From assembly GCF_029589435.1 (NCBI RefSeq), contig NZ_JARRAG010000002.1, positions 3,286,001 to 3,350,000 on the forward strand: a stretch of 64,000 nucleotides of DNA. The letters are read 5' to 3'. Each line of letters opens with the position of its first letter. Position 1 is the first letter of the stretch. Below, one piece after another: positions 1-64,000 of this stretch. The stretch comes from Paludisphaera mucosa. GTDB taxonomy: Bacteria; Planctomycetota; Planctomycetia; Isosphaerales; Isosphaeraceae. Both the position numbers and the translations under genes were made by a program. Under the pieces are notes generated by a model. It had not been told where the DNA came from. It was given only the letters and a program-made list of their open reading frames with translations, and did not search any database.

Positions 1-297
1 TACGTCAATCCGGTCGGCCTCGGCGTCACGCAGCAAACGATGTCGTCCGTCAGGATGACTCTGATATCCAAGGAGAAGCCCCTGGGCGAGGCCTTGAAGG
101 GCTATCTCGGCACCCTCAATCTCGGTTACGTGATCAAGGACGGCTACGTCCTGATCGACTCCCGGGCCGCCACGGCCGAGGCCCGGATCGACGTCCTGGA
201 GGCGAAGCTCGACGCCCTGATCAAGAGGTTGGATGCCGCGCCGTTTCGACCTTCCATCATCGAGCCGACGCCCGAAGGCTTGATTCGGAAATTTTAG
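1..297 (+). CDS. 3' end of an STN/secretin-N-like domain protein (5' truncated by window)
   Basis: The reading frame is open from the first base, so the gene starts outside the window; the ATG at 40 is probably internal. The visible 98 residues begin with a short beta-rich segment (YVNPVGL, then PLGEALKGYL and GYVIKDGYVLI) that matches, segment by segment, the domain near the C-terminus of the 27290-29041 protein (YVDPIGL, PLKTTLRLML, TYTVKDGFLMI). That pattern is of the STN/secretin-N type common in planctomycete exported proteins. A short helical stretch rich in L, D and A, possibly coiled coil, follows (VLEAKLDALIKRL). The rest of the protein and its function cannot be judged from here. 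Confidence 0.7.
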   Translation, partial: YVNPVGLGVTQQTMSSVRMTLISKEKPLGEALKGYLGTLNLGYVIKDGYVLIDSRAATAEARIDVLEAKLDALIKRLDAAPFRPSIIEPTPEGLIRKF

Positions 298-599
298 CCT
301 CGACGTGCGTCGATCGACGCCCACGAATTTCGAGGACCCGGGCTCGCGGGATTTTCTGATCCGCGTTCGTGGACCATGTTCCCCAGGAGGTCTTGCGCGA
401 GATCACCGAGCGGCCCGGGGAGTCGTCGAGGCCGGCGTGAGAATCCGAGAGGGTTTCGGACGTCGACGTTTTCCTGTTCTAAGCTGCCTCCTGAGGACGC
501 CGAGGACGAGCGGGGCCGCGGCCGGCTCGTCCGAAGTCCCGACTCCGCGTCCCCGACGGACGCGTGCGGGCCGACCCAACCCACGCGAGCACGACGACC
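298..599. other. intergenic, no gene seen
   Basis: About 300 bases between the STN protein and the LEPR-XLL protein. The frames across it give only arginine- and proline-rich translations without a plausible start or codon bias. A perfect 14-base palindrome (GCGTCGATCGACGC, 307-320) lies ten bases past the stop codon; it could form a small hairpin but no T-tract follows, so I do not call it a terminator. Confidence 0.5.
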
Positions 600-1238
600 A
601 TGACGGACCGCCCCCCTCCCCGACGGTGCGCCTCTCGGATCGACCTGGAACCGCTCGAAGGCCGATTGCTCCTCTCGATGGCCCACGCCGCGCCGATGGC
701 GCCCCCGCGGCACGCCTCGGCGCTCGTGAGCCACGTCGGCAAGCCGAGCCCGACGGCCTCGCGCTGGGGATGGCTGGCGAACACCTACTGGTACGTGCCG
801 ACGGCCAACCTGCCCGCGACGATCTTCGACCCGGCCTCGGGGAGCCTCGTGCCGGTTCTCGACCAGACCGTGTACCACATCAGCGGCTATCGCAACGGCT
901 ATTTCTGGGGCGAGACGGTCTCGCAGATCGGCCCCGGCTCGCCGGCCAGCTCCGCGCTCGTGGGGTCGGTCACGCCGCAGGGTCGGGTGCTCCTGTCGTT
1001 CACCTCGTCGACGGGGGTCGTCCAGGGCTACGGCGAGATGACCCGCCAGCACGGCCAGTGGACCATGGAGAACCAGATGTTCACGACCACCTCGTCCGGC
1101 ACCCAGATCGGCCACTGGGCGTACATGGTCCAGACCCGCCCGGGGATGAAGAGCTGGGCCTCGCTGCCGTCGGTCGGCGTCTCGGTGCCGACCTTCCTCG
1201 CCAACTATTCGGGGCCGACGCCCACGCCGGTCTTCTGA
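600..1238 (+). CDS. secreted hypothetical protein with LEPR-XLL-type N-terminal motif
   Basis: 212 aa from ATG 600; an in-frame upstream ATG at 564 would add 12 residues unlike a leader. Residues about 11-22 read RIDLEPLEGRLLLS, which fits the LEPR-XLL motif found just after the start of many exported planctomycete proteins, probably a sorting or processing signal. The remainder is rich in S, T, G, W and Y (for example GWLANTYWYVP and YHISGYRNGYFWG), with no catalytic motif I recognise, and looks like a beta-rich extracellular domain. It stands alone: the next gene is on the other strand. The protein at 54977-55579 carries a looser version of the same motif. Function unknown. Confidence 0.75.
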   Translation: MTDRPPPRRCASRIDLEPLEGRLLLSMAHAAPMAPPRHASALVSHVGKPSPTASRWGWLANTYWYVPTANLPATIFDPASGSLVPVLDQTVYHISGYRNGYFWGETVSQIGPGSPASSALVGSVTPQGRVLLSFTSSTGVVQGYGEMTRQHGQWTMENQMFTTTSSGTQIGHWAYMVQTRPGMKSWASLPSVGVSVPTFLANYSGPTPTPVF

Positions 1239-1366
1239 AAAGAAAAAATCCCGGAGCCGCCGAAACCGCCGAAATATCGACGTAACCTCTAATATAATAT
1301 CGACTTCAGTCAACCGGCTTCGTTGGCTCTCGAGACGAATGAAGCCGATCCGAAGCCAACACCACG

Positions 1367-2404
1367 TCAGTCCGCGAACTCCTTCGCCAGGAACGCGGCG
1401 GCGCGGTCCCAGGCGTCGGCGGCGGCCTGGAAGTCGACCTCCATGGCGTGGACGGTCGCCGGGGTCTCGACGCGGGCGGGCTTGGTCGCCGACTTGAGCA
1501 GGGGGATCTGGGCGCTCGGGCCATCGGCCAGGCGGTTCTCGACCTCGGCGGACAGGATGGCGTCGGCCAGCTTCCTCGCCGCCTCGGGGTGGGGGGCGTC
1601 CTTGATCAGGGCGAGCGTGTTGGGGATGAACAGGGTGCCGATCCCGCCCGGCTCGCGGTCGGGGTAGATGATCTCGACGGGGTTGCCGGCCTCGATCTCG
1701 AGCATGGCGTCGTCGGTGTCGGTCAGCCCGAAGACGAGCTGGCCCGAGCCGACCGCCGCGGCGACCTGGCGATTGCCCGAGAGGACCTGGACGTCGTTGG
1801 ACTTCAGGCTCCGGAAGAAGGCCTTGGCCCGGTCGTCGCCCCAGGCCGCGAAGAGGCAGGCGGCGTGGGTGGCGGTCGTGCCGAAGAGCGGCTTGGCGAT
1901 CCCCACGCGGCCGTTCCAGCGGAACCCGGCCAGGTCGGCGATCCCCCGAGGACGCTCGGGCTTGGGGACGAACCGGGTGTTGACGATCAGCACCCGCGCC
2001 CGCGCCGCGAAGCCGTACCAGGTCCCGTCGGGGTCGCGGAACGTCGCCGGCAGGTCGCCCGCCGACTTCGGCTGGAAGGGCTGCAACAAGCCCTTCCGCT
2101 TGAGCCGGATCGTGTTGAGGATCTCGTTGTTCCAGAAGAGGTCGCAGCGGGTGTTGACCGACTCGGCCATGATCGCATTGACCAGCCCGACGGTCTTGGT
2201 GCTCTCGACGTCGAACTTGGGCCGCAGCGTCAGGGCCTCGCGCCTCGCCAGGTCCTTCAGGATCGGCTCCGAGAACTCGCGGTCGAGCGCCGAGTAGACC
2301 ACGACCGAGCCGTCCTCGGCCCTCGCGAGGACCGGGAGGCCGGCGGCCGGGATCAGAAGCAAGGCGAGGCCGACGAGCCTCGTCCGGATGGGTGTCGGGG
2401 ACAA
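1367..2404 (-). CDS. extracellular solute-binding protein, FbpA/AfuA-like
   Basis: 345 aa with a clear Sec signal peptide (MSPTPIRTRLVGLALLLIPAAGLPVLARA). The mature part has the layout of ferric-iron-type periplasmic binding proteins: VVVYSALDREFSEPIL at the start, CDLFWNNE, WYGFAARARVLIVN, then GLTDTDDAMLEIEAGNPV and GTLFIPNTLALIKDAPHPEAA. Such proteins deliver a ligand, often Fe(III) but also other solutes, to an ABC importer. No permease or ATPase gene adjoins it; the nearest candidate partners are at 35.6-39.7 kb, where another lipoprotein already fills the binding-protein position. The substrate is not shown by the sequence. Confidence 0.85.
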   Translation of the reverse strand: MSPTPIRTRLVGLALLLIPAAGLPVLARAEDGSVVVYSALDREFSEPILKDLARREALTLRPKFDVESTKTVGLVNAIMAESVNTRCDLFWNNEILNTIRLKRKGLLQPFQPKSAGDLPATFRDPDGTWYGFAARARVLIVNTRFVPKPERPRGIADLAGFRWNGRVGIAKPLFGTTATHAACLFAAWGDDRAKAFFRSLKSNDVQVLSGNRQVAAAVGSGQLVFGLTDTDDAMLEIEAGNPVEIIYPDREPGGIGTLFIPNTLALIKDAPHPEAARKLADAILSAEVENRLADGPSAQIPLLKSATKPARVETPATVHAMEVDFQAAADAWDRAAAFLAKEFAD

Positions 2405-2578
2405 GGCGTCTCTCCTGGGCGAGCCTCGGGGCGATCGTCGACGGTCCTGACCACGAAGCTAAGGCCCGATCGGCGGGGGCGTCAAGCCGGCGGTGCGGGG
2501 CGTTGATCGCGGGCCCCGGGCGGGCTACAGTCGGCGCAGTGCGAGGACGGTCCGCCTTCCATCCCCCGAGGACCCGCC

Positions 2579-3907
2579 ATGACGAACGACGCCAGGCCCC
2601 GCGACGGCTCCAGTCGCCGAGGCTTCCTGAACATCGCCGCGACCCTGGGCGCCGCCGCGGCCTTCCCGACAATCATCCCCGCGCGGGCGCTCGGCAAGGG
2701 GGGCGTCGCCGCGGCCAGCGAGCGGATCGGCCTGGGCGTGATCGGCTACGGCCCGCGCTGCACGTACGACCTGGGGCCGATGCTCGCCCAGCCCGACGTC
2801 CAGTGCCGCGTGGTCTGCGACGTCCAGGCGAAGCGGAGAGACGCCGCCAAGGCCCGGGTCGACAAGCACTACGGGAACTCGGATTGCGTCGCCCTCCGCG
2901 ACTTCCGCGAGCTGCTCGACCGCAAGGACGTCGACGCGGTCCTGATCGCCACCGGCGACCGCTGGCACGCCCACGCCTCGATCCTGGCCGCCCGGGCCGG
3001 CAAGGACGTCTACAGCGAGAAGCCCTGCGGCCTGACCATCGACCTCTGCCGCAAGCTGGCCGACGTCATGAAGGAGACCGGCCGCGTCTTCCAGGCCGGC
3101 ACCCAGCGGCGGAGCGTCCCCAACTTCCAGTTTGCGGTCGACCTGGCCCGAAGCGGCAAGCTGGGCAAGCTCAAGACGCTCTACGCCTCGGTCTACACCC
3201 CGTCGTTCACGACCCAGTGGCTCCCCGGCGAGCCGACCCCGAAGAAGGACGCCGTCGACTGGGACCTCTGGCTGGGCCCCGCCCCCTGGCGGCCCTACAA
3301 CCACGCCTACGTCGAGGGCCAGTGGCGCGGGCAGTACGACTTCGACTCGGGCGCGCGGCTGCTGGACTGGGGCGCGCACACGGTCGACCTCTGCCAGTGG
3401 GCCAACGACGCCGACGCCACCACGCCGATCTCGTTCGAGCCCTCCGAGAACAAGATCACGGCGAGGTACGCCAACGGGGTCGAGCTGATCCTCGACTTCC
3501 TCAAGACCCCGTTCGGCGAGCGGACCGGCTGGATCACCTCGCTGGGGACCTGCCCCGTCCGGTTCGTCGGCGAGGAGGGCTGGGTCGAGACCGGCGACAA
3601 CGGCGGCGTCGAGATCCAGCCCGAGTCGCTGCGGGCGAAGCTCAAGGACCTGCCGGCCGGCACGCCCGACAGTGGCCTGGACGTCGGCGGCCACGCGCGG
3701 AACTGGCTGGACTGCATCAAGTCGAGGGCGAAGCCGGCGGCGAACGCCGAGGTGATGCGGAACTCCCACACCGCCTGCCACGCCGCGGCCGCGTCGTGGA
3801 TCCTGGGCCGCAAGCTCGACTTCGACCCGGTCAAGGGCGCCGTCCTGAACGACGAGGAGGCCGACGGCCTGCGCAGCCGCCCCTTCCGCGACGCCTGGCG
3901 GGTCTGA
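2579..3907 (+). CDS. Tat-exported Gfo/Idh/MocA family oxidoreductase
   Basis: 442 aa. The N-terminus has a twin-arginine signal (SRRGFLNIAATLGAAAAFP) ending near ARALG, so the folded enzyme is probably exported with its cofactor. The NAD(P)-binding Rossmann half follows (LGVIGYGPRC, VVCDVQAKR), with the family landmark EKPCG at VYSEKPCGLTI and the substrate half after it (DWDLWLGPAPWRPYN, LLDWGAHTVDLCQWA). These enzymes oxidise or reduce sugars, inositols or related polyols, and planctomycetes have many secreted copies. It is divergent from the solute-binding gene (174-bp gap) and followed by an independent gene. The substrate cannot be predicted. Confidence 0.9.
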   Translation: MTNDARPRDGSSRRGFLNIAATLGAAAAFPTIIPARALGKGGVAAASERIGLGVIGYGPRCTYDLGPMLAQPDVQCRVVCDVQAKRRDAAKARVDKHYGNSDCVALRDFRELLDRKDVDAVLIATGDRWHAHASILAARAGKDVYSEKPCGLTIDLCRKLADVMKETGRVFQAGTQRRSVPNFQFAVDLARSGKLGKLKTLYASVYTPSFTTQWLPGEPTPKKDAVDWDLWLGPAPWRPYNHAYVEGQWRGQYDFDSGARLLDWGAHTVDLCQWANDADATTPISFEPSENKITARYANGVELILDFLKTPFGERTGWITSLGTCPVRFVGEEGWVETGDNGGVEIQPESLRAKLKDLPAGTPDSGLDVGGHARNWLDCIKSRAKPAANAEVMRNSHTACHAAAASWILGRKLDFDPVKGAVLNDEEADGLRSRPFRDAWRV

Positions 3908-4212
3908 CCGGGCCCGCCCGCCCGAACTCGAATCGCGCTGGGCCGCCCCGAATCGGCGGGCGGCCCGGCGATCGACCTTGCCGGGGATCGGCGTTCGGCT
4001 ATGCTGCTCGGCGCGAGATTCCGCGAACCTCCCGCTTCCGAACCGACGGAACGGACGGGAGCCGGGCCGGCCCAGGCATATCTCGTGAGTCGGCCGGCCC
4101 CGGAGCTTCAAGAGATGGACGCGACGCGTCGCGATCGGCCCCGACGGGCCGGGCGATCCCGGTCTCCGGCCGCGCGCCGGGGCCGTGGCTCTCCAAGGAT
4201 GGAGACGGAAGC
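3908..4212. other. intergenic with probable promoter of the PpiC gene
   Basis: About 300 bases between the oxidoreductase and the PpiC lipoprotein. A reading frame stays open right through from upstream, but its codon use here is not gene-like and the translation is proline- and arginine-rich. Apart from the promoter-like pair at 3978-4005 I see nothing in it. Confidence 0.5.
3978..4005 (+). promoter_or_regulatory. possible sigma-70 promoter of the PpiC lipoprotein gene
   Basis: TTGCCG at 3978-3983 and TATGCT at 4000-4005 are separated by 16 bases and lie about 200 bases before ATG 4213. It is pattern matching only; the long leader makes it uncertain. Confidence 0.3.
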
Positions 4213-6009
4213 ATGAAGAGACAGTTCCTCGCGGCGGCCCTGGCCGGACTCGTGGTCGGCGGCTGCGCGCAATCGCGGTCGGCCAAGCTGCCGGACGGGT
4301 CGGAGGGCGACCCGGTCGGGATCGTGCCGATCCCGTCGATCCACGACACGATCAACCGGGGCGGCAACCCCGGCGTGGCGAAGGCCACGCTGCCGGATCC
4401 CTCGAACCCGAACTGGTCGGGCCACCCCCTCATCTCGAAGCGGCCGGCCACCGGGCTGGCGCCGAAGATCGCGTCTTCCGACGGCAGATCCGGCGCCGCC
4501 GCACCCACGGCCGCCCCCGCGCCGGCGACCACTCGCTGGAGCGAGCCCCCCCGGCAGCTCGCCGCCGCACCCGCGGCGGCCGCCGCGCCCGAAGCCATGC
4601 CGGCCCTCCCCGACCCGGCCGACGACGCGGCGCCGCTGCCGCCGGCCGCCGAGTCGGACGCCGCGCCCGCGTCCGCCGAGGTCATCACGCCCGTCGAGGC
4701 GACCGAGCCCGCCGCCGCACCGGCGTCCGAGCCGCCGGCCGCCGTCGCCCCGGCGCCAGCACCGGTCCCGGCCGGCGAGGACCCCTTGCTGGGCCCCGCC
4801 CCCGAGTTGATGCCGGCCATCGATCCGGCGGCCGCCGGCGTCAAGGCCCCCGAGAAACCCCAGGCCGCACCCGCGCCCGAGCCGGCCCCGGCCGTCGAGC
4901 CGCCGCCGATCGAGCCCGCCCCCGCCCCCGGTCCCTCGGCGGCCGCGCGACCGATCCCCGTTCGCGGGGACGGCGCGGTCCAGAAGGTCTCCGCGACGTC
5001 GGCCGCCCTCGCGGCCGACGTCGACGACTCGCAGTGGAAGGAGGCCGGCCGCTCCGCGGCCCGCGTGGGCGACGAGGTGATCACGCTCCGCGAGCTGGTC
5101 TACGCGGTGAAGGAGACCGTCCGCAAGCAGGGCGGCAAGGCGAGCCAGCTCTCGCGCGAAGAGCAGAACATGGTCGCCAAGCACGTCCTCGCCGGTCTCA
5201 TCGAGCGGTCTTTGCTGATCCAGGAGGCCAAGCACCAGCTCAAGGGGAGCGACAAGCAGCTCGCCAAGGTCATCGAGGCCGCCGACAAGTTCTGGCACGA
5301 CGAGGAGCTGCCCCCCCTGCTCCGCCAGAACTCCGTCGAGACCGAGTATCAGCTTCGGCGCAAGTTCGAGGAGGAGGGCCGCTCGCTCACGGCGATCCAG
5401 CAGAACTTCCGCCAGGAGTTCCTGGCCCACGCCTTCATGCAGCAGAAGCTCGGCGGCAAGATCGAGGTCGGCCTCCCCGAGATGCTCGAATACTACAACC
5501 AGCACATCGACGACAAGGAGAACTACCGCTCCGCCGCGATCGTCTGGCGCGAGATTTTGGTCGACAAGCGGCGGCACCCGACGCCGGCCGAGGCCCGCAA
5601 GAAGATCGACGACCTGCTGGTGCGGCTCCGCAAGGGCGAGGACTTCGCCAGGCTCGCCGCCGCCGAGAGCGAGGGACCGACCCGCACCAAGGCCGCCGGC
5701 GGCCTCATGGAGACCGCGCCCGGCAGCTACATCGTGGCCGAGGTCAACAAGGCGATCGAGGCCCTCCCCCTGAACACGACCAGCGACGTCGTCGAGGGCC
5801 CGGACAGCTACCACCTCCTCCGCGTCGAGTCGCGCCGCGCCGGCGGGCCGGCCTCGTTCGCCGAGCTGCAGGGCCCGATCCGCCAGGCCCTCCAGGTCGA
5901 GAAGTCCGAGCAGGAGCGCAAGGCCCTGCTGGCGGCGCTCCGCAAGAAGACCATCATCAAGACCATCTTCGACGGCACCGAGAGCGATCCCAACCAGGTC
6001 CGCAGGTGA
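4213..6009 (+). CDS. PpiC-type peptidyl-prolyl isomerase lipoprotein, SurA-like
   Basis: 598 aa. ATG 4213 is chosen because a lipoprotein signal follows at once (MKRQFLAAALAGLVVGGCAQS, lipobox VGGC) and GGAG lies 8 bases upstream; the frame is open far upstream but without coding character. Residues about 80-260 are an Ala/Pro-rich linker, probably spanning the periplasm. A helical SurA-N-like region follows (GDEVITLRELVYAVKETV onward), then a parvulin domain at about 440-550 (ILVDKRRHPTPAEARKKIDDLL, KGEDFARLAAAESEG, GGLMETAPGS, DSYHLLRVESRRAG). It is expected to help fold outer-membrane or exported proteins. Catalysis is not proven from motifs alone. Confidence 0.88.
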   Translation: MKRQFLAAALAGLVVGGCAQSRSAKLPDGSEGDPVGIVPIPSIHDTINRGGNPGVAKATLPDPSNPNWSGHPLISKRPATGLAPKIASSDGRSGAAAPTAAPAPATTRWSEPPRQLAAAPAAAAAPEAMPALPDPADDAAPLPPAAESDAAPASAEVITPVEATEPAAAPASEPPAAVAPAPAPVPAGEDPLLGPAPELMPAIDPAAAGVKAPEKPQAAPAPEPAPAVEPPPIEPAPAPGPSAAARPIPVRGDGAVQKVSATSAALAADVDDSQWKEAGRSAARVGDEVITLRELVYAVKETVRKQGGKASQLSREEQNMVAKHVLAGLIERSLLIQEAKHQLKGSDKQLAKVIEAADKFWHDEELPPLLRQNSVETEYQLRRKFEEEGRSLTAIQQNFRQEFLAHAFMQQKLGGKIEVGLPEMLEYYNQHIDDKENYRSAAIVWREILVDKRRHPTPAEARKKIDDLLVRLRKGEDFARLAAAESEGPTRTKAAGGLMETAPGSYIVAEVNKAIEALPLNTTSDVVEGPDSYHLLRVESRRAGGPASFAELQGPIRQALQVEKSEQERKALLAALRKKTIIKTIFDGTESDPNQVRR

Positions 6010-6197
6010 GGCTCCGCCGGCCTCGACCGGCCCTCTCCGGCCCCCGCCCTCGCACACGCCCCCGGCCGAACTCCCGCCCCCGCCCGCCGGCGACCCACGC
6101 TCCCCCGCGGTCGCCGTTGCCCCCGAAGCCCTCCACGGGTATCCTGACCCCTGCCCGGCCCGGAACGAGCCGGAACGCGAAGGGGAGTCTCGCCGCG

Positions 6198-6506
6198 ATG
6201 GAGCCGCCCAGACGCTTCCACTATCGCCCGATCTGCTCCGCGCCCCGCTGCGAGGAGACGGCCGTCTACAAGATCGGCGCCCCCTGGAGCGACGGGCCCC
6301 GCCGCGAGCTGAAGAACTACGGCCTCGCCTGCCCGGCCCACTGCGAGGCGCAGCTGGCCCGCGCGCGGGTCAACCGCAACGGCCTCAAGCTGGAGGTCGG
6401 CGAGTCCATGGGCGACGTCCGCGTCTTCCGCCTCGACCCCTTCCGCCGCGACACCGACCTCGAAAGCGTCCGCGAAGACGCCCCCGCGTCGCCGCCCCCC
6501 GACTGA
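6198..6506 (+). CDS. small conserved-type hypothetical protein with two cysteine pairs
   Basis: 102 aa from ATG 6198, preceded by AGGGGAG with 10-base spacing. It contains CSAPRC near the N-terminus and CPAHC around residue 47, an arrangement that could bind one zinc ion. There is no signal peptide or membrane segment, so it is probably cytoplasmic. It has strong third-position GC bias and good spacing between the PpiC gene and the heparinase-like gene. I do not recognise a named family; planctomycete-restricted is a guess. Confidence 0.7.
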   Translation: MEPPRRFHYRPICSAPRCEETAVYKIGAPWSDGPRRELKNYGLACPAHCEAQLARARVNRNGLKLEVGESMGDVRVFRLDPFRRDTDLESVREDAPASPPPD

Positions 6507-6550
6507 GACCCCCACCGCGCCCGCCGCGACGGATTCCGGAGACGATCAGG

Positions 6551-9373
6551 ATGATCCCAAGACCGGCTCGATCGGCCCGCGGCCTCGCGATGCTCGTAGC
6601 CCTCGCCCTCGCCGCCCCGGCGCTCGCCGGCCCCGGCCCGGCCGCCGCGCAGCCCCACGACCCGCCGCTCGGCCCGGTCCGGCTCCCCAAGGAGTGGCAG
6701 GACCGCTTCTGGGCGACGCCGCAGGCGAAGGCGTTCCTGAAGCTCTCGCCCAAGGAGCTGGCCGACCTCGTCCCCGTGCAGGCGGGTCTGAAATACTGCG
6801 CCTGCCCCGTCTGCGACGCCCCCGAGCGCGGCGACCCGCTGGTCTGGTCGATCGAGCAGCCCAAGGTCGTCGTGTGCCGCAAGTGCAAGGGGAGTTTCCC
6901 CAACGACACCATCCCCCTGCCCAGCCCGGCCGACAAGAAGCTGCCGACCGAGAAGATCGAGGTCCTGCCGGGCCGCTGGCACTTCTACCCCTACCACCCG
7001 GTCGAGCTGGAAAAGGCCAAGTACCCCGACGAACGCCTCTACCTGCACGCCAAGCGCGACTACGAGGCCCGGGCCTACCTCGCGAAGGCGGCGCTGTACG
7101 CCGCCGTCCGCTGGCACGACCAGGAGCCCGCCGCGCGCGATCCCAAGCTCGCCCAGGCCGCGGCCGCCCTGATCCTGCGGTTCGCCCAGGTCTACCCCGC
7201 GTACGCCATGCACAACGACCAGCCCGGCGTCGCCAAGCAGTTCCAGCCGGCGCGGGTGCCGCCGCCCTATCGCCACGGCTACCAGACCGCCAAGTGGGAG
7301 TGCAACGGCAGCCTCGAGACCCCCATGAACCTCCTGCTCGCCTACAGCCTGCTCCGCGACGGGGCCGACTGGGCCGAGGCCGGCCGCCTGCTCGAATGCT
7401 CCGACCCGAAGCGGATCATCGAGGAGGACCTCTTCCTGGCGTCGGCCGAGCTGGCGAGCCGCCAGCCCGACGACTACACCGAGGACTCGCTGGCCGTCTA
7501 CCGGGGGATGCTGAGCGTCGGCAAGCTGCTGGGGAGCCAGGTCCTCGTCGTCGAGGCCCGCAGCCGCCTCGACGAGTTCACCCGCCGCGGCTTCTACTAC
7601 GACGGCTTCTGGCGGGGGGCCGACGTTCTGAGCCATCGCCGGGTCCTGGGCATGCTCGACGGCTGGATCGACGGCCTGCTGACGAAGCCCGGCGACGTCG
7701 CCGACGGGAGGGCGGCCTTCCCGATGATCGAGCTGGCTCGGACGGCCGGCGCGGCGGTCCCCTCGCGGCCCCACGATCCCGACGTCCGACGCGCCTCCTG
7801 GCCGATCGAGACCGGCGACGAGCCCAGCCATCGGCCGCTGCTGCTGGGGGGGGCCGGCCTCGCCCTGCTCTCCGTCGGCGAGCCCGGTCGCTCGCTCGAC
7901 GTCGAGATCCGGGGCCGGGACGGCCTGGCCGACCGCCGATGCCAGCGGCTCGCCTTCCGCCTCAGCGTCGGCGGCGTCCCCCTGCTCGACGACCTCGACG
8001 AACGGCCGCCCACCGCCGACGGCTTCGACCTGGCGACCGCCAGCCACAACGCGGTCGTCGTCGACGGCCTCAACCAGCGCGAGACGCCCCAGGCGGCCCG
8101 CGTCCCGACCCCGGGGAGCGACTTCCTGTACTTCGCCGCCGACCCCGATTTCCAGGTGGTCACCGTCGCCGACCGCTTCGCCTACCCGATCTCCACGAAA
8201 CGCTATCGCCAGACCTTCGTCGCCTGCCGGTCAGGCCCGCGGCGCTACGCGCTGTCGATCTTCGAGGTCGACGGCGGGCTCCAGCACGACCAGATCTTCC
8301 ACGCGGCCCCCGGCCGCAAGGAGGAATGGCGGCCGCTGATCGCGACCCAGCCGACGACGGGCTCGCTGCTGCCGCCGTCGATCTCCTTCCTCCCCTCGGC
8401 GCGGCCGCAGGAGGGCCGTTGGTTCGTCCAGTCGTACGGCGAGTTCCGCCCCCGCCTGCGAGGGGTCGCGGCCGAGCCCTGCCGCGTGGTCCTCGACGGG
8501 GGGCGCGAGAAATCGGCGGCCGGCGCGGTCCTGAAGCTGCACCTCCTGGGCGACATGCCGTCGACGCTCATCACGGCCGACTCCGCCGACGCCCCGGCCG
8601 GGGACGACGCGACGTCGGGCCCCGAGTCGACCCGCTCCAGCTTGATCGTGCGCCGTCGCTCCGACGCCGGCCAGGCCCTGAACTCGACCTTCGTGACCGT
8701 GTTCGAGCCGGTCGAGCCGGGCGTCGCCCCGCTGGACCGGGTGGCCCGAGTCGAGTCGATCGGCGACGCGGTGGTCGTGCTGATCGAGTCGCCCGAGGGC
8801 TCGGACCACCTGGTCTTCAACCGCAGGCCCGGGACGACCCTGCGAGTGAAGACGGCCAACGGCCGATTCGTGTCGACCGACGGCCTGGCGGTCCGGGTCC
8901 GCGGCGAGGACGTCTTCCTCGCCGGCGGGACGTACGTCGAGGCGGCCGGCAAGCTCGTCTCGCAGAAGAGCGTGCGCGGGACCGTCACGGCCGCCGAACG
9001 CGACCCGAACGAGAGGGGCCGGGGCTGGTTCCAGACGCCCGAGAAGCTCCCCGAGGGCCTGGACGTCGCCGGCCGGACCCTCTTCATCGAGCACGGCGAC
9101 GGAACCGTCCGCTCGTGGACGCTGGACTCGATCGAGCCGACCGCCGACGGCGCCCGGCTCCGCGTCCGCGAGGAGCCCGGCTTCCGGATCGACCCGGCCT
9201 CGGGGGCCGCCGGCTACTACCAGTTCCCCCTGACCTCCAGCCCCGGGCCGCACCGCTTCCGGCTGGCCCAGCTCTCGCGGAGCCCCTCGACGGCGGCGAA
9301 ACCGGCGCCGAAGGCCGTCGCCGCCGGCCGCGCGGGGCGATCGCCGGCGGCTCGCGGGGCCGCGCTGAATTGA
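6551..9373 (+). CDS. secreted heparinase II/III-like polysaccharide lyase
   Basis: 940 aa with a Sec signal (LAMLVALALAAPALAGPGPAAAQ). After the leader comes a Cys-rich segment (CACPVCDAP and CRKCKG) that could bind zinc, then a helical region of alpha/alpha-toroid type (WHFYPYHPVEL, ARAYLAKAALYAAVRWHDQ, GYQTAKWECNGSLETPMNLLLAYSLL). The second half is beta-rich and holds the heparinase II/III-like landmark SHNAVVVDGLNQRE near residue 500, where the fold places substrate-facing residues. Such enzymes cleave uronate-containing polysaccharides by beta-elimination. The substrate is unknown. It is followed by a gene of unrelated function (thiC). Confidence 0.8.
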   Translation: MIPRPARSARGLAMLVALALAAPALAGPGPAAAQPHDPPLGPVRLPKEWQDRFWATPQAKAFLKLSPKELADLVPVQAGLKYCACPVCDAPERGDPLVWSIEQPKVVVCRKCKGSFPNDTIPLPSPADKKLPTEKIEVLPGRWHFYPYHPVELEKAKYPDERLYLHAKRDYEARAYLAKAALYAAVRWHDQEPAARDPKLAQAAAALILRFAQVYPAYAMHNDQPGVAKQFQPARVPPPYRHGYQTAKWECNGSLETPMNLLLAYSLLRDGADWAEAGRLLECSDPKRIIEEDLFLASAELASRQPDDYTEDSLAVYRGMLSVGKLLGSQVLVVEARSRLDEFTRRGFYYDGFWRGADVLSHRRVLGMLDGWIDGLLTKPGDVADGRAAFPMIELARTAGAAVPSRPHDPDVRRASWPIETGDEPSHRPLLLGGAGLALLSVGEPGRSLDVEIRGRDGLADRRCQRLAFRLSVGGVPLLDDLDERPPTADGFDLATASHNAVVVDGLNQRETPQAARVPTPGSDFLYFAADPDFQVVTVADRFAYPISTKRYRQTFVACRSGPRRYALSIFEVDGGLQHDQIFHAAPGRKEEWRPLIATQPTTGSLLPPSISFLPSARPQEGRWFVQSYGEFRPRLRGVAAEPCRVVLDGGREKSAAGAVLKLHLLGDMPSTLITADSADAPAGDDATSGPESTRSSLIVRRRSDAGQALNSTFVTVFEPVEPGVAPLDRVARVESIGDAVVVLIESPEGSDHLVFNRRPGTTLRVKTANGRFVSTDGLAVRVRGEDVFLAGGTYVEAAGKLVSQKSVRGTVTAAERDPNERGRGWFQTPEKLPEGLDVAGRTLFIEHGDGTVRSWTLDSIEPTADGARLRVREEPGFRIDPASGAAGYYQFPLTSSPGPHRFRLAQLSRSPSTAAKPAPKAVAAGRAGRSPAARGAALN

Positions 9374-9405
9374 CCTCGGAGTGGACGCCGGTCTACGATG
9401 GATGA

Positions 9406-10842
<1,437 letters not shown>

Positions 10843-10883
10843 AGTCGGAGTCCGGTTCGCGTAAAAAATGCTGAATCGACCGA

Positions 10884-10923
10884 GGGGTCGACGGGAACGC
10901 CGCGCGGCCGGCCCGTCGACCCC
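10884..10923 (+). terminator. hairpin after thiC, possible terminator
   Basis: A perfect 12-bp inverted repeat (GGGGTCGACGGG at 10884-10895 and its complement at 10912-10923) encloses a 16-base GC-rich loop. It sits 41 bases past the thiC stop. No T-tract follows, so termination is likely but not certain. Confidence 0.45.
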
Positions 10924-10992
10924 GCGTCGCGCGCCGAACGCGCCGCGCGACGCCCCTCCCCCTTGACGGCCCCGGGCCGGAAAGCGTCGCAC

Positions 10993-12447
10993 ATGAGGCG
11001 TCTCCCCACGCTGCTGCTGTTCGTCACGCTGGCGACCGGCCCACTCCCCCTCGCTCGCGCCGAGGAGCCCGCCCACCGCTTCCCGACGAAAGTGAGCGGC
11101 GACGGCCGCTACCTCACGGCCGACGACGGCAAGCCGTTCTTCTGGCTCGGCGACACGGCCTGGGAGCTGTTCCACCGCTGCAGCCGCGAGGACGTCGAGC
11201 GCTACCTGAAGGACCGCGCCGCCAAGGGCTTCACGGTCGTCCAGGCCGTCGCGATCGCCGAGTTCGACGGCGACGCCACGCCCAACGTCTACGGCCACCT
11301 CCCCCTGACCGACCTCGACCCCGCCCGCCCGGCCGTGAAGGACGGGCCCGAGAACGACTACTGGGACCACGTCGACTTCGTCGTCGACCGGGCCAACGCC
11401 CTCGGCCTGACGATCGGCCTCCTCCCGACTTGGGGCCGCTACTGGCACGATCCGGTCAAGGACGGCAAGCCCCTGTTCGACGCCGCCAACGCCGCGACCT
11501 ACGGCGAATGGCTGGGCAAGCGGTACGGCCGAAAGGGGGTCGTCTGGATCCTCGGCGGCGACCGCAACGTCGAGAACGACGGCCAGAAGGCCGTGATCGA
11601 GGCCATGGCCCGCGGCCTGAAGAAGGGCGACGGCGGCGGCCGGCTGATCACCTTCCACCCCACCGGGGCTCAGGGCTCGTCGAAGTGGTTCCACAAGTCC
11701 GACTGGCTGTCGTTCAACATGCGGCAGAACGGCCACGAGACCAACTACACCGGCACCTACGACCACACCCGGCCCGACTACGACCTCCAGCCCCCCAAGC
11801 CGGTGCTCGACGGCGAGCCGCTTTACGAGGCCCACCCGATCTCGTTCAAGGCCGACCGCAACGGCCACTCGATCGCCGCCGACGTCCGCCGGCCGCTCTA
11901 CTGGAACCTCTTCTCCGGGGCATGCGGCCACACCTACGGCCACCACTCGGTCTGGCAGATGTGGACCCCAGACCGCACCCCGGTCAACAACCCGCTCGTC
12001 CCCTGGACCGAGGCCGTCGACGACCCGGGCGCCGGCCAGATGCAGCACGGCCGCAGGTTGATGGAGTCGCGGCCGATGACGACGCGCATCCCCGACGACT
12101 CGGTGATCGTCACCGACCGCGTGAAGACCTCCGTCCCCGGCGCGGGCCGTTACCGCTTCGTCGCCACCCGCGACCGCGACGGCTCGTACGCCATGGTCTA
12201 CGCCCCCATCGGCCGGGCCTTCTCGGTCCACATGAACGCGATCAAGGGCCCCAAGGTCCACGCCTGGTGGTTCGACCCCCGCACCGGAAAGGCCGAATCG
12301 ATCGGCGAGTTCCCCAACGAGGGCGAACGCCGCTTCGTCCCCCCCAACCCGGGCGAGGACCTGGACTGGGTGCTCGTCCTCGACGACATCTCCAAGAATT
12401 ACCCGGCCCCGGGCTCGATCGAGCGCAAAGGGTTCACAGGCCGATGA
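10993..12447 (+). CDS. secreted DUF4038 glycoside hydrolase, apiosidase (GH140)-like
   Basis: 484 aa from ATG 10993, which starts a good signal peptide ([23 protein letters not shown]). The body matches the apiosidase-like DUF4038 pattern: [74 protein letters not shown] and [14 protein letters not shown], the last two holding candidate catalytic Asp and Glu. The C-terminal 90 residues fit the collagen-binding-like beta domain that usually accompanies it ([24 protein letters not shown]). Family members release apiose or related sugars from plant pectin; the exact substrate here is inference. It converges with the ceramidase-like gene, 24 bases away. Confidence 0.85.
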
Positions 12448-12471
12448 CGCAACCAGCCGGCGTTAAGTCCG

Positions 12472-13887
12472 TCACTTCTTCATCGACGGAACCAGCGCCT
12501 CGGGCACGGTGAAGAAATCCGGTTCGGGCGTCGCGGCGGTCCGCTTGAAGGCGTCGCCGAGCAGCGATTCGGCCGTCGCGACCACCAGGTCCTCGACGGC
12601 CGGATCGTAGCGGGTGGGCCAGCCGTAGTAGATCTGCGAGAAGTCGGATTCGTAGCCCCCCTCGCTCAGCACCCGGCGCGAGGGGATGTAGCCCGGGATG
12701 TCGTTGCACCAGCCGTTGATCCAGATCCGCGTCCAGTCCATCTCGCGCTTGATCCGGACCGCGTAGTCGACCGTGACCTCGCCGGGGAGGAAGACGATCG
12801 CCAGTTCGGGGCCGAACCGCCAGGCCGCGACCTCGTAGGGAACGACGTCCGGAAGCTTGCCGTCACGGTCGAGCTGGTCCAGCATGCGTTTGGCGTGGCG
12901 GCCCTCGAAGCCCTCGCGCCTGGCCTCGCGTTCCCAGTGGTCGCGGCCGGGAGCCTTCGCCAGGGGCAGCTCGATCGCCTTGTGGACGACCTCCGTCGGC
13001 GCGGCCAGCGGCTTGAGCGGGGTCGTCGCCAGGCGGGCGATCTCGTCGGCCACGGCCCGGCCGTGGCGGCGCGAGAACGCCAGGCTCCCCGTGGGCTGGG
13101 GGCCGACGTCGGCGCCGCAGCCGATGGTGATCAGGGCGGTCGCGCCGGGATTGGCCTGCTCGACGTCGGTCGCGGCGAAGCCGGCCCAGTCGCCGCCGAC
13201 GCGGTTCTCGCTGCCGGCGCTCGTGCAATGGCAGGCGTAGCTCGCCCACACGGCGACGAGCTTCCCCTCGCGGCGGGCGAAGAGGGCGGGGAAGCTGTGG
13301 TCGACGGGGGCCTTCTCGGCGAAGGCGAAGCCCATCCACTTGCCGTCCTTCATCAGCCGGCGATTGCCGCCGAACGTCGCCCGTCCCTGGCCCCACGACA
13401 GCTCGGACGGCTTGCGGTCGCGGACGGCCGCCTGGGCGACCTCGACGAGCCTGTCGGTCAGCCACTTCGTGTACGCGGCGACGTGCTCGCGCTGCTCGGG
13501 CGTATCGCGGCCCTCCCAGATCAGCGGGGCGTAGCCTTCAAGGGTCGGCGAGTTGTGCGTGTGCGTCGAGGCGACCACCAGCCGCGAGGGGTCGACCCCG
13601 CCCTGGGCGGCGATGCGCCGGCGGACCTCGGCGACGACCGGCGCGGGGACGCCGCAGTTCTCGACGGCGACGAGGACGACCGGGTCGGCGTCTCCCACGG
13701 CCAGCGCCCGCGCCGAGAGCGGCGCGTCGACGGCCTGGTGCTCGCCCACGCGATGGCCGTAGCCGGCGAGCAGCACGGGGTGCGTCGGCGTGACGTCGAC
13801 CTTCGCGACGCCCACCGCGACCTCTCCGGAGACGGCCCAGGCGCCCGACAGGCTCAACACGATCAGGACGCGGAACGGAAGGTGCAT
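12472..13887 (-). CDS. exported neutral/alkaline ceramidase-like protein
   Basis: 471 aa with a signal peptide (LIVLSLSGAWAVSGEVAVG). It has the neutral-ceramidase N-terminal fold markers: VAKVDVTPTHPVLLAGYG, VVASTHTHNSP (candidate zinc His), SYACHCTS (second His) and FLPGEVTVDY (candidate zinc Glu). The segment where true neutral ceramidases carry GDVSPN with the catalytic Ser reads GADVGPQP here, so that serine is not conserved. It may therefore be a hydrolase of another amide or lipid, or inactive. It lies 45 bases downstream of the devA-like gene on the same strand, so co-transcription with that exporter is likely. Confidence 0.8.
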   Translation of the reverse strand: MHLPFRVLIVLSLSGAWAVSGEVAVGVAKVDVTPTHPVLLAGYGHRVGEHQAVDAPLSARALAVGDADPVVLVAVENCGVPAPVVAEVRRRIAAQGGVDPSRLVVASTHTHNSPTLEGYAPLIWEGRDTPEQREHVAAYTKWLTDRLVEVAQAAVRDRKPSELSWGQGRATFGGNRRLMKDGKWMGFAFAEKAPVDHSFPALFARREGKLVAVWASYACHCTSAGSENRVGGDWAGFAATDVEQANPGATALITIGCGADVGPQPTGSLAFSRRHGRAVADEIARLATTPLKPLAAPTEVVHKAIELPLAKAPGRDHWEREARREGFEGRHAKRMLDQLDRDGKLPDVVPYEVAAWRFGPELAIVFLPGEVTVDYAVRIKREMDWTRIWINGWCNDIPGYIPSRRVLSEGGYESDFSQIYYGWPTRYDPAVEDLVVATAESLLGDAFKRTAATPEPDFFTVPEALVPSMKK

Positions 13888-13932
13888 CGGCGGACCCTCG
13901 GGGGAGTTCGGCGGTGACGGGACGGGACGGGA

Positions 13933-15102
13933 TCAGGGCGTGGTCGCCGCCGGCTCCTGGAGGGCGGGCGACGCCCCGGCGAGGAGGCTGCGGATGCGGG
14001 CCTCGAACGACTGGTCCGCGGCCAGGGCGTGGAGGAAATCGTCCTTGTGGAGGACGTACAGCTCCAGGTCGGTCCGGGCCGTGACGGTCTCGGGCACCGG
14101 CATCTTGAAGTACGAGGTGATCATGCCGAAGCTCTCGCCGTAGCACTTCTCCTCGTCGTACTGGCCGTCCTTGTAGGCGTCGGCCACGCCCGATCCGACG
14201 ACGTAGAAGCGGTCGCCCTCCTGGCCCTGGGCGACGATCGTCTCGCCCGCGGCCCGATTCTCGACGGTCATGTAGTTCGCCAGCCGCGAGAGGGTCGCTT
14301 CGCTGAGCCCTTCCAGCCACGACGTCGCGGCCAGGGCGCGGACGATCCGCACGGCGACCTTCGTGAGCGAGTTCGTCACGATCCGGCCGGCGATCATGTT
14401 GACGATCCGGTCGGCCTTGTCGATCACCCGCTGGTCGTGCGTCACGAGCAGGACGGTCGTCTTCGTCGGCCCGTCGGCCAGGCTGCGGAGCAGGTCCAGG
14501 ACGATCTGGCTGGACTGGGCGTCGAGCGAGGCCGTTGGCTCGTCGGCGAGGACCATCTTGGGCTCGTTGACAAGCGCCCGGGCGATCGCCACCCGCTGCT
14601 TCTGGCCGCCCGACAGCTCGGCCGGATGGTGGTGGATCCGCTCGCCCAGGCCCAGCCGGGTCAGCATCTCGATGCAGCGGCGGTCCATCTCGGCCGGCGA
14701 CGCCGGCTTCAGGGCCGTCGCCATCCGCACGTTCTCTAGCGCCGAGAGCGACGTGAACAGGTTGTGCTGCTGGAAGATGAAGCCGACGTCCTTGCGCAGC
14801 TCGACCTGCTCGCCCTCGCCGGCCTTGGACAGGTTCTGGTGGAGGACCTCCAGGTAGCCCTCCTGCATCTTGCGGAGCGCCCCGATGAGGGTCAGCAGGG
14901 TCGACTTCCCCGAGCCCGACGGGCCGGTCATGATCACGACCTCGCCGCGGCTGATCTCCAGGTGGTTGTCGAACAGGACCTGGGTGCGCGTCTCGCCCGC
15001 GCCGTAGGCGTAGTTCACGCCCACCGCGCGGATGACGACCTCGCCGCCCGCGGGCATGTTCACGGCCCGGGTCATCGTCGTGGTGAGCAAGCCCGAACTC
15101 AT
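13933..15102 (-). CDS. DevA-type ABC ATPase fused to a cyclic-nucleotide-binding domain
   Basis: 389 aa. Residues about 20-235 are a MacB/LolD/DevA-class ATPase: Walker A GPSGSGKST (60-68), Q-loop FIFQQHNLF, signature LSGGQ (163-167), Walker B MVLADEPT and switch VTHDQ are all intact. Residues about 255-375 are a cNMP-binding-like beta barrel (RLANYMTVENRAAGETIVAQGQEGDRFYVVGSGVADAY, CYGESFGMI), as in Crp and regulated channels. This ATPase class normally ends after the nucleotide-binding domain, so the C-terminal domain is an addition that could gate transport by a nucleotide or act structurally. It is last of four exporter genes read leftward and lies 25 bases after the second permease. Confidence 0.9.
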   Translation of the reverse strand: MSSGLLTTTMTRAVNMPAGGEVVIRAVGVNYAYGAGETRTQVLFDNHLEISRGEVVIMTGPSGSGKSTLLTLIGALRKMQEGYLEVLHQNLSKAGEGEQVELRKDVGFIFQQHNLFTSLSALENVRMATALKPASPAEMDRRCIEMLTRLGLGERIHHHPAELSGGQKQRVAIARALVNEPKMVLADEPTASLDAQSSQIVLDLLRSLADGPTKTTVLLVTHDQRVIDKADRIVNMIAGRIVTNSLTKVAVRIVRALAATSWLEGLSEATLSRLANYMTVENRAAGETIVAQGQEGDRFYVVGSGVADAYKDGQYDEEKCYGESFGMITSYFKMPVPETVTARTDLELYVLHKDDFLHALAADQSFEARIRSLLAGASPALQEPAATTP

Positions 15103-15127
15103 GCTGATCCCCCTCGAATCGTGATTC

Positions 15128-16324
15128 TCAAGCGAAGAGCTGCGCCGGGTCCGCCGAGATCAGCCGACGCGCCGCGTACGCCCCCGACCCGACGCACATC
15201 AGCACGGTCAGGATCAGGATCCAGTACGGGTTGTTCCGCGTCACGTCCATCGGCAGTCCGGTCAGGCGGTGGACCCACTGGAACAGGAAGAAGCTGACGA
15301 TCAGGCCCGCCGCGTAGCCGAGCAGGGCGAGGTAGAAGGCCTGCGTCAGCACCACGCGGTAGAGCGCGTAGTTGGAATAGCCGATCGCCTTGAGCGTCGC
15401 GAACTCCGGCAGCCGGTCGCTGATGTCCGAATAGAGCACCTGGTAGCAGATCACCGAGCCGACGATGAACCCCATCACGACGCCGATGTAGAAGACCGTC
15501 CCGATCGGCGCCACCTTGTCCCAGAAGTCGCGTTCGCGGGCGATGAACTGGTCGAGCGTGAGCACCCGGACGTCGGGCGGCAGCGCGGCGGCGACGGCGT
15601 CGCGGACCCGCGTCGGGTCGGCCCCGGGCTTCGTCCGCAGGACTCCGACGTGGACCTTGCGGTCGAGCAGCGAGGGCCCGTCCAGCTCGGGGAAGGCCGT
15701 CATGAGGTTCTGGTCGCTGACCACGAGGTTGCCGTTGGTCTGGACGTTGATCCCCAGAGAGAACGTGCCCACGATCTCGAACCGCTTGCCCGCAAGCTCC
15801 GAGACCTGGCCCGTCTTGAAGACCCCGAACTGCCGCTCGCGCGAGCGTTCGTCGGCCATCGCCGTGTTCGGGCGGCTCCAGAGGGCCCGGTTCTGCTTGA
15901 GGACGGGGATGTCGAGCACGTCGTCCTGGGGCGGGTAGGCGACGACGCAGATCCGCTCCTCGCCGCCGGTCTCGGGGTTCCGCCAGAAGGACGACCGGGT
16001 GACGGTGTAGAGCGGGCTCGACGAGGCGACCCCCTCGACGTCGCGCGCCTGGACGATCCGCTCCAGCGGGAACGGGAAGGGGACCGAGAGCGAGTAGAGC
16101 GTCCGGCTGAGGATCACGACCTGGCCGTCGATCCGCTCGATGACGTTGACCATGCTGTCGAGGATTGACTTGCGGAAGCCGTTCTCCATGAACATCAGGG
16201 TCGTCGCGAACGCCACGCCGGCGACGGACGCGAGCAGCCGCAACCGGTGCTCGGTCAGGTTGCGCCAGGCCAGGGGGATTCTTCCGCCGAGATGCATGCG
16301 AATGGGTCCGTCGAATTCCGTCAC
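15128..16324 (-). CDS. DevC-type ABC transporter permease (FtsX family), second copy
   Basis: 398 aa. The N-terminus IPLAWRNLTEHRLRLLASVAGVAFATTLMF is the DevC signature with the first membrane helix. A periplasmic domain of about 200 residues follows, then three helices (FYIGVVMGFIVGSVICYQVL, AFYLALLGYAAGLIVSFFLF and ILILTVLMCVGSG) with the cytoplasmic coupling segment LPEFATLKAIGYS. DevC proteins work with a DevA ATPase and a DevB periplasmic adaptor to push glycolipids or other amphiphiles out of the inner membrane. It starts 4 bases after the paralogous permease, so the two are probably made together as a heterodimer. Confidence 0.92.
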   Translation of the reverse strand: MTEFDGPIRMHLGGRIPLAWRNLTEHRLRLLASVAGVAFATTLMFMENGFRKSILDSMVNVIERIDGQVVILSRTLYSLSVPFPFPLERIVQARDVEGVASSSPLYTVTRSSFWRNPETGGEERICVVAYPPQDDVLDIPVLKQNRALWSRPNTAMADERSRERQFGVFKTGQVSELAGKRFEIVGTFSLGINVQTNGNLVVSDQNLMTAFPELDGPSLLDRKVHVGVLRTKPGADPTRVRDAVAAALPPDVRVLTLDQFIARERDFWDKVAPIGTVFYIGVVMGFIVGSVICYQVLYSDISDRLPEFATLKAIGYSNYALYRVVLTQAFYLALLGYAAGLIVSFFLFQWVHRLTGLPMDVTRNNPYWILILTVLMCVGSGAYAARRLISADPAQLFA

Positions 16325-16328
16325 CGGT

Positions 16329-17585
16329 TCAGAACAGGTCGGCCGGCTGGGCGAGCCGCAGCCGGTTGACCGTCAGCCCTCCCGTGACCGCGCCGACCGC
16401 CAGGGCCAGGGCGAAGGTGAGCGCCAGGTTCTCGCGCGTGAGCACCATCGGGATGCCCGCCAGGGTCTCGGTCGCCAGGTACACCACGACGGCGATCGCC
16501 ACGGCCGCCGCGAAGGAGATCAGCATGTACAGGATCGCCTGGAAGACGAGGATGCCCGCCAGCCGCCAGATCGAATAGCCCATCGCCCGCAGGGTCGCGT
16601 ACTCGGGCAGGTGCTCGCGGACGTCGTTCGAGAGCACCTGGTAGACCACCACGGCCGCCACGTTCATCGCCACCAGGACGCCGATCGCGAAGAGCTGGCC
16701 CGTCGAGGTCTGGTTCACCCAGTGGTCGACCTCGTTCGCCAGGACGTCCGGCCGCGACGAGACCCGGACGTCCGACGGCAGCGCCTTCCGCAGGGCCGCG
16801 ACGGTCGCGTCGACCGCGCCCGGCTTCACCTTCAGGAGCCCGAAGTTGGTCGTCTCGCGCGACTCGTAGTCGCAGGCGCGGACGAAGGTGTCGTCGGAGC
16901 AGAGGACCGTAGAATCGGCCGCGAAGCCGCGCAGCATGTCGAACCCGCCGACGACCTGGACGGCCGTGTCCTCCAGCTCCCAGTCGTGGAAGCGGTCGCG
17001 GACCTGCCAGCCGAAATCGGGATTGGATAGGGCGTTCAGCAGGACCCGATCGGGCACGCGGAGCTTGCCCCGCGCGGCCTCGATCGATCCCAGGATGGGC
17101 TGACGAAACGGCGGGTGGTCGAGGTCGAAGCCCATGACGTACAACTGCCGGCGCTGGAGCGGCCGGGGCGTGCGCGAGCCTTCGATCCAGCGGGTCAGCG
17201 CGCCCGGCCGCGGCGCCGAGTCGTCCGGCGGCGCGTCCAGCGGGTTGGGCGGGCAGCGCCAGAGGGCGAACGTGGCGTAGAGCGGCGTCGCCGACTCGAC
17301 CCCGTCGACGCCCTTCGCCTGGCGCAGGCGTTCCAGCGGCAGGAAGCCGGGCGCGTAGAATTGTTCGAACCGCGACGAGGTCAGCAGGACGTCGAAGTCC
17401 AGGACGTCGAAGTTGTTCGTCGCCGTGATCCGCACCGCCTGGAGGAAGCCGAGCTGGAGCAGGACCATCGTCAGCGAGAACGCCGCCCCCGAGATCGCCG
17501 CGAACGACCGGCGACCGCCGTGGGCCACGTTCCGCCAGGCGAGCGGCGGATTCTTCAGGCCGAGCCACGACCTCGCCACGTTCAA
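16329..17585 (-). CDS. DevC-type ABC transporter permease (FtsX family), first copy
   Basis: 418 aa, starting at TTG 17585 (overlapping the devB-like stop) or GTG 17579. It has the same architecture as its neighbour: PPLAWRNVAHGGRRSFAAISGAAFSLTMVL, a periplasmic domain, then LPEYATLRAMGYS and three C-terminal helices. The periplasmic part differs clearly from the neighbour, with an extra Pro-rich, basic insertion at about residues 110-150. Membrane-embedded half-transporter; together with the next gene it should form the channel used by the fused DevA-like ATPase. Confidence 0.9.
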   Translation of the reverse strand: MNVARSWLGLKNPPLAWRNVAHGGRRSFAAISGAAFSLTMVLLQLGFLQAVRITATNNFDVLDFDVLLTSSRFEQFYAPGFLPLERLRQAKGVDGVESATPLYATFALWRCPPNPLDAPPDDSAPRPGALTRWIEGSRTPRPLQRRQLYVMGFDLDHPPFRQPILGSIEAARGKLRVPDRVLLNALSNPDFGWQVRDRFHDWELEDTAVQVVGGFDMLRGFAADSTVLCSDDTFVRACDYESRETTNFGLLKVKPGAVDATVAALRKALPSDVRVSSRPDVLANEVDHWVNQTSTGQLFAIGVLVAMNVAAVVVYQVLSNDVREHLPEYATLRAMGYSIWRLAGILVFQAILYMLISFAAAVAIAVVVYLATETLAGIPMVLTRENLALTFALALAVGAVTGGLTVNRLRLAQPADLF

Positions 17586-18667
17586 CCGCCCCCGCCGGGT
17601 GTGATCGCGACCTCGGCTTCCATGTTGATCAGCCGCGCGGCGAGCTTGGGGTCGTCGAGCGCGACCCAGACCTTGACCACCCGGACGTCCTTGAGCGCGC
17701 GAGGGTCCAGGTTCGCGGCCTGGTTGCGGCCGACGATCGAGCCGATCCGCTGGACCTTCCCCGCGATCGACTGGTCGAGGATCGACACCCTGGCCGCGTC
17801 GCCGACCTTGACCCGCAGGACCTCGCTCTGGAAGACCTCGGCGACGGCGACCATCACCGAAACGTCCCCCAGGACCAGCAACTGGCCCGTCCCCACCTCG
17901 CCCGGGTGGGCGACGACGTCGAGGATCTTGCCGGCCCGCGGCGCGAGGACCTGGGTCTGCTCAATCCCGGCCTGCGCCAGGGCGATCTGGGCGTCGGGGA
18001 GGAGGAACTCGGGGTTGGCGTCGGCCAGTTGCTCGTCCTCCAGCGCCCGCTTCTTGACCGTGAGCGCCTTCTCGGCTTCGAGCAGGTTCTTGTCCAGCTC
18101 GGCCTGCGTGGTCTTGGCGAACAGCTCGACGTAGCGTCCCCCGTCTTCCAGCCTCGCCCGGTCGACCGGCCCGGCCAGGCCGCTCAGATTGTAGAGAGGG
18201 GTGGCCTTGTCGAGCAGCTTGCGAAGTTCGTCGGCGACCTTGGTGGCGGCGACGAGCCGGGGCTCGTTGGCCTTGTCGAACTGCTCGCGCTCCAGGAGGA
18301 ACTTGTCCTTCTTCGCCTTCCTCTGGAAGGTCATCTGCTGTTTCTGGATCTCGGCGAGGGCGAGCTGGGCCTCGGCCTGCTTGCGGCCTTCGAGGACCGC
18401 GAGAACCTGCCCGGCGGTCACGTCGTCGCCGACGGCGACCTTGATCTCGTCGATCCGCTGTCCGGGCCGCGAGCCGACCGTGACCAGGCCGGTCGCCGGT
18501 TCGAGCCGGGCGAGGGCGTGGACGCGGGATTCGCCGGCCGAGGCGGACGCGGCCTGCGCCCGCGCGTCGGAGGGCCGGGCGGCCACCAGGGCGAGGACGA
18601 CCACGGCGGCCAGGGCCTTGCTTCGCGAGGGTCGACGGCCGCCTGCGCCGGTGCTGATATGGGACAT
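17582..18667 (-). CDS. DevB/HlyD-type membrane-fusion protein
   Basis: 361 aa from ATG 18667, chosen because GGAG stands 11 bases before it and a membrane anchor follows (SKALAAVVVLALVAARP). Beta-barrel and lipoyl half-motifs flank a long helical hairpin: RVHALARLEPATGLVTVGSRPGQRIDEI and GDDVTAGQVLAVLEGRKQAEAQL before it, then heptad-rich helices to about residue 230, then ILDVVAHPGEVGTGQLLVLGDVSVM. Such adaptors join an inner-membrane ABC exporter to an outer-membrane channel. It leads the four-gene exporter set; no TolC-like gene is nearby, so that partner must lie elsewhere. Confidence 0.9.
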   Translation of the reverse strand: MSHISTGAGGRRPSRSKALAAVVVLALVAARPSDARAQAASASAGESRVHALARLEPATGLVTVGSRPGQRIDEIKVAVGDDVTAGQVLAVLEGRKQAEAQLALAEIQKQQMTFQRKAKKDKFLLEREQFDKANEPRLVAATKVADELRKLLDKATPLYNLSGLAGPVDRARLEDGGRYVELFAKTTQAELDKNLLEAEKALTVKKRALEDEQLADANPEFLLPDAQIALAQAGIEQTQVLAPRAGKILDVVAHPGEVGTGQLLVLGDVSVMVAVAEVFQSEVLRVKVGDAARVSILDQSIAGKVQRIGSIVGRNQAANLDPRALKDVRVVKVWVALDDPKLAARLINMEAEVAITPGGGG

Positions 18668-18857
18668 TTCGGGGGCTTCTCCGCGACTGACGAAGGTTCG
18701 GGACGACGAACCCGGGGGTCGGCCGGGCCGAGGCCGGGACGCGACCGCTTCCATCGATGGAGAGATCTTAGGGCCGGGACGGACCCCGTCCAAGTCCCGA
18801 CCCTCCGAACTTGGCCATGATGCAACCCTCGCGCCGGGCGGACCTTCGAAAATGCGA

Positions 18858-18891
18858 ACGGCCCTCGCTTCGGTGGGGAAGCGGGGGCCGT
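18858..18891 (-). terminator. terminator of the amidotransferase-like gene
   Basis: A 14-bp stem (18858-18871 with 18878-18891, one wobble or mismatch) closes a 6-base loop 31 bases past the stop codon at 18923. Read leftward, the stem is followed by TTCGCATTTTCG, a T-rich stretch. This should insulate the gene from the exporter operon. Confidence 0.7.
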
Positions 18892-18922
18892 CGGTGTTTC
18901 GGGGCGACTCGTCCGGCCGGCG

Positions 18923-19675
18923 TCAGCCGACGCGGGCGAGGGCGGGGGCCTGCTTGGCCGAGGCGGCGGCCTCGACGAACGCCTCCATGAGCTGCATGTC
19001 GAGGGAGATGTGGCCCTCGTTCTCGGGGTGCCACTGGACGCCGACCACCCACCAGCTCGGGTCCTTGCCCTCGTAGGCCTCGATCAGGCCGTCGGGGGCC
19101 AGGGCCGAGATCCGGAACGGCGGGGCGAGCTTGCGGACGCCCATGTGGTGGTAGCTGTTGACGCGGATCTCGCCCGGGCCGTAGATCTCGGCCAGCCGGG
19201 TCTTGGGCCGCATGACGACGGTGTGCCGATGGGCGCCGCCGTGGGGGTCGAAGTGGGGGATGCACTTCGGCAGGTCTTCCGGCAGGTGCACGAAGAGGCC
19301 GCCGCCGGCCACCACGTTCAGCTCCTGCATCCCCAGGCCGATGCCCAGGGTCGGGATCTTCTCCTGCTGGACGAGCTTGCAGAGGAGCCGGTCGGACAGC
19401 TCCCGGCGCTCGCTCATGACGTTGACCGACGGGTGCGGCGTCAGGCCCATCTTGCGGGGGTCGAGGTCGTCGCCGCCGGCCAGGACGACGCCGTCGAGCC
19501 GCTCCAGGATGGGCAGCATGTCGCTCTCGCGGGTGACCGGCGGGATCATGATCGGCAGGGCGCCGGCGGTCAGGAGGGCGTCGTAGTAGCCCGTCGGCAT
19601 GAGGCTGTGCGGATTGCGGCTCTTGTCCGAAGCCCGGAGATCCATGTTGATGCCGATGAGGGGTCGGTTGTTCAT
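18923..19675 (-). CDS. peptidase C26 / PuuD-like class I glutamine amidotransferase-fold protein, catalytic Cys missing
   Basis: 250 aa from ATG 19675, with a purine-rich ribosome site (GGAAGGGA) upstream. The fold landmarks of gamma-glutamyl-GABA hydrolase are clear: LIGINMDLR, PTGYYDALLTAGALPIMIPP, LDGVVLAGGDDLDP and the C-terminal VQWHPEN with catalytic His and Glu. The nucleophile elbow, which in active members reads GICxGMQ, here reads GIGLGMQ: the codon is GGC (Gly) instead of TGC. Hydrolysis by the usual mechanism should be impossible, so the protein may bind a glutamylated compound or act as a regulator. It is monocistronic with its own terminator. CarA in this window keeps the Cys at the same place. 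Confidence 0.88.
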   Translation of the reverse strand: MNNRPLIGINMDLRASDKSRNPHSLMPTGYYDALLTAGALPIMIPPVTRESDMLPILERLDGVVLAGGDDLDPRKMGLTPHPSVNVMSERRELSDRLLCKLVQQEKIPTLGIGLGMQELNVVAGGGLFVHLPEDLPKCIPHFDPHGGAHRHTVVMRPKTRLAEIYGPGEIRVNSYHHMGVRKLAPPFRISALAPDGLIEAYEGKDPSWWVVGVQWHPENEGHISLDMQLMEAFVEAAASAKQAPALARVG

Positions 19676-20203
19676 GGCGGAGTCCCTTCCGTTGGTATTG
19701 AGGCTTGGCAGAATCCGTTCCCATCCCCCACGGCGCACGGAGGTCCGGCGCGCGTCCTGGGGAAACTCGCAGGGGCGTAATCGACGAGGGCTTGACGGAG
19801 CCGGGTCGGGGGACGACCGCGGGCTCGTGGCGAAGACCTTGAAGGTCGCGGGAGATTGCCGGTGGGCCCGGATCGAGGGGGGCGAGTCCATCCTGACTCG
19901 GCTGTCCCCTCCATGGGCCAAGCGTTCAAAGCGGGTGGAGTCTAGCCGTCCGCCCATCCGGATTTCAAGCATATTTCCCGGGAAATCGAGGATTCCCGCC
20001 CCTCCCAGGGCGAGGGGAAGCCGGGTATCCGCAATCGCCCCGCGACTGCTGTTCAAGCGCCACCGCGTGCAGATCGAAGGCCGACGATCCGGTCGTCCGG
20101 ATGGGAACCGCGGGTGCGTATCCGGGAGAGAAACGTGCGGCTGGACGCCTGCCGGGGAGACGGGACCTGCGTTCGAAGCGAAGCCATAGCATTCACGAAA
20201 CGC
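19676..20203. other. non-coding stretch upstream of the amidotransferase-like gene
   Basis: About 530 bases between the amidotransferase-like start and the cytochrome b terminator. No frame looks coding. It holds a perfect 14-base palindrome ATTTCCCGGGAAAT (19973-19986), the most AT-rich spot in the gap, about 300 bases upstream of the minus-strand start; an operator is possible but unproven. Confidence 0.5.
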
Positions 20204-20240
20204 CGCGACCCTCGTCCGGTCGGGCCGGACGAGGGTCGCG
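20204..20240 (-). terminator. terminator of the cytochrome bc operon
   Basis: A perfect 16-bp stem (20204-20219 with 20225-20240) with a 5-base loop lies 32 bases past the cytochrome b stop. Read leftward the stem runs into GTTTCG, a short T-run. The length and perfection of the stem make this a confident call. Confidence 0.75.
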
Positions 20241-20272
20241 AGGGGCTGAAACGTCTTCTCAGCGACCGGGAC

Positions 20273-22057
20273 TCACGGTTTCGCGGCCGGCTTCAGATAG
20301 TCGCCCTTGATGTAGCGGACGATCATGTCGACGTCGCTCTCGGGCATGTCGTCGGGGGGGGCGGCGGGCATGCGCTGCTTCGCTTCGAGGTAGCCGTACA
20401 GGCCCGCCTCGGACGGCTTGCGGATCATCCGCTTCATCCAGCGCGGCGATCCCCAGGCGAACAGGTCGGGGGCGTCGCGGACGCCGCCTTCGGTGTAGCC
20501 GTCGATCAAGTGGCACTTGCCGCAGTCTTTCTGGAAGAGGGCGTTGCCCGGGTGGTCGGCGACGCCTGGCGTGTTGAGCCACTCGTCGACCGACTGGTCG
20601 GCGGGGATCTTGGCGAAGGTCGCCACGAACTCGGCCACCTGGTCGAGCTGCTCGGCGTCGAGCTTCGTCGACTTCTTCCACTCGGTCATGCCGTCGCACT
20701 CGGGCGCCTTGCCGAAGTAGGCCTCGGCGTCGGGCTTCTCCAGGAGGCCTCGGATCCAGGCGTAGGAGCCGAAGTCCTTCAGGTCGGGCGCCGACTGGTC
20801 GCCGGTCCCCTTCCCGTCCACGCGATGGCAGCCCAGGCATTTCTTCTCGAGCAGGTCGCCGCCGCGGGTGAGCGGGTCGAACCGCAGCAGGAAGCCCGCC
20901 CCCTGCGGCGGGATGCCGAAGTCGGGGTGGGCGGCCAGGTAGAGGGCGCGTTCGTTGGCCGCGTCGGCCTTGGTGCGGGCCTCCTGGAACGAGGGGTTGC
21001 CCGCGTCCTCGCGGAACGAGGCGATCGTCAGGAAGAGGGCGCCGCCGGCCAGCGCGAAGGCCAGCGTGCAGGCGAGGAAGTGGAGCAGCTTCGAGGGCAT
21101 GACCTTGTCGAGCAGCGGCAGCAGCGCCATGGTCGTCATGAGCGCGCCGGGGATCGCGATCGACCCCACCCATTCCAGCCGGCCCGGGAACGACTTCAGC
21201 ATCTGGAAAAGGAACCGGAAGAACCACTCGGGACGCGCCGGGTAGTCCGGGCTCGCGGGATCCGCCGGCGCGTCGAGCGGGGCCCCGCCCTCCCAGAGGA
21301 CCAGGCCGATCAGCACGCCGACGATCGCCGTCACGACGAGCGAGTTGCGGAACGTCTGGTCGGGGAAGTAGGTCGCCCGGGGGGCGTCGGGCGGGACGTC
21401 CGCCGCGTCGGCGGGCGGCTTCAGGCCGTGCCGGTAGCGCAGGGCCAGGTGGCCGCCGAGGACGATCGCCAGCAGAACCGGCAGGATGCCGACGTGCAGG
21501 CCGTAGAACCGGGTCACGGTCTGGTTGCCGTACTCGGAGCCGCCGACGACCACCGTCTTGACGTAGGGCCCGAGGACCGGCGCCCCGCCCATGATGTTGG
21601 TGACGACCTTGGTGGCCCAGTAGCCCTTCTGGTCCCACGGCAATTGGTAGCCCGTGTGGCCGAAGCCCACGATCAGGACGAGCAAGACCAGGCCGAGCCA
21701 CCAGTTGACCTCGCGGGGGGCCCGGTAGGCCGCGGCGAAGAGGACCTGGAGCAGGTGGATGAAGAGCAGGACCATCACCGCCTGGGCGCCGAAGTGGTGC
21801 ATGCCCCGGATGAACCAGCCCATCCACATCTGCTTCTCGATGTAGAAGACGCTCCCCCACGCCGTCGACGACGAGGCGCTGTAGGCGGTCATCATCATCA
21901 GGCCGGTGAAGGCCTGGATCAGCAGGATGGCCAGCAGGGCCGAGCCGCAGACGTACCGCCAGCGGGGGCCGGCGGGGAGGGGCTCTTCGCGCATCGACCG
22001 CAGGGGGCCGCTCAGGCCGGTGCGGTCCTCGAACCAGTCGGCTAGGAGTTTACGCAA
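20273..22057 (-). CDS. cytochrome b fused to two c-type haem domains
   Basis: 594 aa. Residues 1-350 are cytochrome b of a quinol:cytochrome c reductase: early helices with haem His in RGMHHFGAQAVMVLLFIH and FYGLHVGILPVLLAIVLGGH, the Qo-side PEWFFRFLFQ segment, and further helices (PSKLLHFLACTLAFALAGGAL). From about 390 on come two cytochrome c domains with haem-binding sites CLGCH and CGKCH. The fusion should carry electrons from the Rieske protein through tethered haems, replacing a separate cytochrome c1. It overlaps the Rieske gene by 8 bases and ends at a strong terminator, so the two-gene operon is self-contained. Confidence 0.93.
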   Translation of the reverse strand: MRKLLADWFEDRTGLSGPLRSMREEPLPAGPRWRYVCGSALLAILLIQAFTGLMMMTAYSASSSTAWGSVFYIEKQMWMGWFIRGMHHFGAQAVMVLLFIHLLQVLFAAAYRAPREVNWWLGLVLLVLIVGFGHTGYQLPWDQKGYWATKVVTNIMGGAPVLGPYVKTVVVGGSEYGNQTVTRFYGLHVGILPVLLAIVLGGHLALRYRHGLKPPADAADVPPDAPRATYFPDQTFRNSLVVTAIVGVLIGLVLWEGGAPLDAPADPASPDYPARPEWFFRFLFQMLKSFPGRLEWVGSIAIPGALMTTMALLPLLDKVMPSKLLHFLACTLAFALAGGALFLTIASFREDAGNPSFQEARTKADAANERALYLAAHPDFGIPPQGAGFLLRFDPLTRGGDLLEKKCLGCHRVDGKGTGDQSAPDLKDFGSYAWIRGLLEKPDAEAYFGKAPECDGMTEWKKSTKLDAEQLDQVAEFVATFAKIPADQSVDEWLNTPGVADHPGNALFQKDCGKCHLIDGYTEGGVRDAPDLFAWGSPRWMKRMIRKPSEAGLYGYLEAKQRMPAAPPDDMPESDVDMIVRYIKGDYLKPAAKP

Positions 22058-22583
22058 GGGGGATCTTCTCCTCGGCGAGGGTCCGGAAGCGTTGGAAGCG
22101 GACGCGGACCATGGGGTCGGCGTCCTTGCTCAGCTCGACGTCGAGCCGGTCCATGGGCCGGGGCGGGACGAAGTTCTGCGGCTTGCCCTCCAGGTCGAAG
22201 GCGCTGGTGTGGCAGGGGCAGATGAAGTGCTTGGCGTCGTCGGCCAGGTTGATCGCGCAGCCCAGGTGCGGGCACTCGGCCGAGTAGGCGATCACGGCGG
22301 GCTCGGCCCCCTCGGGCTGCCGCACCAGCCAGACCGCGCCGGCGGGCTCCTTCGGATATTTCACCCAGGCGTCGACCTGGTCGCGGACGATGCCGAACGA
22401 CTCGGGCACCCCCACTTTCAACTGGCTGAGCGCGACGAGGCCTTCGAAGACGTCGGCCTCGGCGGCCGTCCCCGGCTTGCGAAGGGGGTTGAGCAGGAAG
22501 GCGGCCGCGGGCACGGCGACCGCCAGCTTGATCAGCCCGCCCAGGACGATCGTCCCAAGGCGGTGGAAATCGCGTCGATTCAT
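22050..22583 (-). CDS. Rieske 2Fe-2S subunit of the cytochrome bc complex
   Basis: 177 aa. The N-terminus MNRRDFHRLG is a short Tat-like signal anchor followed by one membrane helix (TIVLGGLIKLAVAVPAAAFLL). The cluster-binding pair is complete: CPHLGC and CPCHTSAF, with the two Cys and two His that hold the 2Fe-2S centre. It accepts electrons from quinol at the Qo site and passes them on to cytochrome c. It is translationally coupled to the fused cytochrome b gene (8-base overlap) and precedes it. Confidence 0.95.
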   Translation of the reverse strand: MNRRDFHRLGTIVLGGLIKLAVAVPAAAFLLNPLRKPGTAAEADVFEGLVALSQLKVGVPESFGIVRDQVDAWVKYPKEPAGAVWLVRQPEGAEPAVIAYSAECPHLGCAINLADDAKHFICPCHTSAFDLEGKPQNFVPPRPMDRLDVELSKDADPMVRVRFQRFRTLAEEKIPLA

Positions 22584-22744
22584 GCGGGTGCCTCATCGGG
22601 GTGGGGAGCGCGGGCGGGCGGAGGGCGGGGCGACGGCCCGGGCGCCCGAAGCGGCTGCGGGCCCGGCCCTGCGGGGATGAGCGGACCGTCCGGCGCGTCG
22701 GCCGCGGGGCGGTCGCGATTTCGGCGTCTATCGTGTCGCGCGCC

Positions 22745-23734
22745 TCAGGCCGGATCAAGGGCCTTGCGGATCGCCGCCAGGACGCGGTCGACCGCGACGG
22801 GGAGCGGGTCGGCCACGGTCAGGCCGGCCGCCGCCTTGTGGCCGCCGCCGCCGAACTCGGCCGCGATGCGGGCGCAGTCGAAGCCCGCCCGCGATCGCAG
22901 GGAGCCCTTGACGCCCCCCCCCCGGGGCAGCTCCATCAGCAGCATGCCGATCTCGACCCCGCGCAGGCTGACCGTGTAGTCGACGAGGTCCTCGGTGTCG
23001 GAAGGGATCGCGCCCGTCCGCGCCAGGTCGGCCTGTGAGACGGTCGAGTAGGCGACCCGGCCGTCCAGGTCGGTCTTCAGCCCCGAGAGGAACTCGCCCG
23101 TGAGCCGGAGCCGGCCCAGGGTGCTGCGCTCGAACAGGTCCCGGTAGATGCTGTCGATCTCGGCCCCGGCCTCGATCAGCTCGGAGACGGCCAGCAGCGT
23201 CGAGGGCTTGGTGTTGGGGTGGCGGAACCAGCCGGTGTCCATGGCGATGGCCGTGAACAGGCCGGTGGCGACCTCCTTCGTGAACCTGCCGCCGAGCGCC
23301 TTGACCGCCCGCATCACGAGCGTGCCGGCGGCCTCGGCCGACGTGTCCTTGAGGAACACCGCGCCCAGGTCGTCCTGGCTGACGTGGTGGTCGACGACGA
23401 CCCGGGGGCCCGGGAAGGCGCGGATGAAGTCGGCCATGTCGCCGAGCTGCGACCACGCCGACAGGTCGAGGATCACGGCGACCTGGCGGTCGGCCAGGCT
23501 CCCCGGCGCGAGCGTGCTGAAATGCTCGAAGAACGTCCCGTCCGGGTCCAGGTAGTCGTACCGCGGCGGCGTCCGGCTGGTGTTGACGACCCGGACGTCC
23601 TTCCCCTTCTGGCGGAGCAGCCCCGCCATGCCGACCTCGGAGCCGAGTGCGTCGCCGTCGGGGCGGATGTGGGTCGTCACCAAAAAGCGGTCGTATTTCT
23701 CCACCAGGTCGGCGAGCGGGGTCCAGTCGATCAT
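22745..23734 (-). CDS. DHH/DHHA1 phosphoesterase, NrnA-like (oligoribonuclease / pAp phosphatase)
   Basis: 329 aa from ATG 23734. The DHH domain shows THIRPDGDALGSEVG, ILDLSAWSQLG and VVVDHHVSQDD (the DHH motif that binds Mn), then AIAMDTGWFRHPNT. The DHHA1 half ends in the substrate-binding SLRSRAGFDCARIAAEFGGGGHKAAAG. Length is that of NrnA, which degrades RNA pieces of two to five nucleotides and dephosphorylates pAp. It lies 50 bases after the 4,6-dehydratase gene on the same strand, so the two are probably co-transcribed though functionally unrelated. Confidence 0.92.
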   Translation of the reverse strand: MIDWTPLADLVEKYDRFLVTTHIRPDGDALGSEVGMAGLLRQKGKDVRVVNTSRTPPRYDYLDPDGTFFEHFSTLAPGSLADRQVAVILDLSAWSQLGDMADFIRAFPGPRVVVDHHVSQDDLGAVFLKDTSAEAAGTLVMRAVKALGGRFTKEVATGLFTAIAMDTGWFRHPNTKPSTLLAVSELIEAGAEIDSIYRDLFERSTLGRLRLTGEFLSGLKTDLDGRVAYSTVSQADLARTGAIPSDTEDLVDYTVSLRGVEIGMLLMELPRGGGVKGSLRSRAGFDCARIAAEFGGGGHKAAAGLTVADPLPVAVDRVLAAIRKALDPA

Positions 23735-23784
23735 GTCGGGTCGGTCCAGGTTCTTCGTGGGGATGGACGGTCGTCTGCGAGGGT

Positions 23785-24768
23785 TCAGGTGGTGTAGACG
23801 TCGGGACGGAAGCGGTCGATGTGCTCGCGAATCCAGCCCACGGTCTCGGCGAGCCCCTCGTCCAGGCTGTAACGGGGCCGCCATCGCCAGAGGCTCTGGG
23901 CCAGGGCCGTGCCGGCCACCAGCCGCTCGACCTCGCTGGCGGGCGGGCGGAGGCGGTCGGTCTCGGTCTCGACCTCCAGCGTCCGGCCCAGGATCGTGCC
24001 GATGCGCTCGACCAGGTCGCCGATGCTCACGTCGGAGCCCCGCCCCACGTTCACCACCCGGCCCAGGGCCGCGTCGCACGCGGCGATGGCCACGAACGCC
24101 TCGGCCGTGTCCTTGACGTACGTCAGGTCGCGACGGGGATCCAGGCGGCCGAGCTTCACGACGGGTCGGGTCAGGGCCTGGCTGATGATCGTCGGGATGA
24201 TCGCCCGGGCCGACTGGCGGGGGCCGAACGTGTTGAACGGCCGCAGGATCGAGACCGGCGTCGCGAACGAGCGATGGTAGCTCTCGCCCAGGGCGTCCGA
24301 GGCGATCTTGGTCGCGGCGTAGGGCGACTGGCCGCGTAGGGGGTGTTTCTCGTCGATCGGCACGATCTGGGCCGTGCCGTAGACTTCCGAGGTCGAGGTC
24401 AGGACGACCCGCTCCAGCTTCTTCGACCGCCGGCAGGCGTCCAGGACGTGCGCCGTGCCGTTGACGTTCGTCTGCACCACGTCGTACGGGTTCTGGTACG
24501 AGTAGGGGATCGCGATCAACGCCCCGAGGTGGAACACCTGCTCGCGGCCGTCGACGGCCCGGGCGACGGCGTCCGGGTCCTTCAGGTCGCCGCGATGGAC
24601 GTCCAGCTCGGCCTGGACGTCCCTGGGCAGGTCGTCGAGATGGCCCCGGTCGTCGCGGCCGTTGTACCGCACCAGCACGCGCACCCGATGCCCGAGCCGC
24701 ACCAGGCGCTCGGTCAGATGGCTGCCGATGAACCCCCCCGCCCCGGTGACCAGGACCGCCTTGCCCAT
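23785..24768 (-). CDS. NAD-dependent 4,6-dehydratase / epimerase, LegB-like SDR
   Basis: 327 aa from ATG 24768, with GAGGAG 6 bases upstream; an extra 19 residues from 24825 are less likely. It is an extended short-chain dehydrogenase: VTGAGGFIGSHL binds NAD, STSEVYGTAQ and SPYAATK supply the catalytic Ser/Thr-Tyr-Lys, and RPFNTFGPRQS follows. The segments ALIAIPYSYQNPYDVVQTNV and VPIDEKHPLRGQSPY resemble those of LegB-type UDP-GlcNAc 4,6-dehydratases rather than GalE. It should make a 4-keto-6-deoxy nucleotide sugar for surface glycans. No glycosyltransferase or aminotransferase gene is adjacent, so the pathway cannot be completed from this window. Confidence 0.85.
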   Translation of the reverse strand: MGKAVLVTGAGGFIGSHLTERLVRLGHRVRVLVRYNGRDDRGHLDDLPRDVQAELDVHRGDLKDPDAVARAVDGREQVFHLGALIAIPYSYQNPYDVVQTNVNGTAHVLDACRRSKKLERVVLTSTSEVYGTAQIVPIDEKHPLRGQSPYAATKIASDALGESYHRSFATPVSILRPFNTFGPRQSARAIIPTIISQALTRPVVKLGRLDPRRDLTYVKDTAEAFVAIAACDAALGRVVNVGRGSDVSIGDLVERIGTILGRTLEVETETDRLRPPASEVERLVAGTALAQSLWRWRPRYSLDEGLAETVGWIREHIDRFRPDVYTT

Positions 24769-25077
24769 GAATGGCTCCTCCGCGCCCCGCCTCCCGGGGC
24801 CTTCGAATTTCCGAATGCGAGCCAATCTTAGAACTTCGACCGAGTCTTGACCACCGGAACCGTCGCGTAATCCTCACCTTTCCACACGCCCAGGGGCATC
24901 CCGTCAGCCCAGAAAGAGACGTCGACCCGACAGGCCCGAAGGACCCAAAGCCTCCAAGAGCCGCATTTTCTCGATAGGACGTAAAGCGACGCGTCAACCT
25001 CGTCGATACCTCTTAACACGGAGACATGATCAGCCCGGTCAAGGCTTGCCTCCCGAACCTACGGAACTCGACGACCG
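24769..25077. other. intergenic between divergent genes
   Basis: About 310 bases that must hold promoters for the leftward dehydratase and the rightward hypothetical gene. TTGACC (24847) and TAATCC (24868) with 15-base spacing form a weak candidate for the rightward gene. I see nothing else. Confidence 0.35.
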
Positions 25078-26205
25078 ATGAAATCGTCACGACCCGGAGA
25101 ACGACCGATGACCCTGCGGCTTGTCTTGGTCAGCTTGGTGGCGGGATTGGGCCTCGGCCTGCCCGCCTGGCCGACGATCGAAGGCTGTGTCGCCGGCGCG
25201 CAGAAATGGATGAACGCCCGCCTCGCCGACATGGACGTCCGTCGCGGGGACGAGACCCAGTACGTCGTGATCCACGACCTGCTCACCGCCGAGATGAAGC
25301 GAGCCCACGCCGCCCGCCAGGCCCGGCGCGCCGGCTCCCGCCCGACGATCGACGCGCCGGCCCCGGCCCGCGTCGCGACGATCGCCCTGCCCCACCCGAC
25401 CTCCGCCCGCAACCGGGCGGAGATGCTCGCCCGACGCTCGGCCGATCTGGCCGCCTCGACCCCGCCCGCCATCCCCTTCGGCCTGCCGAAGCTCGACGAC
25501 TTCCTGATCGCGGCCCAAGACTCGAATCCGGCCGAGGCTTCGCCGGCTCCGGCCCCCGCGCCCATGTTCTCCGCCGTCCGTCCCGACGAGTTGGCGAAGC
25601 TGGCCTGGTCGAGCTTCGAGCCCACCGGAGCGAAGCTGGCCGCGACCTTCGCCGAAGGACTTCGCGAGGCCGCCGAGCGCGACCGCACGGCCCAGGCGTT
25701 CGCCGCCATGGGGACGGCCGCCGACCTCTACTTCGACGGCGGCTTCGCCCTCGAAGCCAAGGTGGAGACGCCCACCCTTCCCGAGGCCGTGATCGCCGCG
25801 ACCCCCGAGCCGAAGGCCGTCGCGGCGCCGGCCCCCGCCGAGCCCGCCCCGCTGCCCGGCTTCGAGGCCATGGAGCAGTCGGCCAGCCTCTACTTCGCCG
25901 AGCCGATCCAGGACGACTCCGCCCCGGCCCCCGAGGCGCTCGCCGCGACGACCCCCGAGCCCGTGGCGGCCTCGGCGACGGCCGCCATCGAGGCCGTCGG
26001 CCTCGCCATGCTTCCCGAGGACGTCTTCGCCCCCCTGGACGAGCAGCCGATCGTCGCGACCCACGCGGTCGCCGAGGTCCGGACCGTCGCCCCCGACGTC
26101 AACAAGGCCGTGCGACTGACCCGCGAGGCGCTCTCGGCCTGGGTCAACGTGCTCACGAGCCCGGCCCTGGTCACGGTCTCGCGGACGGCCTCCGTCGCCC
26201 GCTGA
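25078..26205 (+). CDS. exported or membrane-anchored Ala/Pro-rich hypothetical protein
   Basis: 375 aa from ATG 25078; ATG 25108 (MTLRLVLVSLVAGLGLGLPAWP) gives a cleaner signal or anchor and may be the true start. The rest is low in complexity, very rich in Ala, Pro and Glu, with repeated acidic-aliphatic stretches around ADLYFDGGF and ASLYFAEPI (residues about 217 and 269), possibly two copies of a short docking motif. No catalytic motif is visible. Codon bias is strong, so it is a real gene; function unknown. It is followed by a strong bidirectional terminator. Confidence 0.7.
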   Translation: MKSSRPGERPMTLRLVLVSLVAGLGLGLPAWPTIEGCVAGAQKWMNARLADMDVRRGDETQYVVIHDLLTAEMKRAHAARQARRAGSRPTIDAPAPARVATIALPHPTSARNRAEMLARRSADLAASTPPAIPFGLPKLDDFLIAAQDSNPAEASPAPAPAPMFSAVRPDELAKLAWSSFEPTGAKLAATFAEGLREAAERDRTAQAFAAMGTAADLYFDGGFALEAKVETPTLPEAVIAATPEPKAVAAPAPAEPAPLPGFEAMEQSASLYFAEPIQDDSAPAPEALAATTPEPVAASATAAIEAVGLAMLPEDVFAPLDEQPIVATHAVAEVRTVAPDVNKAVRLTREALSAWVNVLTSPALVTVSRTASVAR

Positions 26206-26222
26206 GCCCTCGGTAAATGGAA

Positions 26223-26267
26223 CACGCGGCGTGCCTCGGGGTCGGCTCCCCCGGCGCACGCCGCGTG
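26223..26267. terminator. bidirectional terminator between convergent genes
   Basis: A perfect 12-bp inverted repeat (CACGCGGCGTGC at 26223-26234, complement at 26256-26267) with an inner CGGGG/CCCCG stem, placed between two genes that end at 26205 and 26290. On the plus strand it is followed by GGTCGTTTCG. Confidence 0.65.
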
Positions 26268-26289
26268 CGGTCGTTTCGAAGGCCGGAGG

Positions 26290-26748
26290 TCAGGCGTCCT
26301 GTTCGGCCTTGGTGAACAGCAGCAGGCTCGCATCCTCGTCGAAGACCGGCGGCGCGGCGTCGTCGACGATCTTGCGGTAGCCCAGGCCGACGGCGACCTT
26401 GATGACCTCGGCGTAAGTCGGGAACGACTTGCCCGAGAGTTCCTTGAAACGCTGCATGGCGTTCATGAACTCCATCTCGTCATCGGTGTATTGTTTCTCG
26501 AAAGTCGTGGGGTCGATGCGTTTGCGCCGTTCTTTGCGCTCCCGGCGTTCGATCGTTTTGGGTGGTCGGGGGGTGTCCGGGCCGTCGAAGCGGCCCCGCG
26601 ATCGGAACGTGCCGCGGCGCTCCTTCCCCTCGCGACGTTCGTGGAAGACCGAGTTCGCGGGGTACGCCGCGAAGTCGAACGGCGCGGTTTCGGGCTTGGG
26701 CTCGCCGGCGGCGGCGTCGGACTTCAATTCGTCTTGAGCGTCGTTCAT
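26290..26748 (-). CDS. cytoplasmic hypothetical protein with highly basic middle
   Basis: 152 aa from ATG 26748, GAGG 8 bases upstream. After an acidic, Ala-rich start, residues about 35-80 are dense in Arg and Lys (ERREGKERRG, IERRERKERRKR), a possible nucleic-acid-binding or disordered segment. The C-terminal 70 residues look folded and helical: DDEMEFMNAMQRFKELSGKSFPTYAEVIKVAVGLGYRKI. That segment resembles short helical modules conserved among planctomycetes, but I cannot name it. It is monocistronic, facing the bidirectional terminator. Confidence 0.75.
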   Translation of the reverse strand: MNDAQDELKSDAAAGEPKPETAPFDFAAYPANSVFHERREGKERRGTFRSRGRFDGPDTPRPPKTIERRERKERRKRIDPTTFEKQYTDDEMEFMNAMQRFKELSGKSFPTYAEVIKVAVGLGYRKIVDDAAPPVFDEDASLLLFTKAEQDA

Positions 26749-27289
26749 CTGTTGAGCCTCCGGCCGCCCCGGGGACGGCGTTGCTTCGCTCGGAGGGGCG
26801 GCGGCCGACTCGACCTCCGTCTCTCCGCATGAAGAACCAGTAGGACGCGGGGTTTGCGTTGTCAAAACGAGACCGCCGTCCACCGTCGCGGGAGGAAAAC
26901 GCGAGCGGGACCGAAGAAACCCGGCGACCCGTTCGTCTTGTTGGGAAAGCAAGTCGCGCGGCCGGCCGGGGATCATTCGCCGCCCCCGGTTTGGCCGCCC
27001 CGGAAACCATGTGGCATAATGGTTGACGACGAGCCGAACCAAGCCAGCATCGAGCCGCCTCATGGGGACTCGTAAAGACCACCGAGGATCAGCAACGCCC
27101 TGGGAGTGGGATCGGCCGCGGGGCCCCGGCCTTGCGCGGCCGGGTCGGGCCGGCCCGAGTTCAACCCCGGAACGTCCGTCGGCGGCGGCTTGCGGCCCCT
27201 GCGGGTTTTCCGTAAATTGCGATGAGTAAACACCTAGCGCCCAGACCGGTCATGGCGCCGGTGATCCCTTCTGCTGGAGAGCCTCGATC
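26749..27289. other. intergenic between divergent genes
   Basis: About 540 bases with no coding character; small frames in it lack bias and ribosome sites. It should hold the promoters of both flanking genes. A leftward promoter candidate is listed separately at 26837-26865; for the rightward gene I see no clear pair. Confidence 0.5.
26837..26865 (-). promoter_or_regulatory. possible promoter of the basic hypothetical gene
   Basis: Read leftward, a perfect TTGACA (26865-26860) stands 17 bases before TACTGG (26842-26837), about 90 bases before the start at 26748. The -35 is perfect, the -10 poor. Confidence 0.35.
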
Positions 27290-29041
27290 ATGTCGCGAAC
27301 CGCGAGACTGTGGAAAGGCGCCGGGCTGCTGACCCTGGGCGGCGTTTTGCTGTCCGGGGCCGCCTCGCGCGGCGACGACGCCCCGCCGCTTGCCGACCAA
27401 CTGACCGACCTGGGGCGACAGGCGCTCGCCCAGGGCGCCGGCGGGATGGCTCGCTCCTTCTTCCAGAAGGCGCTCGAGATCGATCCCGACAACGCCGACG
27501 CCACCAAGGGCCTCGCCGAGGCCAAGGTCGCCCAGGAGCGGCTCGCCCGGGTCGCCCTGCAAGAACCCGCCGCGCCGCCGCCGGCCCCGGGCCTCGACAA
27601 CGCCCCGGCCGACCCCGCGGCCCCGGCCGCGCCCGCTCCGGCCGCGGTCGCCCAGCCGACGCCCACGCCCCCCGCCCCGCCGAGCGCCGGCCCGAACAAT
27701 CGGGCGACCCTCGAGGAGTCGGACCGGGCCGACGCCGTCGCCCGCCAGCAGCTGACCAGCGACGTCGAGCAGCGGCTCACCGCGGCCCGCGAGATGGTCC
27801 GCAGCGGCTCTCCCGAGGGGGCCCTCGACGCCCTCCGGCTCGCCCAGAACGTCGTCCGGTCGGCCTCGAACGTGCCCGAGAGCGTCCGCAACGACCTCGA
27901 CCGCCGGATCCAGGCCCAGTACCTGGCGACCGTCCGCGACGCCGACCGCCTCGTCGCCGAGCGGCTCGAACGCCAGCGGGTCCAGTCGGCCGCCGAGCAG
28001 CGGAACCGGGGCCTCTCACAGCTCGTCGCCAACCAGCAGACCATCAAGGCGATGATGGACCAGTTCGACACCCTCATGGGCGAGGGCGCCTACAACTCGC
28101 TGTACAACGGCGGCATGGGCAACATCGCCCTGGCCACCGCGCCCTTCTACGACGCCCGCCTGCTTTCGCAGCACGCCCGGGCGCTCATGCACAAGGGGAC
28201 CCTCCCCTACAGCGACGAGGACCCGGCCCCCTTCGCCGGCATGTTCCTCTCCACGACCATGGGCTTCCTGTCGCAGGAACGCCAGTACGAGGCGCTCAAA
28301 GAGTATCGCTTCATGCTGACGATGGAAGACGTCGACCGCGCGGCGGTCCCCTTCCCCGACAACAAGATCATCGAATACCCCGACGCCGAGCTGTTCCGCA
28401 ACATCTCGGAGCGGCGGATCGCCCGCTACGGCAAGGCCGTCGACGTGTTCGACCGCGACCCCAAGACCAAGTCGATCCTCGCCAAGCTCGACGAGCCCCT
28501 GGCGATGAACTTCCCCAACGAGACGCCCCTGGAAGACGTCCTCAAGTACGTCAAGCAGGCGACCCAGACCCCCAGCGACAACGGCATCCCGATCTACGTC
28601 GACCCGATCGGCCTCAATGAGGCCGACAAGACGATGACCTCGCCGGTGTCGCTCGACCTCGACGGCGTGCCCCTCAAGACGACGCTCCGGCTGATGCTCA
28701 AGCAGCTCGGCCTGACCTACACGGTCAAGGACGGCTTCCTGATGATCACGTCGCAGGAGTCGGAAGACCAGCAGACCGACATCCGCGTCTATCCCGTGGC
28801 CGACCTGGCGCTCATCCCCATCTCGCTCATCTCGGGCGGCGGCGGCGGCGGCATGGGCGGCGGTATGGGCGGCGGCATGGGCGGCATGGGCGGCGGCGGC
28901 GGCATGGGCGGCATGGGCGGCGGCGGCATGGGCGGCATGGGCGGCGGCATGGGCGGCGGCGGCATGGGCATGATGTCCATCCCGGTCTCTCCGGCCCAGG
29001 ACGATCCCGCCAGCGCCCTCATGCAAAAAAAAAGCAACTGA
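27290..29041 (+). CDS. exported TPR/STN-domain protein with GGM-rich tail, ends at a 9-A tract
   Basis: 583 aa with a signal peptide (GAGLLTLGGVLLSGAASRG). A TPR-like helix pair follows (ALAQGAGGMARSFFQKALEIDPDNADATKGLAEAK), then an Ala/Pro linker, a long helical region to about residue 380, and an STN/secretin-N-like domain at about 400-500 (IYVDPIGLNEADKTM, LTYTVKDGFLMITS). The same domain ends the gene at 1-297. Residues 516-562 are almost only Gly and Met. The frame closes right after nine A residues (29025-29033) with KKSN and TGA. The -1 frame is open from 28621 to 30381, so this stop is probably bypassed by slippage or is an artefact (see the next entry). Confidence 0.85.
   Translation: MSRTARLWKGAGLLTLGGVLLSGAASRGDDAPPLADQLTDLGRQALAQGAGGMARSFFQKALEIDPDNADATKGLAEAKVAQERLARVALQEPAAPPPAPGLDNAPADPAAPAAPAPAAVAQPTPTPPAPPSAGPNNRATLEESDRADAVARQQLTSDVEQRLTAAREMVRSGSPEGALDALRLAQNVVRSASNVPESVRNDLDRRIQAQYLATVRDADRLVAERLERQRVQSAAEQRNRGLSQLVANQQTIKAMMDQFDTLMGEGAYNSLYNGGMGNIALATAPFYDARLLSQHARALMHKGTLPYSDEDPAPFAGMFLSTTMGFLSQERQYEALKEYRFMLTMEDVDRAAVPFPDNKIIEYPDAELFRNISERRIARYGKAVDVFDRDPKTKSILAKLDEPLAMNFPNETPLEDVLKYVKQATQTPSDNGIPIYVDPIGLNEADKTMTSPVSLDLDGVPLKTTLRLMLKQLGLTYTVKDGFLMITSQESEDQQTDIRVYPVADLALIPISLISGGGGGGMGGGMGGGMGGMGGGGGMGGMGGGGMGGMGGGMGGGGMGMMSIPVSPAQDDPASALMQKKSN
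28835..28975 (+). repeat. GGC/ATG low-complexity tract coding Gly-Met repeats
   Basis: 47 codons, every one Gly or Met, in irregular GGM, GGGM and GGGGM units. It is a degenerate trinucleotide-based repeat and may vary in length between strains. Similar tracts lie at 51917-51997 and, on the other strand, at 57855-57974. Confidence 0.85.
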
Positions 29042-30381
29042 CCGCTCCCAGGACCGGCTCCAACCGTCCTTCTAACGACGCTTCGCGGGATCAGTCCGGC
29101 CGAAAGGCGGCTGATCCCGCCGGCGTTCTAGAGAAGTCCCCGGCCGCGAAGCCCGGCGCAAAACCGATCGATCCCAAGGTCGTCCCGGCGCCGGCCGCCG
29201 GCCGGTCTTCTCGTGAAGGGCTGATCCCGATCACCGGGGCGACGTCCGCCAAACCTTCGTCCGGGGGCGATCCCTACGCCTACTGGGCGGACTATTTTCG
29301 AAAGCACGACGAGACGCCCGACCAGGTCCACGAGACGATCCGCCTCCTCAACCGCAGCGGCAAGACCCGCGACGTCCACGCCGCGATCCTCGGCTATCTC
29401 AAAGAGCGGCCCAAGAACGCCGAGTTCTGGATGTACGAGGCCCTCGCCCTGGCGATCGAGATGAACGGCGGCAAGCCCGAGGACATGAAGACCGCCCTGA
29501 ACTACGCCGCCGACCTCGCCCAGCGCTCGCACAACCCGAATCACCTCGTCAGCGCGGCCGACAAGCTGATGCTCAAGGGCTTCACCGACCGCGTCGGCCC
29601 CCTGCTCGACGAGGCCCACGAGAAGATCCCCCACCGCTCCGAGCCGCTGGCGATGTCGATCAACCTGGCCCAGAAGACCCGCGACCCTAAGCGGATGGCC
29701 GACTCGATCGACAGGCTCCTGTCCCTGGGCTGGCCCGGCCAGGACGAGTACTTCCGCCGCGAGAGCCGCAAGCAGGCCGAGACGCTCGCCAAGGTCCTCA
29801 CCGAGGAAGGCCGCACCGAGGAGGCCGAGAAGCTCCTGGGCTCCCTCCCCGCCGCCGAGGCCCGCGACCTCTACATCCGCCTGAGCTGGGACGGCGACGC
29901 CGACTACGACCTGGTCGTCCAGGAGCCCCTGGGCGCGACCGTCGCCTACACCATGCCGCGGTCCGTCTTCGGCGGGGCCCTGATCAAGAACGGCCTGGGT
30001 GCGCACCCCGAGGAGATCTACGTCTGCCCTCGGGGCTTCGACGGCGACTACACCGTCCGCATCATGATGATCGCCAACGACGCCGTCCGGCCGGCCACCC
30101 GCCTGACCCTGGAGACGATCACCCACGAGGGCGACGCCAAGGAGGTCAAGAAGACCGTCACCCTGGCTCCCAACGACCCCAAGGCCAAGCCCGTCGTCGT
30201 CACCCTCAAGGACGGCCGCCGCACCAAGGTCCTCCCGTTCGTCAGCCCGGCCGTCGTCCGCCAGTCCGTCGAAGAGGTCCTCGAGAACCGCTCCGAGAAG
30301 GACAAGGAGAAGACCAAGGACCAGGCGCCCGAGGCCAAGAAGCCCGAGACGAAGCCCAGGAACGCTATCCCGATCCAGTGA
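29032..30381 (+). CDS. -1 frame continuation: TPR plus DUF2135-like domain, no own start
   Basis: 449 codons open in the frame reached by a -1 shift at the 9-A tract. No ATG, GTG or TTG occurs in frame until ATG 29431, yet codon bias is already strong from about 29270 (YAYWADYFRKHDETPDQVHETIRLLNRSGK). Starting at 29431 would cut that helical domain. The body is TPR-like (LVSAADKLMLKGF, MADSIDRLLSLGW), then a beta domain at LYIRLSWDGDADYDLVVQEPLG and GFDGDYTVRIMMIAN, which resembles the DUF2135/YfaP type, and a Lys-rich tail. Together with the previous frame it would make one protein of about 1030 aa. The alternatives are a sequencing indel or a true frameshift mutation. Confidence 0.75.
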   Translation, partial: KQLTAPRTGSNRPSNDASRDQSGRKAADPAGVLEKSPAAKPGAKPIDPKVVPAPAAGRSSREGLIPITGATSAKPSSGGDPYAYWADYFRKHDETPDQVHETIRLLNRSGKTRDVHAAILGYLKERPKNAEFWMYEALALAIEMNGGKPEDMKTALNYAADLAQRSHNPNHLVSAADKLMLKGFTDRVGPLLDEAHEKIPHRSEPLAMSINLAQKTRDPKRMADSIDRLLSLGWPGQDEYFRRESRKQAETLAKVLTEEGRTEEAEKLLGSLPAAEARDLYIRLSWDGDADYDLVVQEPLGATVAYTMPRSVFGGALIKNGLGAHPEEIYVCPRGFDGDYTVRIMMIANDAVRPATRLTLETITHEGDAKEVKKTVTLAPNDPKAKPVVVTLKDGRRTKVLPFVSPAVVRQSVEEVLENRSEKDKEKTKDQAPEAKKPETKPRNAIPIQ

Positions 30382-30644
30382 GCGATTCGGAGGCCCAGGC
30401 CCCCCCCGAGGATCCCGTTGCATCGTGCGGCGGGCTCGCGACAAGCCCGACGGGATCGGGGCGATCTTCATCAGCCCGGACAGGGGGGCGACCCGGGCGT
30501 CAAGGACCCGTCGGCGGGAGAAACCGGGAAAACAGGCCGGGCGAAGGGTTGGACCTTCCCAAGGTGCTCCCGCAACTGCGAAAATCGCCTACGACCGGAC
30601 CGTCTGCACGGAATCAGCACCCACGACGGCGGAAGGATGGAACC
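30382..30644. other. intergenic before the NtrC-type regulator
   Basis: 263 bases without coding bias in any frame. It probably holds the promoter of the regulator gene; I could not identify a clear pair. Confidence 0.4.
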
Positions 30645-32054
<1,410 letters not shown>

Positions 32055-32081
32055 GCCGCCCCCGCCCCCGCGCCACCCCGG

Positions 32082-33398
32082 TCAGGGGAGCGGGACGTCC
32101 TTGAACGTGAAATCGAGCGGCACGGCGACGACCCGGCTGGGGGTCTCGTACACGAGCTGGTAATCCTCGGGCTTGCCGGGCGCGTCGACGAACAGGTATT
32201 CGAAGCCCAGTCGGCCGCCGTCGCTGCCGGTGTTCGAGAAGCCGCCGTTCTGCTCGAACTTGGAGCCGTCGGCCTTCTGGAGCCAGAGGCGGTTGTTGAA
32301 CAGGCCCTGGCGGTAGCTCTCGAACGCCGGCCCCTCGCCGGGGTAGCTCAGCACGACGCCCACCTTCCAGACCTGCTCGTCGACCTCGACGCCTTCCAGG
32401 GTCACGCCGACGTCCCCCTGCTGGATCGTCTTCTTCTGGGCGAGGCTGGGGAAGCGGAAGGTCTTCACGCCGGCGGGGAGCGTCATCTCGGCCTTGACCC
32501 GGAGCGTGGCGAGCTTGACCGCCGAAGGGTCGGGCGCCGCGAGGTTGATGTTGACCTCGGCCGCGGGGTTCTCGGGCCGGAGCACGACGTCGGTCGACTC
32601 CGTCGTCACCTGAGGCTTGACCACGCGCCCCTGGTCGTCCTTGACCTCGATCGCATCGGCCTTGATCGCCAGCAGCATCGGCCGGATCCGGGGCTCCCAG
32701 GAGATCTCGAACATCGCATTGGCGGACGACGTCCCCGCCTGGAAGTCGCGCTGCTGGGCGACCTGCTTGAGGGTCACGCGGAAGGGCCCCACGTACTCGG
32801 CGGGGGGCTTCGCCGACGCCGCGGCGTCGGCCGCCATGATCCCGACCGTGCCGTCGCCGGTGAAGGCCGTGGGCGCGACGTTCGCCAGCCGGGCGACCTC
32901 GTCGAGGGCCTGGAAGAAGGGGACGTCCTTCAGGGCGAGGTCGAACGAGGGATTCGTGGCCTCCGCCCCGTATTGCTCGCGAAGGTCGGTGATCGGGTTC
33001 CCCGTCTGCTTCTGGATCTGCTGGAGGGCGTCGCTGAGGCGGATCCCCTGGGCCTGGATCGTCACCTTGGACGGGCTCGAAGGGTCGGCGTCGGCCCCGG
33101 CCTCGTGGATCGCCTCGCGGACCCGGGCGAGCCGCTCCGAGCGCTCTTTCGAGGGCCCGGCCGCGTCGGGGAGCAGCGGCAGGATCTTCGCGCCCAGCTT
33201 CTTGAGCGCCGCCTCGGCCGCGTCGCGGGCCTCCGGCTTCTCCGCGTCCAGCCGCTCGACGAGCTGGGCCACACGGTCGCGCAGGGCCGCGTCGGTCGCC
33301 TCCTGGGCGGAGGCCGGCCCGAGGCCGGCCGAGGCCGCGGCGAACAGGAGCGCCGAAAACCACCGCGAGAACCGTCGCCGCCGGATCGTTGCGATCAT
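32082..33398 (-). CDS. exported hypothetical protein with STN-like region
   Basis: 438 aa from ATG 33398, chosen because GGGGAGG lies about 9 bases upstream; TTG 33428 is an alternative. A signal peptide (FSALLFAAASAGLGPASA) is followed by a helical segment with HEAT-like character (LVERLDAEKPEARDAAEAALKKLGAKILPLL). Next comes a region resembling the start of STN domains (VTIQAQGIRLSDALQQIQKQTGNPI, FDLALKDVPFFQALDEVARLANV). The C-terminal 250 residues are beta-rich with no motif I know. It converges on the NtrC-type gene with only 27 bases between them. Planctomycete-type periplasmic protein of unknown function. Confidence 0.8.
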   Translation of the reverse strand: MIATIRRRRFSRWFSALLFAAASAGLGPASAQEATDAALRDRVAQLVERLDAEKPEARDAAEAALKKLGAKILPLLPDAAGPSKERSERLARVREAIHEAGADADPSSPSKVTIQAQGIRLSDALQQIQKQTGNPITDLREQYGAEATNPSFDLALKDVPFFQALDEVARLANVAPTAFTGDGTVGIMAADAAASAKPPAEYVGPFRVTLKQVAQQRDFQAGTSSANAMFEISWEPRIRPMLLAIKADAIEVKDDQGRVVKPQVTTESTDVVLRPENPAAEVNINLAAPDPSAVKLATLRVKAEMTLPAGVKTFRFPSLAQKKTIQQGDVGVTLEGVEVDEQVWKVGVVLSYPGEGPAFESYRQGLFNNRLWLQKADGSKFEQNGGFSNTGSDGGRLGFEYLFVDAPGKPEDYQLVYETPSRVVAVPLDFTFKDVPLP

Positions 33399-33580
33399 CG
33401 TCCCGAGCCTCCCCGCCGTACGCGACAACTGTCATAGCCACGTCGCGGTTCAGTGTATCGGGCCGTCGGCGGGGGTGCAACGCGTCGGCGGCGGTCCTGA
33501 GACGGCTTGACCCTGCCGACCCCGGCCCCGAGAATCGATCCATCCTGGGCGAACACGGCGACGAGAAAGGAACAGCGGAG

Positions 33581-35557
33581 ATGATGCATCGCGACGGTGG
33601 ACTGCGGCGGGTCACGGGGGTCGCGTCGGGCCTGGCGACGATCGCGGCCCTGACGTTCGGCCCGGCCGTCGTCGGATCGCGGGCGCAGGCCCCGGTCGGG
33701 GCCGGCTCGGACGCGCCGACGGCCGCGGCGGCCTCGACGTTCGTCGCCCCGGCCGAGGCCCGTCTCAAGGACGACGTGTCGTTCCTGGCCGACGACGCCC
33801 AGGAGGGCCGCGCCCCCGGGACCAAGGGGATCGAGGCCTCGGCCGAGTACATCGCCCGGCAGTTCAAGGACGCCGGCCTCCAGCCCCCGGCCGGCGGCGA
33901 CGGCTATTTCCAGAAGTTCACCATCTCGGGCCAGCCCCGGCTGGGCGAGACGCCCGACCTGATCGCCAAGGCCGCCGGCGACGCGGTGATCCGCGGGGTG
34001 GCCAAGGCCGACTTCAACGCCCTCGCCATCGGCTCCACCGGCGCGCTCGACGCGGCCCCGATCGTCTTCGCGGGCTACGGGATCACGGCCGACAGGCCCG
34101 AGAAGAACCTCAAGTACGACGACTACGCCGGCGTCGACGCGGCCGGCAAGGCCGTGCTGGTCATCCGCCGCGAGCCCCAGCAGAACGACGAGGCCAGCCC
34201 CTTCGACGGCAAGAAGACCAGCGACTTCGCCACCTTCCGCCACAAGGCCACCAACGCCTTCCAGCACGGGGCCGCGATGCTGCTGGTCGTCAACGACCTG
34301 GCCGGCCTCGGGTCCGACCGCGACGTCCTGCTGAACCTGGGCTCGGCGGGCAGCGAGTCGCAGACCAAGCTGCCGGTCGTGCACGTCACCCGCGACTTCG
34401 CCGACAAGCTCCTCAAGGCCGCCGGAGAGCCCACCCTGGCCGAGCTGGAAGGGCGGATCGACAAGGACCTGAAGCCGCTCTCCCGCGAGCTGAAGGGGGT
34501 GACGCTCACCGGCCGCGTCACGATCGACCGGCCCGCCGTCGAGACCAAGAACGTCGTCGGCGTCCTGGAAGGGGCCGGCCCCAAGTCGGGCGAGACGATC
34601 GTCGTCGGGGGCCATTACGACCACCTGGGCCGCGGCGGCCTGCTCTCGGGCTCGCTGGCCTTCCTGTCGACCGACGTCCACAACGGCGCCGACGACAACG
34701 CCTCGGGCACCTCGCTGACCCTGGAGCTGGCCCGCCGCCTGGGGGCCCGCCGCGACCCGCCGGCGCGACGGATCGTCTTCATCGGCTTCTCGGGCGAGGA
34801 GCGCGGGCTGCTGGGCTCGCAGTACTACGTCGACCACCCGCTCTACCCGCTGGCCTCGACGGTCGCGATGGTCAACTTCGACATGGTCGGCCGCATGGAC
34901 GACAAGAAGGAGCTGACCATGATCGGCACCGGCACCTCGCCGGGCTTCACCGAGCTGGTCGACGTGCTCGGCAAGGACTCGGGGATGACGATCAAGAAGG
35001 TCGCCGGCATGACCGACGGCTTCGGCGGCAGCGACCACCAGTCGTTCTACGCCAAGGACGTCCCGGTGCTCTTCGCCTTCACGGGCATCCATCCCGACTA
35101 CCACCGGCCGAGCGACGACTGGCAGAAGATCAACTACGGCGGCATGGCGCGGATCGCCGACTACGTCGAACTCATCCTGCTCGACCTGGTCCGCCGCCCC
35201 GAACGGCCCGAATTCACGAGGATCTCGACGCCCCGCCACAACGCCGGGGCCTCGCAGTCGGCCTCGACCGGGATGAGCGTGACGCTGGGCGTGATGCCCG
35301 ACTACGCCGACGAATCCAAGGCGGGCATGAAGCTGTCGAACGTCCGCGACGGCGGCCCCGCCGCCAAGGCCGGCATCAAGGGAGGCGACGTCATCATCGC
35401 CATCGGCGGCAAGCCCATCGCCACGATCTACGACTACATGGAGAGCCTCGGCCGCTACAAGCCGGGCGAGGTCGTCGACGTCCTGGTCAAGCGCGACGGC
35501 CAGGAGGTCAAGATCCCCGTCGAGCTGGGCAAGGCCAACGCCGCGCCCCGGCAATAA
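33581..35557 (+). CDS. exported M28 zinc aminopeptidase with C-terminal PDZ domain
   Basis: 658 aa from ATG 33581 (AAGGA 9 bases upstream; ATG 33584 also possible). A signal peptide is followed by an M28 domain with an inserted PA-type segment. The co-catalytic zinc ligands are visible: GGHYDHLG (His, Asp), NGADDNASG (bridging Asp), SGEERGLLG (Glu pair), NFDMVGR (Asp) and DYHRPSDDW (His). Residues about 565-650 are a PDZ domain (MSVTLGVMPDY, GGPAAKAGIKGGDVIIAIGGKPI). Such enzymes remove amino acids from peptide ends outside the cytoplasm. It is 8 bases before the lipoprotein gene, so it may lead that transcript. Confidence 0.93.
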   Translation: MMHRDGGLRRVTGVASGLATIAALTFGPAVVGSRAQAPVGAGSDAPTAAAASTFVAPAEARLKDDVSFLADDAQEGRAPGTKGIEASAEYIARQFKDAGLQPPAGGDGYFQKFTISGQPRLGETPDLIAKAAGDAVIRGVAKADFNALAIGSTGALDAAPIVFAGYGITADRPEKNLKYDDYAGVDAAGKAVLVIRREPQQNDEASPFDGKKTSDFATFRHKATNAFQHGAAMLLVVNDLAGLGSDRDVLLNLGSAGSESQTKLPVVHVTRDFADKLLKAAGEPTLAELEGRIDKDLKPLSRELKGVTLTGRVTIDRPAVETKNVVGVLEGAGPKSGETIVVGGHYDHLGRGGLLSGSLAFLSTDVHNGADDNASGTSLTLELARRLGARRDPPARRIVFIGFSGEERGLLGSQYYVDHPLYPLASTVAMVNFDMVGRMDDKKELTMIGTGTSPGFTELVDVLGKDSGMTIKKVAGMTDGFGGSDHQSFYAKDVPVLFAFTGIHPDYHRPSDDWQKINYGGMARIADYVELILLDLVRRPERPEFTRISTPRHNAGASQSASTGMSVTLGVMPDYADESKAGMKLSNVRDGGPAAKAGIKGGDVIIAIGGKPIATIYDYMESLGRYKPGEVVDVLVKRDGQEVKIPVELGKANAAPRQ

Positions 35558-35564
35558 GGCGTCC

Positions 35565-36842
35565 ATGCGACCCTTCAAAAACTCGACCTCTCGGCGAGGC
35601 CTGGCGGCGGCCGCGTGGCTGGCCGCGGGCCTCGCCGGCTGCTCCGGCGGGTTGGGCCGAGCCGATCGCGGCGACGCCCTGCGGATCGCGACCTCCTGGC
35701 CGCGAGACGACCGCGCGCGGCTCGCCCAGGGCTTCGCAGGCTGGCTCCGCGAGCACCCGGCCGAGGCGGTCGGCGACGCCGTCGCGATCGCCTGGGTCGA
35801 GACGTCGGACGACGAGCCGACGGCCGACGCCCTGCGACGCCTCGACCCCGCGCCCGACGTCCTGCTGGGCGGCCCGGTCGCGGACTTCGCCCGGCTCGCC
35901 GTCGGCGAGCGGCTGGAGAGCCTGGGCGACGGCGCCCCGCGACCTTACTGGGTCGTCGCCCGTCGCACGGCCGTCGGCCTCCTCGACGCGACGGCTCCCG
36001 CCGCCCGCCTGGCGCTGGCGGATCCCCGCGTCGACCCCGCGACCCTCGCCTGGTGCCTGGGGCGGACCGAGGAAGGCGGCTGGCGGGCCGGCTACGCGGC
36101 CCTCGTCGACCTTTACGGCTCGGCCGACGTCGCCGCCGGCTGGCGGGGGACGTCGGCACGCGCGGCCGTCGACCGGGGGCGGGCCGAGCGGTCCGTCGTC
36201 CGGCTGGCTGCGACCGCAGCCTCGTCCGTCGTCTACGAGGAAGCGGCGGCGATCCCCCGCGGAGCCCTCCGAGCGAAGGCCGCGCGGGCGTTCCTGAAGT
36301 TCCTCGTCGCGGACCAGGGCGCGCGGACCGGGCCCGAGTTCGAGGCGGCCTCGGCCGCGGGCGGCGCCGCAGACCTGGAGGGCCTCGCCGCCGACCTGCT
36401 TGGCGCGACGCTCGTCGACGCCCGCGACGAACTGGCGACGGCCGTCGCCGCCGTCCGCAAGGCGGGCTCGCCGGATTGGGCCGTCCAGCGGCTGACCCAG
36501 CCGCCGCCGTGGCCGCCGGCGTCGATCGAGAAGCTCCTCCGGAAGGAAGGCGAGGCCGGCCTGACCCTCGTCGAGACCCTGACCGGCCAGGTGGCGCCCG
36601 AGCCGAGCCTGCGGCTCTGGCTGGCGCAGAGCTGGCTCAAGCCGAGCCGGGACCTCGACCGCGCGGTCCTGGCGGAGGTCGCCGCCGTCGAGCGGGGCAG
36701 GCTCGTCCGAGAGCCCCGATTCCGGGCCTGGCTTAGGGCGGAATGGACGCAGTGGGCCCGCCAGCGGTACCGTTGGGTGGCGCGGCTGGCGGCATCGGGC
36801 GCGACGCCCTCCGTCCCCCCGCCCGTCCCGAGCGAGTCATGA
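35565..36842 (+). CDS. lipoprotein in the binding-protein position of an ABC-importer-like operon
   Basis: 425 aa. The signal ends in a lipobox (LAAGLAGCSGG), so it should be anchored to a membrane. Residues about 40-270 have faint features of a class II solute-binding protein (DALRIATSWPRDD, DPAPDVLLGGPVADFARL, AIPRGALRAKAARAFLKFLV), as in FbpA-type proteins, but conservation of the ligand site cannot be judged. The last 150 residues are Trp- and Arg-rich helices not usual in that family. Its stop overlaps the ATPase start (ATGA), so the two are translationally coupled. Confidence 0.75.
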   Translation: MRPFKNSTSRRGLAAAAWLAAGLAGCSGGLGRADRGDALRIATSWPRDDRARLAQGFAGWLREHPAEAVGDAVAIAWVETSDDEPTADALRRLDPAPDVLLGGPVADFARLAVGERLESLGDGAPRPYWVVARRTAVGLLDATAPAARLALADPRVDPATLAWCLGRTEEGGWRAGYAALVDLYGSADVAAGWRGTSARAAVDRGRAERSVVRLAATAASSVVYEEAAAIPRGALRAKAARAFLKFLVADQGARTGPEFEAASAAGGAADLEGLAADLLGATLVDARDELATAVAAVRKAGSPDWAVQRLTQPPPWPPASIEKLLRKEGEAGLTLVETLTGQVAPEPSLRLWLAQSWLKPSRDLDRAVLAEVAAVERGRLVREPRFRAWLRAEWTQWARQRYRWVARLAASGATPSVPPPVPSES

Positions 36843-37945
36843 TCCGCGTCATCGCCGAAGGTCTGGTCAAGCGCTACGGCCGAGTCGCCGCGGTCGATCA
36901 CGCGTCGCTGCAACTCGCCCCGGGCGAGCTGACGTGCCTGCTCGGCCCCCCGGGCGCGGGCAAGACCACGTTCGCGAGGCTCCTCGCCGGCCTCGATTCG
37001 GTCGACGACGGCGAGATCTACCTGGGCGAGCGGATGGTGCAGGCGGTGCCGGCCCGCGAGCGCGGCGTCGGCATGGTCTTCCGCGACCACGCCCTCTGGC
37101 CGGGCCTCTCGGTCCGGGACAACGTCGGCTATCCGCTCAAGGCCCAGGGCGTCCCCGCCCGCGAGCGTCGACAACGGGTCGACGAGACGCTCGCGGCGCT
37201 CCGGGTCGACACGCTCGCCGACGTCCGCCCCGACGCCCTCACCCCGGGCCAGTCGCTCCGCGTCGCCCTGGCCCGAGCCCTGATCGCACGGCCCGACCTG
37301 CTCATCCTCGACGAGCCCCTCGCCGGCATCGAGCCCCAGGGCCGCGAGGAGGCCTGGGACGAGATCCGCCGCGCCCGGATCGAGGCGGGGCTCACCACGC
37401 TCCTGCTGACCTCGGTCGTCCCCGAGGCCCTCGCCCGCGCCGATCGGCTGGCCGTGATGGACCTCGGCCGCATCCTCCAGAGCGGCACGCCCCAGGAGCT
37501 TTACAACCAGCCGGTCGACGTCTTCGTCGCCCGGCTGCTCGGGCCGACGAACCTGCTCCAGGGCCAGGTGGACGGGCACAGCCACGACCCGGCCCGCCGC
37601 GAGGTCGTCGTCCGCACGCCGGTCGGCCGGCTGGTCGCCCGCACGAGCTTCCCCTCGCTCTCGGCGACCACCCCCGTCACCATCTCCATCCGCCCCGAGT
37701 CCCTTTCGCTCGGCCCCGGCGTCCCCAGCGACGCCAATCGGTTCCCCGCGACCATCGAGCGGATCGCCTTCCTGGGCTCGACCCGCCGCATCCTCCTGCG
37801 CGGCCCCGGCGACTGGCCGGTCACCGCCATCGCCCTTCAGAGCCAGTCGGCGCACGTCCGCGAGGGCCAGGGCGTGACGCTCTCCATCGCCCCCGAAAAC
37901 GTGACCCTGCTGCCCGGCAAGTTCGCGGTCGGCGGCGGATCGTAG
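36839..37945 (+). CDS. degenerate FbpC/PotA-type ABC transporter ATP-binding protein
   Basis: 368 aa from ATG 36839 (ATGA overlap with the lipoprotein). Overall it is an importer ATPase with the C-terminal TOBE-like regulatory part (FVARLLGPTNLLQGQV, ISIRPESLSL). Walker A (GPPGAGKTT) and Walker B (LLILDEPLAG) are intact. Other motifs have drifted: the Q-loop reads VFRDH instead of VFQ, the signature reads LTPGQ instead of LSGGQ, and the switch-histidine segment reads LTSVVPEAL where VTHDQEEAL is expected. ATP could bind but normal hydrolysis is doubtful. It probably works with the neighbouring permease, perhaps with altered coupling. Confidence 0.9.
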   Translation: MIRVIAEGLVKRYGRVAAVDHASLQLAPGELTCLLGPPGAGKTTFARLLAGLDSVDDGEIYLGERMVQAVPARERGVGMVFRDHALWPGLSVRDNVGYPLKAQGVPARERRQRVDETLAALRVDTLADVRPDALTPGQSLRVALARALIARPDLLILDEPLAGIEPQGREEAWDEIRRARIEAGLTTLLLTSVVPEALARADRLAVMDLGRILQSGTPQELYNQPVDVFVARLLGPTNLLQGQVDGHSHDPARREVVVRTPVGRLVARTSFPSLSATTPVTISIRPESLSLGPGVPSDANRFPATIERIAFLGSTRRILLRGPGDWPVTAIALQSQSAHVREGQGVTLSIAPENVTLLPGKFAVGGGS

Positions 37946-37996
37946 GAGGCGCGTCGAACGCTGGCGACTGGCTTGCCGCGTCGGAGGCCTGCTAGG

Positions 37997-39748
37997 ATGT
38001 GCCGTCCGAAGGCCGCTCGGATCGCCCCGGGGAAATCGTTGATTCGTCTCGTCGCAGGCTGGTTGTCGTCGATCGCGCTGGGACTGCTCGTCGTCGGGCC
38101 CCTGGCCGCGCTCGGGGTCTGCGCGCTGGTCGATCGCGGGCCGGGCGGCGAGGCCCGCGCGTCCCTCTTCCCCGTCGCGGTCGCGGCGCTCGACCCGTAC
38201 GTCTGGACCTGCCTGCGCAACAGCGCGACGACGGCCGGCCTGGCGACGCTGGCCTCGATGGTCGCCGGCGTCGCGATCGGCCGATTGATCGGCGACCGGG
38301 GGTTTCCCTTTCGAGCCCTCGCCCTCGCCCTGCTCGCGGCGGTCGCGGCGACGCCTCCTGTCGCCCTGGCCCTGGGCGCGTCGAGCCTCGTGGAGGCGAA
38401 CGCCGGGCCGGCCTGGGCCGGCCTGCTCGAACGGGCGGGATCGGCCTCGCGAATCTTGCCGAGCGACTGGGCCTGGCTGGCGTGGCTCGGGGCGGCCGTC
38501 CTCCCGGGCGCGGCGATCGCCGCGCTGGCCTATGCGACGGCCCTCGATCGCCTCGATCCGTCGTGGCGCGACGCCGCCGTGCTGGCCGGCGGCGCGGGGA
38601 CCCGGGGATGGCGACGGCTCGCCTGGCCCCTGCTGCGCCCCGAGATGGGCCGCGTGGGCGGCCTCGTCTTCGCCGCGACGCTGGCCGATCCGGGGCCGCC
38701 GTTGGTCCTCGGACTGCGGCGGTCGCTCGGCTATCAGCTCGTGACCACGGCCTTCGACGACGAGCCCTTCCCGAGGCTCGCCGTGCTGGGCCTGATCGCG
38801 GTCATCATCTGCGCGGCCGCCCGGACGGTCCTCCGGCTTTGGACCGGCCCGTCGCGACGAACGATCACGCTTCGTCGCGACCCCGCCGGGAATCGCGAGC
38901 GATCCGTCGCTTCGCGGGCGCGGACGCTGGCCGTGTTCGCAGCGATGGGCATCCTCGCGGTCCTGGCCGCGGCCCCGCTGGTCGGGCTCGCGACGACGGC
39001 GCCAGCGGGTGCGATCCTCCCACGGCTCTCCGATCCGGCCATGGGTCGGATCTTCGTCCGCTCGCTCGTGCTGGGGCTGGCGGTGGCGGCGCTGACGGCG
39101 GTTTCGGACCGGGTCGTCGGCTGGTTCGAGTCGAGCGCCGGCGGGGCCGCGTCCGGGCGGTTCCGGAGGCTCGCACGGGCCGCCGCGCCGCCTCCCCTGG
39201 TGGCGGGGGTCGTGACCCTGGCCCTTGGCCGGCTGCTGCGGTTGTGGCTGGCGGCGTACCCCGAAGCCGGCCGGTCGGCGTCCGCCCCGGCTGCGCTGGC
39301 CGAGTGGCTGGCCGGCGACCGGCTGCCGCTCGCGGCGGCGACGCTCGCGGTCTGGCTGGCGACCGTGTCGGCGCGGCTCGACGACCGCCGCGAGGGCGAC
39401 GCCTCGGGGGCCGTCCCGGCCCGCTCCCGCCAGGACGGCCGCGTCGAAGCGGGCCGGGGCCGGGCGCGGCGGCGGGCGCGGGCCTCGTCGTACGCGGGGA
39501 GGTGGCGGGCCGCCGCGGCGACGATCGCGACCGCCGCCGTCAACGTCGCGCCGGCCGTGCTGCTGGCTTCCTCGACGCAGGCGGCGACGATCGGCCCGGC
39601 CGTGCTCCTGCTCCGCGAACGGCCCGAGGCCGGCACCGCCCTCGCCGCGACCCTGGCGGCCGTCGTCTGGATCGCCAGCGTCGCGGCGGCGTTCCTCGAC
39701 CCCGTCGCGCGACGAATCGCCTCGACGCCCGGGGCGTCCCGCGACTAG
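37997..39748 (+). CDS. double-length FbpB-like ABC permease
   Basis: 583 aa from ATG 37997, GGAGG 9 bases upstream (TTG 37973 is possible). About ten to twelve membrane segments are visible in two halves, as in FbpB/ThiP-type permeases where two permease units are fused. The first half has an EAA-like coupling loop around [32 protein letters not shown]. The second half (from about 320) has helices such as [21 protein letters not shown], but its matching loop near [22 protein letters not shown] does not resemble an EAA motif. The asymmetry fits the degenerate ATPase next door. Substrate unknown. Confidence 0.82.
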
Positions 39749-39824
39749 AATCGTGGGGATTCGAAAAACGGGATTTCGCGGGGATTCGGGAGGAGAGGGC
39801 CGGCGCACGGCCCCGGGAGCGACG

Positions 39825-40985
39825 ATGGGAACGGCGAAACTGGCGCTCGAAGACGGCTCGGTTTTCACGGGCCGCTCGTTCGGGGCGCAGGGCGAGATCG
39901 ACGGCGAGGTCGTGTTCAACACGAGCATGACCGGCTATCAGGAGATCCTCACCGACCCGTCGTACCACGGCCAGATCGTGGCGATGACCTATCCCCAGAT
40001 TGGCAACTACGGCGTCAACGCCGCCGACGCCGAGAGCCGCCGCCCCTGGGTCCGCGGCTTCGTCGTCCGCGAGCTGAGCCCGCGGGTCAGCAACTACCGG
40101 TCGGAGTCGTCCCTGGAAGCCTATTTGGCCGAGAACGGCGTCGTGGGCGTCACGGGGATCGACACCCGGGCGCTGGTGCGGCTGACGCGGGTCCAGGGCG
40201 CCCTGCGAGGCATCCTCTCGACGACCGACCTGGACGACGCCTCGCTCGTCGCCAAGGCGCTCAAGAGCCCCGGGCTGGTCGGCCGCGACCTGGCCCGCGA
40301 GGTCATGCCCCGCGAGGCGACCGTCTGGGAGCCGGGCCTGGACCCGTCGTTCCTGTTCGACGCCTCGGGCCGGGGCGGGACGGGGGCGCATCCCGTGGCG
40401 GCCGGCGCCAAACGGCCGCACGTGGTCGCGATGGATTTCGGCATGAAGTGGAACATCCCCCGCCATCTCGTCGACATCGGCTGCCGGGTCACGGTCGTGC
40501 CCGGGTCGACCCCGGCGGAGGGCGTCCTGGAGCACCAGCCCGACGGCGTCTTCCTCTCGAACGGGCCCGGCGACCCCCGCCCGCTCGTCGAGGCCACCGA
40601 CGCCATCAAGGCCCTGATCAAGACCGCCGCCGACTCGCGCGGGATCCCCATCTTCGGCATCTGCCTGGGCCATCAGCTCCTCGGCCAGGCGTTCGGCGCC
40701 CAGACCTTCAAGCTCAAGTTCGGCCACCGGGGGGCGAACCACCCGGTCCGCAACGAGGCCTCGGGGAAGGTCGAGATCACCACCCAGAACCACGGCTTCT
40801 CCGTCGACCCGTCCACGCTCCCCGCCGACGTGATCGCCAGCCACGTCAACCTCAACGACCAGACGCTCGAAGGGCTCCGGCACACCCGCCTGCCCGTCTT
40901 CAGCGTCCAGTACCATCCCGAGGCCTCGGCCGGCCCCCACGACAGCCAGTACCTGTTCGACGAGTTCCGCACCGCCATGGGATGA
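39825..40985 (+). CDS. carA: carbamoyl-phosphate synthase small subunit
   Basis: 386 aa from ATG 39825. It hydrolyses glutamine and hands ammonia to CarB for pyrimidine and arginine synthesis. The N-terminal domain has [32 protein letters not shown] and [13 protein letters not shown]. The C-terminal amidotransferase domain has the nucleophile in [24 protein letters not shown], and the His/Glu pair in [11 protein letters not shown]. Length is normal. carB is not adjacent. It opens the long run of housekeeping genes on this strand. Confidence 0.97.
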
Positions 40986-41019
40986 GCCGACGGCCCCGGA
41001 AGGCCGCGGATCCGGCGCA

Positions 41020-41048
41020 TTGACGGGGCCGACCGCGGCGTGTACCTT
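41020..41048 (+). promoter_or_regulatory. probable promoter of purA
   Basis: TTGACG at 41020-41025 and TACCTT at 41043-41048, 17 bases apart, in the 119-base gap between carA and purA. Predicted transcription start is about 50 bases before the purA start codon. Confidence 0.45.
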
Positions 41049-41104
41049 GTGACTTTACGATACCAAGCGACCACCGGGTCGCGGTCTGCTCGGGAGTGTG
41101 CGCC

Positions 41105-42400
41105 GTGGGTTCGACGTGCGTGGTCGGCCTCCAGTGGGGAGACGAGGCCAAGGGCAAGATCGTGGACCTGTTGTGCGACAACCACGACGTGGTGGTCCGC
41201 TATCAGGGGGGCGCGAACGCCGGGCATACGGTCGTCCATGAAGGGGTGACGTACAAGCTCTCGCTGGTCCCGACCGGGATCCTCCGCGATCACGTCCATG
41301 CCGTCATCGCCAACGGGGTGGTGATCCACCCCCCGGCGCTGCTCAAGGAGATGGACGCGCTGCGGGCGCAGGGGGTGAAGTTCGAGGGCCGGCTGCACAT
41401 CAGCGATCGCGCCCACGTCATCCTCCCCTACCACCTCGCCGAGGAGCGGCTCACCGAGGAATCCTCGTCCGCGGCCGACCACCTGGGGACGACCCGCCGG
41501 GGGATCGGCCCCTGCTACAAGGACAAGGTCGGCCGGGTCCACGGCGTCCGCGTCGCCGACCTGTACCGGCCGGCCGAGTTCCGCGAGCGGCTCAAGCGGA
41601 TCGTCGACTACAAGAACCGGCTGCTGACGGCGATGCTCCCCGACTTCGAGCCCTTCGACGACGAGCGGGTGGCGGATGAGTACCTGATCCACGCCGAGCA
41701 GCTCCATTCCTTCGTCTGCGACGCCACCTCCAAGCTGCACGAGGCCGTCGCCCAGGGCCGTCGGCTGATGTTCGAGGGGGCCCAGGGCTCGCTGCTCGAC
41801 GTCGACCACGGCAGCTACCCGTACGTGACCAGCTCCAGCAGCAGCGCCGTGGGGACCGCCCCGGGCTCGGGCGTGCCGGCGCGGTTCATCGACCGCTGGA
41901 TCGGCGTCGTCAAGGCGTACACCACCCGGGTCGGCGGCGGGCCCTTCCCCACCGAGCAGGACAACGAGATCGGCGAGCGGATCCGGCGCATCGGCCGCGA
42001 GTACGGGACGGTCACCGGCCGCCCCCGGCGTTGCGGCTGGTTCGACGCCGTCGCCACCGGCTATTCGGCCCGGGTGAGCGGCTCGACCGAGATCGCCGTC
42101 ATGCTGCTGGACGTCCTCAGCGGGCTCGAGGAGCTGAAGGTCGCCGTCTCGTACGAGCGGGACGGCCGGAAGGTCGACGTCCTGCCGGCCTCGCTGGCCG
42201 ACCTGGAACGCTGCCGGCCGGTCTACGAGACCCTGCCGGGCTGGACCGAGGACCTGACGGCCGCCCGGAAGTGGGACGACCTGCCCAAAAACGCGAAAGA
42301 CTACGTCGAATTCCTGGGCCGCGTCGTGGGCGTGCCGGCGTCGATCGTCTCCGTCGGCCCCGATCGCAGCCAGACGATCCTGGTCCCGCGGGATCGGTGA
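41105..42400 (+). CDS. purA: adenylosuccinate synthetase
   Basis: 431 aa. GTG 41105 is preferred over GTG 41096 because GGGAG ends 8 bases before it; the product then starts MGSTCVVGLQWGDEAKGK, as in other PurA proteins. It condenses IMP and aspartate using GTP, the first step to AMP. Landmarks are the P-loop-like WGDEAKGKIVDLL, the GANAGHTVV segment, GTTRRGIGPCYKDK, the Asp-binding TTRVGGGPFPTE and the base-binding end SVGPDRSQTI. Length is typical. It appears to start a transcript that includes uppS and cdsA. Confidence 0.97.
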   Translation: MGSTCVVGLQWGDEAKGKIVDLLCDNHDVVVRYQGGANAGHTVVHEGVTYKLSLVPTGILRDHVHAVIANGVVIHPPALLKEMDALRAQGVKFEGRLHISDRAHVILPYHLAEERLTEESSSAADHLGTTRRGIGPCYKDKVGRVHGVRVADLYRPAEFRERLKRIVDYKNRLLTAMLPDFEPFDDERVADEYLIHAEQLHSFVCDATSKLHEAVAQGRRLMFEGAQGSLLDVDHGSYPYVTSSSSSAVGTAPGSGVPARFIDRWIGVVKAYTTRVGGGPFPTEQDNEIGERIRRIGREYGTVTGRPRRCGWFDAVATGYSARVSGSTEIAVMLLDVLSGLEELKVAVSYERDGRKVDVLPASLADLERCRPVYETLPGWTEDLTAARKWDDLPKNAKDYVEFLGRVVGVPASIVSVGPDRSQTILVPRDR

Positions 42401-42488
42401 GGGAACGATCGCGGCTCGCCGCTTCGCGCGATCCCGTAGCGTCGCCGACGGCAAGGATTCCCCGGACGGAATGGGCTCAAGACGACCT

Positions 42489-43301
42489 ATGCGAGCAGAC
42501 GACCGACCGCCGCTGAACATCACCGACGAGGGCCGGGCGCGGCTGGAAGCCTGGGGCCTCAGGCCCGAGCAGCTCCCCCGCCACGTCGCGATCATCATGG
42601 ACGGCAACGGCCGGTGGGCGCAGGCCCGGGGCTTCCCCCGGATCGTCGGCCACCGCCGCGGCATCCAGAGCGTCCGGTCGGTCGTCGAGGAGGGCGTCCG
42701 GCTGGGGCTCGAACAGCTCACGCTCTACTGCCTCTCGGTCGAGAACTGGAAGCGGCCCCCGCGCGAGCTGCGGTTCCTGATGCGGCTGCTTCGGCACTTC
42801 CTGGTCGCCGAGCGCGCCGAGCTGATGGAGCAGAACGTCCGGGTGTGCATGATCGGCCGCCGCGAAGGGCTCCCGCCGGAGGTCCTGGCCGAGATGGACC
42901 GGACGACCGCGGAGACCGCCGGCAACGGCGGGATGACCCTGCGCCTCGCCATCAATTACGGCGGCCGGACCGAGATCCTCGACGCCGCGCGACGGATCGC
43001 CGAGGACGTCCGCGCCGGCCGGCTCGACCCCGCATCGCTCGACGAGGCGACCTTCGCCGGCTACCTGGAGACGGCCGGGGCCGACGACCCCGACCTGTTG
43101 ATCCGGACCGCGGGCGAGATGCGGATCAGCAACTTCCTGCTCTGGCAGGTCTCGTACACGGAACTCTGGGTCACGCCCACGCTCTGGCCCGACTTCCGGG
43201 GCGGCGACCTGCTCCAGGCCTGCGCCGACTTCGCCGGCCGCGAGCGGAAGTTCGGCGGCCTGCCGGCCTCCTCGCTGGCCGCGGGGACCTCCGCGGGTTA
43301 A
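42489..43301 (+). CDS. uppS: isoprenyl transferase (undecaprenyl diphosphate synthase)
   Basis: 270 aa from ATG 42489; ATG 42471 would add six residues. It builds long cis-polyprenyl diphosphate, the lipid carrier for cell-wall and surface glycans. Diagnostic segments are IIMDGNGRWAQARGFPRIVGHRRG (catalytic Asp and diphosphate-binding), LTLYCLSVENWKRP, RLAINYGGRTEILDA and LLIRTAGEMRISNFLLWQVSYTEL. It follows purA by about 90 bases and precedes cdsA by about 100, a common uppS-cdsA pairing. Confidence 0.96.
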   Translation: MRADDRPPLNITDEGRARLEAWGLRPEQLPRHVAIIMDGNGRWAQARGFPRIVGHRRGIQSVRSVVEEGVRLGLEQLTLYCLSVENWKRPPRELRFLMRLLRHFLVAERAELMEQNVRVCMIGRREGLPPEVLAEMDRTTAETAGNGGMTLRLAINYGGRTEILDAARRIAEDVRAGRLDPASLDEATFAGYLETAGADDPDLLIRTAGEMRISNFLLWQVSYTELWVTPTLWPDFRGGDLLQACADFAGRERKFGGLPASSLAAGTSAG

Positions 43302-43400
43302 AGTGGATCCGTCTCGCGACCGCGCTGGGGCTCCTCATTCCGCGCCGACGTGGAACGCGGCCTCCCCCATCCCGGAACCCTCTGGAACCCGCTGGGATTC

Positions 43401-44309
43401 ATGCTCCGCACCCGCGTCGTCAGCGGCGTCCTGATCGTCGCCGCATTGGTCCTGGTCCTCTACGTCGACCAGTCACTGGCCCCCTGGTTCCCCCTCTGGT
43501 TCGTGCTCTCGGCGCTCGTCATGGGGGCGACGGCCTGGGAGTTGATCGGGCTCATGGCGCACACCCCGGCCCGCCCGTCCGCCGCGGTCGTGGGGGGCGG
43601 TCTCCTGGCGATCCTGGCCGCCGACTGGGTCCCCCACATCTCGCAGTTCTGCCAAACGTCCGATCCCATCTCCGGGATCGTGCTCGACCCGGGTGCGGCC
43701 ATCAGCGTCTTCGCCTGGCCTTTTTTGAGCTTCACGGCCGTGCTGATGGCGACGTTCGTCGTCGAGAGCCTGAAATACGACCAGCCCGGTCGCTCCATGG
43801 CCGCGATCGCCGGGACGCTGCTGGTCGTCGCCTACGTGGGGATCCTGGGCAGCTTCATGGTCCAGATGCGCTGGCTCGACGGCTGCAAGCACGGATTACT
43901 CCCCTTGGCGTTCCTCATCGCCACGGCCAAGGGGGCGGACGTCGGCGCCTATACGTTCGGCCGGCTCGTGGGACGTCGCAAACTCTGGCCGGCGATCAGC
44001 CCCAACAAAACGATCGAAGGCGCGGTGGGGGGCCTGATCTTCTCGACCGCCGCCGCCCTGATCGTCGAGGCCGTCGCCCGCCGACTGGGGATCACCGGCC
44101 TGAGCTGGCCGGGCGCGCTCGGTTTCGGGTTGGTTCTCGGGGTCGTCGCCCAGGTCGGCGACCTGATGGAGTCGCTGATCAAGCGCGACTGCGGTCGCAA
44201 GGACGCCTCGGCGACGGTCCCCGGCTTCGGGGGGGTCCTCGACGTCCTCGATTCGCTCCTCTTCGGCGCGCCGGTCGCCTATGGATTGTGGGCCTGCCTG
44301 GGCCCATGA
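43401..44309 (+). CDS. cdsA: phosphatidate cytidylyltransferase
   Basis: 302 aa from ATG 43401, with GTG 43350 upstream as a less likely start. It makes CDP-diacylglycerol for phospholipid synthesis in the inner membrane. About eight helices are visible, and the family signature lies near the C-terminus: SPNKTIEGAVGG, then LMESLIKRDCGRKDASATVPGFGGVLDVLD. In the usual signature PGHGG and LDRxD are found where this protein has PGFGG and LDVLD, two changes in or near the active site. The context after uppS supports the assignment. Confidence 0.92.
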   Translation: MLRTRVVSGVLIVAALVLVLYVDQSLAPWFPLWFVLSALVMGATAWELIGLMAHTPARPSAAVVGGGLLAILAADWVPHISQFCQTSDPISGIVLDPGAAISVFAWPFLSFTAVLMATFVVESLKYDQPGRSMAAIAGTLLVVAYVGILGSFMVQMRWLDGCKHGLLPLAFLIATAKGADVGAYTFGRLVGRRKLWPAISPNKTIEGAVGGLIFSTAAALIVEAVARRLGITGLSWPGALGFGLVLGVVAQVGDLMESLIKRDCGRKDASATVPGFGGVLDVLDSLLFGAPVAYGLWACLGP

Positions 44310-44337
44310 ACGAAAATTCATCTTGATCCGGGCCGTA

Positions 44338-44365
44338 TTGTTTTCGTCCCTCGTATTGGTAGCAT
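44338..44365 (+). promoter_or_regulatory. possible promoter of phoH
   Basis: TTGTTT at 44338-44343 and TAGCAT at 44360-44365, 16 bases apart, in an AT-richer patch of the 142-base gap after cdsA. Confidence 0.35.
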
Positions 44366-44451
44366 AGTTTCGGAGGGGGACCGGCCGGGCCGGGCGCGAG
44401 TCGCGTGGGATTCGGGCCGTCGTGATCGCTTGGGCCGGTGAAAGGGGAGGT

Positions 44452-45480
44452 ATGCCAGAAGTCACCATAGCGCTCGAGGGCCAGAACGAGGAACTCGCGG
44501 TCTTCGGCAGCCGCGACCAGCATCTCCGGCAGATTCGCGACGCGCTCGGGGTGAAAGTTCTGGCTCGGCACGGCGAGCTTCGCATCGAGGGCGATCCGGC
44601 CCGCGTCGAGCAGGCGCGGGAGATCTTCGAGGGCCTTCGTTCCCTCTTCCGCGTGCGGCGGACGATCCTCTCGGCCGACGTCGCCGACCTGATCGACAAG
44701 ATCGTCCACGTGCCCGACGAAGGGTCCGGGACGGTCGAGATCCGCGAGGGGAACCGCGTCGTGCGACCCCGGACGGGGGGCCAGAACCGCTACCTCCAGG
44801 CCCTCCGCGACAACGCCCTGGTCCTCTGCATCGGCCCCGCCGGGACGGGCAAGACCTACCTGGCGGTCTCCACGGCCGTCTCCGCCCTGCGACAGGGCCG
44901 GATCAAGAAGATCGTGCTGGTGCGGCCGGCCGTCGAGGCGGGCGAGCACCTGGGCTTCCTGCCGGGCGACCTGGAGGCCAAGATCAACCCCTACCTCCGC
45001 CCGCTGCTCGACGCCCTGCACGACCTGATGCCTTACGATCAGATCCGCCGCTACATGGACAACGACCTGATCGAGATCGCCCCCCTGGCCTACATGCGGG
45101 GCCGCACGCTCAACGATTCCGTGATCATCCTCGACGAGGGCCAGAACGCCACGACGTCGCAGATGAAGATGTTCCTGACCCGCATGGGCCAGAACTCGCG
45201 GATCATCGTCACCGGCGACGTCACCCAGGTCGACCTGCCCCCGGGCGCGAAGAGCGGCCTGGCCGACGCCGTCGAACGGCTGTCCCGGGTGCCCGGCGTC
45301 GCCGCCGTGATGCTCGACCGGACCGACATCGTCCGGCACCCGCTCGTCCAGGCGATCGTCGACGCCTACGAGGCCGTCGAGGTGATCCCCGCCGAGCTGG
45401 AAGAACGGCTCGGCAAGCCCCCGCGGGCCCCCGCCGAGCCCCCCCCCGCCCCGGCGTCCGTGGCCGGAGAGGCGGGGTGA
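44452..45480 (+). CDS. PhoH-like ATPase
   Basis: 342 aa from ATG 44452. The purine stretch AAAGGGGAGG stops only one base before it; AAAGG would then be the ribosome site, or translation begins at GTG 44422. After a KH-like N-terminal part (RQIRDALGVKVLARHGELRIEGD) comes the PhoH ATPase: Walker A GPAGTGKTYLA, then LVRPAVEAGEHLGFLPGD, Walker B VIILDEGQNATTSQMKMFLTR and VTGDVTQVDLP. PhoH proteins are linked to RNA metabolism and typically stand beside ybeY, as here with one gene between. Confidence 0.95.
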   Translation: MPEVTIALEGQNEELAVFGSRDQHLRQIRDALGVKVLARHGELRIEGDPARVEQAREIFEGLRSLFRVRRTILSADVADLIDKIVHVPDEGSGTVEIREGNRVVRPRTGGQNRYLQALRDNALVLCIGPAGTGKTYLAVSTAVSALRQGRIKKIVLVRPAVEAGEHLGFLPGDLEAKINPYLRPLLDALHDLMPYDQIRRYMDNDLIEIAPLAYMRGRTLNDSVIILDEGQNATTSQMKMFLTRMGQNSRIIVTGDVTQVDLPPGAKSGLADAVERLSRVPGVAAVMLDRTDIVRHPLVQAIVDAYEAVEVIPAELEERLGKPPRAPAEPPPAPASVAGEAG

Positions 45481-45642
45481 CGCCGTGAACCACCTCTCCC
45501 CCCGCCCTGATCGAGTCTTCGTCGGCAAGGCCGACGACCCGCCTACGGGATCGTTCCAAGTGCGCTCGAGGCCGCGTGGCCCCGACGCCGAACTGCGCGG
45601 CGCGCCCTCGTGCGACGACCGCGGCGATTCGAGTCGCCATCC

Positions 45643-47883
45643 ATGAGCATCGGTAAACGGCGCCCGAAGCCGAATCGGGCGCAATTGCGATCCTTCCCGA
45701 GCGTCACGCTCCAGCAGAACCGCACCGCGAGGCAGCGGGCCCGCATCGTGAGCTTCTCGCTGATCGCGCTGACGGTCCTCGTCACCTCGGCGATCGTCCA
45801 CGGCTCCGGCCCGCCGTTCGTCTACCGCCTGGGCCAGCGCCCGGAGCGAGAGATCCGCGTCAAGGTCAAGGAGTTCCGGATCCGGAACCAGACCAAGACC
45901 AGCAACGAGCGCCAGGCCGCGGCCGACCAGGTCCCCCTGGTCATGATCAACGACCCGGCCCCGATCAAGGACCTGGCCGAACGGCTCGACGACCTGACGG
46001 TCACGATCGCCAAGTCCCAGCACTACGAGGACGTCGACCCGACGGTCGTCTCGACCTGGAAGCTCAAGCGCGAGGCCTATCTCGACGTCAAGGCGGCCAC
46101 CGACACCCCCCAGCGCCGCGACAACCTGCACGTCCAGATCGCCAAGGCGTTCGCCCCCCTGCTGGACGCCGGCGTGCTCGGTCCCGGGGCCCTGCCCCGC
46201 AACGAGGAATCGAGCCGGACGCTGGCGATCCGCGACGTCGGCCAGTCGGCCGACGAGGCCCGCATCTTCCCCCGCGAGCGCGTGGTCCCTGAGCGGATCG
46301 TCAAGCCCGACGGACCGGTCGCCAAGGAGTTCGTGGCGGCGTTCACCCCCAGCCGCGTCGGCGAGACCCTGTTCCAACTGGTCGCCGACCGCCTCGACGG
46401 CCGCCCCACCCTGTCGTTCGACCAGGAGGAGACCGCCCGCCTCCGCGAGATCGCCCGCAACGCCGTGGGCGAGAAATACGACCCTTTCCGCGAGGGCCAG
46501 GTGCTCGTCGAGCAGGGCCAGGCCATCGGCGAGGAGCAGCTCATCCTGCTGCGCATGGAGCACGACACCGCCATCTCCGAGCTGACCTACGGCGAGAAGT
46601 TTCAGCGCGCCCTCGGCGTGCTGGCCCTGGTCTCGTCGCTCTTCATCCTGGCCGGCTTCTACGTCGCCCGCCACGAGCGCCGGATCGCCTCGGACCTGGG
46701 GCGGATCGCCATGCTCTGCGCCCTGGTCGTGCTCTGCGTCGGCGTCGTCCGCTTGCTGGCGAACCAGGCCTGGAACGCGGAGTTGATCCCGGTGGCCGCG
46801 GCGGCCATGATTCTGGCGATCGCCTACAACCCGAATTTCGGCCTGATGGCGACCTTCGCCCTCTCGATCCTGACGTGCATGGCCCTGGGGACCGGGATCT
46901 CCCACTTCCTGATCCTCCTGGGGGGGACGGCCGCCGGCGTGCTCGGCCTGAACGACGTGCGGACGCGGACCAAGCTGATCAAGGTGGGGGCGACCTCGGC
47001 CGCGGTCTACCTGATCCTGACCTGGGCCGCCGGCCTCTGGGAGCACCAGCCGATCGAGCTGATCCGCAGCGACGGCCTCTGGCGCGCGGGGTGGGGGCTG
47101 ATGGCGGGCTTCTTCATGGGCGGCAGCCTGCCGTTCCTGGAGAACGCCTTCGGGATCGTCACCGGCATCAGCCTGCTGGAGCTGGGCGACAACACCCACC
47201 CCCTGCTCCAGGAGCTGGTCCGGCGCGCCCCGGGGACGCACAACCACTCGATCACCGTCGGCGCGATCGCCGAGGCGGCGGCCGAGCGGATCGGGGCCAA
47301 CGGCCTGCTGGTGCGGATCGGGGCCTACTTCCACGACATCGGCAAGATGCTCAAGCCCCACTATTTCATCGAGAACCAGGTGGGCTCGACGAACCGCCAC
47401 GCCAACCTCGCGCCGGCGATGAGCACGCTGATCATCATCGGCCACGTCAAGGACGGCGTCGACCTGGGCCGGCAGCACCACCTGCCCGAGCGGATCATCG
47501 ACCTGATCGAGCAGCACCACGGCACGACCCTGGTCGAGTACTTCTACCACGAGGCCAACCGCCGCAACGGCGGCAACCCCGACGCCGCGGTGGTCCAGGA
47601 GAGCGCCTTCCGCTATCCCGGGCCCAAGCCCCAGACCAAGGAGGCCGGCATCCTGATGATGTCGGACTGCGTGGAGAGCGCCAGCCGGACCCTCTCCGAA
47701 CCGACGCCGTCGCGGATCGAAGGTTTGGTGAGCGAGCTGATCGACAAGCGGCTGCGCGACGGCCAGTTCGACGAGTCGGGCCTCACGCTCCGCGAGATCG
47801 CCGAGATCCGCGACAGCCTGATCAAGTCCCTGATCGGCATCTACCACGGCCGCGTCAAGTATCCCGAGCAGAGGACCGCCTGA
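45643..47883 (+). CDS. 7TMR-HD family membrane phosphodiesterase, PgpH-like
   Basis: 746 aa from ATG 45643. One helix near residue 40 is followed by an outside domain of about 260 residues (7TMR-HDED type), then seven helices from about 325 (ALGVLALVSSLFILAGFYVA to FMGGSLPFLENAFGIVTG), then a cytoplasmic HD domain. Metal ligands are seen in GTHNHSITVGAIAEAAAE, YFHDIGKMLKP and DLIEQHHGTTLVEYF. This is the architecture of PgpH, which degrades cyclic di-AMP. It sits between phoH and ybeY, the conserved order in many bacteria. Confidence 0.94.
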   Translation: MSIGKRRPKPNRAQLRSFPSVTLQQNRTARQRARIVSFSLIALTVLVTSAIVHGSGPPFVYRLGQRPEREIRVKVKEFRIRNQTKTSNERQAAADQVPLVMINDPAPIKDLAERLDDLTVTIAKSQHYEDVDPTVVSTWKLKREAYLDVKAATDTPQRRDNLHVQIAKAFAPLLDAGVLGPGALPRNEESSRTLAIRDVGQSADEARIFPRERVVPERIVKPDGPVAKEFVAAFTPSRVGETLFQLVADRLDGRPTLSFDQEETARLREIARNAVGEKYDPFREGQVLVEQGQAIGEEQLILLRMEHDTAISELTYGEKFQRALGVLALVSSLFILAGFYVARHERRIASDLGRIAMLCALVVLCVGVVRLLANQAWNAELIPVAAAAMILAIAYNPNFGLMATFALSILTCMALGTGISHFLILLGGTAAGVLGLNDVRTRTKLIKVGATSAAVYLILTWAAGLWEHQPIELIRSDGLWRAGWGLMAGFFMGGSLPFLENAFGIVTGISLLELGDNTHPLLQELVRRAPGTHNHSITVGAIAEAAAERIGANGLLVRIGAYFHDIGKMLKPHYFIENQVGSTNRHANLAPAMSTLIIIGHVKDGVDLGRQHHLPERIIDLIEQHHGTTLVEYFYHEANRRNGGNPDAAVVQESAFRYPGPKPQTKEAGILMMSDCVESASRTLSEPTPSRIEGLVSELIDKRLRDGQFDESGLTLREIAEIRDSLIKSLIGIYHGRVKYPEQRTA

Positions 47884-47885
47884 CC

Positions 47886-48416
47886 TTGCACCCGCCGGCC
47901 GACGACGAGCTTGATTTCGAGGGCGACGACCCCCAGCCCCCGCCGCCGCCCGATTTCGAGGTGGACGTCGGCGACTCGCAGGGCCACGTCGCGATCGACC
48001 GCGACGCCGTCAGGGCGCTCGTCGAGCGGGTCCTGCGCGGCGAAGGGGTCGCCGCGGCGTCGATCTCGGTGGCCTTCGTCGACGACCCGACCATCCACCG
48101 CGTCAACCGCGAGCACCTCGCCCACGACGAGCCGACCGACGTCATCACGTTCCTCCTCTCGGACGAGGACGACGAACGCCTCTCGGGCGAGGTCGTCGTC
48201 TCGGCCCAGACCGCCGCGAGGGTGGCGGCCGAGGTCGGCGTCGAGCCCTGGAACGAGGTCGCCCTGTACGTGGTCCACGGCCTGCTGCACCTCTGCGGCT
48301 GCGACGACCTCGACGAGGCCTCGGCGGCCGAGATGCGGGCCCGCGAGGACGCCGCCCTGGCCCGCGTGGGCCTGGCCAACCCCTTCCTCCCGGCCGGACG
48401 TCGAACCTCACCCTGA
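47886..48416 (+). CDS. ybeY: endoribonuclease YbeY (16S rRNA maturation)
   Basis: 176 aa from TTG 47886, three bases after the previous stop, with AGAGGA about 10 bases upstream; no ATG exists in the region, so a TTG or downstream GTG start is needed. An acidic, Pro-rich extension precedes the core: SVAFVDDPTIHRVNREHLAHDEPTDVITFLLSD and the zinc site VVHGLLHLCGCDDLDEASAAEMRARE. In most YbeY proteins the motif ends GYDH with a third His ligand; here it reads GCDD. It acts in ribosome quality control and rRNA processing. Confidence 0.93.
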   Translation: MHPPADDELDFEGDDPQPPPPPDFEVDVGDSQGHVAIDRDAVRALVERVLRGEGVAAASISVAFVDDPTIHRVNREHLAHDEPTDVITFLLSDEDDERLSGEVVVSAQTAARVAAEVGVEPWNEVALYVVHGLLHLCGCDDLDEASAAEMRAREDAALARVGLANPFLPAGRRTSP

Positions 48417-48434
48417 CCCGGGAGACCCCTGCGA

Positions 48435-49733
48435 GTGGACGGGCCGAGCTGGACCTGGATGTTGATCGTCTGCACGCCCGCCTTCCTCGTGCACGTGGTC
48501 GCGATCGCCCTGACCAAGGCGCTCCAGTCGTACTCCCGGAGCCGGCTCGAGGAGCTGACCGAGGCCCGGGGCCGGCCGGGGCGCGCCGACGAGGTCGACC
48601 ACCTCGACTCCCGCACCGAACGCGCCGCCGAGGTGGTCGCGGTCGCTAGCGGGCTGCTGCTGGCCGCGGCGGCGGGCGTCTACCTGGATCGCCAGGTCTC
48701 GGCGGCCGGCTTCGCGATGGTCGTCCTGGCCACGGCCCTGCTGGGGGTGGCGACGTACGTGACGTCGGGCGTCCTGGGGGCGTATTTCGCCGAATCGCTC
48801 ATCGATCGCCTGTGGCCGGCCGCGCGGCTGATCCGGGCCGTCGCCCTGCCGGCCACCGCCGCGGCGGCGGGCCTGGAGCGGGCCGTCGAGTGGTATTCCG
48901 GCGGCGACGAAGGCCGCCCCCGGCCGGCGAGCGTCGAGGTGGAGGTCCCCGGCGACCTGGAGGACGACGAGGACCTGGAGCCCGAGCTGCCCGAACAGGC
49001 CCGCGACCTGATGGGCAACGTCGTCGAGCTGACCCGCACGGTGGTCTCCGAGATCATGCAGCCGCGGACGGCGATCGTCATGCTGCCGTCCACCGTGACC
49101 GCCCAGGAAGCCGCCCAGACCTTCCGCACGACCGGCCGCAGCCGGATCCCCCTCTACGGCCGGAACCGCGACGACGTGGTCGGCATGCTCCTGGTGAAAG
49201 ACCTGCTCGACCGGATGGTCGCCGCCGCGCCGGGCGAGGTCGTCGTCCCCTCCCGGATCGCCCGCGAGGCCTATTACGTCCCCGAGACCAAGAACGCCTT
49301 CCAGCTCCTGGAGGACCTGCGGTTCCGACGGGCCCCGATGGCCGTCGTCCTCGACGAGTACGGCGGCGTCGCCGGGCTGGTCACGATGGAGGACCTCGTC
49401 GAGCAGCTCGTCGGCCCGATCCACGACGAGCACGACGCCCCGACGGCCGACGACCCGGTCGTCCCCCTGGGCGACTCGACTTTCGAGGTCTCGGCCGGGG
49501 TCGAGCTGACGGAGCTGAACGAGCGGTTCGGCGTCCACCTGCCGACCGACGAGGAGTATCAGACCGTCGGCGGCCTGGCCCTGCACGCCCTGGGACGGCT
49601 CCCCGAGCCGGGGGCCAGCTTCCGCCGCGACGGCATCGAGTTCACCGTGCTGGCCGTCGGCGACCGCTCGATTCGCCGCATCAAGATCGACCTCGAGCCG
49701 GCCCCCGAGAAGGCCCACGGCGCGAACCCCTGA
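48435..49733 (+). CDS. CBS/CorC-HlyC domain membrane protein (CNNM/hemolysin-C-like)
   Basis: 432 aa from GTG 48435, GGGAG 10 bases before. The N-terminus holds three or four helices (WMLIVCTPAFLVHVVAIAL, VVAVASGLLLAAAAGVYL, FAMVVLATALLGVATYVTSG) that replace a standard CNNM domain. Then come an acidic linker and two CBS repeats (VSEIMQPRTAIVMLP, GRSRIPLYGRNRDDVVGMLLVKDLLD; FQLLEDLRFRRAPMAVVLDEYGGVAGLVTMEDLVEQLVG). A CorC_HlyC domain ends it (FEVSAGVELTELNERFG). Relatives export or regulate Mg and Co or bind nucleotides. It follows ybeY, where many genomes also have it. Confidence 0.92.
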   Translation: MDGPSWTWMLIVCTPAFLVHVVAIALTKALQSYSRSRLEELTEARGRPGRADEVDHLDSRTERAAEVVAVASGLLLAAAAGVYLDRQVSAAGFAMVVLATALLGVATYVTSGVLGAYFAESLIDRLWPAARLIRAVALPATAAAAGLERAVEWYSGGDEGRPRPASVEVEVPGDLEDDEDLEPELPEQARDLMGNVVELTRTVVSEIMQPRTAIVMLPSTVTAQEAAQTFRTTGRSRIPLYGRNRDDVVGMLLVKDLLDRMVAAAPGEVVVPSRIAREAYYVPETKNAFQLLEDLRFRRAPMAVVLDEYGGVAGLVTMEDLVEQLVGPIHDEHDAPTADDPVVPLGDSTFEVSAGVELTELNERFGVHLPTDEEYQTVGGLALHALGRLPEPGASFRRDGIEFTVLAVGDRSIRRIKIDLEPAPEKAHGANP

Positions 49734-49739
49734 CCGGCC

Positions 49740-49768
49740 CCGACGTCGATCGCACGCCTCGATATAAT
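49740..49768 (+). promoter_or_regulatory. probable promoter of recO
   Basis: A perfect TATAAT at 49763-49768, rare in this GC-rich DNA, lies in the 91-base gap before recO; the best -35 at 17-base spacing is CCGACG (49740-49745), which is weak. Confidence 0.45.
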
Positions 49769-49824
49769 GGATCGCGGCCGCTCGGTCGTCGCTCGGGGAT
49801 CCGGATCTATGGGGGGACGGGACC

Positions 49825-50571
49825 TTGCCCGCGAATCGCTCGCTGGCCCTGGTGGTGCGCACCGTCGACGTCTTCGAGACCAGCCTGGTCGTCACGCTCT
49901 TCACGCGCGAGCTGGGCAAGGTCGCCGCGCTCGCCAAGGGGGGGCGACGGCTGAAGTCGCCGTTCCAGGGTGGCCTTGACCTGCTGGGCGTTTCGGATAT
50001 CGTGCTGCTGCCCAAGGCGTCGGAGTCGCTGGACCTCCTGACCGAGTCCGCGCCTGTGGAGCGGTTCCCATGTCTGCGCCGCGATCTGGCGGCCCTGTAT
50101 GCCGGCTATTACATCGCCGAACTGCTGACCGACCTGACGGACTATCACGACCCGCACCCCAAGCTGTTCGACGCGGCGAGGATCACCTTGCGGCATCTGG
50201 GCGAGGCGGGATTGCGGGCGCGGCGGGTCCTCCGGTTCGAGCTGGCGTGCCTGCGGGAGATCGGCCTGATGCCGCTCCTCGACCGGTGCGCCCACTGCGG
50301 CGAGCCCCTGGATCCGGAAGTCGAATCGGTGGCGTTCGGCCCGGCGACCGGGGGGGCCCTCTGCCCGGCCTGCCGCCCCGGCCAGCCGCACGTCATGACG
50401 ACGTCGCGGCGGACGATCGAGAGCATGAGGGCCCTGGCCAGCCCGGGGAACGAGTGGCGGGAGCGGGAGATGGGCGGTTCCGAACTCGCGGCCGTCCGAC
50501 AGACGGTCGGCGCCGTCGTCAGTCACGTCCTGGGCCACCGACCGAGGGTCTGGCCCTTCCTGGGAGTCTGA
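49825..50571 (+). CDS. recO: DNA repair protein RecO
   Basis: 248 aa from TTG 49825; no ATG fits and the product starts MPANRSLALVVRTVDVFETSLVV. The N-terminal OB fold is followed by a helical part (LRRDLAALYAGYYIAELLTDLTDYHDPHPKLFD) and a four-cysteine zinc site (CAHCGEP and CPAC). RecO loads RecA with RecR in gap repair. Length is normal for the family. Confidence 0.94.
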   Translation: MPANRSLALVVRTVDVFETSLVVTLFTRELGKVAALAKGGRRLKSPFQGGLDLLGVSDIVLLPKASESLDLLTESAPVERFPCLRRDLAALYAGYYIAELLTDLTDYHDPHPKLFDAARITLRHLGEAGLRARRVLRFELACLREIGLMPLLDRCAHCGEPLDPEVESVAFGPATGGALCPACRPGQPHVMTTSRRTIESMRALASPGNEWREREMGGSELAAVRQTVGAVVSHVLGHRPRVWPFLGV

Positions 50572-50644
50572 GCCGATGAACCCGGCACGATGGATCGTCG
50601 GCCTCTCCGCAAACCGCGACCGCGCGATTCGAGAACGAGAAACC

Positions 50645-52000
50645 ATGAGCCGATCGTCTCCACGGATGGTGTTCGCGAAGTGGGCCTGCGCCGCGCTGAT
50701 CCTGGGATCGGCCGCGGGCTGCCAGAGCTTCCGCGCGCCGTTCGCGCAGTGGAGTTCGAGCTACGACTCCGGCCTGGCCCGGCCCCTGTCCAAGGACGAG
50801 CTGGCGCGCTCGAAGTCCGAGAAGGTCACCGACGCCGGCTCGCTGCTGAGGCGCTGGCTGAGCCCCCGCGACCCCTCGGCCAACAACGACGCGAACGGCG
50901 GCGGCGGGGCCGCGGCCGACCGCAACCCCACGGGCGAGATCCTGGGCTCGAACGGCTGGCGGCCGTTCATGAAGTCGCCCCCCAACCCCGACGCCCAGAA
51001 GGAGCTCGACGCCGCCTTCGCCCTCTACGAGGCCGGCAAGCTCTCCGAGGCCGAGGCCGCGTTCTCGAAGATCGCCAAGGCTCGCAAGGAGAGCCCCTGG
51101 GGCGAGAAGGCCCAGTACCAACTGGCCGAGACCCAGTTCAAGCGCCGCAAGTTCCTCGCCGCCCACGACAGCTTCGAGAAGCTCGCCGCCGACTACCCCG
51201 GCACCCAGCGGATGGAAGACCTGGTCTCCCGCGAGTACGAGATCGCCCAGATCTGGATGGCCCAGAACGACCCCAAGGCCAAGCCCGAGCAGAAGCTCGC
51301 CTGGTACACCCACTTCACCGGCGAGCAGGCGGTCATCGACACCCAGGGCAACGCGCTCAAGGCCCTCGAACACGTCCGCCACCACGCGCCCGACGGCCCG
51401 CTCGCCGACGACGCCGTGATGCAGATCGCCGACTACCACATGGCCAACGCCGACTACGAGTCGGCGGCGATCTACTACGACGAGATGATCAGCACGCACC
51501 CCAAGAGCCCGTTCCTCCACCGGGCCCACCTCGCCGCGATCGACGCCCGGGTCAAGGGCTACCTCGGCCCCGCCTACGACGGCGAAGGGCTCGAGAAGGC
51601 CCGCGACCTCGTCCAGCAGACCATGAAGACCTTCCCCGAGGACCAGGCGAGCTACGAGAAGCTCTACCACACGCTCGACCTCATCAACGACCAGGAGGCC
51701 GAGCGGACGTACAACATCGGCGCCTATTACAAGAAGGTCGGCAAGGTGGCCTCGGCCGAGTATTACTTCGGCAAGATCCCCCAGCGCTGGCCCAACAGCC
51801 CCTGGGCCGTGAAGGCCAAGACCGACCTGGCCACCCTGGCCAAGCTCCCGCGCAAGGCGAGCCTGCCGAGCAAGATCCTGACCCAGCCCGGCGCCACCGA
51901 CCCCTACTACAGCGCCGGGGGCGGGATGATGGGCGGCATGGGAGGCATGGGCGGCGGCATGGGCGGCATGGGCGGCGGCGGCGGCGGCGGCATGATGTGA
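50645..52000 (+). CDS. BamD-like TPR lipoprotein with GGM-rich C-terminal tail
   Basis: 451 aa from ATG 50645, which begins the lipoprotein signal (FAKWACAALILGSAAGCQSF). ATG 50576 upstream has a better ribosome site, but the added codons lack the local bias. TPR units run from about residue 115 (KELDAAFALYEAGKLSEAEAAFSKIAKA, YQLAETQFKRRKFLAAHDSFEKLAADYPGTQ) to 390, in the layout of BamD/ComL, which helps insert outer-membrane proteins. The last 27 residues are only Gly and Met. The next gene, lptE, supports a role in outer-membrane assembly. Confidence 0.88.
   Translation: MSRSSPRMVFAKWACAALILGSAAGCQSFRAPFAQWSSSYDSGLARPLSKDELARSKSEKVTDAGSLLRRWLSPRDPSANNDANGGGGAAADRNPTGEILGSNGWRPFMKSPPNPDAQKELDAAFALYEAGKLSEAEAAFSKIAKARKESPWGEKAQYQLAETQFKRRKFLAAHDSFEKLAADYPGTQRMEDLVSREYEIAQIWMAQNDPKAKPEQKLAWYTHFTGEQAVIDTQGNALKALEHVRHHAPDGPLADDAVMQIADYHMANADYESAAIYYDEMISTHPKSPFLHRAHLAAIDARVKGYLGPAYDGEGLEKARDLVQQTMKTFPEDQASYEKLYHTLDLINDQEAERTYNIGAYYKKVGKVASAEYYFGKIPQRWPNSPWAVKAKTDLATLAKLPRKASLPSKILTQPGATDPYYSAGGGMMGGMGGMGGGMGGMGGGGGGGMM
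51917..51997 (+). repeat. GGC/ATG tract coding Gly-Met tail
   Basis: 27 consecutive Gly or Met codons closing the BamD-like gene, of the same composition as the tract at 28835-28975. Confidence 0.85.
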
Positions 52001-52085
52001 TCGCAGGCAAGGAAGGCCCCGGCGACCCTCCCCGAGATCAAGGGGGGGGCCGCCGGACGCCCAGGCCCAGGAAGAGGCTGCCCTC

Positions 52086-52658
52086 ATGTTCGGACTCCAC
52101 CAGCGACGGGACCCCGCCGCCCCCACGCCCCGGCGACCGACGGCCGCGGCCTGGGCCCTGCTGGCGCTCGTCGGCCTCGCGGCGTGCGGCTGCGGCTACT
52201 CGTTCCGCGCCCCCTACGACAAGAGCGTCCGGACCGTCTACGTCCCGATGTTCAAGTCGCAGACCTTCACCCGCGACGTCGAGAAGATGCTCACCGAGAT
52301 GGTCCAGAAGGAGATCGGCCGCCGCACGCCCTACCGGCTCGTCGACGACGTCGACGCCGCCGACACCGTGCTCACCGGCACGATCAACTTCGTCGACAAG
52401 AACATCGTCGTCGAGAGCCCCTTCAACCTCCCGCGGCAGCTCACGCGGACGGTGAACGTGAGCGTCAACTGGGTGCACAACCCGCCCACGACGACCGAGA
52501 AGACCCGGGCGCCGACCATCATCTCGGACACGGTGAACTTCGTCCCCGAGATCGGCGAGACCTCGCTGACCGCCACGTATCAGGTCTGCCAGAGACTGGC
52601 CGCGCAGATCATCGATATGATGGAGCAGCCCTGGTACACCGAGGAAGACCTGAAGTAG
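52086..52658 (+). CDS. lptE: LptE-like outer-membrane LPS assembly lipoprotein
   Basis: 190 aa with a lipoprotein signal (AAAWALLALVGLAACGCGYSF; Cys at the LAAC or ACGC site). The mature start GCGYSFRAPYDKSVRTVYVPMFKSQTF is the LptE/YtfQ-type opening, followed by VEKMLTEMVQKEIGRRTPYRLVDDVDAADTVLTG and a beta-rich rest. LptE plugs the LptD barrel that places lipopolysaccharide in the outer leaflet. It lies 85 bases after the BamD-like gene and 20 before folP. Confidence 0.88.
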   Translation: MFGLHQRRDPAAPTPRRPTAAAWALLALVGLAACGCGYSFRAPYDKSVRTVYVPMFKSQTFTRDVEKMLTEMVQKEIGRRTPYRLVDDVDAADTVLTGTINFVDKNIVVESPFNLPRQLTRTVNVSVNWVHNPPTTTEKTRAPTIISDTVNFVPEIGETSLTATYQVCQRLAAQIIDMMEQPWYTEEDLK

Positions 52659-52678
52659 CCCGACGGAGGGACCGGCCC

Positions 52679-53527
52679 GTGAGCGCCACCTGGGAGTCGC
52701 AAGGCCGGACCCTCGTCGCCGACGCCGTCCCCAAGGTCATGGGGATCGTCAACGTCACGCCCGACAGCTTCTCGGACGGCGGCCGCTGGGCCACGGCCGA
52801 CGCCGCCGTCGAGCACGGCCTGAGGCTCCTGCAGGACGGGGCCGACATCCTCGACGTCGGCGGCGAGTCGACCCGGCCCGGCGCCGCGATCGTGCCCGTC
52901 GCCGAGGAGATCCGCCGGCTCGCCCCGGTGATCGAACGGCTCGCCGACGCCCACGCCCCGATCTCCGTCGACACCATGAAGCCCGAGGTCGCCCGCATGG
53001 CGATCCGCGCCGGGGCCTGCATCATCAACGACGTCTCCGGGCTCCGCGACCCGGAGATGGCCGAGGTCGCGGCCGAAACGGGGGCCGCCGTCGTCCTCAT
53101 GCACATGCAGGGGACGCCCCAGACCATGCAGGACGCGCCCCATTACGACGACGTGGTCGAGGAGGTCCTCGGCTACCTCGCCGAACGCGTCCACTGGTGC
53201 CAGTCCATGGGGATCGCGCGGGCGCGGATCGCCATCGACCCGGGGATCGGCTTCGGCAAGACCTACGAGCACAACCTGGCGCTCTTGCGGAACCTCCGGC
53301 GATTCGAGACCCTGGACTGCGTCGTGGTGCTGGGCGTCTCGCGCAAGGGGCTGCTCAAGACGATGACGGGCCGGGGCATGGACCAACGGCTCACCAGCTC
53401 GGTCGTCTGCTCGCTCGCCGGCTGCACGCTCGGCGCAAGCGTCGTCCGGGTCCACGACGTCGGCCCGATGGCCGACGCGATCAAGGTCTGGAACCTCGTG
53501 AGGGGTTGGGGGTCGAGCGATGTCTGA
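52679..53527 (+). CDS. folP: dihydropteroate synthase
   Basis: 282 aa from GTG 52679, with GGAGGG 8 bases upstream. It joins the pterin precursor to p-aminobenzoate in folate synthesis and is the sulfonamide target. Landmarks are VMGIVNVTPDSFSDGG, DILDVGGESTRPGA, SVDTMKPEVARMA, CIINDVSGL, DPGIGFGKTYEHN and LGVSRKGLL. It overlaps proA by 8 bases, so the two are coupled. Confidence 0.96.
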   Translation: MSATWESQGRTLVADAVPKVMGIVNVTPDSFSDGGRWATADAAVEHGLRLLQDGADILDVGGESTRPGAAIVPVAEEIRRLAPVIERLADAHAPISVDTMKPEVARMAIRAGACIINDVSGLRDPEMAEVAAETGAAVVLMHMQGTPQTMQDAPHYDDVVEEVLGYLAERVHWCQSMGIARARIAIDPGIGFGKTYEHNLALLRNLRRFETLDCVVVLGVSRKGLLKTMTGRGMDQRLTSSVVCSLAGCTLGASVVRVHDVGPMADAIKVWNLVRGWGSSDV

Positions 53528-54833
53528 GGCGGGGACGGCGGTCGAGGCTCGGGGACGGGACGAACTGGCGACGGACGGGGACCTCGACGCGCTCTGCCGG
53601 GGGCTCGCCTCGCGGGCGAAGCGGGCGGCCCGCGCGCTGGCGACGGCCGGCCCCGGCGCCAAGGACGCCTGGCTCGACGCCGCAGCGAAGGCCCTCGAAT
53701 CCCGTTCCGGCGAGATCCTGGAGGCCAACGCCCGCGACGTCGAGGCCGCGCCGGGCCTGGGCCTGAACGCGGCGGCCGTGGATCGCCTGACGCTCAGCCC
53801 CAGGCGGATCGGCGAGATGGCCCGCAGCCTGCGCGAGGTGGCCGCCCTGGCCGACCCGATCGGCGAGGTCGTCCGGTCGAGCAAGCGGCCCAACGGGCTC
53901 GACGTCGTGCAGGTCCGGGTGCCGCTGGGCGTGATCTTCATGATCTACGAGAGCCGCCCGAACGTCACGATCGACGCCGCCGCCATCGCCGTCAAGAGCG
54001 GCAACGCGGCCATCCTCCGGGGCGGCAAGGAGGCGATCCACTCCAACCGGGCGCTGCACCGCGTTCTGGCCGACGAGCTGGCCCGCCACGGCCTGCCCGA
54101 GCACGGCGTCCAGCTCGTGGCCACGACCGACCGCGCGGCCGTCGGCAAGCTGCTGGCGCTCCCCGAGTTCATCGACCTGGCGATCCCCCGGGGCGGCGAA
54201 GGGCTCATCCGTCGCGTCGTCGCCGAGGCGAAGATGCCCGTGATGAAGCACTATCAGGGCATCTGCGCCGTGTACATCGACGAGGCCGCCGACCCCGAGA
54301 CGGCGACCCGGATCATCGTCAACGCCAAGGCCCAGCGCCCGGGCGTCTGCAACGCCGCCGAGACCCTGCTCGTCCACCGCGCCATCGCCCCCTCCTGGCT
54401 GCCGAAGGCCGCCTCCGCTTTGCGAGCGGCCGGGGTCTCCCTCCGCGCCGACGCCCAGGCCCGCGCGATCCTCCCCGACGCCGCCGCCGCCTCCGACGAG
54501 GACTGGGACACCGAGTTCCTCGACAAGATCCTGGCCGTGAAGGTGGTCGACTCGATGGACGAGGCGATCGAGCACATCGCCCGCCACGGCTCGTCGCACA
54601 CCGAGGCCATCGTCACCCGCGACCTCGCCGCCGCCCGCAGGTTCGTCGCCCAGGTGGACAGCTCCGCCGTCATGGTCAACGCCAGCACCCGCTTCAACGA
54701 CGGCGGCCAGCTCGGCCTCGGCGCCGAGATCGGCATCAGCACCGACAAGTATCACGCCCGCGGCCCCTGCGGGCTCCGCGAACTCACCTCCACCAAGTGG
54801 ATCGTCTACGGCGACGGCCAGGTCCGCGAATAG
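53520..54833 (+). CDS. proA: gamma-glutamyl phosphate reductase
   Basis: 437 aa from ATG 53520. It reduces glutamyl phosphate to the semialdehyde in proline synthesis. Family segments are VRVPLGVIFMIYESRPNVTIDAAAIAVKSGNAAILRGGKEAIHSN, then AIPRGGEGLIRRV, the catalytic Cys in AQRPGVCNAAETLLVH, and NASTRFNDGGQLGLGAEIGISTDKYHARGPCGLREL. Length is normal. The start overlaps folP; proB is not nearby. It ends the housekeeping run. Confidence 0.96.
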   Translation: MSEAGTAVEARGRDELATDGDLDALCRGLASRAKRAARALATAGPGAKDAWLDAAAKALESRSGEILEANARDVEAAPGLGLNAAAVDRLTLSPRRIGEMARSLREVAALADPIGEVVRSSKRPNGLDVVQVRVPLGVIFMIYESRPNVTIDAAAIAVKSGNAAILRGGKEAIHSNRALHRVLADELARHGLPEHGVQLVATTDRAAVGKLLALPEFIDLAIPRGGEGLIRRVVAEAKMPVMKHYQGICAVYIDEAADPETATRIIVNAKAQRPGVCNAAETLLVHRAIAPSWLPKAASALRAAGVSLRADAQARAILPDAAAASDEDWDTEFLDKILAVKVVDSMDEAIEHIARHGSSHTEAIVTRDLAAARRFVAQVDSSAVMVNASTRFNDGGQLGLGAEIGISTDKYHARGPCGLRELTSTKWIVYGDGQVRE

Positions 54834-54976
54834 CCGTCGACACCCTCACGATAGAATGCTTGCATGGCCTGCCCGTTCGTGTCAAAATCTCGCGAAGTTC
54901 GACAATTCCGCAATGCGCTGCAAGACTTGCGGGAAACATCGCCGACGCGAGACACCCACACGACGAGGGCCGATCC

Positions 54977-55579
54977 ATGAGGCTGCGGACATCGCAGGCG
55001 TTCCGTCCCTGCGGGGAGATGGTGGAGCGGAGGCTCTTGACCGCGGCCCTGCCGCCGATGCGGGCGGCGGCCGCCGAGCGGGCTCTGCACCGCCAGCGGC
55101 CGGTCAACCCCGCCCTACGGCCGCCCCTCCGGCGCACGCCGGGCGTGACGGTGCCCGGCCCCGCCGGCCCGACGACGACCATCGGCGCGGGGTTCCTGGG
55201 CAACCAGGGTCCGGCGATCAATCGACCGACCATTCCGGCCGCGAACGTCAGCTACGGGCTCGTGACGATCACGAACACGACGCAGGCGACGATCGCCTTC
55301 AGCGTCTCGGCGTCGACCTACCAGGGCGGGAAGTTCTACGACTTCACGCTCAATCCCGGCAAGAGCGAGGTCTTCTACGCCCCGTTCGGCGGCCCGTTCA
55401 ACAGCGCCCCGACGTTCCAGGTGAGCTTCGACACGGCCGAGCGCCGCAGCGCGATCCAGCTCGCCGAGGTCGACACGGTCTACGCCCCGGCCCGCTGGAC
55501 GCCGACCGACGTCAGCCAGGGTCGCCCCTACGCGATCGTCGCCGAGTTCGGCGCCCTGAACGTCGTCCCCGTCTCCTGA
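54977..55579 (+). CDS. secreted beta-rich hypothetical protein with LEPR-XLL-like start
   Basis: 200 aa from ATG 54977. Residues about 14-22 read MVERRLLTA, a loose form of the LEPR-XLL motif seen at 600-1238. A Pro/Arg-rich segment leads to a beta domain (VSYGLVTITNTTQATIAFSVSASTYQGGKFYDFTLNPGKSEVFYAPFGGPF) that looks like a small immunoglobulin-like or C2-like sandwich. No catalytic residues are evident. Unusual A- and T-rich bases in the upstream 140 bases suggest its own promoter. Confidence 0.72.
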   Translation: MRLRTSQAFRPCGEMVERRLLTAALPPMRAAAAERALHRQRPVNPALRPPLRRTPGVTVPGPAGPTTTIGAGFLGNQGPAINRPTIPAANVSYGLVTITNTTQATIAFSVSASTYQGGKFYDFTLNPGKSEVFYAPFGGPFNSAPTFQVSFDTAERRSAIQLAEVDTVYAPARWTPTDVSQGRPYAIVAEFGALNVVPVS

Positions 55580-55596
55580 GCGACCGAAACGCAAAA

Positions 55597-55630
55597 GGCC
55601 GACCGCCCCGGTGTGAGGGGGCGGCCGGCC
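55597..55630 (-). terminator. terminator between convergent genes, mainly for the vWA gene
   Basis: A 13-bp stem with one mismatch (55597-55609 with 55618-55630) and an 8-base loop sits between genes ending at 55579 and 55659. Read leftward it is followed by TTTT, so it fits termination of the vWA gene. Confidence 0.65.
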
Positions 55631-55658
55631 CGGTGTCGGGATTGCGGCGGCGTGGGGA

Positions 55659-58493
55659 TCAGGGGGCGGCCGGCGCCGCCGGGGCCGGGGTCTGAAGGTC
55701 GCGAGCCTTCTGCACCATCCCGACGAACTCCTTGCGGTAGCCCGAGGGGTCGTGGGCGAGCGTCGGCGAGGCCAGCTCGAGCACGCCGTCGTACGTCAGG
55801 GTGCCGACGGACGGGGAGTGCCGCAGCAGCATGCCGAAGCCGGCGACCGACGAGGCCAGCTTGAAGTCGTCGGACGCTTCGGAGTAGTCGAGCCCGCGGT
55901 CGGCCACCGGCCGCTCGATCAGGGCGCTGACGTCCTCCTGGGGCTTCTTGTACCGCAGCCGCACGACGAACGAGTCGGGCGTCGGGGCGTTCGCGGCCGG
56001 GGGGGCCGCCTGCGCGGCCGGGACGATCTCGTACAGGGCCGTGACGTGGTGCCCCGCGCCGATCTCGCCGGCGTCCTTCTGGTCGTTGGCGAAGTCCTCG
56101 TTGGCCATGACCCGGTTCTCGTAGCCGATCAGCCGGTAGGCCTTGACCTTCTCGGGCTTGAATTCGACCTGGATCTTGACGTCCTTGGCGATGACGTCGA
56201 GCGTCGCGCCCATCTCCTCGACGAGGACCTTGTAGGCCTCGTCGGGGCCGTCGACGTAGGCGTAGTGGCCGTTCCCCTTGTCGGCGAGCTTCTCCAGCGT
56301 GCCGTCCTTGAGGTTGTCCATGCCGAAGCCCAGGACGGTCAGGAAGACCGGCTTGGGGCCCTTGGCCTTGGACTCGATCAGCTTGACCAGCTCGTCCTGA
56401 TTGGTGACGCCGACGTTGAAGTCGCCGTCGGTGGCCAGGATGACGCGGTTGATCCCGTCGTTGATGAAGTTGGCGGTCGCCTGGGCGTAGGCGAGCTGGA
56501 TGCCCTCGCCGCCGTTGGTCGAGCCGCCGGCCTTCAGCTCCTCGATCCGCGAGAGGATCTCGGCCTTCTTGAGACACGACGTCGACGGCAGGACCAGGCC
56601 CGAGGCCCCGGCGTAGACGACGATGGAGACCCGGTCGTTCTCGCCGAGCTGTTCGACGAGCTTCTGGAAGCCCCACTGCACCAGCGGCAGCTTGTTGGGC
56701 TGGTCCATCGAGCCCGAGACGTCGGCCAGAAGGACGATGTTGCTGGGCTTGCGGGCCGCCTGGACGATAGGCCTGCCCATGATCCCGATCCGCGCCAGCC
56801 GGTTCTCGGCCTTCCAGGGGCAGCGGGCCGTCTCGACGTGGATCGCGAACGGGTCCGGGCTGGAGGCCGCGGGCGGAGCGTCCTGGTAGGGGAAGTAGTT
56901 GATCATCTCCTCGATCCGGACCGCGTCGGGCGGCGGCGCCTGGTTCTGCTGCATCAGGGAGCGGCGGACGATCGAGTACGAGGCGGTGTCGACGTCGATC
57001 GAGAAGGTCGAGACGGCTTCCTGGCCGACGAGGACGAAGGGGTTCTCGGGGGCGGCGACCACGGCGACGGGTTCGGCGGTCGGCGGGGGCGGCTGCTCAG
57101 CTTCCTTCTCGTGTACAAGAGCTTCCTGGGCGACCTTCGCTTCCAGGGCCGGCAGCGGGGCGGCCGCCGACGCCGGGGCCGGGGCCGGGGCGTCAGCCGT
57201 CGCGAGCGGATCGGTCCGTGCATAGTCCTTGGCGGCGTCGTTCTTGTCGAGTTCCCCGTACTTCGCGTCCTGGGGCTGCATCGAGCGGTTCAAGGGGGCG
57301 TCGCGGAGCAGGCCGCGCTCGACCTTCTTGGAGCCGTCCCGGAGGGCGACGGCCATACCGCGGGCCTCTTGACTCAGGGCCTGAGCGGCCTGGCCCGTTT
57401 CGAGGCCGAGGGCGAGCGCCCCGCCGCGACCCGCCGCTTGAGCCGCCCCTTCCTTGAGCACCGATGGTGGCGCTCCGGGCTTCCCGTCGGCCATCTGATC
57501 CTTCGGGGCGTTCTGGGTCAGTTGGTTGTAGTTGGTCGCCAGTTCGGGCGAGCGGGCCGCCGATTCGAGCTTCCCGGACTGGCTCCCGGGCTTGGCGGGC
57601 GACGCCGCGGGCTCGCCCCGCGAGGACGCTTGATTTCCGAGCCTCTGGGCGTCGGCCTGGAAGCGGTAGGGCGCGGCGTCGTATCCATAAGCGAGTCCTT
57701 CTTCTTTCTTGATCGGCGCCCCCGCCTGGAGCTGCTTGGCGAACATGTGGTCGACGGCCTTCGCGCGGGGGGCGGGGGCCGCGGAGAGCGGGGTCCCGAC
57801 GGTCGGACGCGACGCAGCGATTCGCGACCGGGCCGTCACCTCGCCCGACTTCCTACCGCCCATCATGTCGCCCATCATGCCGCCCATCGCCCCGCCCATG
57901 CCCCCGCTCGATTGCCCGGGGGCCGTCGCGCGGCCCATCATTCCGCTCATTCCGCCGTACCCCGCCATGGATCCGGGGGCGGGCCCGGCGGGCGCGGCGG
58001 GCGTCTCAGGCGTAGCCACCGAGAAGGCCGCCGAGTCGTCGAGGGCGACGCTTGGGGGCGTCGCGTCGAAATCCTCGATCGCCAGCTCGACCGACCGGGC
58101 GCGATGGGGCGGGTCGCCGCTCCGGTAGTACGTCACGCCGAGGAGCGAGCCGACCATGAAGAAGGCCGCGATCCTCGCGAGCGGTCCCAGCGATCCCGGC
58201 GTCCGCCACCAGGGCCGGCGGGACGGCGAAGGCGCGGCGGCGGTCGTCAGGCGCGGGGCCGGGACGGGGGCGGGAAGGGGGGCCGGCGGGGCGGCGGCGA
58301 GGGCCGCGGACTCGCGGGCCTGCTCGTCGTGGAGGCGTTCGGAGAGCCAGCGCGCGGTGAGCCGGATCTCCTCGACCTGCCTGAGGGCCTCGGGATGGTC
58401 CGCGAGCAGGCGCTCGATCTCGGGCGCATCGGCCTCGGCGAGCTCGCCGAGGGCGAAAGCGGTGAGCCGGGGGTCGTCGATGTCGAAGCTCAT
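55659..58493 (-). CDS. membrane vWA-domain protein, putative anti-sigma factor (YfbK-like)
   Basis: 944 aa. Residues 1-60 are a helical, acidic domain like those of anti-sigma factors ([29 protein letters not shown]), followed by a basic linker and one membrane helix at about 105-123 ([19 protein letters not shown]). Outside lies a Met/Gly-rich stretch at 174-213, a long disordered part, then a YfbK-type N-terminal segment ([27 protein letters not shown]) and a vWA domain with the MIDAS motif DVSGSMD (591 on). The C-terminal 180 residues match the DUF3520-like end. It is cotranscribed with the ECF sigma gene (31-bp gap), so it may hold or release that factor. Confidence 0.9.
57855..57974 (-). 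repeat. Gly-Met-rich coding tract in the vWA gene
   Basis: Forty codons dominated by Gly and Met ([25 protein letters not shown]), looser than the two other GGM tracts in the window. Confidence 0.7.
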
Positions 58494-58524
58494 CTTCGGT
58501 TTCTCCTTTCTGGGGCTCGCGGGT

Positions 58525-59061
58525 TCAGGCGCCCGCCTCGGCGGGCTGGCCGTCGAACAGGCGGCTCCGGAGGGTCTTGATCCCGGCGTGGATCAGGTAG
58601 CCGACGTTGGAGACGCTGTGGCCGCTGATCCGGCTGATCTCCTGGTAAGAGAAACCGTTCTGGAACTTCAGGCGGATGACCTCACGCTGATTCGGCGGCA
58701 GCGTGTCCAGCAGCGCCAGGACGCGGGTCCCCAGGTCGTGGCGCTCGGCGACGTCGTGCGGCCCGGGGGCCGGGCTCAGGCAGCGGTCGACTTGTTCGTC
58801 GTGCAATCGGGTCATGCGATGCTCCTTCCGCAGGACGTCCAGCGCCCGATTCCGGCAGACGGTGAACAGCCACTCGGCGAGATGGCCGTCGACGTCGCCG
58901 CGGGCCTGGGAGCAGAGGCGCAGGAAGACGTCCTGCACCACGTCTCGGGCCGCCTCGGCGTCGTTCAAGAGACGACGCGCGTAGAGCGAGAGGGGCCCCT
59001 CGAAGCGGGAGACCGCGTCGCGCACCCACGCGTCGCCGTCAGGATCGCGTTCACCTGCCAT
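58525..59061 (-). CDS. ECF-type RNA polymerase sigma factor
   Basis: 178 aa from ATG 59061. Region 2 ([45 protein letters not shown]) and region 4 ([52 protein letters not shown]) are complete, with the short linker of the ECF class. It should direct transcription of a regulon kept off by the vWA membrane protein encoded just downstream. No extra C-terminal domain. Confidence 0.95.
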
Positions 59062-59475
59062 CGGCGTGCTCGATAAGGGACGTGTTCCCGTTCCTCCAGG
59101 ACAACGGGCCGGGGCGGATTCTCTTAGCCCGGACCGGGAAAAAACCCGCGCCCCACCCGGGTGCATCGCAACGACCGACGCCGCGGCGACACTGGAAACC
59201 CGCGCGGCGACGTCGTATCCTGGCTCTGCGGCCGGAGCTGCCAGGATACCACCACGAGCGCTTCCCGGCCTCATCACGCCCTTCCCCCCTCGCGGGGGAA
59301 GGTGGCCGAAGGCCGGATGAGGGGGAGGACCAGCACGCGACCCGGCGGACTTCGAAACGCCCCGGTCATCTCGCCTTCGACGCCACGACCGCCTTGAAGG
59401 TTCCTCATCATCCGCCCCTGCGGCGCCCGCCCGAACGACCCCGACCGCGACTCCTTCGATTCGAGAGGCCCCCGG
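59062..59475. other. intergenic between divergent genes, holding a REP-like element
   Basis: 414 bases without a coding frame. It holds the palindromic element at 59269-59322 and, presumably, promoters for the sigma gene (leftward) and the peptidase (rightward), which I could not define. Confidence 0.5.
59269..59322. repeat. REP-like palindromic element (three-stem structure)
   Basis: CCTCATC (59269-59275) pairs with GATGAGG (59316-59322). Inside are a hairpin CTTCCCCC/GGGGGAAG (59281-59288 with 59294-59301) and a small GGCC-gaa-GGCC hairpin. The order of segments resembles the dispersed REP-like elements known from many GC-rich bacteria (a GGGGGAAG-GTGG core followed by GGATGAGGG). I see one copy in this window; copy number in the genome would prove it. 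Confidence 0.55.
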
Positions 59476-61770
59476 ATGCCCGGTTTCCGTCGATCCGCCC
59501 TCCTCCTGCCGCTCCTCCTTGGTCTACCCACGTCGCGGCTCCACGGCGAGGAGCCGCCGCCCCTGGGCTTCGCCCCCGCGTCGCGCGCGGCGCACCTGGA
59601 GGCCGAGAGGCGGGCCGCGGCCGTCCCCACGCCTAACAGCGCCCGCAACTGGCTGCGGACGCTGACCGCCGAGCCCCACCCCGCCGCCACGGCGGCCGAC
59701 GAGCGGACCGCCAAGTTCGTCCGCGACAAGCTCCAGGAGTGGGGCTGGAAGGCCGAGATCGTCCCCTACGAGGTCCTCCTCAACCAGCCCTCCGCGCCCC
59801 CGACCCTGGGCATCGACCGGCCCGAGGGGATGGACCTGGACCTCGAAGAAAAGCCGATCGCGGCCGACAAGGACTCGGCCAACTCGGCCGCGCTGCCGGC
59901 CTTCCACGGCTTCGGCGTCTCGGGGACCGCGTCGGGCCAGGTCGTTTATGCGAACTACGGCCGGCCCGAGGACTTCAAGGCGCTCGAAGACCTGGGGATC
60001 GACGTCCGCGACAAGATCGTGCTCTGCCGCTACGGCGGGCTCTTCCGGGGCCTGAAGGTTCTCAACGCCCAGAAACGCGGGGCCAGGGGGATCCTGATCT
60101 ACTCCGATCCCGGCGACGACGGCTACGCCAAGGGCGACGTCTATCCCGACGGCCCGTTCCGCCCCGAGTCGGCCGTCCAGCGCGGCAGCGTCCAGTTCCT
60201 CTCCCTCGGCCCCGGCGACCCGTCGACGCCGAACGGCCCCTCGATCGCCGGCGCGCCCCGGCTGCCGATCGACGCCCGCTTCGGGTTCCCGCTCCAGGAG
60301 GCCGACGCGGTCGCCGACTGGGAGGCGAAGACCAAGCTCAAGCGGGCCGAGTATTTCGCGACGATCCCCTCGCTGCCGATCGGCTACGGATCGGCGAACG
60401 AGATCCTCTCGCGGCTCGCCGGGCCCGGCGTCCCCAACGGCTGGCAGGGCGGGCTGCCGCTCTCGTACCATGTCGGCGCGGGGCCCGCCGAGGTGACGAT
60501 GACCGTCTCGAACGAGTATAAGGTCCGGACGATCTGGAACGTGATCGCCACCCTCCCCGGCGCCGTCGAGCCCGATCGCTGGGTCATGCTGGGCAACCAC
60601 CGCGACGCCTGGGTCCACGGGGCCGTCGACCCCGGCAGCGGCACCGCCGCCACGCTGGAGGTCTGCCGGGCGCTGGGGAAGGCCGTCAAGGACGGCTGGA
60701 AGCCCCGCCGGACGATCGTCTACGCGAGCTGGGACGCCGAGGAGTACGGCCTGATCGGCTCGACCGAGTGGGCCGAGCAGTTCGCCGCCGACGTCGACCG
60801 CAAGGCCGCGCTCATGCTCAACGTCGACTCGGCCGTCAGCGGCGCCGAGCTGGACATGGGGGGCGTCCCCTCGCTCCGCGACCTCGTACTCGAATCGGCC
60901 GCCGCCGTGACCGACCCGCGCTCGGGCAAGGCGCTCCGCGACGTCTGGACGGACTCGAAGCGATCCGGCTGGGTCGCCTCCAGCCCGCTCCTGCTGGCCG
61001 ACCCGTTCTGGGCCCGCGACGGCAAGGCCCCCGCCCCGCTCGGCTTCATCCCCCAGATGGCCCCGCTGGGCTCGGGCTCGGACTACACCGCGTTCCTCGA
61101 CCACCTGGGCGTGCCGTCGCTCGACGTCGGCTTCTCGGGCCGCTACGGGGTGTATCACTCGAACTACGACGACTTCGCCTGGATGGAGAAGTTCGGCGAC
61201 CCCGAGTTCCTCACGCACGCCACCGCCGCGCGGCTGTATATCGCGATCGTGATGCGGGCCGCCGGGGCCGACGTCCTCCCCTTCCGGTTCACCCCGTACG
61301 CCGACGCCCTCCGCAGCTACGTCGACGAGCTGCGCATGCTCCGCGCCCGGCAGGTCCGCAAGGCCTCCGCGCCGGCCGCCGACGAGGGCTTCGAGGGCCT
61401 CGCCGCGCTCGCCGATTCCGTGCTGGCCTTCGACGTCGACGCCCGGAAGCTCGACGACGCCCTGAACGCCCTCGGCCGCCAGGACGGCTCGCGGCCCGAG
61501 AAGCTGGAGGCGCTCAACGCGGCCCTCACCCGGATCGAGCGCGCCTTCCTCATGCCGGACGGCCTCGCCGGCCGCTCCTGGTTCAAGCACGCGGTCTACG
61601 CGCCCGGCCTGACCACCGGCTACGCCTGCTGGCCGCTCCCCGCCGTTCGCGAGGGGATCGAGACCGACAGGCCCGAACTCCTCAAGACGGGCGTCCCCGC
61701 CACCACCCAGGCCATCGCCCGCGCCGCCGCCGCCATCCGCGCCGCAGCCGCCGTCGCCGCCCAGCCCTGA
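59476..61770 (+). CDS. exported M28 peptidase of the glutamate carboxypeptidase II / transferrin-receptor type
   Basis: 764 aa with a signal peptide (SALLLPLLLGLPTSRLHG). A PA domain (VVYANYGRPEDFKALEDLGIDVRDKIVLCRYGGLFRGLKV, GARGILIYSDPGDDG) is inserted ahead of the M28 domain. Zinc ligands follow the GCPII pattern: LGNHRDAW (His), VDPGSGTA (Asp), WDAEEYG (Glu pair), LNVDSA (Asp) and YHSNYDDF (His). A helical dimerisation domain closes the protein. It should trim C-terminal amino acids from peptides outside the cell. A 12-bp hairpin lies just past the stop. Confidence 0.94.
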   Translation: MPGFRRSALLLPLLLGLPTSRLHGEEPPPLGFAPASRAAHLEAERRAAAVPTPNSARNWLRTLTAEPHPAATAADERTAKFVRDKLQEWGWKAEIVPYEVLLNQPSAPPTLGIDRPEGMDLDLEEKPIAADKDSANSAALPAFHGFGVSGTASGQVVYANYGRPEDFKALEDLGIDVRDKIVLCRYGGLFRGLKVLNAQKRGARGILIYSDPGDDGYAKGDVYPDGPFRPESAVQRGSVQFLSLGPGDPSTPNGPSIAGAPRLPIDARFGFPLQEADAVADWEAKTKLKRAEYFATIPSLPIGYGSANEILSRLAGPGVPNGWQGGLPLSYHVGAGPAEVTMTVSNEYKVRTIWNVIATLPGAVEPDRWVMLGNHRDAWVHGAVDPGSGTAATLEVCRALGKAVKDGWKPRRTIVYASWDAEEYGLIGSTEWAEQFAADVDRKAALMLNVDSAVSGAELDMGGVPSLRDLVLESAAAVTDPRSGKALRDVWTDSKRSGWVASSPLLLADPFWARDGKAPAPLGFIPQMAPLGSGSDYTAFLDHLGVPSLDVGFSGRYGVYHSNYDDFAWMEKFGDPEFLTHATAARLYIAIVMRAAGADVLPFRFTPYADALRSYVDELRMLRARQVRKASAPAADEGFEGLAALADSVLAFDVDARKLDDALNALGRQDGSRPEKLEALNAALTRIERAFLMPDGLAGRSWFKHAVYAPGLTTGYACWPLPAVREGIETDRPELLKTGVPATTQAIARAAAAIRAAAAVAAQP

Positions 61771-61802
61771 CCGATTTCGGATCGGCCGGGGCCTGGCTTC
61801 GA

Positions 61803-61839
61803 ATCGGGTTCGTTCTCATCGGCCGATAACGAACCCGAT
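61803..61839 (+). terminator. hairpin after the GCPII-like gene
   Basis: A perfect 12-bp inverted repeat (ATCGGGTTCGTT at 61803-61814, complement at 61828-61839) with a 13-base loop, 32 bases past the stop. There is no long T-run next to it, though T-rich DNA lies further on. Confidence 0.5.
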
Positions 61840-62065
61840 CGACGCAATCCCTTTGAAGCCATGGCCTTAATATCGTTTTTTCGCTTTCGGGATTGGCTTC
61901 GGTCGTCCCATTTATTTTTCATTTCGACGCCCCGATCGTCCGGCCCCATCGGTCCTCGCCTCCTCCCGCGCGCAGCAACCCTGTGATCATTATGGATCCG
62001 GATGCGCGATTGCGCACGGCATGAATGCGACCCAGGACATCGATCATCCGCCGGGTCGCGACGAT

Positions 62066-62105
62066 CTACGGTTTTCCCCGTTGACATCGACGGGTTAAAC
62101 CGTAG
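62066..62105 (+). promoter_or_regulatory. probable BlaI-type operator (two tandem dyads)
   Basis: Two 14-base sites of the form ACGG-N6-CCGT stand at 62068-62081 and 62090-62103, 22 bases apart or two helical turns. The right one is a near-perfect palindrome (12 of 14). The pair also forms a 16-base inverted repeat, 62066-62081 with 62090-62105, matching at 14 positions. It overlaps both promoter elements, ideal for autorepression by the BlaI-like protein encoded 65 bases downstream. Confidence 0.65.
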
Positions 62106-62108
62106 ACT
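62081..62108 (+). promoter_or_regulatory. promoter of the blaI-M56 operon
   Basis: A perfect TTGACA at 62081-62086 and TAGACT at 62103-62108 are 16 bases apart. The best promoter match in the window, placed inside the dyad operator. Confidence 0.65.
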
Positions 62109-62169
62109 CGTTCACGTGGTCGCGGAAACGCATGAAGTCCTCTGACGCAGGAAAGGAGTCTCCATTTCC

Positions 62170-62628
62170 ATGGTGCGTCCCCGCGCGGAGCAGCCGACGC
62201 CCGGCGAGCTGGAGGTGTTGAAGGTGCTCTGGGACCTGGCCCGGCCGACGACGGTCCGGGAGGTCCTCGAAGCCGTCAACGCCCAGGCCGAGAAGCCGAG
62301 GGCCTACACGTCGGTGATGAGCCTCATGAACGTCATGGCCGACAAGGGCCTCTTAATGCGCTCGCCGCAGGGGCGGGCCTTCGTCTACGAGCCGGAGTCG
62401 CCGCGCGAGCAGACCCTCAGCTCGCTCCTGGGCGAGACGCTTCGGCGGGCCTACGACGGCTCGGCGAGCCTGCTCGTCGCCCACCTGCTCGACCAGTCGT
62501 CGCCGTCGGCCGAGGAACTCGACGCCATCCGCGCGCTCCTCGACCAGTACGCCTCGCGCCCCCCCTCGACGGACCCGAACGGAGGCGGACCGTGCAAGAC
62601 CTCGCGACCCAGGCGGCCCACGCGCTGA
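62170..62628 (+). CDS. BlaI/MecI-family transcriptional repressor
   Basis: 152 aa from ATG 62170, with AAAGGAG upstream. The winged-helix part is typical: LTPGELEVLKVLWDLARPTTVREVLEAVN-type opening, then YTSVMSLMNVMADKGLLMRSPQGRAFVYEP. The dimerisation half follows (LLGETLRRAYDGSASLLVAHLLDQ). Such repressors bind as dimers and are cleaved or displaced when the partner sensor protease is activated. The partner gene overlaps its 3' end by 37 bases, and its own promoter carries a fitting dyad. Confidence 0.92.
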   Translation: MVRPRAEQPTPGELEVLKVLWDLARPTTVREVLEAVNAQAEKPRAYTSVMSLMNVMADKGLLMRSPQGRAFVYEPESPREQTLSSLLGETLRRAYDGSASLLVAHLLDQSSPSAEELDAIRALLDQYASRPPSTDPNGGGPCKTSRPRRPTR

Positions 62629-64000
62629 GCGACCTCGCCTGGCTGACTCTTCTGCACAGCGTCTGGATCGGCCTGCTCGCGGGTTCGTTCGCAACGCTGG
62701 CGACCTCGTTCGGAAGGCCCGCGACGCATCGGGGCCGTCACTTGCTGTTCCTCCTCGCGCTGGCCGCCGTCGCGCTCGGCTCACCCGCCGCGGCGATCGT
62801 GCAACGATCCACCCGCTCGGACGACGCCAGGCCCGCCCAGTTTCGGGCGACCGTCCTGCGGGTCGCCGCACCCACCTCGACGCCGCTCGCACCCGCCGGG
62901 ACCACGACCCCGCTCGCGCCCGCTGCAGTCCCGCTCGACGGCTGGAAAGCCGGATTTCGGAGCGCCGTCGATCGGGTCGTCCCGGCCGTCGAGGCCGCGC
63001 GGCCCTACGCCGTGACCGTCTGGTCGGTCGGCGTGCTCGCGACGGGCGGGGCTCTGCTGACGGGCTCGCTAAGCCTGCGGCGGCTCCTGCGCGAGGCTCG
63101 GCCGATCGAAGCCATTCAGCCCCGCGCCCGGGCGATCGCCAGACGACTCCGGCTTCGCCGCATCCCCTCGATCGGCGTCCATTCGCGCGTCGACGAGCCC
63201 TGCCTCGCCGGCCTCTTCCGCCCCATGATCCTGCTGCCTTCGCGGTGGCTCGAAACGGCCCCTTCCGAGTCGACTTACGCCGTCCTCGCCCACGAGCTGG
63301 CCCACGCGCGTCGGTTTGACCACCTCGCGAACCTGGCCCAGCGGGCGATCGAGGCGTGCTTCTTCTTCCATCCCTGCGTCCACGGGCTGTCCCGCTCCGC
63401 CCGCCGCGCGTCCGAGCACGCCGCCGACGCCCTCGCCGCCCGCCTCACGGGCGACCCGCTGGCGCTCGCCCGCGCTCTGGAATCCGTCGCACGACTGCGC
63501 ACGACAAGACCTCGTCCCTCGAAACTCGGCCTCGCCATCGGCGGCGACCGATCGACCCTCCTACCCCGCATTCAGGAGCTGCTCGACATGAAGCCCAACC
63601 GCCCCCGCCTCGCCCTCTGGCCGCTCGCGGCCATTCCCGCGGCCTTCGTCGCCGCGATCGTCACGGCCTCCGTCGGACTCGCCCAGGAGCCCGCGTCGAA
63701 GGACGTTCCAGCCGTCCCACAGGTCGCCGCCCCTCCTCGCGTCGCTCTTCCGCCGTCGGTTCCGCGGAGCAAGATCTCCCGGGAGGAGCGTCTGCGACTG
63801 ACCAGCTCGGACCCGAGGAAACTGTCTCCCGAGGACCGGGAAAAGCTGAATTCGCTTGACCAGATCGCGTACCAGGTGCGCATCGTGAAAGTGTCGGAGA
63901 AAGCCTGGAACCGCCTGGCCAAGGACGCATTCAAGCCCGTGGAGACGTCGAACAAACGGGAAGCGTGGACTCTGGAGGCGCCCGCCCTGAAGGCGGCGCT
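62592..64000 (+). CDS. BlaR1-like M56 membrane metallopeptidase (3' truncated by window)
   Basis: The frame opens at GTG 62592, with GGAGGCGG upstream and inside the end of the repressor gene, and stays open to the window end (469 codons). Helices near the start (LAWLTLLHSVWIGLLAGSFATLA, LLFLLALAAVALG) and at about residue 140 precede the M56 core: EPCLAGLFRPMILLPSRW, then the zinc motif HELAHARR and SEHAADALAARL. A further helix (LAAIPAAFVAAIVTASVGLA) leads outside to a charged region (KISREERLRL and on) and a possible STN-like domain. It should sense a signal outside and inactivate the BlaI-like repressor. Confidence 0.9.
   Translation, partial: MQDLATQAAHALSDLAWLTLLHSVWIGLLAGSFATLATSFGRPATHRGRHLLFLLALAAVALGSPAAAIVQRSTRSDDARPAQFRATVLRVAAPTSTPLAPAGTTTPLAPAAVPLDGWKAGFRSAVDRVVPAVEAARPYAVTVWSVGVLATGGALLTGSLSLRRLLREARPIEAIQPRARAIARRLRLRRIPSIGVHSRVDEPCLAGLFRPMILLPSRWLETAPSESTYAVLAHELAHARRFDHLANLAQRAIEACFFFHPCVHGLSRSARRASEHAADALAARLTGDPLALARALESVARLRTTRPRPSKLGLAIGGDRSTLLPRIQELLDMKPNRPRLALWPLAAIPAAFVAAIVTASVGLAQEPASKDVPAVPQVAAPPRVALPPSVPRSKISREERLRLTSSDPRKLSPEDREKLNSLDQIAYQVRIVKVSEKAWNRLAKDAFKPVETSNKREAWTLEAPALKAA

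Follow-up and report, generated by a model that had tools for sequence, protein, structure and literature searches.

On the forward strand of the window, by which we mean the whole stretch of 64,000 nucleotides analysed, an open reading frame with an ATG start (27290..29041) encodes a short product of 583 aa. Judged by eye it has a signal-peptide-like start, which is followed by a TPR-like region, an STN-like (secretin/TonB short N-terminal) domain at residues 453-488 (28646..28753) and a Gly/Met-rich tail. The Gly-Gly-Met-rich low-complexity segment lies approximately at 28835..28972, and the fused orthologues which we inspected are likewise Gly-rich behind the STN-like domain. The Pfam matches of this N-terminal part are below the cut-offs (TPR_19, E 3.7e-5; STN, PF07660, E 3.5e-4); the latter reaches 20.8 bits against a curated cut-off of 28.4, so that the domain can only be called STN-like. 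The structure model of the N-terminal part is poor (mean pLDDT 50).

The open reading frame ends shortly after a run of nine As (A9, 29025..29033, forward strand) which begins at codon position 2, the 3′ end reading CAA AAA AAA AGC AAC TGA. The initial annotation had located the run exactly but had the frame stop three codons behind it, whereas only the codon AAC separates AGC, the last codon with a base of the run, from the stop TGA (29039..29041, 8 nt past the run). A stop of the third frame, TAA, follows at 29073..29075, that is 42 nt past the run, and would terminate mRNAs altered in the opposite direction. As had also been claimed, the -1 frame opens at 28621 and has no stop until the TGA at 30379-30381, and its earliest ATG, GTG or TTG is the ATG at 29431.

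From the AAG at 29032 onwards this -1 frame encodes a C-terminal part of 449 aa (29032..30381), which fused to the N-terminal part would give a protein of about 1030 aa. The first stretch is a linker (29032..29271) which is predicted to be disordered, carries conserved KQL...RDQxG...GP motifs and shows by eye no signal-peptide-like stretch. An alpha-helical solenoid follows at residues 81-276 (29272..29859). In the AlphaFold2 model its blocks have mean pLDDT values of mostly 81-96, with one block at 64, and its Foldseek matches are TPR proteins. Residues 278-392 (29863..30207) are modelled as a beta domain (block pLDDT 67-84) which we call DUF2135-like; of 43 family members, 5 match DUF2135 (PF09906) with E ≤ 0.01 (best 2.2e-4), and the protein of the window itself has no Pfam match to it up to E 1. 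Searching solved structures by sequence gave nothing useful. The extra domain is presumably a binding domain and the gene probably an envelope gene, as inferred from sequence alone. The gene is chromosomal. Of 45 family genomes, 42 have a single match to the C-terminal part, and a plasmid search with this part returned none. Outside the class, a search of the phylum returned 18 genomes with weaker and mostly partial matches to the C-terminal domains (best E 7e-20).

We then asked what related loci have at this position. The 125 loci which we compared come from two families of the class, the own family (f1) and a second one (f2), and the run is A9 in 121, A8 in two and A10 in two; the share of f1 is 44 loci, 43 with A9 and one with A10. 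The A9 genera number 57 (21 in f1 and 36 in f2, the latter entered by hand). These loci are related and not independent. As the run we took the first stretch of eight or more As behind which the frame stays open for 1050 nt or longer, and no locus was reported without one. Left out of the counts were two genomes without a match to the C-terminal part (G017 in f1, G280 in f2), a contig fragment (G286), a duplicate locus (L152) and a second, spurious run in L144.

The two domain parts lie in different frames in 115 of 124 loci, 113 with A9 and two with A8. Only two loci are single-frame (G035 and G164), and both have A10, thus one extra A. The remaining seven have A9 but no upstream match; six are near contig ends (G013, G043, G289, G239, G084, G167) and in G277 the N-terminal matches are on other contigs. 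The central claim of the initial annotation, that the run joins two frames into one protein of about 1030 aa, is thereby strongly supported. The shift required is -1 in 111 of the split loci and +1 in four. The latter belong to three genera, and both kinds occur within genus g40, in one species each.

An assembly error, with A10 as the true run, or a decaying gene would be one alternative explanation. Homopolymers are indeed error-prone, and G035 and G164 do read A10 in a single frame. However, 57 genera share A9, which is too many for an assembly error, genomes of 1-5 contigs are among them, and both halves remain conserved. We regard this explanation as very unlikely; two relatives do encode A10, but the assembly error which would have refuted the proposal is not borne out, with the reservation that no raw reads were available. 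Phase variation, in which replication slippage at the run toggles the long form at the DNA level, could likewise point to the two A10 relatives. Against it, the length is nearly fixed (121/125) and not scattered, and we consider this possibility very unlikely, with the reservation that we compared loci and not strains of one species.

The run is more constant than its surroundings. Among the 40 split loci of f1 it begins 38 times at codon position 2 and twice at position 3, and the distance to the frame-0 stop is 8 nt in 38 and 10 nt in two. In f2 it begins at position 1 in 65 of 75 loci, at position 3 in seven and at position 2 in three. Flanks and codon phase have diverged while the run is almost unchanged. 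The wobble A is retained within the run, yet AAA makes up on average only 21% of the Lys codons in f1 (42 loci) and 43% in f2 (73 loci). The frame transition, measured from the opening of the downstream frame to the frame-0 stop, has a median span of 55 nt. In 46 of 115 loci it does not exceed 45 nt, and the 12 tightest loci narrow it down to 10-28 nt about the run. In the 8.2-Mb genome of P. mucosa A9 occurs at only six sites (seven overlapping matches), and we therefore do not attribute the run at this locus to chance. At four of the other five sites (L001, L003/L004, L006, L007) an inverted repeat follows directly 3′ of the run, and by eye these resemble terminators of the opposite strand; site L002 is without explanation.

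Could the C-terminal part be a separate gene, begun independently downstream with or without coupling? Several loci speak for this. In one other family, f16 (G154, G223), the two parts are encoded by two genes, of which the downstream one has a GTG, an SD-like GGAGA and by eye a signal-peptide-like start; the C-terminal part of G277 also has a signal-peptide-like start; G134 and G113 have a GTG after an SD word of 5-6 bases; and at least one ATG, GTG or TTG lies ahead of the core in 32 of 40 (f1) and 55 of 75 (f2) loci. However, a start with an SD-like word of at least four bases ahead of the core is present in only 7/40 and 7/75 loci, thus in 14 of 115, and no start codon at all precedes the core in 8 (f1) and 20 (f2) loci. 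Furthermore, the -1 frame is coding from the run onwards, through the linker. Summed by hand over 15 locus pairs, the differences past the run at codon positions 1, 2 and 3 are 191, 131 and 305, and because position 3 is the most variable (in all pairs except G050/G054) we conclude that this stretch is coding. Separate genes would also leave the A9 unexplained. A start site of its own for the downstream gene, which would have spoken against the proposal, is thus mostly absent; having counted start codons and SD-like words across all 115 split loci, we rejected an independent start, and we consider separate genes very unlikely. A CTG overlapping the TGA was rejected as start as well, as the bases past the run vary among loci and the stops are TAG, TAA or TGA.

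The initial annotation left open whether the ribosome or the RNA polymerase slips. Under programmed -1 ribosomal frameshifting the same fusion would arise from an unaltered mRNA, with two Lys tRNAs slipping back on A_AAA_AAA. This heptamer is in frame in every A9 locus regardless of phase, and both A8 loci have A_AAA_AAG in frame, which is the heptamer of Escherichia coli dnaX (PMC3711429). With -1 required in 111 of 115 loci such a mechanism is possible there. Folding downstream of the run is somewhat better than in the control (mean z -0.71 versus -0.15, p 0.001; z < -2 in 17% versus 3%), and two of the five congeners have z about -2. However, four loci with the same A9 require +1, so that the direction is not conserved. 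Ribosomal slippage should need only seven As, or should work with AAG at the wobble position, yet the split loci almost all keep A9. Upstream SD-like words do not exceed the control (5-6-mers in 1/115 versus 1.5%, words of at least four bases in 4/115 versus 8.2%), which gives no support to an SD stimulator. The RNA of the window shows no unusual fold downstream of the run (z +0.47), and no common structure was found across six species of the genus folded singly, the average signal being weak. Finally, not only is the frame-0 stop nearer than in the gene control in 115 of 115 loci, the third-frame stop is as well in 107 of 115. Ribosomal frameshifting is the main rival, but it appears unlikely.

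We suggest instead that the A9 is a programmed transcriptional slippage site which gives rise to a short and an approximately 1030-aa long form. The conserved run, the frame layout, the coding linker, the near stops and both shift directions are established by sequence; slippage in the RNA is inferred, as there are no RNA or protein data, but we consider it likely. It is favoured because A9 is kept independently of phase, both shift directions occur, stops are near in both non-productive frames and upstream SD words are not enriched. The extra A of both single-frame loci, the retained wobble A and the narrow frame transition of the tightest loci lend further support. Two published criteria are fulfilled as well: a homopolymer of about nine A or T whose length is conserved among homologues (PMC1088944; here 121/125) and an unconserved shift direction, which the GeneTack authors take as a mark of transcriptional realignment (PMC3711429; here 111 and 4). 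The frame transition also lies at the run. A review suggests that two Lys tRNAs may matter for slippage of the Thermus polymerase (PMC5009743), and the own genome has Lys tRNAs for both AAG and AAA, the latter found only in a tRNA array, which we count in favour of slippage. It should be mentioned that most loci share the -1 direction, that +1 cases are few and that a downstream fold signal is expected of a ribosomal stimulator; these points stand against a transcriptional reading.

In the transcriptional slippage model, the RNA polymerase would copy the run mostly as nine As. Translation of such mRNAs would terminate at once and yield the short protein with signal peptide, TPR-like region, STN-like domain and Gly-rich tail. 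Some mRNAs would gain one A (or lose two) and encode the long form with the additional TPR/beta-domain part, and mRNAs altered in the other direction would meet a stop within a few codons. The C-terminal part shows no separate signal peptide here, so that only a fusion could bring it to the envelope. The rate of slippage, the location in the envelope and the requirement for both forms are inferred, and a fixed ratio of the two forms, as initially proposed, has not been shown.

Outside f1 and f2 most of the families seen have a single frame. By hand count 157 matching genomes (283 less 44 of f1 and 82 of f2) belong to other families of the class, and an open frame is listed for 98. In 87 of these the C-terminal part is within one long ORF (≥1016 aa). 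The other 11 comprise the two truly split genomes of f16, G049, G070 (fragmentary match) and seven cases at contig ends (G178, G065, G249, G205, G199, G059, G141). G049 (f6) is split without an A-run and remains unexplained. In 11 single-ORF genomes whose sequence we inspected for both domains and A-runs we found no run of nine or more As, and A8 in one (G103).

The A10 of G035 and G164 and the separate gene of f16 are lineage-specific exceptions. In the rpoB and gene trees f1 and f2 do not come out as sister families, f2 grouping with single-ORF families; therefore the same site at the same inter-domain joint was either invented twice or is ancestral to the class and was repeatedly resolved. 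We rejected a transfer of the A9 gene from one of these families to the other, since the tree of the C-terminal part separates them as does rpoB (a quick method with SH-aLRT only). We lean, with reserve, towards a bolder reading, namely that a slippage-controlled two-form envelope protein has persisted through the history of both families. Its A9 would have been invented twice, or been present in the class ancestor and later resolved into a single ORF (in most families seen), into two genes (f16) or into A10 (G035, G164), and slippage of the RNA polymerase would set the ratio of short to long envelope subunits.

The literature search returned no paper on this gene by title. Slippage on A-runs is a known kind of event; new is this gene and its unusually deep conservation. 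In the literature examined, cellular genes with slippage or frameshifting at an A-run (tssM, magnesium chelatase, the dnaX cluster) span far fewer lineages: the tssM run is known from two species (PMC4256274) and the dnaX frameshift cluster has 17 genes (PMC3711429), whereas the A9 gene is present in almost all genomes sampled from two families of planctomycetes. Annotation as two ORFs or as a pseudogene would overlook a protein of about 1000 aa. With the natural variants (A8, A9, A10, -1, +1, fused and separate), slippage and its efficiency can be tested directly, as can the evolution of genes with two products.

How does the site compare with known systems? The -1 ribosomal frameshift of E. 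coli dnaX also has an A-rich slippery site and two products. It uses an upstream SD and a downstream stem–loop and has a fixed direction; here the SD is not enriched, no common structure was found and the direction is not fixed. In Shigella mxiE and IS630-type transposases homopolymer slippage likewise joins two ORFs (PMC1088944, PMC3711429), and IS630-type relatives show both shift directions (PMC3711429); those are a virulence regulator and mobile elements, whereas ours is a chromosomal gene with one match to the C-terminal part in most family genomes. Magnesium chelatase resembles our gene in that two ORFs are joined at an A-run and fused homologues exist in other bacteria. Its GeneTack cluster, however, comprises 23 genes from six scattered genera with -1 shifts only and a variable run (PMC3711429), in contrast to the near-fixed A9 and both directions here, and the protein is unrelated. 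Its A-run cassettes gave 63, 40 and 10% frameshifting in E. coli with 11, 9 and 7 As (PMC3711429). The gene tssM1 of Citrobacter rodentium is a chromosomal gene of an envelope machine in which the DNA encodes the short form and slippage on A11 adds a C-terminal domain; there the two forms are both required, and so is their ratio (PMC4256274). Its authors found just one other tssM with a poly-A run (PMC4256274), whereas the present site is kept across two families; the protein is again unrelated and the need for two forms is here only inferred. Thermus thermophilus dnaX (PMC5009743, PMC1088944) shares with our gene a sense-strand A9 in a cellular gene, transcriptional slippage (here inferred), two product lengths, near stops in the other frames and two Lys tRNAs. 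The protein is unrelated and the logic is reversed: in Thermus the long product is read from the frame encoded in the DNA and the short one arises by slippage, whereas here, except in the A10 relatives, the DNA encodes the short form and slippage would produce the long one.

The initial annotation had claimed that a run of nine As at 29025-29033 of the window (plus strand; A9) lies in a 583-aa open reading frame and that the -1 frame has no ATG, GTG or TTG until 29431. Both claims held on the window sequence. The reading frame of the N part runs on the plus strand from ATG at 27290 to 29041 and enters the run as CAA AAA AAA AGC AAC TGA. The frame of the C part, on the same strand, is open from AAG at 29032 to 30381 and is without ATG, GTG or TTG between 28621 and 29431. 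The N part, up to the second AAA, joined to the C part makes the long form of about 1030 aa. A9 runs are rare in this genome (six distinct sites per 8.2 Mb). By eye, four of the other five sites carry an inverted repeat immediately 3′ to the run and look like opposite-strand terminators. The 9.4 Mb genome G040 has four overlapping A9 matches genome-wide and retains the gene's own run (L075); in other genomes of the family such matches are commoner, with a maximum of 197 (G033). Directly downstream of the gene, 30645-32054 (plus strand) resembles, by eye, a response regulator of the sigma-54 type.

In family f1, which we take to be the Isosphaeraceae, with Paludisphaera soli and Aquisphaera insulae among its members, the C part is matched in 44 of 45 genomes and in all 21 genera. 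Aligning Isosphaeraceae orthologues had been proposed as a check, and in our sample of 44 (43 loci plus that of G044) the exact A9 is kept in 43; the exception, G035, has ten As and is a single frame of 1057 aa. The frame-0 stop lies 8 nt past the run in the A9 loci of f1, 10 nt in two, and the C part follows in the -1 frame. Motifs of the -1 frame are kept in the linker that leads from the run to the TPR core of the C part. In 15 locus pairs, summed by hand, linker differences in this frame number 191, 131 and 305 at codon positions 1, 2 and 3. A start codon with an upstream SD-like word of four or more bases precedes the core in only 7/40 loci of f1 and 7/75 of f2, the second split family; no start codon at all was found before the core in 8 and 20 of these, respectively.

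Across the class, a profile search detected the C part in 283 of 297 genomes. Outside f1 it lies in a separate frame in one further family, f2, which we take, by inference, to be perhaps the Planctomycetaceae. In the 81 of 82 matching f2 genomes sampled the run is A9 in 78, A8 in two (G158, G254) and A10 in one (G164), the last with one frame of 1351 aa. The stop lies 3-30 nt downstream of the run and, near stops aside, the flanks have no obvious likeness to those of f1; in most cases the first A of the run is at codon position 1, as against position 2 in f1. In the remaining families, 98 of the 157 matching genomes had an open frame listed (hand count), and it measures at least 1016 aa in 87. 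The 11 shorter ones comprise seven at contig ends, a fragmentary match (G070), two genomes of family f16, and G049, which is split without an A-run. In 11 single-ORF genomes of these families the profiles confirmed both domains in one ORF, in the same order as in the split loci and with a Gly-rich segment in between; none of the 11 has a run of nine or more As, and G103 has A8. In G049 (family f6, L273) the N and C parts overlap in different frames, and no A-run of seven or more was found in the scanned stretch (L151); this may reflect a sequencing error or a different arrangement.

How is the frame changed? Both domains were profile-checked at 124 loci; the genomes are related, so that the counts are not independent trials. 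The domains lie in different frames at 115 loci (113 A9, 2 A8) and in a single frame at two, both A10; the remaining seven are A9 loci without an upstream match. The 115 split loci require a -1 shift in 111 cases and +1 in four (G143, G260, G075, G292), and one genus, g40, holds one species of each kind. According to the authors of the GeneTack survey, the direction is kept among orthologues in ribosomal frameshift genes but not necessarily in transcriptional realignment genes, and they used this as a test (PMC3711429). An earlier survey considered a length-conserved 9-A run among homologues very likely to be purposeful slippage (PMC1088944). The A9 loci meet both criteria: direction is not fixed and the length of nine is conserved. 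Measured against the expectation from the gene itself, the frame-0 stop is closer in 115/115 loci and the third-frame stop in 107/115. A need for stops in both wrong frames fits polymerase slippage, which alters the number of As both ways. Although the mean AAA share of Lys codons is 21% in f1 genes and 43% in f2, synonymous AAG breaks the run nowhere but at the final position in the two A8 loci. From this sequence evidence we consider programmed transcriptional slippage at A9 likely. For orientation on the rate only, 40% frameshifting has been measured in E. coli with an A9 cassette from a different gene (PMC3711429).

The rival explanation is a ribosomal -1 slip on A_AAA_AAA. In its favor, this motif is in frame in every phase of the run, 111 of the 115 split loci share the -1 direction, and the RNA 3-68 nt past the run folds slightly better than the control (mean z -0.71 versus -0.15; below -2 in 17% versus 3%). 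Against it, four split loci need +1. No common RNA structure downstream of the run was found in the 115 split loci, and an SD-like 5-6-mer upstream of it occurs in one of 115, as in the control. We regard the ribosomal mechanism as unlikely.

On the side of transcriptional slippage, the own genome encodes a tRNA-Lys for AAG and a tRNA array with tRNA-Lys for AAA and AAG (not all 73 matches were typed); according to a review, two Lys tRNAs may bear on Thermus making use of polymerase slippage (PMC5009743). The array (L306, G000:C1:837000-843500) holds 23 tRNA genes, many with low covariance scores; outside it, the second large contig has an AAG-reading Lys tRNA (L287).

In an rpoB tree (quick method, SH-aLRT support) the sister group of f2 consists of single-ORF families together with f16, with support of 97 for the joint group and 100 and 96 for its halves. 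Family f1 falls outside the joint group, its placement with respect to f3, f4 and f8, all single-ORF families, being unresolved. The C-part tree likewise separates f1 and f2. Because both trees separate them, A9 either originated on two occasions at the same joint or is ancestral and was variously resolved. An easy step between the split and the single-frame state is seen in the A10 loci.

In f16 (L203 from G154, L204 from G223) the two parts are two genes without an A-run. By eye, the N part ends past the Gly-rich segment and the same C domain follows in a separate gene, whose start codon is GTG, with an SD-like GGAGA, and whose N terminus resembles a signal peptide. In G277 (f2) the C part (about 3566-5480 of the reversed locus L121) has a signal-peptide-like start and an in-frame A9, with N-part matches on other contigs; this could be a lineage with the two parts separated or an assembly artefact. 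The signal-peptide-like starts in f16 and G277 suggest an extracytoplasmic location for the C part. The C part of the A9 type shows no such signal: the linker in the window is predicted to be disordered and by eye has no hydrophobic stretch.

We found no title on this gene in the part of the literature on planctomycete slippage and frameshifting that was searched, and a prior mention is not excluded. The GeneTack survey, which includes two planctomycete genomes, does not mention it in the parts of the text consulted (PMC3711429).

The short form, the N part alone, is likely an exported protein of TPR/STN-like type whose tail is Gly-Met-rich; this is inferred from its sequence, the STN match being under the cut-off and the structure model of the N part poor. 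According to a structure model and TPR structure matches, the long form adds the disordered linker, a TPR solenoid and a beta domain, and DUF2135 is matched in 5 of 43 family members. The STN-like segment (profile positions about 685-797) is also present in further proteins of these genomes, at times twice per contig, which suggests a larger STN-like protein family. We suggest that an envelope structure may be formed or lined by short subunits and that a minority of long subunits may carry a partner-binding module. As an analogue we propose TssM, which is made in two forms and for which a ratio of three to four short to one long is critical (PMC4256274).
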